Source: Candidatus Amesbacteria bacterium GW2011_GWC1_47_15 (GTDB lineage Bacteria > Patescibacteriota > Microgenomatia > CAZETR01 > Amesbacteraceae). From it: a stretch of DNA of 38,516 nt. Position numbers and translations under genes: made by a program. Below the pieces are notes generated by a model that saw nothing but the letters and a program-made list of their open reading frames with translations, was not told where the DNA came from and ran no database searches. Every line of letters starts with the position of its first letter. Within the stretch, counting starts at the first letter, position 1. Below are positions 1-38,516 of the stretch, one piece after another. Location of the stretch: assembly GCA_001001375.1 (NCBI GenBank), contig LCNU01000006.1:1-38516 (forward strand). Reading direction: 5' to 3'.

Positions 1-53
1 ACCAGACCCTGTTCCTTTTCCAACTCGCTGACAAGAGCAGGCAATAGATCCAT
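1..53 (-). CDS. 5' end of a CDS running off the window (MDLLPALVSELEKEQGL...)
   Basis: Open frame from an ATG at 53 on the minus strand to the window edge; too short to identify. Confidence 0.3.
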   Translation of the reverse strand, partial: MDLLPALVSELEKEQGL

Positions 54-116
54 ATCAGCATTTTAAGGGATAAGCGGGGAAAATACAGGCAGTGTCCCCT
101 CCCTTGTCCGGAAGAA

Positions 117-815
117 TTAAACGCGGGGGAGGGAAATGTCCTCCGTGAGATAAAACAAAGTTTCTTCCCCGGAAGCAGCACAGCGCATGACCTGATGTGA
201 ATTGGGAGTGAAGGTCGTGTTTTTTGAGATCAATTGTAAAGCTTGCGTGACAGGGGTCCAGAAATGTTCACCGAATCCGTTGGCCGGTTCCAAGGTACCT
301 GTTGGATCCTGTGCGCGGCAAACATGATACAGGGTATCTTCGAAAATTTGTTCAACGGGGAACCGGCGAATTTTACGGATGATGCCTGACAGCGAAAACC
401 GGGCAGACAGGCCTGTTTCCTCCAGCAGTTTGCGTGCAGCTGCCGCTTCTACGGCTTCCCCCGGGAGAAGTTTCCCGGAGATGACCTCGATATCTCCCAA
501 ATACGGCTGGCGGGCACGTTTCTGTAAAAGCACATTTCCCCCGTGAAACAAATAGCAAAGGACGGATATTTTGAAGGTCTCCCGGGCGGTGCCGGAAATG
601 TCCAGATACTGAATCAGTTTTTTGCCGTCGTCCGTCAGACTGTACCAAGTGTCCGTTTTGGAGACAACACCCTTTTCCTGAAGGAATTTGAGGTGATATT
701 TGTACAGATCGTTATCAATATCCTCCGGTCGGGCTTCGGAGTAAGTCAGTTGAGGTTTCCTGATAAAGGCGGAAAGAATCCTGTACTGAACGAAACTCAA
801 ATCCCGGTAGTCCAT
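117..815 (-). CDS. Winged-helix domain fused to a Nudix domain
   Basis: ORF 232 aa; wHTH-like N-terminus (YKYHLKFLQEKGVVSKTDTWYSLTDDGKKL), Nudix-like box GKLLPGEAVEAAAARKLLEETGL. Confidence 0.75.
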   Translation of the reverse strand: MDYRDLSFVQYRILSAFIRKPQLTYSEARPEDIDNDLYKYHLKFLQEKGVVSKTDTWYSLTDDGKKLIQYLDISGTARETFKISVLCYLFHGGNVLLQKRARQPYLGDIEVISGKLLPGEAVEAAAARKLLEETGLSARFSLSGIIRKIRRFPVEQIFEDTLYHVCRAQDPTGTLEPANGFGEHFWTPVTQALQLISKNTTFTPNSHQVMRCAASGEETLFYLTEDISLPRV

Positions 816-819
816 TATT

Positions 820-3164
820 TTAATTATTTAACCTCTTTCCCAACCGGGGGATATTGCGCAGGGGAAGCTTGATGATCTGAGCGGTGCGGCTGGTCAAAAC
901 CACCTGTTCCACGTTTTCATCGACTCCGATACAGGTAACGATCTTGCCTGTTTTGTCGTTGATGGAGGCGGCTTTGACTCCCTGACCGCCGCGCTTTTGC
1001 AAAGGCCAGTTTTTGACCGAAGTACGCTTGCCCAGGCCTTTTTCAGTAATGATGAGCACATCTTCGAAAACCTTGCGGCGTTTGTCGGTTACTTCCCGGC
1101 CAGCCGGAAATACTTCTTTCCCAACCACGAAATCACCGCTTTTCAACTCTATACCGCGGACACCCATAGTGTCGCGGGCAGTGGGACGGACATCTTCTTC
1201 CCTGAAACGAATGGATTTGCCTTCTTTTGAGACTATTAGAACCTGGTCCGTGCCTGTGGTCGGACGAACCCATTCCAGACTGTCACCTTGTTCCAATTTA
1301 ATGGCGATAATACCGGACTGGCGGATATGATCAAAATCTGTTAGCTTGCTTTTCTTGATCGTACCCCGGTGAGTGGTCATCAGGAGGAATTTGTAAGCAT
1401 CCTTTTTACCCAGGGAGAGTACCGTCTGCAGTTTTTCGTCCTGGGGGATATTTATCAGGTTTACCACAGCCTGGCCCTTGGACTGGCGGGAACCCTCCGG
1501 CAGATCAAAGGCTTTGACTTTGAAAACGCGTCCTTTGCTGGTGAAGAAAAGAATATCGTCATGTGTATTTGCAGTGAGCAACTGGGCAATTTCGTCCTCC
1601 TCTTTGGTGGTCATACCCGTGACTCCCTTGCCGCCGCGATGCTGGGTACGAAAGGCGGACGGATTTTGGCGCTTGATATAACCTGTGGAGGTGATGGTAA
1701 TTACGGTATCCTCCGATGGGATGAGGTCTTCGTAAGAAAATTCACCTACGGGGTTTTTGTGAACCCGGGTACGGCGCGGCTCAGGATATTTTTCCTTAAG
1801 TTCCAGGCCCTCGGTTTTTATAAGAGCCAGGATTTTTTCTCCAACGCGGCCAGGCGCCGCAACTGCATATCCAGAATCGCCACTGCCTGAATCTCCGTCA
1901 GACCAAAGCGTTCCATGAGGTTTTTTTTGGCCACATCGGAATCCGCAGACTCCCTGATTGTTTTGATCACCGCATCCAGATGATCCAGAGCGATCTTTAA
2001 CCCTTCCAGGATGTGAGCCCTTTCCCTGGCCCGGCGCAGGTCGTATTCCGAGCGGCGGGTGATCACCAGCTGGCGGTGTTTGATATATTCGGACAGAATT
2101 TGCTTTAATCCCAGAACCTGGGGAGTACCGTCTACCAGGGCGACGATATTAGCGGGAAAAGTGGTCTGCAAGGCTGTATGTTTGTAAAGATTGTTCAAGA
2201 GGGCTTTGGGTTTGGCATCGCGTTTCAGTTCGATAACCACCCTAATGCCATCCCGGTCCGATTCGTCCCGCAGGTCTGAAATTCCGTCGATTTTTTTATT
2301 GTGGACCAGATCCGCAATCCGGGCTACCAACTCGGCCTTGTTTACCTGGTAGGGCAGTTCGGAAATGATTATCTGGTTCTTACCTGATTTGGTTTCTTCT
2401 ATTTCCGCCTTACCCCGGACGACTATCCGGCCGCGACCGGTGGCATAGACTTCCGCAATTGCCTTGGAATCGTAAATAGCCCCGTGCGTCGGGAAATCCG
2501 GACCTTTGACAAACTGCATCAGTTCTTCCACTGAGGCTTCGGGATTTTCTACCAGGTGGACGATTGCGTCCACCACTTCGCCCAGGTGGTGGGGAGGAAT
2601 TTTTGTGGCCATTCCCACGGCAATACCCTCCGATCCCATTAACAGCAAATTGGGGAGTTTAGCCGGAAGAAATATCGGTTCTTTCAGGGTCCCGTCAAAA
2701 TTATCCAACAGGTCAACAGTTTCCTTGTCCAGATCTACCAGCATTTCCTCGGAAATTTTGGAAAGCTTGGCTTCCGTATAGCGCATAGCGGCAGGAGAAT
2801 CGCCGTCTATGGAGCCGAAATTTCCCTGGCCATCTATCAGGGGATATCTCATGGAAAATTCCTGGGCCAGCCGGACCAGGGCATCGTAGACAGGAACGTC
2901 TCCGTGGGGATGGTATTTGCCCAGCACCTCTCCTACAATTTTGGCAGATTTGCTGTGTTTGCCGGAATATTTTAAACCCATGTCGTGGCAGGCATACAAA
3001 ATCCGACGGTGGACGGGCTTGAGACCGTCCCGGACATCCGGCAAAGCCCGGGCTACAATTACCGACATGGCATAATCCAGGAAGTTTTTTTGCATCTCGT
3101 CCGTAATTTCCGCCTGAATAATGCGGGGGTTATCGGGAAGCTGATCTGGTGCAGTATCGGGCAT
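820..3164 (-). CDS. gyrA: DNA gyrase subunit A, split by an apparent 1-nt frameshift in a 6-A run (T6 at 1833-1838 on + strand)
   Basis: ORF 1818-3164 has the GyrA N-terminus ([34 protein letters not shown]) and ends ...[11 protein letters not shown]. Reading 7 As gives ...[91 protein letters not shown]..., which joins ORF 820-1614 and includes a GyrA-box-like QHRGGKG. Confidence 0.93.
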
Positions 3165-3179
3165 AAGGAAGCAATAAAT

Positions 3180-3196
3180 TCCGGGCCAAGCCCGGA
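3180..3196. other. Perfect hairpin TCCGGGC-CAA-GCCCGGA upstream of gyrA
   Basis: 7-bp perfect inverted repeat with 3-nt loop in the hppA-gyrA spacer. Confidence 0.6.
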
Positions 3197-3259
3197 CCCA
3201 ACCATATTACATTTTCAGGAGTCTTAAATCAAGGCCTTAGGGTCTGTTTAATCTGATAT

Positions 3260-5251
3260 TTAAACAAGCAGAGGAACCAACAGAAGGGCGATGATGTTGA
3301 TGATCTTGATCATGGGGTTGACGGCCGGGCCGGCAGTGTCTTTGTAGGGATCACCAACAGTATCTCCTGTAATCGCGGCCTGATGAGCGGGAGATTTCTT
3401 GCCCCCGAGATTACCCTCCTCGATATACTTTTTGGCATTATCCCAGGCAGCGCCACCGGTGGTCATAGAAATAGCGAGAAAGACTCCGGTGATAATCGAA
3501 CCAACCAGCGCCCCGCCCAAAGCCACCGGCCCCAGTATTAGACCTATAATAATCGGTGCCAGAACCGGAATAAGCGCAGGGACTATCATCTGTCTCAAAG
3601 CGGCCTGAGTTACCAAATCTACTGCCCGGCGGTAATCCGGCCGGGCTTTACCGGTCATGATGCCTTTGATGGTCTTGAACTGGCGGCGGACTTCGGTAAC
3701 CACTGCCCCGCTGGCGATGCCTACGGCATTCATGGCATAGGAGGTGAACAAATAAGGCAAAGCCGCACCGAGAAACAAGCCGGTGATGACCAGGGGATCA
3801 GATAGATCAAATACCAGATTCCGGCCCAGGAGTCTCAATTCCGCACTGTAGGCGGCAAACAAGACCAGGGCGGCCAGGGCGGCGGAACCGATGGCGTAGC
3901 CTTTGGTAACCGCTTTGGTGGTGTTGCCGACGCTGTCCAAAGCATCCGTTACCTCTCTCACCGAATCGGGAAGATCGCTCATTTCGGCAATACCACCGGC
4001 ATTATCCGTAATCGGACCGAAAGCATCGATAGCTATGATAATTCCGGTGGAGGACAACATACTGAGAGCAGCCAGCGCGACACCGTACAGGCCCGACAAA
4101 AGATAAGCCCCCAGAGCAGCCAGAGCCAGGAAGATAACAGGCCAGAAAGTGGATTTGAGGGAAAGTGCCAGTCCGGCGATGATGTTTGAACCGTGGCCGG
4201 AAACGGAAGCCTGGGCAAGGTTTTTGACCGAGGAGAATTTTTTGGAGGTATAGACTTCGGTGAAAAAGACCATCATGGCAGTGACGCCTGAACCGATGAG
4301 AGTGGCAAGAAAAGCGTTTATTAATGGGAGACCGGCGGGCGATAGATAGCGGGAAACCAGATAATAAAAGACCAGGGCTGAGGATCCGAGAGCAATAATC
4401 AGGCCTTTATACAACGCTGGCATGATGGATTTGGGGTCGTTTGTCCGGACAAAAAGACTGCCTAAAATAGAAGTGAAAACACCTCCGCCGGCAATGTAAA
4501 GCGGAAAAACGACTGCGGACGGAAAATCCGATCCGAATGTAAGACTGGCGATCAGCATAGCCGAAAGCAGCGTAACTACGTAAGTTTCAAACAAATCGGC
4601 GGCCATGCCGGCGCAGTCACCTACATTATCCCCTACCAGATCGGCAATGACCCCGGGATTCCTGGGATCGTCTTCAGGTATACCGGCTTCGATTTTGCCG
4701 ACCATGTCCGTACCCACATCCGCCGACTTGGTATAAATGCCACCGCCGAGACGGGCAAATACAGAAACCAGAGAACCGCCGAATCCGAGGCCGATCATGG
4801 CCCGCGGATCCCCCGTCCATGCATAAAACAGAGCCGTAGTCAGCAAAGCCAGACCGACGACCAGAAATCCGGTGACAGAACCACCCTGGAAAGCCATTGA
4901 TAGGGCCGGCCCAAGACCTTTTTGGGCGGCAGCTGCGGTACGGACATTTGCCCTGATGCTGGTATGCATACCGATGAATCCGGCCAGGGCAGATACAAAA
5001 CCACCGATAACGAAGCCGATGGCTGTAACTGATCCGAGCGCCAACCAGAGGACAATGGCCAATACTGCGCCGATGGCGGCCAGGGTGATTGCCTGACGGT
5101 TGAGGTAGGCAACGGCACCTTCGGCGATGGCGGCCGCCACGGAATTCATCTTTTCGTTGCCGGAGGGAGATTTATTTATGGTATAGAAGAGATACGCGCC
5201 GTAAGCTATTGCAGCAAGAGCAGCGGTGACGGCGAAGGGAATGGGGGCCAT
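3260..5251 (-). CDS. hppA: Membrane-bound proton-translocating pyrophosphatase
   Basis: 663 aa multi-[49 protein letters not shown] and [18 protein letters not shown] motifs. Confidence 0.96.
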
Positions 5252-5286
5252 GTTATGGGCTACATTATATAACAGATGTAATTACA

Positions 5287-5976
5287 GTGAAAAGGGGGAA
5301 GTTGAAATATGACTTATTGACATGCAGTGTCCCAGGGGGTATTTTGAGGATAATGAATTTGGAGCGACTGTTAACGGGCGAACACTTCAGACAAAAGAAC
5401 GTACAACCGAATTTGCTGGGAAAAGTCGAGGAAGTTAATGTCTGCCCATTCTACAATGAGATAAAGATGGGAGCCTGGCTGGCAGGTTTGGATATAAATA
5501 AATTTTCTACTTTAGCCAAGTTTTGCGGACATGAGATTTCTGTAAAAAGCGACGCAGGGTTAATTGCAGGTTTACCGGAAATTACATCTTCATTTCCATT
5601 TGCCATGTGCAACGAAGTAGTTAATCTATTAGAGGTTCAGCTAACAATGGTAACCGAGGGACAGATAAGCGGTCCGACCCCGACTGAAAGAAAAGCGGCT
5701 GCCAGGTGGCAGGCGGACCAATGGGAGCGGGAAGAAACGATAGAACAAACCTGGAAAAGATGGAAAGAGGCAGTAGTCAAGTCTTACCCGGAACTTCATT
5801 TAACCGGTGATAAAGTGTCGGACGAGGCCGCTGTCGAGCTGGTAAAGAAGTGGGTCGGTGTGTTAAGAAAGAAGGCTGTAGGGAATATGGATTTTATGAA
5901 CGCATCGTTCAATCCGGGCTCAAAATGTCCCCAGCACCCCCGGCCGGGAGAAGTAGATGGACAAATAGTTTTTTAG
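5287..5976 (+). CDS. Hypothetical protein (start possibly at the internal ATG MNLERLLTGEHF)
   Basis: 229 aa ORF filling the gap between hppA and gyrB; no family recognised. Confidence 0.6.
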   Translation: MKRGKLKYDLLTCSVPGGILRIMNLERLLTGEHFRQKNVQPNLLGKVEEVNVCPFYNEIKMGAWLAGLDINKFSTLAKFCGHEISVKSDAGLIAGLPEITSSFPFAMCNEVVNLLEVQLTMVTEGQISGPTPTERKAAARWQADQWEREETIEQTWKRWKEAVVKSYPELHLTGDKVSDEAAVELVKKWVGVLRKKAVGNMDFMNASFNPGSKCPQHPRPGEVDGQIVF

Positions 5977-5989
5977 TAATTTTCTCTTC

Positions 5990-7963
<1,974 letters not shown>

Positions 7964-8012
7964 TTATTTATATTAACAACTAAGGGTGGAGAATTCAAGC
8001 TGTGAAGTGATT

Positions 8013-8279
8013 TTATTTACCTTGAATTTTTACAGTCCGCCACTCAGAGTTATAGTAGTTTAAGACTAACGCCTCTTCTCCTGGAGGCAATGTTAACCGA
8101 CCCTTCATTGAAACCAGATTTTTCGACGTGGTTGCAGGAATAACCATTGTTCCACCTTTTTCGTCTCCAATTAGAGTAATAGGATTTTTTGATCCCCATG
8201 CATCTAACAGAAATAAAGTAACCTCGTCGTCCTTATGTACATTAAAGTTGTAATCTTTACTTCGGACCTCCAAAGTCAT
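8013..8279 (-). CDS. Hypothetical small protein (88 aa)
   Basis: ORF only. Confidence 0.5.
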   Translation of the reverse strand: MTLEVRSKDYNFNVHKDDEVTLFLLDAWGSKNPITLIGDEKGGTMVIPATTSKNLVSMKGRLTLPPGEEALVLNYYNSEWRTVKIQGK

Positions 8280-8318
8280 GCAAAGATTTTAACTTGTAGT
8301 AACTGCAAGTCAATGGTT

Positions 8319-8921
8319 TCAGAGTTTGAGGAACAGATTGGACATGGCTAGGCGGACGGAGACATTGGCATTTAAGTATTTGCGGGTATCGGTGATGAGG
8401 GAATAAGTTTCAGGAGTCAGAGAAGAAGAACCGGATTTAATTTGTAAATGGATATGCTGTTCCAGATCGTCCAGGAATTGCAGGGCGGAGACCTTGGTAA
8501 ATTTTTGTTTTTCCATTATTTCCAAACGCTCCCCTGCCCCGGAGGAAACGATTTTTTCGCAGAGAAGAGCGAATTGGTCTAATTGGGGCAATTGGTCTAA
8601 TTGGGGTAATTTGGATGGGATGATCTGGATCCGGGAAAGGATCGTTGGCAGCAGTTGATCCGGAAAAGAAGTCACTAAATAAATTTCACTGGCGCCGGGT
8701 GGTTCCTCCAAAGTTTTGAGGAGTGCATGCTGGGCGGGAAGAGTCAATTTTTCGGCAGAGTTTATAATCACAATATTTTTTTCGGACAGCACCGGCCTGC
8801 GGGATAGAAAATGACTGATCTGCCTGACTTCCCCGATACCGATTGACGTTTCGGGAGAAATAATCAGAATATCCGGGCCGGACGCGATTTGCGGCATGAC
8901 TGCAGTGAGGTAGGAATGCAT
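8319..8921 (-). CDS. holB: DNA polymerase III delta-prime-like (HolB/DnaX-family AAA) protein
   Basis: ILIISPETSIGIGEVRQISHFLSRRPVLSEKNIVIINSAEKLTLPAQHALLKTLEEPPGASEIYLVTSFPDQLLPTILSRIQII. Confidence 0.8.
   Translation of the reverse strand: MHSYLTAVMPQIASGPDILIISPETSIGIGEVRQISHFLSRRPVLSEKNIVIINSAEKLTLPAQHALLKTLEEPPGASEIYLVTSFPDQLLPTILSRIQIIPSKLPQLDQLPQLDQFALLCEKIVSSGAGERLEIMEKQKFTKVSALQFLDDLEQHIHLQIKSGSSSLTPETYSLITDTRKYLNANVSVRLAMSNLFLKL
8572..8607. repeat. Two tandem 18-bp units AATTGGTCTAATTGGGGY in frame inside holB
   Basis: Direct reading; 17/18 identity between units; encodes (L)PQLDQLPQLDQ on the minus strand. Confidence 0.85.
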
Positions 8922-8936
8922 GTTATTATTATTATA
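8921..8936. promoter_or_regulatory. Overlapping bidirectional -10 boxes between divergent holB and pilB
   Basis: + strand TGT-TATTAT (921-929); - strand TATAAT (936-931); only 14 bp separate the start codons. Confidence 0.5.
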
Positions 8937-10678
8937 TGCCTGCCCAAAGGACTGACTTGACGTCTGATTCGCCTGACGAATCCGCTATTAACGCTTTGGT
9001 ACAGGAAGGGAAACTCAAAACAAAGGATCAGGAGAGGGCTAAACTGGCATTTATTTCCACCGGTGAGCCGATGAGCGAATGGGTGATCAAACAGGGATTA
9101 GTAACGGAAGACGACGTGCTGATGGCGGGGGCAAAAAGCGCTAATATTCCGTTTGTAAAACTCGAAGACAAAGCCATGTCCCCCATAGCTTTGGGGTACG
9201 TGGATCGGGCAGTAGCATCGCGCCTGAAAGCCATACCTTTTGATTACAAGCCATCCACAGGAGAGTTGTATGTGGCTATGGCAAATCCCCTGGATTTGGC
9301 TGCAGTGGAATTTCTGGAGAAAAAAACCGGCATTAAGGTCAAAATATTTGCGGCATCACCGGCGGAAGTCAAAGACAGCATCGATTCCAAGTATGAACAG
9401 AGCCTATCTACCGAAGTCACGGCCGCACTCAAAGAAGCAGGAACATCGGGTAATGTAGAAGTTAAGACAGTAAACATCCGGAAAGTAAATGAGCTGATCA
9501 GAGAGGCGCCAATTGCCAAAATAGTCACCACGATTTTGGAATTTGCCATAAAGTCCCGTGCTTCCGACGTGCATATCGAACCATTGGAAGAAAGGACAAG
9601 AGTACGATATCGGATTGACGGAATACTGCATGAGAAACTGGTGCTGCCGAGGAAAATACACGACTCGCTTATTTCGAGGGTAAAGATTTTGTCTGATATG
9701 AAAATTGACGAAAAGAGAACTCCCCAGGACGGAAGATTTAATTTTCAGACAGACGTGGAAGAAGTTGATCTGCGCGTATCTTCCTTACCTACCGTGCACG
9801 GAGAAAAAATTGTCATGAGGCTTTTGAAAAAAACGGGTGCAGTGCCTACTTTACCTGAACTTGGCCTGCGGGGACGGGCTTTGAAAAACCTTGAGGAAGC
9901 CGTACTTCGTCCTCACGGAATTATATTGGTTACCGGGCCGACAGGTTCGGGAAAAACTACGACCCTATATTCCATTCTTTCGCGGATAAACACAATTAAA
10001 GTAAATATTCTGACGCTGGAGGACCCGGTGGAATATCAGATAGGAGGGGTAAATCAGGTCCAGATCAACCCTCAAGCGGGACTGACATTTGCATCCGGGC
10101 TGCGGTCTTTTCTTCGCCAGGACCCTAACATTATCATGGTTGGAGAGGTACGCGACGAAGAAACCGCGGAGCTGGCAATCCAGGCTGCGCTGACCGGGCA
10201 CCTGGTGTTTTCCACTCTGCATACAAATAACGCATCCGGGGCTTTGCCCAGGCTTTTGGATATGCAGTCCGAGCCTTACCTACTGGCTTCCACTATTACG
10301 GCGATAGTCGGGCAGAGGGTAGTACGCCGCGTTTGTGATACCTGCCGCAAGGAGTACCGGCCCAATCCTGAAGTGGAAGCAGATATCAGGCAAGTACTGG
10401 GAAGTCTGATGCCGCATGTTAAAGAACCTATGAAATTATTGAAAGGCGAGGGCTGCCAGCAGTGCGGCAATACCGGGTACCAGGGAAGAGTGGGAATATT
10501 TGAAGTGCTGCCGATGACTGAAAAAATCGGCAGATTGATTTTGGAAAGGGCTTCCAGCGTGCAGATCGAAAAAGTGGCGGTGGACGAAGGGATGATATCC
10601 ATGAAGCAGGACGGTTATATGAAAGCAGTCGAGGGAGTTACATCCATTGACGAAGTGCTGAGAGTTGCGCAAGAATAG
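8936..10678 (+). CDS. pilB: Type IV pilus assembly ATPase PilB
   Basis: 580 aa GspE/PilB: GPTGSGKTTTLYSIL, EDPVEYQIGGVNQVQINPQAGLTF, CDTCRKEY..CQQCGNTGY zinc motif. Confidence 0.97.
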   Translation: MPAQRTDLTSDSPDESAINALVQEGKLKTKDQERAKLAFISTGEPMSEWVIKQGLVTEDDVLMAGAKSANIPFVKLEDKAMSPIALGYVDRAVASRLKAIPFDYKPSTGELYVAMANPLDLAAVEFLEKKTGIKVKIFAASPAEVKDSIDSKYEQSLSTEVTAALKEAGTSGNVEVKTVNIRKVNELIREAPIAKIVTTILEFAIKSRASDVHIEPLEERTRVRYRIDGILHEKLVLPRKIHDSLISRVKILSDMKIDEKRTPQDGRFNFQTDVEEVDLRVSSLPTVHGEKIVMRLLKKTGAVPTLPELGLRGRALKNLEEAVLRPHGIILVTGPTGSGKTTTLYSILSRINTIKVNILTLEDPVEYQIGGVNQVQINPQAGLTFASGLRSFLRQDPNIIMVGEVRDEETAELAIQAALTGHLVFSTLHTNNASGALPRLLDMQSEPYLLASTITAIVGQRVVRRVCDTCRKEYRPNPEVEADIRQVLGSLMPHVKEPMKLLKGEGCQQCGNTGYQGRVGIFEVLPMTEKIGRLILERASSVQIEKVAVDEGMISMKQDGYMKAVEGVTSIDEVLRVAQE

Positions 10679-10682
10679 AGTC

Positions 10683-11747
10683 ATGACCATTCAACAGCTA
10701 TTGCAATACACGGTAGAGAAAGGAGCTTCCGACCTGCACCTCATAGCCGGTTCCCCTCCCCTGGTAAGGTTGGACGGTCTTTTGGTGCCGACTGCCGGCG
10801 AAGAGGTAATGACCCCCACCCGGGTGGAACAACTGATGGAAGGAATTCTTTCCCCCGAACAGAAACAGGTGCTTGAAGTGAACAAGGAGCTGGATTTTTC
10901 GTTTGCCTACGGGGAGAAAGCCCGGTACAGGGTAAACGCCTATTTCCAACGGAATACCCTGGCGGGCAGTTTTCGCCTTATTGCCAAGGAAATTCCCGAC
11001 ATTGATTCTCTGGGGCTGCCAAAAATAGCACATGATTTCGCGACTTTGAGGCAGGGATTTGTATTGGTAACCGGACCTACCGGGCATGGTAAATCCACTA
11101 CTTTGGCGGCAATACTTGAGGAAATCAACCAGACACGCCCTGTGCATATCGTAACTATCGAAGACCCGATAGAGTACGTGTATACACCGGCGAGGGCGGT
11201 AATATCACAGAGAGAAATACATAATGATACCCATTCATGGGATATCGCCCTCAGGTCGGCCCTGCGCGAGGATCCGGATATAGTACTGATCGGAGAGATG
11301 CGCGATTTTGAGACGATAGCCGCCGCTTTGACTATCGCTGAAACGGGACATCTGGTGTTTGCCACCCTGCATACCAATTCCGCCTCCCAGACGGTGGATA
11401 GAATTGTGGACGTATTTCCGGAAAATCAGCAGCCGCAAGTCCGGGCCCAGCTGGCAGCAAACCTGGAGGCAGTATTTTCACAGAGACTGGTGCCCAAAAT
11501 CAACGGAGGCAGGACTGCGGCCTATGAAATAATGGTGGGGACGTCTGCTGTGAGGACTGCTATTCGTGAAGGAAGGACCCACATGCTGGACAATATTATT
11601 ATGACTTCGTCCGAGTATGGAATGGTTTCTTTGGAAGGCACGCTGGCCAAGCTGACCCGGGAAAGTGTGATTAGCTTGGAGATTGCCCAGGCGTTTGCGC
11701 TTCGGCCGGCTGATGTATCCCGGTTTATCCGGGGCGGTGCGTCATGA
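10683..11747 (+). CDS. pilT: Twitching motility ATPase PilT
   Basis: GPTGHGKSTTLAAILEEIN, EDPIEYVYTP, GEMRDFETI; ATG at 10683 preferred over the TTG-started ORF at 10665. Confidence 0.96.
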   Translation: MTIQQLLQYTVEKGASDLHLIAGSPPLVRLDGLLVPTAGEEVMTPTRVEQLMEGILSPEQKQVLEVNKELDFSFAYGEKARYRVNAYFQRNTLAGSFRLIAKEIPDIDSLGLPKIAHDFATLRQGFVLVTGPTGHGKSTTLAAILEEINQTRPVHIVTIEDPIEYVYTPARAVISQREIHNDTHSWDIALRSALREDPDIVLIGEMRDFETIAAALTIAETGHLVFATLHTNSASQTVDRIVDVFPENQQPQVRAQLAANLEAVFSQRLVPKINGGRTAAYEIMVGTSAVRTAIREGRTHMLDNIIMTSSEYGMVSLEGTLAKLTRESVISLEIAQAFALRPADVSRFIRGGAS

Positions 11748-12946
11748 AATACAGGTATACTGCCAAAGACTCTTCCGGAAGAACTATCCGCGGGACGGTG
11801 GAAGGGGGATCCCCCAAGGTGGCGGCCGAAGCTCTGAAAAGGGATCAACTATTCCCCATTAATTTCTCGGAAATAAAACCCTTTGTGGATTTTTCGGCAA
11901 TTTTTGAAATATGGGGAAAAGTCAAATATAACGATTTGGCCAATTTTACGCGGCAGCTGTCCACCATGATTACTGCCGGATTACCCCTGACTGATGCATT
12001 AAACCTTTTGAAAGCGCAGTCTCCTCCAGGACTATCCGGGGTGGTAGGATCCCTTCTGACCGACATTCAGGGAGGGCTGTCACTGTCTTCTTCCATGACC
12101 AGACATCCAAGTGTTTTTTCCAAAGTTTATGTGGCGCTGGTAAAAGCTGGGGAAGCTGCAGGAGTGATGGAAAACGTGCTGAATCGGCTGGCGGACAATT
12201 CCGAAAAAACACGGGAATTCACGAGCAAAGTGAAGGGAGCAATGGTCTATCCGGCAATTATCCTAATGGGAATGGTGGGAGTAATGTTTTTGATGATGTG
12301 GCTGGTAATACCGAAAATAACAGACCTTTATGCGGACTTTAATGCAGAATTACCGCTGGCTACCAGGGCGATAATGTGGCTTTCGGATGCCTTTACCACC
12401 TATTGGTGGCTGTGGGGAAGCTTACTGTTTTTGGGGATGTATGGATTAAGGGCGTTTATGGCGACGGAAACGGGTATCCGAAAATGGGACACGCTGAAAT
12501 ATCGGATACCGATAACCGGAGAACTCACCAGACAGGTAATGCTGACGGAACTTAGCCGGACACTATCCCTGCTTATCGGTTCCGGAATTTCCGTGATCGA
12601 TGCTCTGAATATCGTTGCCGATGCTCTGGGCAATGTGATGGTGGAGAAAGATGTCAGACGCATTGCCCGCCAGGTGGAAAAAGGATTTCCCATATCCATT
12701 GCTTTTTCTGAAAGCGAGATTTTCCCGCCGGTGATGGGTCAAATGATCGCTGTGGGCGAAGAAACAGGCAAAATCGATGAAGTTCTGTTCAAACTTTCCA
12801 AATATTTTGAGCTGGAATCCGAGCAAAAGATTAAAGGCTTGACAACCGCAATTGAACCTTTGATACTGATTGTACTGGCGATCGGAGTCGGGTTTTTGAT
12901 GTACGCTGTCGTTATGCCCATATACAGCATTACCAACCAGTTTTAA
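11744..12946 (+). CDS. pilC: Type IV pilus inner membrane protein PilC
   Basis: 400 aa GspF/PilC: FTRQLSTMITAGLPLTDALNLL, MIAVGEETGKIDEVLFKLSKYFE. Confidence 0.96.
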   Translation: MKYRYTAKDSSGRTIRGTVEGGSPKVAAEALKRDQLFPINFSEIKPFVDFSAIFEIWGKVKYNDLANFTRQLSTMITAGLPLTDALNLLKAQSPPGLSGVVGSLLTDIQGGLSLSSSMTRHPSVFSKVYVALVKAGEAAGVMENVLNRLADNSEKTREFTSKVKGAMVYPAIILMGMVGVMFLMMWLVIPKITDLYADFNAELPLATRAIMWLSDAFTTYWWLWGSLLFLGMYGLRAFMATETGIRKWDTLKYRIPITGELTRQVMLTELSRTLSLLIGSGISVIDALNIVADALGNVMVEKDVRRIARQVEKGFPISIAFSESEIFPPVMGQMIAVGEETGKIDEVLFKLSKYFELESEQKIKGLTTAIEPLILIVLAIGVGFLMYAVVMPIYSITNQF

Positions 12947-12950
12947 ATAA

Positions 12951-12985
12951 ATATTCAATGATCGATATTCAATGTTCAATAATCA
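12951..12985. repeat. Heptad array (7-bp period): ATATTCA ATGATCG ATATTCA ATGTTCA ATAATCA
   Basis: Direct reading between pilC stop and pilin copy 1. Confidence 0.75.
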
Positions 12986-13001
12986 AAGGGGGTGAGAGAG
13001 A

Positions 13002-13375
13002 ATGAGAGCATTTAAAAAAGGTTTTACGTTGATTGAACTACTGGTAGTAATCGGCGTCCTGGCAGTAATAGCTGCCGGAGTAGTGGCCTTGATCAATCCC
13101 CAGGACAAGATTGCCCAAGCCAATGACTCTAAAGTCATCAACGACATTGGCCAATACGCAACAGCGCTGCAATCTTACTCTGCCCAAAACAACCTCCGGA
13201 TGCACCTACCGGATATGCGTCTTATGAATATTCAACAACTTCCGGTGCAGACGCCCGGGTATGCGGACAAGTGAAAGCTTTAAAATACACAAGTCAAAAC
13301 TTGAACTGGTGGAAATGGGATTCTGTTTCAGGCAGGGCCTGCGCCGTTTCCGGTTGTGCTGACTCCTGTCCCTGA
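13002..13375 (+). pseudogene. pilA: Type IV pilin copy 1, frame-disrupted near 13194
   Basis: N-term MRAFKKGFTLIELLVVIGVLAVIAAGVVALINPQDKIAQANDSKVINDIGQYATALQSYSAQNN, then the C-term continues in another frame: ..PDAPTGYASYEYSTTSGADARVCGQVKALKYTSQNLNWWKWDSVSGRACAVSGCADSCP*. Confidence 0.8.
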
Positions 13376-13396
13376 TGTCCCGTCAGCGCATAATAT

Positions 13397-13427
13397 AAAA
13401 CACTGCTCCAGACAGGGGCAGTGTTTT
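13397..13427 (+). terminator. Hairpin AAAACACTGC-N11-GCAGTGTTTT between pilin copies
   Basis: 10-bp perfect inverted repeat ending in TTTT, 21 nt after the copy-1 stop. Confidence 0.65.
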
Positions 13428-13477
13428 GGTTACCGGGGATATTGCCGGCAGAAGAGTATGGTGATACTATTTGTATA

Positions 13478-13830
13478 GTGAGAGTATTTAAAAGAGGTTT
13501 TACGTTGATTGAACTACTGGTAGTAATCGGCGTCCTGGCAGTAATAGCCGCCGGAGTAGTGGCCTTGATTAATCCCCAGGACAAGATTGCCCAAGCCAAT
13601 GAGTGGGTATGAAGGCTTTAATTCAGAGCACCGGGGAGCTGACGGTGGCTCCGGATGCGCCTGCCGAGTATGCGCCTTATGAATACACCACTAACGCCGG
13701 TGCGGATGCCCGGATATGCGGACAAGTGAAAGCAAAAAAATATGTCAATCAAGGATGGAACAGATGGAGATGGGATTCTGGTTCTGGCAAGACCTGCGCC
13801 GTAGTCAACTGCGCTGATGCGTGCCCCTGA
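13478..13830 (+). pseudogene. pilA: Type IV pilin copy 2, frame-disrupted near 13602
   Basis: MRVFKRGFTLIELLVVIGVLAVIAAGVVALINPQDKIAQANE then a frame change to ..VGMKALIQSTGELTVAPDAPAEYAPYEYTTNAGADARICGQVKAKKYVNQGWNRWRWDSGSGKTCAVVNCADACP*. Confidence 0.8.
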
Positions 13831-13851
13831 ATTGCAGACGACACATAGCAG

Positions 13852-14646
13852 GTGATACGATCGAAAGCAATGGATTGGATTTTATGGGGAATATACGGAC
13901 TGGCGGCGGGAAGCGCGGCGAACGCGGTAATTGACCGACTACCCCGTGAAGAGTCGTGGTTTGCCGGCAGATCACATTGCGATAAATGCGGGCATACTCT
14001 GGGATGGAAAGACCTGATACCGATGGTTTCATATATCGGGCTTGGGGGAAAGTGCCGGTATTGCCGATCTCCAATCCCCTATCGGAATCTGGTGGTGGAA
14101 TTAGTAACGGCGGGAGGATTCATATTTTTCAGTGTTCAATGTCCAATTTTCAGTGTCCAATGTCCAATGTCCAATGTTCAATCCATCTTATTGGCGGTGA
14201 TGTGGTGGGTAAGCGTGGTGATCGCTTTTATGGATTGGGAAACTCAGATGGTGGCGGAGGCGATGGTGGGGGTGTGGGCAATCCTGGTCATTATTTATCT
14301 TTTGACCATTTATCACTTATCATTTAATTTAATATTTAATTTTTTATTGCCGGGTGCGGCATTGGGAGTAGGCATCATCGGCGGGATATGGGCGGTTTCC
14401 AAGGGAAAGGCTATGGGATTCGGGGATGTGGAAATTGCCGCTGTATTGGGATTTTGGCTGGGTGCAGCAGGAACCCTGGTGGCATTGTGGATGGCGTTTG
14501 TATTGGGTGGATTCGCGGGAGGCTGGCTGCTGGCTGCCGGAAAGCGAAAGCTGAAAAGCCAGATCGCTTTCGGGCCGTTTCTGGTAATCGGAGGATGGAT
14601 GGCATATTGGTGGGGTAAAACCATAATTAATTATTTAACCATTTAA
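13852..14646 (+). CDS. pilD: Prepilin peptidase / leader peptidase (A24)
   Basis: CDKCGHTLGWKDLIPMVSYIGLGGKCRYCRSPIPYRNLVVELVTA; GFGDVEIAAVLGFWLG; multi-TM. Confidence 0.92.
   Translation: MIRSKAMDWILWGIYGLAAGSAANAVIDRLPREESWFAGRSHCDKCGHTLGWKDLIPMVSYIGLGGKCRYCRSPIPYRNLVVELVTAGGFIFFSVQCPIFSVQCPMSNVQSILLAVMWWVSVVIAFMDWETQMVAEAMVGVWAILVIIYLLTIYHLSFNLIFNFLLPGAALGVGIIGGIWAVSKGKAMGFGDVEIAAVLGFWLGAAGTLVALWMAFVLGGFAGGWLLAAGKRKLKSQIAFGPFLVIGGWMAYWWGKTIINYLTI
14125..14180. repeat. Eight-unit heptad array (consensus RTGTYCA) inside pilD
   Basis: TTTTTCA GTGTTCA ATGTCCA ATTTTCA GTGTCCA ATGTCCA ATGTCCA ATGTTCA; encodes FSVQCPIFSVQCPMSNVQS. Confidence 0.9.
14300..14341. repeat. AT-rich heptad-like array inside pilD
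   Basis: TTTTGAC CATTTAT CACTTAT CATTTAA TTTAATA TTTAATT. Confidence 0.55.
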
Positions 14647-14662
14647 AATTTATCATCAATGA
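14621..14662. repeat. Heptad-like array spanning the pilD stop and the next start codon
   Basis: CCATAAT TAATTAT TTAACCA TTTAAAA TTTATCA TCAATGA. Confidence 0.55.
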
Positions 14663-15147
14663 TATTGGAGAAATTTTCGATTTTTAACTGGAAAAAAAAT
14701 GAACTGGTTTTTGTAATAGGGACGGTAGCGGGTATAATGCTTATTTCCTCATGGCAGTTAGCTATAGGAGGGATGAAAACGCGGGACGCCCAAAGGAAAG
14801 CAGATACTGAGCTGGTGGCCAGAGCCTTGGGGCGGTATTTTTCCGATTACGCTCACTTTCCCCCGGAAGAAAACGGAAGGATTGTCAGCTGCGGAAGAGA
14901 GGGACAAGAAATCTGTGAATGGGGGGAAGGACCGATGATTGATCAGGACAACGTCCAATACCTGCCGAAAATACCCCGGGATCCATGGGCGGAGAAAGGC
15001 TGGACATATGTGTATAAAACGGATGACTCAGGGCAGAATTTTACTATTTACAGCGGACTGGAATACAGAAGAGACAAACAGGAAAAGACGGGTTTGACAG
15101 AAAAGTGCTCAGAACGTGTACAATGTAAGTGGTTCGTCAAGAATTAA
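14659..15147 (+). CDS. Pilin-like protein lacking a recognisable prepilin cleavage motif
   Basis: N-terminal TM then TRDAQRKADTELVARALGRYFSDYAHFPP...YLPKIPRDPWAEKGWTYVY as in pseudopilins, but no G-F-x-x-x-E motif. Confidence 0.7.
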   Translation: MILEKFSIFNWKKNELVFVIGTVAGIMLISSWQLAIGGMKTRDAQRKADTELVARALGRYFSDYAHFPPEENGRIVSCGREGQEICEWGEGPMIDQDNVQYLPKIPRDPWAEKGWTYVYKTDDSGQNFTIYSGLEYRRDKQEKTGLTEKCSERVQCKWFVKN

Positions 15148-15153
15148 CTTTCT

Positions 15154-15181
15154 ATAATCCAATAATCAATGTTCAATGTTC
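15154..15181. repeat. Heptad array ATAATCC AATAATC AATGTTC AATGTTC (supplies the next gene's ATG)
   Basis: Direct reading. Confidence 0.75.
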
Positions 15182-15669
15182 CTGCCCGGAAGAAGAAAGA
15201 CGGTTTTTCGTTGATTGAACTGGTGGTGGCGATGGGGGTGATGATGGTGCTGTCTGCAGGGGTAATGTCGCAAATCGGCAGTGGCTCGCAGAAATACGGC
15301 CGCGACACAAGACGCAAGTCCGATCTTTCCAGTGTGGCATCGTCCCTTGAAATATACCGGAATGATAATTCCGGTTATCCTCCCTGTGCCCCGGTGGGAG
15401 CGGGATGTGAAGTAAATTCAGCTTCCATACCCGGATTGGCAAATTATTTGAATTCCTGGCCGACAGATCCTTTGGGTGCGACCAGTCGTGTTTATAGTTA
15501 CCGTCCGTTTGACTCGGGCGGCGGAAACTGCAACGGATCTGCTTCGGACAGATGTGTCACCTACACTCTTTGTACGGCGCTGGAGAAAGTGACGACTCCG
15601 GTGTCTGCAACACCGGCATGCAGAAGCTGTGGTACGTTTACCTGTAGTTTCAGGTTGACCAACCCCTGA
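15169..15669 (+). CDS. Type IV pilin-like / pseudopilin
   Basis: KKKDGFSLIELVVAMGVMMVLSAGVMSQ prepilin motif; DTRRKSDLSSVASSLEIYRNDNSGYPP. Confidence 0.85.
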   Translation: MFNVPARKKKDGFSLIELVVAMGVMMVLSAGVMSQIGSGSQKYGRDTRRKSDLSSVASSLEIYRNDNSGYPPCAPVGAGCEVNSASIPGLANYLNSWPTDPLGATSRVYSYRPFDSGGGNCNGSASDRCVTYTLCTALEKVTTPVSATPACRSCGTFTCSFRLTNP

Positions 15670-15674
15670 AAGAG

Positions 15675-16205
15675 ATGAAAAGAGCCGGTTTTACCCTCCT
15701 GGAAATCCTTTTAGCAATGGCTTTGATCACTTTGGGCATAGGTTGGGGTATGACAAATTTCCGCAGGGCAACCCGGGTACAGGAGCTTGACTCTTCAACT
15801 AAAAGACTGCTGCAGACTTTCTCCACCGCAAGGGCACACGCGCTATCCGGCAACAAAAATTGTGAAGCATGCGGGGCGGCCGGAGGGGTATGCGGAAACG
15901 GGGATAAAATGCTCACCGGGTGGCAGGTAAGTGTAAATATAAACGATCCGTCTTTCGTTTTGAACGGCTATTGTGAAACAGTGAATTTTACAAACAGACT
16001 GGCCGAAACAATACCGGCGAATATCACTCTGACCTCAGTGCCTGCCAGAAGCTCCATAGCGGTGATTTTTAAGCCGCTAAATCAGGGAGCGGATTTCCAA
16101 TCAACCCCGACCATAGTCGACCAGCAGGTGGCATTCATCCTGAGGGACCCGGTACTCAATTTATCCCGAACTGTTACCGTCTACAGATCAGGAGAAGTCA
16201 AATGA
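15675..16205 (+). CDS. Prepilin-like protein (GspH/FimT-like)
   Basis: MKRAGFTLLEILLAMALITLGIGWGM. Confidence 0.8.
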   Translation: MKRAGFTLLEILLAMALITLGIGWGMTNFRRATRVQELDSSTKRLLQTFSTARAHALSGNKNCEACGAAGGVCGNGDKMLTGWQVSVNINDPSFVLNGYCETVNFTNRLAETIPANITLTSVPARSSIAVIFKPLNQGADFQSTPTIVDQQVAFILRDPVLNLSRTVTVYRSGEVK

Positions 16206-16651
16206 AAAATTTAAAAAACGTAACAGGACAAATGATTATTGAAGTAGTCATAGCTTTCGCTGTAGTGGCTGTAGCTTTGGCCGGATTGGTTCAGATTGCG
16301 ACCCGGTCTACCACAAATTCCGGAGCCGCCAAACGCCAGGCTGTGGCCACCGCACATGCGACCAAGCCACTGGAATTTCTGGAGGGAGAGAAAGAAATAT
16401 TAGGATGGGAAGCGTTTAAGGCCACCTATAATGGCAACAAGTGTTTTGACGGAGTGGCCATTTTTAATTTTGCCAGCTGTGCCATTACCGGGACGGAGTA
16501 TACCAGTACATTGGGATTTACCAACAGCAGTACCATTCCTACGGGCGGAGGCTATCCGGTAGAGCAAATTACCATTGTGTCCCAGGTTACCTGGCGTGAA
16601 GGTTCGAATACGCTGAAATCGGTTCAGACAAAAGTTTTTACGAGATACTAA
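16202..16651 (+). CDS. Prepilin-like protein (GspI/PilV-like)
   Basis: NVTGQMIIEVVIAFAVVAVALAGLVQIATR. Confidence 0.7.
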   Translation: MKNLKNVTGQMIIEVVIAFAVVAVALAGLVQIATRSTTNSGAAKRQAVATAHATKPLEFLEGEKEILGWEAFKATYNGNKCFDGVAIFNFASCAITGTEYTSTLGFTNSSTIPTGGGYPVEQITIVSQVTWREGSNTLKSVQTKVFTRY

Positions 16652-16656
16652 TATTA

Positions 16657-17163
16657 ATGTTCAAGAAAAAAAAAGGTTTTACATTAATTGAGGTGATTGT
16701 TTCTTTTTCGCTGTTTACCCTGGTAGTGATGGCGGCGAATGTGATGTTGTTTTCTACTTTCCGCAGTGCCAGAAAAGCAGCTACGGTATCGGAAGTAAAT
16801 AATGAAGGAGCTTATGTGATGAATTCGATGATTTCGCTTCTGAGGTATTCGAGAGATATAGTCTGCACAACGGCCACGAGACTGGACATATCTGCCTCGG
16901 ACGGGGGGATATTTCATTATGAGCTTTCCGGAAACCGGATAGCATCCACCAGCGCTCTGAGCTCCAGCTATTTGACATCAGACCAGGTATCCGTGCAACT
17001 ACCCGCCGAATGCGGCGGCAGGTTTTTTACCTGCAGTGCCAACAGCAGATCCGTGGATATCTGCTATGCCCTGGAGAAAGTGTCTTATACGGATGTGACG
17101 GACCGGGCTTCATCTCAAACGAACGGAATTTTGTTCAGGTCTACGGTAACTCTGAGAAATTGA
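16657..17163 (+). CDS. Prepilin-like protein (GspJ/PilW-like)
   Basis: KKKGFTLIEVIVSFSLFTLVVMAANVMLFSTFRSARKAATVSEVNNEG. Confidence 0.8.
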   Translation: MFKKKKGFTLIEVIVSFSLFTLVVMAANVMLFSTFRSARKAATVSEVNNEGAYVMNSMISLLRYSRDIVCTTATRLDISASDGGIFHYELSGNRIASTSALSSSYLTSDQVSVQLPAECGGRFFTCSANSRSVDICYALEKVSYTDVTDRASSQTNGILFRSTVTLRN

Positions 17164-17171
17164 TGAGAAAG

Positions 17172-17201
17172 TTGACATAAATCCGTCGACACACGCATAA
17201 T
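17172..17201 (+). promoter_or_regulatory. Sigma70-like promoter TTGACA-18-CATAAT, 6 nt before a GTG start
   Basis: Direct reading. Confidence 0.65.
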
Positions 17202-17207
17202 AAAAGC

Positions 17208-17993
17208 GTGAGAAAACTGAAGCGGTTATACCGGGGACAGGCGCTGGTAATAGTGCTCCTGATCGTGGGAGTGGGTTTGACTGTCGGCCTGGCGATAATT
17301 TCCAGAAGCGTAACTGAAGTAAACGTAACTACCGTCCAGGAAGAGTCCGCAAGGGCTTTGGAGGCAGCTGAGGCCGGAGTAGAACAGGCGTTCGGCGGTT
17401 TGATCGCAGGCTCGGGCGGTACTGGCACCCTCCCCTCCTCCAACGCAACATTCAATGTCGCAAACAGCAACATCGGCGCCGGGACTGTATATGAGGTGCC
17501 GTTTGTGGTGGACCAGGGTGACGCAGCGACGGTGGATATGACCGGATATTCCGGGAATAATGTACGGATATGTTGGGGGAAAAACAGCGAACAGACAGGT
17601 GTGGAAGTAATACTATACTTCGACCCCGGATCGGGTTTAATTAGTTCGGGAAGAGGAGGCTATGATCCCCAGGGAAGATGGAATTTTATGGTATCCGATA
17701 CAGGAAACTGCGGAACGATGGGATATACATATTCTAAACTCGTCGATTTGAGCGAATTGGGCATGACTTCCGGTACACCATTGTTTTTGAGGATAAGGCC
17801 TGTGTTTAATTCTACACCTGTCAGATTAGCGGTGGTGGCAGTAGGCAGCTCCTTTCCGGTGCAGGGTACGGAAATCCAGTCTACCGGCCAAGCCGGAAAC
17901 GCCAGCCAGAGGATAAAGGCAACCGCAGCAAATCCTGACCTGCCGGCGATATTTGATAACGCGGTATTTTCGGGGAGCAGCCTTATTAAGTAA
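17208..17993 (+). CDS. PilX-like pilus assembly protein
   Basis: RGQALVIVLLIVGVGLTVGLAIISRSVTEVNVTTVQEESARALEAAEAGVEQA. Confidence 0.7.
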   Translation: MRKLKRLYRGQALVIVLLIVGVGLTVGLAIISRSVTEVNVTTVQEESARALEAAEAGVEQAFGGLIAGSGGTGTLPSSNATFNVANSNIGAGTVYEVPFVVDQGDAATVDMTGYSGNNVRICWGKNSEQTGVEVILYFDPGSGLISSGRGGYDPQGRWNFMVSDTGNCGTMGYTYSKLVDLSELGMTSGTPLFLRIRPVFNSTPVRLAVVAVGSSFPVQGTEIQSTGQAGNASQRIKATAANPDLPAIFDNAVFSGSSLIK

Positions 17994-18039
17994 TACTTAA
18001 TACTTAATGTTTAATGTTTAGCAATTAACGTTTAAAATA
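17991..18039. repeat. Heptad array TAATACT TAATACT TAATGTT TAATGTT TAGCAAT TAACGTT TAAAATA
   Basis: Direct reading; overlaps the stop codon of the PilX-like gene, upstream of pilM. Confidence 0.85.
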
Positions 18040-18044
18040 TATAA

Positions 18045-19067
18045 ATGACTGCCCTGCCCAAGCTAGGGATTGATATCGGTACGGCCTCCATTAAGCTGGT
18101 TGAACTTTTCCCTGTGGGAAAAGGTAAGTGGAAATTGGGAGCGATAGGCAGCGAAATCACTCCCCCGGGGGGTGTATTGGGTAACCAGAATAACCTGGGA
18201 GTAATAGCCGCAGCTGTAGGGAAGACAGTAAAAGAATCCGGTGCCAAAAACAGGCGGGTAGCGGCTGCCCTACCCGAAGAACAAGTATCTTCCCATGTGG
18301 TGGAAATTCCCCTGATGAGCGATGAGGAAGTCAAACAAGCGCTGCAGTGGCAGGTGGAACAATACATTCCCATACCGGCCGACAAAGCGGTATGGAGCCA
18401 TGAAATAATCAGAAGGGATGAAGCCGGCGGAGGGATGGAGGTTTTATTGGTTGCGGCAGCCAAAAACCTGGTTGATTCCTTTGTAAGGGTGTTTGATATG
18501 GCTGGTTTGGAGGTGGTAGCTTTGGAAACGGAACTAATGGCCACAGCCAGGGCGGTTGTCCCTGCCGATGTCCCGCTGTCGATGATCGTGGATATCGGAG
18601 CCAAAAGCACAGATTTGGGAATTGTCAGAGCGGGACAAATGGTTTTTGCCCGGACTATTCCGACTGCCGGCGAGGCTTTCACCAGGGCGATTGAAGCAGC
18701 TTTGGGGCTGGCTTCGGGGCAGGCTGAAGAATACAAAAGGACTTATGGGTTTGATACACAGAAAATGCAGGGAAAAATCACAGAGGCCATGAAACCGGTG
18801 ATGAATGTAATTACAGCCGAGGTGAGAAAAACCGGTGATTTTTATATGTCCAAACACCGGGGGGAGCAGGTAAAGCTGGTAACCTTATCCGGCGGGGTAG
18901 CGCTGGTTCCGGAAGTAGTGAATGTGCTTTCAGGGCTTTTGGGAATGGAGGTAGCTGTGGGAAACCCCTTTAACAGAATAGAAATGGATAAAAATAAAAC
19001 TTCTCAGCTGTTGGGATTAGGCCCTTTTTATGCTGTAGCTGCCGGCCTGGCGATGAGAACTTCATGA
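18045..19067 (+). CDS. pilM: Type IV pilus assembly protein PilM
   Basis: LGIDIGTASIKLVEL, VDIGAKSTDLGIV, VTLSGGVALVPEV. Confidence 0.93.
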   Translation: MTALPKLGIDIGTASIKLVELFPVGKGKWKLGAIGSEITPPGGVLGNQNNLGVIAAAVGKTVKESGAKNRRVAAALPEEQVSSHVVEIPLMSDEEVKQALQWQVEQYIPIPADKAVWSHEIIRRDEAGGGMEVLLVAAAKNLVDSFVRVFDMAGLEVVALETELMATARAVVPADVPLSMIVDIGAKSTDLGIVRAGQMVFARTIPTAGEAFTRAIEAALGLASGQAEEYKRTYGFDTQKMQGKITEAMKPVMNVITAEVRKTGDFYMSKHRGEQVKLVTLSGGVALVPEVVNVLSGLLGMEVAVGNPFNRIEMDKNKTSQLLGLGPFYAVAAGLAMRTS

Positions 19068-19582
19068 GTACTATTAATTTTCTGATCCACCGGAGAGAAG
19101 AGCGAGAAAAGATAGCGGCTATCAGGAGGACAGTGGTAGCAGTTACGACAGCGGTTTTGGTGGCATATGTGGTATTTGCCTGCGGACTTTTAGGGTGGTG
19201 GTGGTATTGGGTAGGAAAGGACCAGAAAACTTCAGCTGAGGTAAGCCAGCTGCTATCCCAGACAGGAAAACTGTCTGAAAATGAAGTGATGATAAGAAAA
19301 CTGGCCCAACGCAGTACTGCGGTAAAAGGATTTTTAACAAACCGCGGGCGGGTGTCCGAGAGGGCGAAATATCTGATCCAGCCAGGCGTGCAGATAGTCA
19401 GGTGGAACTATACAGGTACAGAGAAGGAAGAAGTGGAAATATCCGTGGAAAATCCAGCCGATATCGACCTTTTTGTTCGGAAAGCGTCAGAGGGGAGAAA
19501 AGGATCTTATATGGATAAGATAATCTGGGATAAAGAAAAAGGGTGGAGCGCGGTCATAGTGTTAGCTGACGGTGCCAAATGA
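19064..19582 (+). CDS. pilN: PilN-like protein
   Basis: Position after pilM, N-terminal TM, INFLIHRREERE motif. Confidence 0.7.
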   Translation: MSTINFLIHRREEREKIAAIRRTVVAVTTAVLVAYVVFACGLLGWWWYWVGKDQKTSAEVSQLLSQTGKLSENEVMIRKLAQRSTAVKGFLTNRGRVSERAKYLIQPGVQIVRWNYTGTEKEEVEISVENPADIDLFVRKASEGRKGSYMDKIIWDKEKGWSAVIVLADGAK

Positions 19583-20288
19583 TTTTATGAACGATATTGC
19601 CTGGAGAAAATGGACATGGGTAATATATCCGCTGTTTGCCGGCTTGGTTATTCTTTCGAGCGTTAAATATTTAACAGGCAGCGGACAGGGTAATTTGTCA
19701 CAATTGTTTGAAAGACAGAAAAAGGTAGAATCCCAGTCGGATAAAGCGACCCGGCTGAGAGCCAAGCTAGCCCAGTTGAAGGAACTGGATACGAACCTGG
19801 CTATTGAAGATTTGAGTCTGATGGTGAAGGCTGTGCCCCCGGCGAAGAGAGCCTGGCTGACCGGATCCGAGCTTTCCACGGCCGGCCTGGAATTGGGCAT
19901 CGATCTTGAGGAGTATAAAGGCGAAGGAGGTGAAGTGAAAGAGGCTAGCGAGTCAGCTAAAAACAATTTCGCTGACAAGGACATGGTGCTGCAAGCCGCA
20001 TTTACGGTGAACGATATCAGCCAACTGGCTCAACTTCTGGAAAAGCTGGAAACAAAAATGCCGCTTATGAAAATCAGGACAGTCGATTTTGGCCGGGGAG
20101 GGGCGGAGATAAAAGTGGAGGGGGCCTGGGCGCCGTGGTCCAAAATACCCGCAGAATCCGAACTATTAACCTTGCCGGAATATAAATCAACGGTCAGCGA
20201 GATGAGGAGTATTTTGAGGCTGTTTTCTTCCCTACCGGAGACAGTTCCCTACAGCGGGGAGAGTCAGGACATTACGAATCCTTTTTAA
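19572..20288 (+). CDS. pilO: PilO-like protein
   Basis: Position after pilN, single TM plus coiled-coil. Confidence 0.65.
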   Translation: MPNDFMNDIAWRKWTWVIYPLFAGLVILSSVKYLTGSGQGNLSQLFERQKKVESQSDKATRLRAKLAQLKELDTNLAIEDLSLMVKAVPPAKRAWLTGSELSTAGLELGIDLEEYKGEGGEVKEASESAKNNFADKDMVLQAAFTVNDISQLAQLLEKLETKMPLMKIRTVDFGRGGAEIKVEGAWAPWSKIPAESELLTLPEYKSTVSEMRSILRLFSSLPETVPYSGESQDITNPF

Positions 20289-20529
20289 CTTCCGGGCCGG
20301 GAGCGGGAGGAGTATCAAGGATCAGGTTTACGGGAGGCTGGCGGTGCAGGGTATTATATGTGCGTAGGAGTGTACGGAGGGCGGATATCATATTTCCGTG
20401 TTTGCCGATAATCCTGCCCACATCTTCGGGTGCTACCTTAAGAGTAAAAGTCCCGGCAGAGGATAAAATTTCCAGATCCTTAGGAACTGAAAGCAGCGGT
20501 GTAATCAGGAATTTGAGATATTCTTCCAT
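20272..20529 (-). CDS. khpA: KH-domain RNA-binding protein KhpA
   Basis: MEEYLKFLITPLLSVPKDLEI..VAPEDVGRIIGKHGNMISALRTLLRTY; adjacent to rpsP. Confidence 0.88.
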   Translation of the reverse strand: MEEYLKFLITPLLSVPKDLEILSSAGTFTLKVAPEDVGRIIGKHGNMISALRTLLRTYNTLHRQPPVNLILDTPPAPGPEVKKDS

Positions 20530-20537
20530 AGACAGGG

Positions 20538-20762
20538 TCAGTGTATTTTTAGAAGTCGGCGGATTTTTTCCGTCGGCTGGGCACCGAGAGAAATCCACCT
20601 TTTAACTTCCGACTCGTCTACTACCAGTTCTTTAGTCCGCGGACGATAGAAGCCCAGATGGTCTATCCAGCGGCCGGTAATTTTGGAATTTTCTTCAGCC
20701 ACGACAATCCGATATTGGATATCTCCTTTTTTTCCGTGGGGAGCAAGCTTGATTTTAAGCAT
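20538..20762 (-). CDS. rpsP: 30S ribosomal protein bS16
   Basis: MLKIKLAPHGKKGDIQYRIVVAEENSKITGRWIDHLGFYRPR. Confidence 0.96.
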   Translation of the reverse strand: MLKIKLAPHGKKGDIQYRIVVAEENSKITGRWIDHLGFYRPRTKELVVDESEVKRWISLGAQPTEKIRRLLKIH

Positions 20763-20768
20763 GCGAAG

Positions 20769-20774
20769 ATTATA
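20769..20774 (-). promoter_or_regulatory. Extended -10 (TGATATAAT), 6 nt from the rpsP ATG
   Basis: TTGATATAAT-CTTCGC-ATG on minus strand. Confidence 0.6.
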
Positions 20775-20802
20775 TCAAAAAAAGGGTTCCAAGGTAACAG
20801 CA

Positions 20803-21468
20803 CTATTCGGGAAACAAACTTTTGAGGGCGGCGCGGGCGGCATCCGTCTCTGCCCGCTGTTTGGATGATCCGGTACCCATAGCGGCTTCACGACCATTTA
20901 TGGCCACAGCCAAGGTAAATTTTTTGGCATGATCGGGACCTGTCGAAGAAACTGTCCGGTATGACGGTGTACCCCAACCCAGACTTTGGGATTTTTCCTG
21001 CAGCTGGCTTTTGGGATCTTTGATTTCATAGTGACTGGTGAGTTCGGAATCCGGGAACACATCAGTCAAATAGGTGTAACAAGCTGTGATTCCGGAATCC
21101 TGGAACAGCGCACCTACGACAGCTTCGAAGGTATTGGCCAAAAGACCCGGATTTAATCTACCTCCGGAATCTTCCTCGCCCCGGCTTAAGAGAAGTTTGG
21201 CTGAAAGATCCAACTGAGTTGCCTTGGCAGCCAGTGTGGAAGTTTGGACAAGATATGAGCGCCTGGCGGTCAACTCCCCTTCCGGGACATGCGGAAATAA
21301 TTTAAATAACCGGTCAGAGATAATCAGTGACAAGACTGAATCGCCCAGAAATTCGAGGCGTTCATTGGAAACGGTACCGGGATGCTCGTTGCAGTATGAA
21401 CGGTGAATAAGCGCAGAATTGAGAATGGCAGGATTTTGGAAATACAGCTCCAGAGGCTTAACAGTCAT
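20803..21468 (-). CDS. rnc: Ribonuclease III
   Basis: NERLEFLGDSVLSLIISDRLFKLFP; NTFEAVVGALFQDSG; C-terminal dsRBD. Confidence 0.95.
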   Translation of the reverse strand: MTVKPLELYFQNPAILNSALIHRSYCNEHPGTVSNERLEFLGDSVLSLIISDRLFKLFPHVPEGELTARRSYLVQTSTLAAKATQLDLSAKLLLSRGEEDSGGRLNPGLLANTFEAVVGALFQDSGITACYTYLTDVFPDSELTSHYEIKDPKSQLQEKSQSLGWGTPSYRTVSSTGPDHAKKFTLAVAINGREAAMGTGSSKQRAETDAARAALKSLFPE

Positions 21469-21470
21469 AT

Positions 21471-21728
21471 TTACTCGTCCAACGAATCCTGAACCGGTTC
21501 GGGATCAAGAGCAAGGAAAAGGTCGTCTATTGTCCTGATTTCCCCCAATTTATCCTCAGACAGAGTGAAATTCAGTGCATCCTGCATCCGGGTCAAAAGA
21601 TCCGCTACTTCGTCCGCATTCAGCTTAAGGTCTGAATAAAAACCAGTATCCGAAGAAATATCCGCCGCAGGCAGATGATATTCATTGGCCAGAAACTCGA
21701 GGATGGCAATTTTAAGATTGGGATTCAC
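21471..21728 (-). CDS. Acyl-carrier-protein-like protein lacking the phosphopantetheine serine
   Basis: FYSDLKLNADEVADLLTRMQDALNFTLSEDKLGEIRTIDDLF aligns to the ACP core with DSL replaced by NAD; sits next to rnc. Confidence 0.75.
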   Translation of the reverse strand: MNPNLKIAILEFLANEYHLPAADISSDTGFYSDLKLNADEVADLLTRMQDALNFTLSEDKLGEIRTIDDLFLALDPEPVQDSLDE

Positions 21729-21729
21729 T

Positions 21730-22092
21730 TTAGGCCTGATCCAAGTAATTAAGCTTGACGAGCTTGCCTAAGCTTCCGTTGATGAAAGCCGGTGACCCGG
21801 AACCACCGTATTTTTTGGCCAATTCGACAGCTTCGTCAATAATAACCTTAAAGGGTGCCTTTTTGTCAATGGTAAGTTCATACACTGCCAGGCGGAGAAT
21901 GGCTAAATCGACAGGGTTAAGCTTTTCCAGAGGCCATTCCGGTGCGGAGTTGACTATCTGGGGGTCAATCCGATCCAGACATTTCCAGATATGGCGGACT
22001 ACCGGATCCGGTTTTTTTTGAAATGACGAGGAAAACAAATGCTGAATAATTTTTGACCGGTGTAAATGCCGTGGATCTGAGGAGGTTTTCAT
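21730..22092 (-). CDS. nusB: Transcription antitermination protein NusB
   Basis: LNPVDLAILRLAVYELTIDKKAPFKVIIDEAVELAKKYGGSGSPAFINGSLGKL. Confidence 0.93.
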   Translation of the reverse strand: MKTSSDPRHLHRSKIIQHLFSSSFQKKPDPVVRHIWKCLDRIDPQIVNSAPEWPLEKLNPVDLAILRLAVYELTIDKKAPFKVIIDEAVELAKKYGGSGSPAFINGSLGKLVKLNYLDQA

Positions 22093-22112
22093 TTACCGTC
22101 TATGCTGAGGCT

Positions 22113-22289
22113 TTATGGATTGGTAACTTTGCGGCCGTTGTAATAGCCGCAGTGCTGACACGCACGGTGCGGACGGGTGAGCTGTCGGCAGTTGGTACAT
22201 GGAGCGAGAGCGGGAATTTTGAGTTTAATTGCGGCACGGCGTTTGCCCTGGCGGCGGCTGGAATGGCGGCGTTTCGGTAGCGGGGTCAT
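22113..22289 (-). CDS. rpmF: 50S ribosomal protein bL32 (not in supplied ORF track)
   Basis: Translated from sequence: MTPLPKRRHSSRRQGKRRAAIKLKIPALAPCTNCRQLTRPHRACQHCGYYNGRKVTNP*. Confidence 0.95.
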   Translation of the reverse strand: MTPLPKRRHSSRRQGKRRAAIKLKIPALAPCTNCRQLTRPHRACQHCGYYNGRKVTNP

Positions 22290-22291
22290 AT

Positions 22292-24289
22292 TTAATTGGG
22301 TTGGATGAGGGCAATTTTATCTTCTTTGAGCAGGGAGCGCAACAGCGGATATTCTCCCAGTCGGGGCAGTAAATTCCGGGCGCAGTTTCTGGACTTTTCG
22401 ATCAGTTCCAAATCACCGTAGTCCGCTACTTTTAAATCAGGCAGACCGTGCTGGGCTGTGCCGTACAGTTCACCCGGACCGCGAAGTTTCAGGTCCAGCT
22501 CTGCTAGTTTTAAACCTGAGTTGTACTGTTCCATAGCCTTGAGGCGGGATGTGGGCTTGTCCGTAAACAATAGACAATATGATTGGATATCTCCCCTGCC
22601 CACCCTGCCCCGGAGCTGATGGAGTTGCGCCAGACCGAACCGATCCGCCGCTTCCACCAGCATAATGTTGGCCGCGGGGATATCCAAACCTACCTCTACC
22701 ACCGGAGTGGTGACCAGAATCCGGTACTCCCCTGCCCTGAATTTTTCCATTACCTTCTCTTTTTCCCCGGATTTCAACCTGCCATGCAGTAGGCCTGTGG
22801 GAAATTCAGGGAACACCAGCTTGAGCCGGTCAAACTCTACAGTTGCTGCCCTGACAGAAGTCAGAGTTTCGCTTTCCTCGATAAAAGGACAGACGACAAA
22901 CAGCTGTGATTGACCTGATGCGAGTTGGGAAGCGATCCATGAATAAGATGCCGGGCGTTTGAAATCCGGGACGACCCACGTTTTGACGGGAATCCGGCCC
23001 GGCGGAAGTTCATCGATAACTGACAAATCCAGATCCCCGTATAATGTCAACGCGACCGTCCTGGGGATGGGTGTGGCGGTCATGGTCAGGATATGAGGAG
23101 AGGCGCCTTTGAGGGCAAGAGCGGCCCTCTGGGCGACACCGAAACGGTGCTGTTCATCTATTACTACCAGCCCAACCCGGTCCAATTTCACAGACTTGCT
23201 TATGAGGGCATGAGTGCCGACAATTATGTCTAATGACGTATGTCTGTTGTCTATTTTTTTCGAACCGGTGATAAGGCCGATTTTGAGATCAAAAGGTCGA
23301 AACAGGGAGACCAGGGTTTGATGGTGCTGGTGGGCTAGAATCTGTGTAGGAGCCATAAAAAGTGTCCGGAAACCGTTTTGTGAAGCGATAAAGGCCGCAA
23401 AAGCGGCGACAACAGTTTTGCCGCTGCCCACATCGCCTTCAAGCAATCGGTTTGCAGGAAAAGGACGGGAGAGGTCCGAGATGATTTCATCTACTACATT
23501 GAGCTGGGCAGAAGTCAAGGTATAGGGTAGATAAGTAATAAAACGGTCAAGAAGATTATTGTTTACCCGGAATTTATGGGTCAGCGGAGTGCGCCGCCAA
23601 GAATCCCGGCGAAGCAGGGCGAGCAGCTGCAGCAAAAGCAGTTCATCGAAAGCCAGGCGGTTTCGTGCCGGAGGTACATCAGAATAAGATGCGGGGAAGT
23701 GGGCGCTCCAAAGCGCCTCCTTCCACTTCAGCATACCCGGATCGAAGGGTAGTATTTCAGGGATATCAAGGAATGACAACAGACGAAAGATTTTGGATCG
23801 CAGCCATTTGGATGAAACACCGGCAGTCTCGGGGTAGACAGGTATAAGGCGGGCGGTATGGATTAATTTACTGCCTACATTGCCTTCATTTATCAATTCA
23901 TATTCGGGGGAAATGAGGGCTGGTTTGCGGTCAAAAAAATCTACTTTACCGTAAAGAGCTACAGGAGACGATTTTCTGATGGTCCGGGAAAGAAACGGCT
24001 GATTAAACCAGATAACCTGCAGACTGCCTGAAGCATCCGAAAAGACGGACTTTTGAAGTATTTTCCCGTGGCGGGTATAGGCGTTTTTTACAGTGTCCAG
24101 TCGGCCGATGAGGGTGACAGTTTCTCCAGCCTGGGCAGAAGAGGCAGCGACTATCCTGCTACGGTCCTCGTAGCGGAAGGGCAAATGATAAAGCAGGTCA
24201 AAAATACTGTGAATGCGAAGTTTTTTGAGCCTGGACGCGGAGCTTTCGCCTATTCCCGGAAGACGGGTGACCGGCAATGTCAGATCCAT
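22292..24289 (-). CDS. recG: ATP-dependent DNA helicase RecG
   Basis: LLEGDVGSGKTVVAAFAAFIA, VVIDEQHRFGV, MTATPIPRT, QLRGRVGRGDIQSYCLLF. Confidence 0.96.
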   Translation of the reverse strand: MDLTLPVTRLPGIGESSASRLKKLRIHSIFDLLYHLPFRYEDRSRIVAASSAQAGETVTLIGRLDTVKNAYTRHGKILQKSVFSDASGSLQVIWFNQPFLSRTIRKSSPVALYGKVDFFDRKPALISPEYELINEGNVGSKLIHTARLIPVYPETAGVSSKWLRSKIFRLLSFLDIPEILPFDPGMLKWKEALWSAHFPASYSDVPPARNRLAFDELLLLQLLALLRRDSWRRTPLTHKFRVNNNLLDRFITYLPYTLTSAQLNVVDEIISDLSRPFPANRLLEGDVGSGKTVVAAFAAFIASQNGFRTLFMAPTQILAHQHHQTLVSLFRPFDLKIGLITGSKKIDNRHTSLDIIVGTHALISKSVKLDRVGLVVIDEQHRFGVAQRAALALKGASPHILTMTATPIPRTVALTLYGDLDLSVIDELPPGRIPVKTWVVPDFKRPASYSWIASQLASGQSQLFVVCPFIEESETLTSVRAATVEFDRLKLVFPEFPTGLLHGRLKSGEKEKVMEKFRAGEYRILVTTPVVEVGLDIPAANIMLVEAADRFGLAQLHQLRGRVGRGDIQSYCLLFTDKPTSRLKAMEQYNSGLKLAELDLKLRGPGELYGTAQHGLPDLKVADYGDLELIEKSRNCARNLLPRLGEYPLLRSLLKEDKIALIQPN

Positions 24290-24293
24290 GTAT

Positions 24294-24401
24294 TTAGCGG
24301 TACAGAGTAAGGTAAGGAAGAATTGAACCTGCCAACAGTGCAAGGCTGGCGATAACTATAATTATCGAGGCTATTTTTTTGCGTCGTTTGGTAAGGCTCA
24401 T
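24294..24401 (-). CDS. 35-aa single-TM small protein MSLTKRRKKIASIIIVIASLALLAGSILPYLTLYR (not in supplied track)
   Basis: ATG ORF whose stop lies 4 nt from the recG ATG; basic N-terminus plus hydrophobic helix. Confidence 0.5.
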   Translation of the reverse strand: MSLTKRRKKIASIIIVIASLALLAGSILPYLTLYR

Positions 24402-24403
24402 AT

Positions 24404-24432
24404 TTGTTTATTGGAGTGACTTACTTTATTAT
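24404..24432 (+). promoter_or_regulatory. Promoter TTGTTT-17-TATTAT, 7 nt before a GTG start
   Basis: Direct reading. Confidence 0.6.
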
Positions 24433-24439
24433 ATAACAG

Positions 24440-27004
24440 GTGAAATGGAAAGAAATATTGCGTAATAAATCAAGAAAAATACACGGCAGGTCAGGAATAA
24501 ACAAAGGTAAACTAATGGTTGCCGCGGCGACCCTGATTTTTGCCGCTGCAATCCTGGGTTTTTTGGGAATGATACTGCTGTTTGCATTTTATGCCAAAGA
24601 CCTGCCGAGTCCGGAAAAAGTTGTCCGGAGGGAGGGATTTGCCACGAAAATATTCGACCGCAACGGCGAATTGCTGTATGACGTTTTTGACCAGGAGAAA
24701 CGGACGCCGGTAAAAATAGAGGATATACCTTTAACCCTGAAACAGGCAACTATCGCTATTGAGGATAAGAATTTTTACAAACACCAGGGTTTTGATCCCC
24801 TGGGATATGTCCGGGCAGTATATAAAATCCTGTTTTTCAGAAAAATTGAAGGGGGTTCCACTCTGACTCAACAATTGGTAAAGACAACGCTTCTGACTCC
24901 GAGCAGGACGATCACCAGAAAACTCAAAGAACTGGTACTGACTCTGCAAGTGGAACGCAGGTATTCCAAAGATGAAATATTGCTGATGTACCTGAACGAA
25001 GCACCTTACGGCGGTACTGCTTGGGGTGTGGAAGCAGCAGCCGAGACATATTTCGACAAACCGGTAAAAGAACTTGACCTGGCGGAATCCGTAATTCTGG
25101 CAGGTCTGCCGCAGTCCCCAAGCAGATATTCACCCCACGCGGGAGATTTGTATATAAACAGAGCTAATGATGTCCTGCGCAGAATGAGGGAAGACGGCTA
25201 TATTACAACGGACCAGGAAAAAGAAACGCGGGAATTATTACTAAATGTCAAGATAGCCAGTGATTCCGGGATTTTCGAGGCGCCGCATTTTGTATTTTAC
25301 GTGCGGGAGAAATTAGAAGAAAGATACGGAGAAAAGGTAGTAGAACAAGGAGGATTAAGAGTCACTACTACCCTGGATCTGGATCTGCAGGATGCGGCTC
25401 AGGCTGCCGTAACGGAAGAAATTGCAAAAGTTAAACATCTGAAAATCAACAACGGCGGGGCGGTGGTAATGGATCCGAAAACGGGACAGATACTGGCTAT
25501 GGTGGGCAGCCGTGACTGGGGCGATCCGGATTATGACGGCAAATACAATGTCACGACTGCGCTGAGACAGCCGGGATCGGCCATCAAACCGGTAACTTAT
25601 CTGACAGGACTGCGTAAAGGATTCACGGCATCCTATATGATTATGGATACCAAAACAGCATTCCCCGGTGGTGATAAACCGGAATATGTACCTGAAAACT
25701 ATGACGGCAAGTTTCGCGGTCCGGTGACCGTAAGAGAAGCACTGGGTAATTCTCTGAACGTACCGGCGGTAAAAATGCTGTCCCTGGTAGGGCTTAAAGA
25801 TACTCTGGAAACGGCATATGAAATGGGTTTTACCACCCTTGAGCCTACAGCAGAGACTATGAGTCGGGTAGGCCTGTCTCTGACTCTGGGCGGAGGTGAG
25901 GTAAAACTATTGGATATGGCAGTCGCTTACAGCGCCTTTGCCAACGGAGGGAAGAAGACGGAACCGGTGGCAATACTCAAGGTAACGGACAACAACGGCA
26001 AGGTGCTGGAAGAATTTAAAAACAGCAACGGGGGCAGACAGGTCCTGAGTCAGGAAGAAGCTTATATCATATCCTCAATTTTGTCTGATCCTGAGGCCAG
26101 GGCTATCACTTTCGGCACCAGAAGTTCCTTGAATATTCCCGGTCACGCCGTGGCTGTAAAAACCGGGACGACAAACCTGAAGAAAGATAATTGGACCGTC
26201 GGTTGGACTCCGGGCGTGGTTGCCGGGGTATGGGTAGGAAACAACGACAATACTGCGATGAAAGAGGTTGCCTCCGGCATCACCGGAGCGGCGCCAATCT
26301 GGCGAAGGATCATAATAGAAGCTTTGAAAGGGAAACCGGCCGAGGAATTTGAGAGACCTGCGGGGATAGTAGAAATGGAGGTAGACAGGATTTCCGGTTA
26401 CGGAGCCCATGACGGGTTCCCTGCCAGGAAAGAATATTTTATCAGGGGTACGGAACCTCAGGGAGATGACCCGATTCATAAGAAAATTAAAGTCTGCAAA
26501 GGAGACGGAAAATTAGCAACGCCTGCTGATATCGCCTCGAACAATTATGATGAAAAAGAAGCATTTTATCTCAAAGAAGCTGACCCCTTTTCCAAGATGT
26601 GGGGAGGAAAAAATAAATGGCAGGAAGGGATAGACAGCTGGCTGACGGCACAGGCTGATCCAAAATATCATCCGCCAACGGATCTTTGCGGTACTTCAAA
26701 TCCCCTGTGGATCACAATTGCGGAGCCGGAAGTAAGATCCCAAGTTTGGGGAAATGACGTAAAAGTGAGAATTGAGATTTCCGACCCCAATTTTATGCGG
26801 TGGGTGGAAGTATATCTGGACGGCGAAAAAAAACATAAGTTTGAAGGGGGTAATTCTCCATGGGAAATAACTATTGCCAACGTAGCAAACGGAATTCATA
26901 AAATAGATGTTAAAGCGGAAGATGACAAAGGAAACCAGGGGTCGAGAAATGTGGAATTCGGAGTAAACCAGCCCTGGTCTGATATTCCATCCCCTACTCC
27001 TTAA
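24440..27004 (+). CDS. Class A penicillin-binding protein (transglycosylase/transpeptidase) with C-terminal Ig-like region
   Basis: IEDKNFYKHQGFDPLGYVRA, GGSTLTQQLVK, RQPGSAIKPVTYL (SxxK), KTGTT. Confidence 0.96.
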   Translation: MKWKEILRNKSRKIHGRSGINKGKLMVAAATLIFAAAILGFLGMILLFAFYAKDLPSPEKVVRREGFATKIFDRNGELLYDVFDQEKRTPVKIEDIPLTLKQATIAIEDKNFYKHQGFDPLGYVRAVYKILFFRKIEGGSTLTQQLVKTTLLTPSRTITRKLKELVLTLQVERRYSKDEILLMYLNEAPYGGTAWGVEAAAETYFDKPVKELDLAESVILAGLPQSPSRYSPHAGDLYINRANDVLRRMREDGYITTDQEKETRELLLNVKIASDSGIFEAPHFVFYVREKLEERYGEKVVEQGGLRVTTTLDLDLQDAAQAAVTEEIAKVKHLKINNGGAVVMDPKTGQILAMVGSRDWGDPDYDGKYNVTTALRQPGSAIKPVTYLTGLRKGFTASYMIMDTKTAFPGGDKPEYVPENYDGKFRGPVTVREALGNSLNVPAVKMLSLVGLKDTLETAYEMGFTTLEPTAETMSRVGLSLTLGGGEVKLLDMAVAYSAFANGGKKTEPVAILKVTDNNGKVLEEFKNSNGGRQVLSQEEAYIISSILSDPEARAITFGTRSSLNIPGHAVAVKTGTTNLKKDNWTVGWTPGVVAGVWVGNNDNTAMKEVASGITGAAPIWRRIIIEALKGKPAEEFERPAGIVEMEVDRISGYGAHDGFPARKEYFIRGTEPQGDDPIHKKIKVCKGDGKLATPADIASNNYDEKEAFYLKEADPFSKMWGGKNKWQEGIDSWLTAQADPKYHPPTDLCGTSNPLWITIAEPEVRSQVWGNDVKVRIEISDPNFMRWVEVYLDGEKKHKFEGGNSPWEITIANVANGIHKIDVKAEDDKGNQGSRNVEFGVNQPWSDIPSPTP

Positions 27005-27055
27005 TCATTTGAGCAATTTCTTACCGGTCCTTTACCCTAACAGGTTGCCCGGGTC

Positions 27056-27064
27056 TGATACAAT
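27056..27064 (+). promoter_or_regulatory. Extended -10 TGATACAAT, 7 nt before ATG 27072
   Basis: Direct reading. Confidence 0.5.
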
Positions 27065-27071
27065 GGTGCTA

Positions 27072-27479
27072 ATGCTGGAATCAGATATAATGATAAAAGA
27101 GGAAAATCCATTCATTGAAGAAGTGACCAAGATCCCGCCCAAACCTCTTTATGGTTTAAGCGAAGAGCAGTGGGGTATGCTGGCAGGAAAATACGGAGCA
27201 GAAGAATTTACGAAGATTGTGGAAAATTTGTTAAACCATCCTCGTGAATATAAAAAAGCAAACGATCAATATAGAAACAGAAGGGTCATAAAGGTATTGT
27301 TTCCCCATACAATTTCGCCGTCGGGAAAAGATACCACTATGTATCAATTGGTCAGTAAAGATTTAGCCGGATTATTTTTTGATGCGGTTAAAAATAAGTT
27401 AACTGATTCAGGTGAATGGGATAAATTCCAGGAAGAGCAGCGTCACGGAGACAGGGGTATAAGAAGACGTTCAGTCTGA
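27072..27479 (+). CDS. Hypothetical protein (MLESDIMIKEENPFIEEV...)
   Basis: ORF; start chosen by proximity to the -10 box, shorter than the listed 27009 start. Confidence 0.55.
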   Translation: MLESDIMIKEENPFIEEVTKIPPKPLYGLSEEQWGMLAGKYGAEEFTKIVENLLNHPREYKKANDQYRNRRVIKVLFPHTISPSGKDTTMYQLVSKDLAGLFFDAVKNKLTDSGEWDKFQEEQRHGDRGIRRRSV

Positions 27480-29459
27480 TTTATTGCGAAGTTTTTCCAA
27501 TTTGGAACGAATAGGTCTAATATCTGCGGACGAAAGTTGTATTTGATCCGAATGGAATGTGAGGCGCAAGGTCAGGCGGTGCTGATATTTGTCTACCGCT
27601 TCAATTTTTTGAATCAAGGGACTGAGACTGCTGATTTTGTTTTCCAGGGAGGAGTAGTTGACAACATTATCAAAATTAATGTCTTCGATTATGGGTTGGA
27701 ATTTGGAAATAATGCGATACGGATTGGGATTTATTGTCGGCAGGGACAAAATAAGTTCCAAATCCAGATCTGCATAATACACAGGGAAATTATCCGTAAG
27801 CACCGGTTCGACCTGACCTAAAACGCCTATCCGGGTTCTGGCATGCATAATAACTGCGCAATGTGCCAGGCGCAGGCTGGGATGCCCGGATTCGGGAAGG
27901 AAAATCACAGTCAATCCCAATCCGAAAAATAACTTTTCTATTAATCCCTTGATATAGAAGTAGTCCATGGGTTTGGGATCGGTATTCCATGCGGGAGGCA
28001 GGTCCATACCTGAGATGACCAAACCCGCTGCTAAAGATTCCCGGTAAATATTGCCGGTATTGAAAAAAGTTTTTCCGATTTCGAACAAGGCGACGCGCGG
28101 CTGACGCGCGTGAAGATTTTTTACAGCTGACTCTACCAGATTAGGGAGAAGCGTCGGGCGCAGTACGTTTATTTGGGGATCGATTGAGTTTTCCAACTCC
28201 ACATGCCGGGGATAATATCCATGCAGGGAATACTGTGGCAGGGATTCCCGATGCAGCATTGGGAAACTGATGATTTCGTTTACGCCCATTGAGGAAAATA
28301 AATCCCTCACTTTTTCCTGGATGGAATAGGAGGGATAGGTAGAAAGCGCGGGAGTCTCACCAGATAACGGAACAGAAGGTATTTTATCGTAACCGTGAAT
28401 GCGCAGGACTTCCTCAACGACATCGGCAGAACCGACTATGTCGGTACGAATAGTGGGTATGGAAATATTCAGCTTCCCCGCTTTATGCGGACCGATTTTA
28501 AATTCCAGTCTGTTGAGGATATCAGTAACCTTTTCGAGTTTGATTTCTATTCCGCCCAGGCCGGAAATTTGTGAAAGATCGAACACCAGGTTTTTGGGTT
28601 TTTCCGGATGCGGGTAGTACTCGCTGACGCGACTTAATATTTCAGCATCTGCCAAATCCTTAAGTAAATATAACGCGCGCTCAAGCGCAAACCGGACCTG
28701 ACCGGGATCCAGAAGTTTTTCGTGACGGACACTACTGTGGGTATATATTTTCAGGCGGTGTGAACTGTGTCGTGAATTGGCCTGGTCATAGACTGCTGAT
28801 TCCAGAAGTATTTCCGAGGTATTTTCCGTCACCCTGGAGAATCGACCGCCGATCATCGTCAAAGCCTGAGCCTGCTCATTATCGGAAATTACCAGATCTT
28901 CGGGAGAGAGGCGGACCGTCAAACCCTGCTGAATAGTGTTGAATTCTTCATTTTCCTGACCACGGCGAAGGATCAATTTGCCGCCGGATATTCGATGGAA
29001 ATCAAAAGAATGCAATGGCTGGCCGGTTTCGATCATGACAAAATTAGTGATATCCACCACATTATTTATGGAGGGAATTTCCCATGAAGCCAGTTTTTTG
29101 ATGAGCCAGCCGGGGGAAGGGCCGACGCGGACTTTCAGCCGGAGGGCGGTATATCTGTGTACCAGTTTTCCGGCGGATGCGTTTACTTCCAAATGTGGAG
29201 ATTTCGGGTCAACTCCCGGCAGGGGGAATATCGGGGGTAACTTGAGCTTCCGGTCGAATGCGGCTGATACTTCCCTGGCGACACCAATCAGTCCGAACAT
29301 GTCCGATCTGTTTCCGCGTAGTTCCAGATCGATAACGGTGTCCGTGCCTATACGTTTTATTTTATCCAGCATATGGCCGATCATTGTCAACCTGTCGGTC
29401 AAATCTTTTGTTTCCGGCAGATCGACATACTCAGCCAGCCAGTCCAGGGGAACGATCAT
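27471..29459 (-). CDS. pheT: Phenylalanyl-tRNA synthetase beta subunit, without the N-terminal EMAP-type tRNA-binding insert
   Basis: MIVPLDWLAEYVDL..VIDLELRGNRSDMFGLIGVAREVSAAF; VLRIHGYDKIPS; C-terminal FDX-ACB-like end. Confidence 0.93.
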   Translation of the reverse strand: MIVPLDWLAEYVDLPETKDLTDRLTMIGHMLDKIKRIGTDTVIDLELRGNRSDMFGLIGVAREVSAAFDRKLKLPPIFPLPGVDPKSPHLEVNASAGKLVHRYTALRLKVRVGPSPGWLIKKLASWEIPSINNVVDITNFVMIETGQPLHSFDFHRISGGKLILRRGQENEEFNTIQQGLTVRLSPEDLVISDNEQAQALTMIGGRFSRVTENTSEILLESAVYDQANSRHSSHRLKIYTHSSVRHEKLLDPGQVRFALERALYLLKDLADAEILSRVSEYYPHPEKPKNLVFDLSQISGLGGIEIKLEKVTDILNRLEFKIGPHKAGKLNISIPTIRTDIVGSADVVEEVLRIHGYDKIPSVPLSGETPALSTYPSYSIQEKVRDLFSSMGVNEIISFPMLHRESLPQYSLHGYYPRHVELENSIDPQINVLRPTLLPNLVESAVKNLHARQPRVALFEIGKTFFNTGNIYRESLAAGLVISGMDLPPAWNTDPKPMDYFYIKGLIEKLFFGLGLTVIFLPESGHPSLRLAHCAVIMHARTRIGVLGQVEPVLTDNFPVYYADLDLELILSLPTINPNPYRIISKFQPIIEDINFDNVVNYSSLENKISSLSPLIQKIEAVDKYQHRLTLRLTFHSDQIQLSSADIRPIRSKLEKLRNKSD

Positions 29460-30472
29460 ATATAAGCCAGATTGCCGTTAAATAATGCGCGGATGTCGTT
29501 TATTCCGTAACGAGTCATGGCTATCCGGTCCAAACCCATTCCCCAGGCAAACCCAGTGAACTTTAACGGATCCAGCTTAACCATTTCCAGCATCGATGGG
29601 TGGATCATTCCGGCACCCAGAATTTCGATCCATCCCCGGTATTTACACACCATACAGCCTTTGAAATTGCAAAAGGGACAGCTGATATCCATACCCACGC
29701 CCGGTTCTACTTCCGGATAATATTTACAGCGAAAGCGGGATTTGGCAGAAGAGCCGTAAAATCCCGTAACAAAAGTTTCCAGCGTATGTTTGAGGTTGGC
29801 CAGAGTAATCCCCTGCCCTACAGCCAATCCCTGATACTGAGTAAACATAGGCGTATTTGAAGCGTTGGCGTTTTCATTGCGGTACGCTTTACCGGGGAAG
29901 ACGAAACGGTAAGGCGGCCGGTGCACGGCCAGAATCCTGGCTTCGACTGAAGAAGTATGCGTCCGCAGCAGATATTCCGGTTCTTTGACATAAAGTGTGT
30001 CCTGCAGGTCCCGGGCAGGATGATCGGGGGGCAGGTTTAGCCGTGTGTAGTTGAATTCTTCCGTTTCCAGTTCCGGTCCGTCGGCGACACTGAAGCCCAA
30101 ACCGGTAAATATGGCATTTATTTCCCGGGCGACGACAGTATTGGGGTGAAGGTGGCCGACAGGATGAGGGAAACCTGGAAGAGTAACATCGATTTCACTG
30201 CCTGAAGTGGCTGGTCCGCCGGCCGGTATTCCGCTTATGCCTACGTTTTTAGAATTAAACGCATCTGATATTGCAGCTTTAACATCGTTGAAAAGCCGGC
30301 CGATATCGACCCGTTGTTCCCGGTCCAATTTTTTAAATTCCCCGGCGATTTGGTTTAAAACTCCCTTTTTACCCAGGTAATGGGTACGCAGGCGGTCCAA
30401 TTCTTCCCTCCCCTCGGAGGAGAGAATTTGGGCCAGAGCCTCGTTTTTTATATTCTGCAGTTTTTGATGCAT
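29456..30472 (-). CDS. pheS: Phenylalanyl-tRNA synthetase alpha subunit
   Basis: MHQKLQNIKNEALAQI..; LRTHTSSVEAR; FPGKAYRNENANASNTPMFTQYQGLAV; GFAWGMGLDRIAMTRYGINDIR. Confidence 0.96.
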   Translation of the reverse strand: MHQKLQNIKNEALAQILSSEGREELDRLRTHYLGKKGVLNQIAGEFKKLDREQRVDIGRLFNDVKAAISDAFNSKNVGISGIPAGGPATSGSEIDVTLPGFPHPVGHLHPNTVVAREINAIFTGLGFSVADGPELETEEFNYTRLNLPPDHPARDLQDTLYVKEPEYLLRTHTSSVEARILAVHRPPYRFVFPGKAYRNENANASNTPMFTQYQGLAVGQGITLANLKHTLETFVTGFYGSSAKSRFRCKYYPEVEPGVGMDISCPFCNFKGCMVCKYRGWIEILGAGMIHPSMLEMVKLDPLKFTGFAWGMGLDRIAMTRYGINDIRALFNGNLAYI

Positions 30473-30505
30473 ATATTTTGATTTTATGTCAGCAGGCGGA
30501 TTAAT

Positions 30506-30534
30506 GGAATCCCGGCGACGCCTACCGGGATTCC
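30506..30534. repeat. REP-like perfect palindrome GGAATCCCGG-N9-CCGGGATTCC
   Basis: 10-bp perfect stem between an 85-aa ORF and pheS. Confidence 0.7.
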
Positions 30535-30540
30535 TGGTCA

Positions 30541-30798
30541 TCAACGACGCCCCCTGTAAGGAATCCTACCTTCCCTGACTCCCCGGACAATGTCGATCAA
30601 ATTCCGGGCAATTTCCACTATCCCCGGTGCTGACCGGCGCAACTCTTTAAGGTATTGGTCTTCGAGCTGATCCAGATCCTCCGGCAAGGTGGGTAACGGC
30701 AGTAGCCGGGGATTGGTGTACCAATCCTCATGATTCATATTGGAAATCACCATCTGGTGATATGAACGCAGACGATTCATGGTGGTACGTTTGGTCAT
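30541..30798 (-). CDS. Hypothetical 85-aa protein, first gene after the attenuator
   Basis: ORF preceded by strong Shine-Dalgarno AAAGGAGGTGA. Confidence 0.75.
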   Translation of the reverse strand: MTKRTTMNRLRSYHQMVISNMNHEDWYTNPRLLPLPTLPEDLDQLEDQYLKELRRSAPGIVEIARNLIDIVRGVREGRIPYRGRR

Positions 30799-30820
30799 AA
30801 ATATTCACCTCCTTTCCACT

Positions 30821-30843
30821 AAAAAACCCCGCGCTTGCGGGGT
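30821..30843 (-). terminator. Attenuator terminator ACCCCGC-AAGC-GCGGGGT-TTTTT
   Basis: 7-bp GC-rich stem, tetraloop, T-run on minus strand between the leader peptide and the pheST operon. Confidence 0.88.
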
Positions 30844-30876
30844 GGATGTATATAACGCGTTACAACCGCCCCGCCT

Positions 30877-30924
30877 CTACAGGATAAAAAAGAAGGCAGA
30901 AAAGGCTTTCTTTACGGTTGTCAT
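30877..30924 (-). CDS. Phe-rich leader peptide MTTVKKAFSAFFFIL* (PheM-like)
   Basis: ATG ACA ACC GTA AAG AAA GCC TTT TCT GCC TTC TTT TTT ATC CTG TAG; 4 Phe in 15 residues, followed by an attenuator. Confidence 0.8.
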   Translation of the reverse strand: MTTVKKAFSAFFFIL

Positions 30925-30933
30925 ATTGGAAGT

Positions 30934-30962
30934 ATTATATGACTGTGAATAATTTTAGTCAA
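30934..30962 (-). promoter_or_regulatory. Promoter TTGACT-17-TATAAT for the leader/pheST operon
   Basis: Near-consensus sigma70 promoter, -10 ends 9 nt from the leader peptide ATG. Confidence 0.85.
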
Positions 30963-30984
30963 ATTACAAAGTAGAGTTGGGAGA

Positions 30985-31329
30985 TTATATTTTGAGGCCG
31001 GAGGAGCGGACGACTTCTTTGAAAGCTTCAGGTTGGCTGGTGGCCAACTCGGAAAGAATTTTGCGGTCCAGTTCAATATTTGATTTTTTTAAGGCGGAGA
31101 TAAACACTGAATACTTTACGCCCAGAGGTGTGAGACCGGAATTGATACGGGTAATCCAGGTGCGGCGCAGATCCCGGCGGCGAAGCCGGCGGCCGGCAAA
31201 AGCATATTGACCGGCGTGCAGGACCGCCTCATTTGCGACTTTAAACAGCCGGGATTTGGTCATGCGATATCCGCGGGCGAGTTTCAGGATCTTTTGATGT
31301 TGGGCTTTACGGGGGGATTTTACGCGCAT
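30985..31329 (-). CDS. rplT: 50S ribosomal protein bL20
   Basis: MRVKSPRKAQHQKILKLARGYRMTKSRLFKVANEAVLHAGQYAFAGRRLRRRDLRRTWITRIN. Confidence 0.96.
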   Translation of the reverse strand: MRVKSPRKAQHQKILKLARGYRMTKSRLFKVANEAVLHAGQYAFAGRRLRRRDLRRTWITRINSGLTPLGVKYSVFISALKKSNIELDRKILSELATSQPEAFKEVVRSSGLKI

Positions 31330-31339
31330 ATTGAAAGTT

Positions 31340-31371
31340 GATTAAGTGATAAAGAGATTAAGTGATTAAGT
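31340..31371. repeat. Octad array GATTAAGT GATAAAGA GATTAAGT GATTAAGT
   Basis: Direct reading between rpmI and rplT. Confidence 0.75.
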
Positions 31372-31569
31372 TTAGGCTTGGGCAAGGAGTCGTTTGACCC
31401 TGCGGGCCATTTTACCAGATACAACGCGTTTTTTCCCATAACCGCGCATCTGGGCTGCGGATTTCTTACGCCGTAAATGCCTACCGAAGGCCACGCCGCG
31501 CATCACCTTGCCGGTGCCGGTGATTTTAAACCGGCGGGAGACTGATTTTCTGGATTTTACTTTTGACAT
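31372..31569 (-). CDS. rpmI: 50S ribosomal protein bL35
   Basis: SRRFKITGTGKVMRGVAFGRHLRRKKSAAQMR. Confidence 0.92.
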   Translation of the reverse strand: MSKVKSRKSVSRRFKITGTGKVMRGVAFGRHLRRKKSAAQMRGYGKKRVVSGKMARRVKRLLAQA

Positions 31570-31571
31570 AT

Positions 31572-32087
31572 TTATTTTTTAACCGGCGATAATGTGGCCG
31601 TGAACTGGCGGCCGATCCACTTGCCGTCCTGATCTATTTGGGAAATGTCTGACAATGCAGATACTGCCCTGGCCATCATTTGAGGCCCGAATTCCTTATG
31701 ACCCAACTGACGCCCAACAAACCGTACGGTAACCCGGAGTTTGTGCCCTTCGGTCAGGAATTCCTTCCCCCTGTCCAGTTTTACCTGCAGGTCGTTTTCG
31801 GCCATAAAGGGAGTCAATCTTATTTCTTTCAAGTCGACCTTTTTGGCTGCCGCTTTGGCGGCTTGTTCCCTTTTGGCTATCTGATAAAGAAATTTTTTGT
31901 AGTCGATCAGTTTAACTACCGGCGGATCCGCATTCGGGGCGATCTCCACCGCATCCAACTGATCTTTGCTGGCTTGGGAAAGTGCTTCTTCCTTGGAGAC
32001 GATCCCGATCTGGGTGCCGTCTTCGCGTAACAACCGGACTTGCTTTGCCTGTATTTGGTGGTTGATGCGGTAGAAAGGATTACTCAC
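31572..32087 (-). CDS. infC: Translation initiation factor IF-3 (GTG start)
   Basis: YRINHQIQAKQVRLLREDGTQIGIVSKEEAL; KEIRLTPFMAENDLQVKL; VTVRFVGRQLGHKEFG. Confidence 0.96.
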   Translation of the reverse strand: MSNPFYRINHQIQAKQVRLLREDGTQIGIVSKEEALSQASKDQLDAVEIAPNADPPVVKLIDYKKFLYQIAKREQAAKAAAKKVDLKEIRLTPFMAENDLQVKLDRGKEFLTEGHKLRVTVRFVGRQLGHKEFGPQMMARAVSALSDISQIDQDGKWIGRQFTATLSPVKK

Positions 32088-32098
32088 TAGGTTGCAAG

Positions 32099-32127
32099 AT
32101 TATATCAATTATTAGACCGGGTAGCAA
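32099..32127 (-). promoter_or_regulatory. infC promoter TTGCTA-17-TATAAT with TGn extended -10
   Basis: Direct reading at the 3' end of thrS. Confidence 0.65.
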
Positions 32128-33853
32128 TTTGCTGTTGTATTGATTCTATAAAATTTTCAATCGGGACAGATTCAGATTTATTGGTTCCCCGTCTGCGAAC
32201 GGAAATGGAATTATCTGCTGTTTCCCTGTTACCGACTACCAAAATATACGGAACTTTTTGCAATTGCGCGTCCCGGACGCGGGCGTTTAAAGGCTCGTTG
32301 CGCGAGTCCAGTTCCGACCGGATGTTTTGTCCGGATAGTTGCTCATTTACTTTTTGAGCGTAAGCCAAATGTTTGTCCGAGATAGGCAGGACTACAGCCT
32401 GAACCGGGGACAGCCAGACCGGAAAGGCACCGGCAAAGTGCTCTATCAGGAAGCCGATAAAACGCTCACTGGAACCCAAGGGAGCCCGATGCTGGACAAC
32501 AACAAATTCTTCCCGCCCTGATTTATTCGTAAATTTCAGATCGAACCGCCTGGGCATAAACAAGTCTATCTGGTTGGTGGAAATCCCGTATTCCGTGCCG
32601 ATAACTGATTTAATCTTGAAATCCATTTTGGGTCCGTAGTGAGCAGCGCCCTCGTTTTGGACTTCATACTTGACACCGGATTTGTCTAAAGCGAGCCGGG
32701 AGAGAGCTTCGGATTTTTGCCACAATTCTTCTTCGCCGTGATACTTATCTTTTTTTTGCGGGTCTCTCAAGCAAAGTGCGATATAGTAATCTTTTAAGCC
32801 CAGTGTGTCATAGTAGTACCGGTGCAGTTTTATTATTTCCACAAACTCATCTATCGCCTGTTCTTCGGAGCAGTAGACATGCGCATCATTTTGTACAAAC
32901 AGCCTGGGTCGTAATATTCCATTTAATGCCCCTGCGTTTTCATAACGGGCCACTGTACCATATTCGGCCAGCCTTAAAGGCAGTTCCCGGTAGCTTCTGG
33001 TCCTGGATTTGTAAATCATGTGGTGAAACGGGCAATTCATAGGTTTGATGAAGTATTGTTCCTCCTTGTTTTCTCCGGGAACTTCGACCTTATACATCTC
33101 GTCTTCGAAATACGGGACGTGGCCGGAAGTTACGAATAATTCACGCTTGGTTAAAAAAGGAGTACTTACCCTCTGGTAACCCCATTTCTTTTCCGTTTCC
33201 CTACCCCATTTTTCCAATTCATCTTTTATAATCGTACCTTTGGGGAGCCACAACGGCAGACCGGGGCCGACTTCCGGAGCAAATATAAAAATCTCCAAAT
33301 CTTTGCCGAGTTTGCGGTGATCCCGTTTTTTGGCTTCCTCAAGTTGAAACAGGTGATTTTCCAACTCTTTTTGTGTCGGCCAGGCGGTCCCATAAATGCG
33401 TGTCAGCATCTTGTTTTTCTCATCCCCACGCCAATAAGCACCTGCAACGGACTGGAGCTTGAAATGCTTGAGTTCCTTATCCGGGTGTTCCACATGACCG
33501 CCACGGCATAAATCGCTGAATTTGTCACTTTCGTAGATGGTTATTGGTTGGTTGCCACCCGCCAATTCATTAATCATTTCAAGTTTGTAAGGATTGTCCT
33601 TGAAAATTTCCCGGGCTTTTTCGGAAGAAATTTCCCTGCGATCAAAACCTTTCCAACCCGGGGTAATGTCGTGCATTTTGGCTTCAATTCTGGATAAGTC
33701 ATCATCGGATATTTTGGATTTGCCAAAGTCGATATCGTAATAAAAGCCGTTTTCTATTGCCGGGCCGAGAGTCAGCAGTGCGTGCGGATATAAGTCCATG
33801 ACTGCGGCGGCCAAAAGATGAGCACAAGAGTGATTTAAATGATCAAGATTCAT
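32105..33853 (-). CDS. thrS: Threonyl-tRNA synthetase without N-terminal TGS domain
   Basis: Starts MNLDHLNHSCAHLLAAAV; CRGGHVEHPDKELKHFKLQSVAGAYWRGD; MNCPFHHMIYKS. Confidence 0.96.
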   Translation of the reverse strand: MNLDHLNHSCAHLLAAAVMDLYPHALLTLGPAIENGFYYDIDFGKSKISDDDLSRIEAKMHDITPGWKGFDRREISSEKAREIFKDNPYKLEMINELAGGNQPITIYESDKFSDLCRGGHVEHPDKELKHFKLQSVAGAYWRGDEKNKMLTRIYGTAWPTQKELENHLFQLEEAKKRDHRKLGKDLEIFIFAPEVGPGLPLWLPKGTIIKDELEKWGRETEKKWGYQRVSTPFLTKRELFVTSGHVPYFEDEMYKVEVPGENKEEQYFIKPMNCPFHHMIYKSRTRSYRELPLRLAEYGTVARYENAGALNGILRPRLFVQNDAHVYCSEEQAIDEFVEIIKLHRYYYDTLGLKDYYIALCLRDPQKKDKYHGEEELWQKSEALSRLALDKSGVKYEVQNEGAAHYGPKMDFKIKSVIGTEYGISTNQIDLFMPRRFDLKFTNKSGREEFVVVQHRAPLGSSERFIGFLIEHFAGAFPVWLSPVQAVVLPISDKHLAYAQKVNEQLSGQNIRSELDSRNEPLNARVRDAQLQKVPYILVVGNRETADNSISVRRRGTNKSESVPIENFIESIQQQIATRSNN

Positions 33854-33861
33854 ATAAATAA

Positions 33862-33957
33862 CCACCTCTTCACTAGTCCCAGGGTTCCAACTAGCTACTT
33901 GGGTGGCTTAATTTAAAGTTCCGGCTCAGGGTTGGTGAGTACCCGTCACTGCCGAAA
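33862..33957 (-). promoter_or_regulatory. Structured thrS 5' leader: distal hairpin plus a stem sequestering the ribosome-binding site
   Basis: Minus strand TTTCGGC..GGGT-loop-ACCC..GCCGGAA and CCACC..CTAGT-loop-ACTAG..GGTGG (SD GAGGTGG). Confidence 0.5.
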
Positions 33958-33970
33958 TAAGTTTGAATAT

Positions 33971-34000
33971 ATTATACGACCAGAGATTTGAGTAAATCAA
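33971..34000 (-). promoter_or_regulatory. thrS promoter TTGATT-18-TATAAT (overlaps nfo 3' end)
   Basis: Direct reading. Confidence 0.6.
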
Positions 34001-34796
34001 TATCCTGCTTTCTGGGACCGGAGTTGTTTTCACCAGGCACTTCCGTAATAAAGGGGATATTTTGCAGTCTGGGATCTTTTGCGAAATTCTTCAGGTTTTC
34101 CAGTCCGATTTTACCTTCGCCTAAATTTTCATGACGGTCATGGCGGGAGTTGAACTCGGATTTCGAGTCGTTTAAATGAATAAGCGTCAAATGCTTCAGA
34201 CCGATAGCCCGATCGAATTTATCCAGAATCTGATCCAAGAGGTAACCGGATGCGAAGGCATGCTGGGTATCCAAACAAACACCGATTTTTGACCTGTCCC
34301 CAACCCGGCTGATGATCTGACTCAGTTCCTTGAGGTCATCGCTCTCAGTCCCCGCCTGACCGGCGGCATTTTCCAGAATAAGCCGGATACCTTTGGGACT
34401 GCTGTCCAGAATGTAGTTTATAGCTACGACAATTTGATCAACTACATCGGCAAAACCCCTGCCTTTATGACTGCCGATATGAATAATAGTTCCGACTGAA
34501 TTTATTTGTCCGGCAAAGCGCTGGTAAAAAATGAGTGAATCAAGACTGGCTGTGAGATTAGTTTTGCTTTCTGAGGCGAGATTGACCAAATAAGCACCGT
34601 GCAGGAAATGGGGACCTATACCGTGTTTTGCCTTCTTTTCCAAATACTTCACTATTTCACCTCCCGAAATTTCGCGGGTTTCCAGGGATCGGGGAGATGA
34701 AGCGAAGGTCATGAGACAATTGCCGCCAATTGTGACGATCCTATCGATACATTTATCGAATCCTCCGGCTATGGAAACATTACCGCCCAGGTACAT
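33972..34796 (-). CDS. nfo: Endonuclease IV (AP endonuclease)
   Basis: MYLGGNVSIAGGFDKCIDR; IHIGSHKG; LILENAAGQ; ICLDTQHAFASGY-type motif; THEVPG-like FITEVPGE. Start at 34796 by alignment to the family N-terminus. Confidence 0.92.
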   Translation of the reverse strand: MYLGGNVSIAGGFDKCIDRIVTIGGNCLMTFASSPRSLETREISGGEIVKYLEKKAKHGIGPHFLHGAYLVNLASESKTNLTASLDSLIFYQRFAGQINSVGTIIHIGSHKGRGFADVVDQIVVAINYILDSSPKGIRLILENAAGQAGTESDDLKELSQIISRVGDRSKIGVCLDTQHAFASGYLLDQILDKFDRAIGLKHLTLIHLNDSKSEFNSRHDRHENLGEGKIGLENLKNFAKDPRLQNIPFITEVPGENNSGPRKQDIDLLKSLVV

Positions 34797-34799
34797 AAG

Positions 34800-34873
34800 T
34801 GGACCCGAGAGGAGTCGAACCTCTGACCTCGTCGATGTCAACGACGCGCTCTAACCAACTGAGCTACGAGTCC
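34800..34873 (-). tRNA. tRNA-Val (anticodon GAC), CCA not encoded
   Basis: GGACTCGTAGCTCAGTTGGTTAGAGCGCGTCGTTGACATCGACGAGGTCAGAGGTTCGACTCCTCTCGGGTCCA; cloverleaf with anticodon loop TTGACAT. Confidence 0.95.
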
Positions 34874-34904
34874 AATGTGTCTAATTATATCAGCCCCAAA
34901 ACGG

Positions 34905-34927
34905 CCCTGGTTTACAAAAGACCAGGG
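34905..34927 (-). terminator. Hairpin ACCAGGG/CCCTGGT overlapping the M20 peptidase stop codon, followed by TTTT
   Basis: 7-bp perfect inverted repeat with 9-nt loop. Confidence 0.5.
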
Positions 34928-36309
34928 GAAGACGTTTCAAGAATAATAGGTATTGATTCGGGACGATTGGGCAAATGAAGCACGGGGAGGGCAGAATAGA
35001 TACGGGACATGGTTTCAATTCCTTTGAAATAATTTTCCAGGGAAAAATGTTCGTTGGGGCTGTGCAGGTTTTCATCAGGGAGCCCGAAACCAATCATGAC
35101 CGCGGGCAAGCCCAGTGCGCGGACAAGTACCGGTACAGAGCCGATTGAGCCGCCCTGGCCCTGGAAGACCGCCGGCCGGCCAAAAACGGATTTGAGGCTG
35201 CTTTTTACGAGTTCAAAAACTGGGTGGTCTGTAGGTGCCTTGAAAGCGGATGCTACAGGATAGCGGATAAGCCTCCAGACGGTTGCTTTGGGGAGAGAGT
35301 GATGCAGAGAAGAAGCCAGCGAACTATATATTTGTTCAGGGTCCTGGTCCGGGACAAAACGAATGCTTATTTTGGCAGAGGCTGTGTCAGGAATGATCGA
35401 TTTTGTCCCGATGCCGGTGTAGCCGGAATCCAGACCGGTGATGTCCAATGTAGGTTCGAACCAGCGGCGGCGGTTCAGGGAGTAGCGGTTCTCCCCTCCC
35501 CCCACGAAAAAATAATGTCCTTCTTTGAGGAGTTGGGTGTCGGAAGGCTCTGTTTTGCGAAAATCCCGAATTTCTTCATCATTTGGAGAAATAACGTCTG
35601 TGTAAAATCCCGGTAAAGTGATTTTATTGCTGCCGTTTTTGAGCCGGGAAAGGAATTTTGCCAGAATTTGTGCAGGGTTCGGCGCGACGCCGCCGAATTG
35701 ACCGGAATGCAAATCCTGGGCAGAAGTCTGGATATGGATCTCCACATCCAAACAGCCGCGCAGTGTGATGTCTATTGCAGGCTGGCCGAGTGCAGGCATT
35801 TCCGTATCCGACAGGAATAAATAATCGGCAGATAATAAAGTTTTATAATTTTCTGTAAGCAATTCTATACCGGGAGAGCCGATTTCCTCTTCCCCCTCGA
35901 TGAGAAATTTGACGTTTATGGGCAAGGCGTCAGATTCAAGCATTTTCCTGACGGCCATGACATGGATCATAAATTGGCCTTTGTTGTCGGTCGCACCGCG
36001 GGCATATATACGATTTTTGCGTATGGACGGTTCGAAAGCCGGTGTGGTCCACTGCGAAGGGGCACCAGCCGGCTGGACATCATAATGGCCATAGATAAGG
36101 ACCGTAGGATGTGAAGGATTAACAATATAAGAAGCAAATACAGCAGGATGAAGCCGGCCGGGTAATAAGTGTGCCGTAAAACCGAGGGAAGTGAAAAGAG
36201 TAAGAAGATAAGAGCGGGCGTCCTCCATGCCGGAGGCAAATTCCGGGTCTGTACTAACGGATGGAATACTCAGCAGATCTGACAGGATGCTTAGGGAGGG
36301 GGTCATCAT
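34912..36309 (-). CDS. M20 family metallopeptidase / dipeptidase
   Basis: VLIYGHYDVQPAG, YARGATDNKGQ, LIEGEEEIGSPG motifs. Confidence 0.94.
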   Translation of the reverse strand: MMTPSLSILSDLLSIPSVSTDPEFASGMEDARSYLLTLFTSLGFTAHLLPGRLHPAVFASYIVNPSHPTVLIYGHYDVQPAGAPSQWTTPAFEPSIRKNRIYARGATDNKGQFMIHVMAVRKMLESDALPINVKFLIEGEEEIGSPGIELLTENYKTLLSADYLFLSDTEMPALGQPAIDITLRGCLDVEIHIQTSAQDLHSGQFGGVAPNPAQILAKFLSRLKNGSNKITLPGFYTDVISPNDEEIRDFRKTEPSDTQLLKEGHYFFVGGGENRYSLNRRRWFEPTLDITGLDSGYTGIGTKSIIPDTASAKISIRFVPDQDPEQIYSSLASSLHHSLPKATVWRLIRYPVASAFKAPTDHPVFELVKSSLKSVFGRPAVFQGQGGSIGSVPVLVRALGLPAVMIGFGLPDENLHSPNEHFSLENYFKGIETMSRIYSALPVLHLPNRPESIPIILETSSPGLL

Positions 36310-36400
36310 TTTGGGGGAGGAAACCTGTAATCATAATTAGAGAAATAGCCTTTAATAAGACAATTATAACCAATAACAGCGTCTTTTATCAACCAGTGCT

Positions 36401-36432
36401 GGTGACCCCGTTCGGCAAGCTCAGGGGTTACC
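36401..36432. repeat. REP-like palindrome GGTGACCCC-GTTCGGCAAGCTCA-GGGGTTACC
   Basis: 9-bp stem with one G-T pair, loop TTCGGCAAGCTCA; overlaps the stop codon of the next gene. Confidence 0.7.
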
Positions 36433-37051
36433 CTGTGGAAGTGACCATGTAACGCTCGGAAGAAAGCATGTATTTGGTACCGGATTTTTGGACCTGTCCC
36501 CAATAATGGCCGCGTTTGTTGGCACGGGAATTTGCAGATGCCAGCCAGTTTTTGGAAGAATCCACTCTCTGACGAAGAAGACTGATAACGGACTTCAGAT
36601 GGGCAAAAAAGCCTTTATGATAAATGCCCGGATTTGCGGGGGCCTGCATAGCAGCCATCTGTACTTCCTGTGCGAAATCGCCCATGGACTTGGCCAGAGA
36701 CAGGATTTCGTTTCTGATGGAATCGATCTGTGACCGGGACGCAGCTTCCTCGCGCAGAAGCCGGGATCTCTCTTCGGAACGCATTTGTTCAATCCGGGAA
36801 CTGAAACGATTTTCCGCTTTCTCTTCACCTTGCGCTTCAGCTTTTTGGAGCTGGTTTATAGACACCTGTTCATTAGGATTGAGGGTGCCGGAAGAATCCA
36901 GGCCGAATGAGGAACGAACGTCTGAAGTAACTGCCTGATGCAGTTGGGTCCGGGCGTCGTCTACTACACCCTTGCTTAAATCACGCAGGGCTTCCAGGAA
37001 ATTGTCATTTACCGGTGCGGGTTTTTTGGATTTGGATGATGCTTGTGCCAT
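36428..37051 (-). CDS. Hypothetical coiled-coil protein
   Basis: 207 aa; QKAEAQGEEKAENRFSSRIEQMRSEERSRLLREEAASRSQIDSIRNEIL. Confidence 0.7.
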   Translation of the reverse strand: MAQASSKSKKPAPVNDNFLEALRDLSKGVVDDARTQLHQAVTSDVRSSFGLDSSGTLNPNEQVSINQLQKAEAQGEEKAENRFSSRIEQMRSEERSRLLREEAASRSQIDSIRNEILSLAKSMGDFAQEVQMAAMQAPANPGIYHKGFFAHLKSVISLLRQRVDSSKNWLASANSRANKRGHYWGQVQKSGTKYMLSSERYMVTSTG

Positions 37052-37080
37052 ATACTATGGGTCTAACCTAACTTTCAATA

Positions 37081-37791
37081 TTATACCAGACTTTGCAAGA
37101 AATTGAGGACGGACTTGCGATCTGTCAGCTTTTCCTGCTCCTGGATCCCCCGCAGAATGAATTCAGCCTCCAGGGAAGCTCTGGCTTCGTTTGAAACCTG
37201 GCTTTTCAAGTCCTGGGGAGTGAGATTTTTAGTTTTGAGATAGCTATCTACAGACAACCCCAAGCGGGTAATGTTTTCCGCCAGGGCGGAAAGCCGGTGA
37301 CTGGCTTCCTCTTCCACCAGCAGATCCGGGATTTTCATAGCCGTTTTCTGCCTGAGAAAATCGATTATTTTGCCGGTTTTTTCGGTTTCTTCCAGTTTAC
37401 CCAGCGAGGCTATGCTTTTCTTATAATCAGGCAGGACAACCAGGGGTGCTTCACAAGTCACGGCCAAAAACTCCCAATCCTGCCCCTCTTCCCCTTTTGT
37501 AATTGTCAGCTTGGGATAAAGAATGGGTTTGAGCGCATACTGTTTGACAGCAGCGGAAAAGACCGCAGGAAGAAGATCCTGGACAGCTGCGGAATACAGC
37601 TTGTTTTTGTCCAATTGAGGTTCGACCATGTTTCGGGGTGCAGTTCCCTGGCGGAAACCAGGCAGGACAGCAAGTTTGACTGCTTTTTCTACCTGGACTC
37701 CGTATTTATTGAGAATTTCCTTCCATGGAAGAGTCAATCGGATTTCGATGCTGCCGTTTTCCAGACGGTTAATCAGAGTGTCTGAGACCAT
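37081..37791 (-). CDS. tig: Trigger-factor-like protein lacking the FKBP PPIase domain
   Basis: N-terminal LPGFRQGTAPRNMVEPQL (GFRxGxxP signature) plus helical C-domain; only 236 aa. Confidence 0.85.
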   Translation of the reverse strand: MVSDTLINRLENGSIEIRLTLPWKEILNKYGVQVEKAVKLAVLPGFRQGTAPRNMVEPQLDKNKLYSAAVQDLLPAVFSAAVKQYALKPILYPKLTITKGEEGQDWEFLAVTCEAPLVVLPDYKKSIASLGKLEETEKTGKIIDFLRQKTAMKIPDLLVEEEASHRLSALAENITRLGLSVDSYLKTKNLTPQDLKSQVSNEARASLEAEFILRGIQEQEKLTDRKSVLNFLQSLV

Positions 37792-37792
37792 G

Positions 37793-38380
37793 CTATTTGG
37801 ATAGAATTGAGGAAGAGACTATTTTATCGCCGGGGGACAGTTTATTTACAACGTCCATGCCGGAGAGCACTTTGCCGAAGTACGTGTATTCAGAGTTCAG
37901 GAAAAGGGAGTCTGTCTTGACGATGAAAAATTGCGAGTCGTTGCTCAGTTCGCGGGGTGTGGATTTACGGGCTACACCAAGGCTGCCGGCAGTAAATGGT
38001 TCCGGTGAAAATTCTGAAGGCAGGGTAGTCTGCCCTCCGGTACCGTCTCCGGAAGGATCACATCCCTGGACTACCCAATCCTCTACCCGGTGAAATGTTT
38101 TACCGTCGCAATATCCCGAATTCCATTTGGATAGAAAATTAATAACAGTTTTTGGTGCCAGGTCGGGACGCAGTTCCAGTACAAGCTTACCTTTGGATGT
38201 CTCAATTTCCACCTGAGGACGGCCGGAAATGGCAGGAGAAGGAGTGCCGTCCAGATTGAGGGCGGGAGTTGGGGTGGGATTCGCATCTGAGTCCATATTT
38301 GAATTTTTTGAGCGCAGAAACCAGACTGATGCCAGGGCACCGAGAATAATCACGGCGGCGATAAGCTTGTTTCTGTCCAT
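37793..38380 (-). CDS. Membrane-anchored cyclophilin-type peptidyl-prolyl isomerase
   Basis: N-terminal TM; VEIETSKGKLVLELRPDLAPKTVINFLSKWNSGYCDGKTFHRVEDWVVQGCDPSGDGTGG. Confidence 0.94.
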   Translation of the reverse strand: MDRNKLIAAVIILGALASVWFLRSKNSNMDSDANPTPTPALNLDGTPSPAISGRPQVEIETSKGKLVLELRPDLAPKTVINFLSKWNSGYCDGKTFHRVEDWVVQGCDPSGDGTGGQTTLPSEFSPEPFTAGSLGVARKSTPRELSNDSQFFIVKTDSLFLNSEYTYFGKVLSGMDVVNKLSPGDKIVSSSILSK

Positions 38381-38388
38381 TTATGTGG

Positions 38389-38418
38389 ATAATACTACAA
38401 CCTTATACTTAATGTCTA
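38389..38418 (-). promoter_or_regulatory. Promoter TAGACA-18-TATTAT, 8 nt before the cyclophilin ATG; -35 lies in a heptad repeat
   Basis: Direct reading. Confidence 0.55.
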
Positions 38419-38425
38419 ATGTTCA
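38405..38425. repeat. Heptad array ATACTTA ATGTCTA ATGTTCA
   Basis: Direct reading. Confidence 0.65.
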
Positions 38426-38516
38426 ACGTGCCTGCAGGCAGGTGATCAATATTCTGGTCAGGAAGATTTTTGGAGAACCGGGCGGAATTTGTAGCCATAG
38501 ACAATTATCCCTCGTT

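Follow-up and report, generated by a model that had tools for sequence, protein, structure and literature searches.

Does the spacer between rplT and the pheS-pheT operon of Candidatus Amesbacteria bacterium GW2011_GWC1_47_15 carry a phenylalanine-sensing attenuator like that of E. coli pheM, and if so, is it an old element kept in place or one that arose anew? We addressed this question in a 38,516-nucleotide stretch of contig LCNU01000006.1, referred to here as the window, and in related loci, which carry L numbers (family-level groups carry f numbers).

The window has an E. coli-like gene order with one additional gene

On the minus strand, Pfam matches give the order thrS-infC-rpmI-rplT-leader-(orf85)-pheS-pheT, which is that of E. 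coli except for orf85. The gene upstream of the leader is rplT, encoding L20 (30985..31329, minus strand). The operon itself comprises pheS (29459..30541, minus strand) and pheT (27471..29459, minus strand; B3/4, B5 and CLM domains), and Pfam also confirms L35, IF3, ThrRS, PheS and L20. The E. coli-like arrangement proposed in the initial annotation is therefore correct, except that the attenuator is not immediately 5' of pheS because orf85 intervenes.

The first gene after the attenuator is orf85 (30541..30798, minus strand; 85 aa), and it is preceded by the Shine-Dalgarno sequence AGGAGGTGA (AGGAGG; 30805..30813, minus strand). Its product has no family match in Pfam, PHROG or NCBIfam and no homologue among 265 fetched loci, and its G+C content by codon position resembles that of adjacent genes. 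The in-frame pheS ATG at 30541 overlaps the orf85 stop codon. A second pheS ATG lies at 30472, where homologue alignments begin, with a TAAAAT at 30486-30481, 8 nt upstream.

In a comparison with L003, L004, L005 and L021 among others, the window PheS shares 64-67% identity with three genomes and 42-47% with the rest of its own family. This indicates two PheS lineages, perhaps through gene transfer. The genome measures 0.91 Mb, and L9 and L30 were not found in it at its completeness of 88%. CPR bacteria lack L30, and the small genome and the L9 and L30 result are consistent with the CPR assignment of the window genome.

The rplT-orf85 spacer contains the parts of a probable Phe leader attenuator

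Upstream of the leader, a -35 element TTGACT (30957..30962, minus strand) lies 17 nt from a -10 element TATAAT (30934..30939, minus strand). Together they match 11 of 12 consensus positions and form the top promoter-like site between 27000 and 35000. The -10 element is 9 nt 5' of the leader ATG at 30924, and the predicted transcription start at ~30927 is ~3 nt before that ATG, so the transcript would be almost leaderless. The leader ORF (30877..30924, minus strand) encodes MTTVKKAFSAFFFIL followed by a stop codon. It has four Phe residues in 15 codons (codons 8, 11, 12 and 13) and lies upstream of pheS-pheT.

Four pairing regions lie within and after the ORF, all on the minus strand. Region 1, ACAACCG (30915..30921), is a perfect complement of CGGTTGT at 30868-30862 and would pair with it if no ribosome is present. 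Region 2, GCGGGGCGGTTGT (30862..30874), consists of GCGGGG and CGGTTGT and begins 2 nt 3' of the leader stop codon; its CGGTTGT pairs with region 1, and its GCGGGG (30874-30869) is fully complementary to CCCCGC (30842-30837) in region 3. Region 3, ACCCCGC (30837..30843), is the 5' arm of an intrinsic terminator, and region 4, GCGGGGT plus a T-run (30821..30832), is its 3' arm. The complete terminator, ACCCCGC-AAGC-GCGGGGT (30843-30826) with the T-run ending at 30821, stands between the leader ORF and the structural genes. The promoter and its spacing to the mini-ORF, both complementary pairs and the terminator had all been described in the initial annotation, and each was found as described.

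We asked how often such a set occurs by chance by shuffling the 186-nt rplT-orf85 spacer 20,000 times while preserving dinucleotide frequencies. An ORF with four or more Phe in seven codons appeared in 77 of 20,000 shuffles, and a terminator as good as that of the window in 57 of 20,000. The ORF, the terminator and a 6-nt antiterminator in the right order appeared in none of the 20,000.

An Rfam scan of the window at gathering thresholds returned nothing but a tRNA at 34800-34873, and thus no leader family. Within 30500-34100, the Rfam Phe leader model had no match even at E values up to 5. The T-box model RF00230 had no match in the window at gathering, or at E up to 5 in the same interval. 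A Chlorobi-1 match on the opposite strand scored 21.8 bits against a cut-off of 50 and was taken as chance.

Ribosome position is predicted to select between two folds

If the A of the leader ATG is nt 1, the last Phe codon occupies nt 37-39, the stop codon nt 46-48, region 2 nt 51-56 and region 3 nt 83-88. The footprint of a ribosome whose A site is on the last Phe codon extends to about nt 49. In that case, an antiterminator of -19.4 kcal/mol is predicted for the RNA between nt 50 and the 3' limit of region 3; once the ribosome has moved to the stop codon, just -1 to -3 kcal/mol of antiterminator is left. Folding thus predicts a mutually exclusive antiterminator that depends on ribosome position, with alternative 1:2 and 2:3 folds.

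The terminator hairpin has a predicted energy of -13.9 kcal/mol, and the minimum free energy fold of the ribosome-free leader combines the 1:2 pairing with the terminator (-34.1 kcal/mol). When region 2 is free and the full terminator has been made, the antiterminator and terminator end states are nearly equal in energy (-20.2 and -20.6 kcal/mol). The switch would therefore be kinetic and depend on the antiterminator forming first.

The stall geometry that had been suggested needs revision on one point. A ribosome at the stop codon does mask region 2, but a ribosome stalled at the first Phe codon covers just part of region 1 (nt 4-10). A ribosome on the FFF codons is already past region 1, and this region is therefore not what decides the outcome. 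In our model, region 1 would matter for the ribosome-free state only, and the key geometry would be the placement of region 2, which a ribosome on the last Phe codon leaves just uncovered and a ribosome at the stop codon masks.

From these folds we infer how transcription start, translation, stalling and termination would be coupled in the cell. RNA polymerase would start at ~30927 and a ribosome would start on the almost leaderless AUG. When charged tRNA-Phe is scarce, the ribosome would stop on the Phe codons and, at the last of them, reach ~nt 49. Region 2 (nt 51-56) would then be free to pair with region 3 once that is made, which would block the terminator and allow transcription of orf85, pheS and pheT. 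When Phe is plentiful, the ribosome would reach the stop codon and cover region 2, the 3:4 terminator would form, and transcription would end at ~30821. If no ribosome is present, regions 1 and 2 would pair and the terminator would form too.

Separate Phe-rich mini-ORFs precede pheS in relatives

The order to which the window genome belongs contains 14 genomes, all of one family, and the search was widened to the class. PheS was located in 354 of 374 class genomes, and 141 upstream regions were read. About 26 loci in ten family-level groups (f1, f4, f5, f16, f17, f23, f28, f29, f33 and f44) have a Phe-rich mini-ORF followed by a terminator before pheS among the 374 class genomes. Comparing spacers among relatives, as had been recommended, therefore places a Phe-rich mini-ORF at the same position in about 25 of them; examples are MIILRSANVFFFTSLNAG, MHSNRLSLFFFRF, MKALDFFFYFTFAS, MQKPGKTFWFYFTFA and MSIFTFTGFSFRLI. 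The leader peptides and most stems have diverged too far for a base-by-base alignment. The peptides have Phe arrangements such as FFF, FxFxF and FYF and little else in common.

Phe is specifically enriched at this position. Of the 55 loci in which a terminator follows rplT, 15 contain a mini-ORF with three or more Phe in seven codons, against a mean of 1.1 and a maximum of 4 in 200 shuffles, and none of the 20 amino acids other than Phe is comparably enriched in the mini-ORFs. The geometry is also maintained: across 22 loci, region 2 starts between -12 and +11 nt from the mini-ORF stop codon, with a median of +2. When the model ribosome advances from the last Phe codon to the stop, the antiterminator loses an average of 10.9 kcal/mol versus 3.2 kcal/mol in shuffles (Wilcoxon p 5e-5, with related loci non-independent), and this loss reaches 0.05 or less against shuffles in 17 of 22 relatives. 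The predicted antiterminator is weak in the f17 loci (L085, L086).

The relatives also resemble the window in how the leader would be expressed. Of 24 relatives, 14 (versus 2.6 expected) have a -10 element with at least five of six matches no more than 20 nt from the ATG, and a Shine-Dalgarno match before the mini-ORF was found in 0 of 24; these leaders therefore look leaderless. In L034, L071, L074, L078, L089, L128, L131 and L135, a TTGACA-like element lies upstream of the mini-ORF, within the 3' end of rplT.

A link to PHENYLALANINE extends beyond pheS, since the attenuator of some relatives also precedes a tRNA-Phe or DAHP synthase gene. A tRNA-Phe(GAA) gene (L074:1077-1150) lies between attenuator and pheS in one locus, and in L131 a gene between the Phe attenuator and pheS encodes a DAHP synthase (PF00793, E 1e-25). 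DAHP synthase catalyses the first step of aromatic amino acid synthesis.

Taken with the parts, their geometry and the alternative folds, all of which were computed, as was the Phe-specific enrichment among relatives, we consider it probable (about 0.86) that the window element is a Phe-sensing, ribosome-mediated transcription attenuator. The PheM-like reading of the initial annotation is supported by the enrichment of Phe only, the constant geometry and the Phe-related genes downstream.

In one relative (L035), a Phe leader MTQKPLKFSFFFRN is followed by GGGGAG after its stop codon and by no terminator, and the GGGGAG occupies the expected position of the pheS ribosome site. This locus has perhaps switched to translational control. 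Small ORFs of ~63-115 codons lie between the attenuator or T-box and pheS in the window, L008, L071, L072, L073, L076, L089, L135, L251 and L252. Most have strong ribosome sites and they are mostly unrelated; only those of L089 and L252 are alike (31% identity, E 2e-4).

A possible rplT-tail leader or a T-box occupies the junction in other lineages

Of 115 class members in which L20 adjoins pheS, 57 (group C), or roughly half, have no attenuator. In other class members, mainly of f28, f17 and f1, a terminator lies 19-30 nt after the rplT stop codon, a G-rich region 2 begins no more than a few nt from this codon, and the L20 tail has a Phe 3-5 codons before the stop. These rplT-tail loci form group B (L006, L007, L009, L016, L029, L039, L043-L069), with L20 tails such as KSIFTSLK, SIVAFIK, VSTFKK, AGFTIPK and EVSFTSKK, each directly before the stop codon. 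The window rplT tail, RSSGLKI before the stop codon, has no Phe, like those of other loci with a separate leader.

Phe occurs within the last seven L20 codons in 25 of 26 rplT-tail loci versus 7 of 92 others. The next amino acid after Phe is Thr (p 2e-5), and none comes near Phe. Where a separate mini-ORF is present, a tail Phe is found in 1 of 23 loci. Terminators that follow a Phe-less tail mostly lack region 2 (duplex median -1.5 versus -8.7 kcal/mol, p 7e-5). On an L20 tree built with the tail omitted, independent pairs change in the expected direction 4.7 times and in the opposite direction 0.0 times on average (median p 0.06). Since the rplT-tail idea was formed on the same data, these p-values are descriptive.

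In these loci the separate leader may have given way to the L20 coding tail. We lean, by a small margin of confidence, towards the view that in sister lineages the 3' end of rplT acts as the Phe leader deciding read-through into pheS, and that mini-ORF, rplT tail and T-box are interchangeable and have been swapped repeatedly. If so, the C-terminal residues of a ribosomal protein would be partly shaped by the regulation of the next gene.

A T-box stands before pheS instead of a leader in L125 (~304-659, minus strand of the locus, f40; E 4.6e-9) and in L076 (479-764, f14; E 1.3e-9), both matches scoring below Rfam gathering. L125 had been considered as a leader locus (MDKVRPYFFFRVKT) and was rejected as such, its element being the T-box. 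In L076, a tRNA gene follows the T-box at 793-865, and its anticodon loop CTGAAAA reads GAA (Phe).

Two further features were observed in the class. Family f30 (L094, L133, L140) has a conserved hairpin GGGGAG(C/T)TCATGTAGGGCAGGCGTGAGCTTCCC in a long terminator stem before pheS, with a strong promoter upstream and an AUG-UAG start-stop, and without Phe codons. PheS of L012, L014, L015 and L036 is ~580-600 aa long and carries a fused N-terminal domain resembling the AlaRS/AlaX editing domain (PF01411, E 1.7e-17 in L012).

Alternative readings of the window element

Plain rplT terminators without Phe codons or region 2 are common in the class (L041, L045, L048, L109, L139, L142), so the window could hold an ordinary rplT terminator with a chance ORF before it. 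This is scarcely credible, given that no shuffle reproduced the full set, that the relatives show Phe enrichment together with a stop-linked region 2, and that a strong promoter lies directly upstream of the ORF. A quite improbable reading keeps the switch but changes the signal: since any stall near codons 8-13 would satisfy the fold, and the ORF is both short and leaderless, the element might sense a general slowing of translation, or arrest of an FFF nascent chain, rather than charged tRNA-Phe. Against this stand the peptides of the relatives, which share Phe codons and little else, the identity of the downstream genes (PheRS, tRNA-Phe, DAHP synthase), and the T-boxes that take the leader's place in other lineages.

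The attenuator might instead serve mainly orf85, with pheS-pheT transcribed from an internal leaderless promoter at 30486-30472. The TAAAAT 8 nt upstream of the pheS ATG at 30472 would suit this arrangement, as would the small ORFs with strong Shine-Dalgarno sequences that follow the attenuator in L008, L071, L072, L073, L135, L089 and L251. However, the small ORFs after attenuators are mostly unrelated to one another, and the terminator abuts the pheS start codon in L032, L052, L086, L111 and L114, which leaves no room for a promoter; we regard this reading as unlikely. Under the preferred reading of a Phe-sensing attenuator, the -10-like site at 30486-30481, within the coupled frame, may still let part of pheS expression escape the attenuator.

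The element resembles known attenuators and appears to turn over repeatedly

The window element appears to belong to a known kind, the Phe leader-peptide attenuator, as in E. coli. Both E. coli pheM/pheST (NC_000913.3) and the window have a Phe-rich leader, the order rplT-leader-pheS-pheT, a terminator and a ribosome-position switch. The same script applied to E. coli K-12 pheM places region 2 at +4 nt from the stop codon and gives -16.2 versus -5.4 kcal/mol. Unlike pheM, the window leader has no Shine-Dalgarno sequence and lies ~3 nt from its predicted start, and orf85 precedes pheS. Because no Rfam leader family matched, there is no demonstrable common descent with E. coli pheM.

Synthetase genes are attenuated through cognate codons at trpS and leuS in Actinobacteria and at hisS/hisZ in Firmicutes (PMC1262725; PMC2965389). 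These systems use the same classical principle as the window, with other amino acids and in other phyla. Before the Firmicutes case was described in 2010, no leader-peptide system was known outside Proteobacteria and Actinobacteria (PMC2965389). We found no description of leader peptides in CPR or Patescibacteria in open-access papers. The T-box (RF00230) also attenuates synthetase genes according to tRNA charging and is found at this junction in two of the class's lineages; it is an RNA aptamer and not a translated peptide, whereas the window element is a leader ORF without an RF00230 match.

The initial annotation had left the choice between deep conservation and convergent re-invention. On the L20 tree, mini-ORF attenuators require 16 changes, with at least 12 gains or losses on well-supported branches. 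A sample of ~27 rplT loci and ~80 pheS loci from the phylum's other classes yielded no leader with suitable geometry; Phe-ORF matches there were rejected because their geometry was wrong, and rplT-pheS adjacency is uncommon in the sampled loci. Across this class tree and phylum sample, unbroken presence in the lineages between E. coli and the window was not found. The number of gains and losses, together with the result from the sampled classes, favors repeated gain, loss and replacement. Of the two options, then, the tree and the sampling speak for repeated turnover and against one conserved element.

Implications

Ultra-small bacteria of the kind in the window are poor in amino-acid biosynthesis. 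If our reading is true, classical translation-coupled, amino-acid-sensing attenuation would operate in ultra-small, mostly uncultured bacteria. The class offers a natural series of mini-ORF, ribosomal-protein tail and T-box replacement at one junction, which makes the origin of attenuators directly testable.
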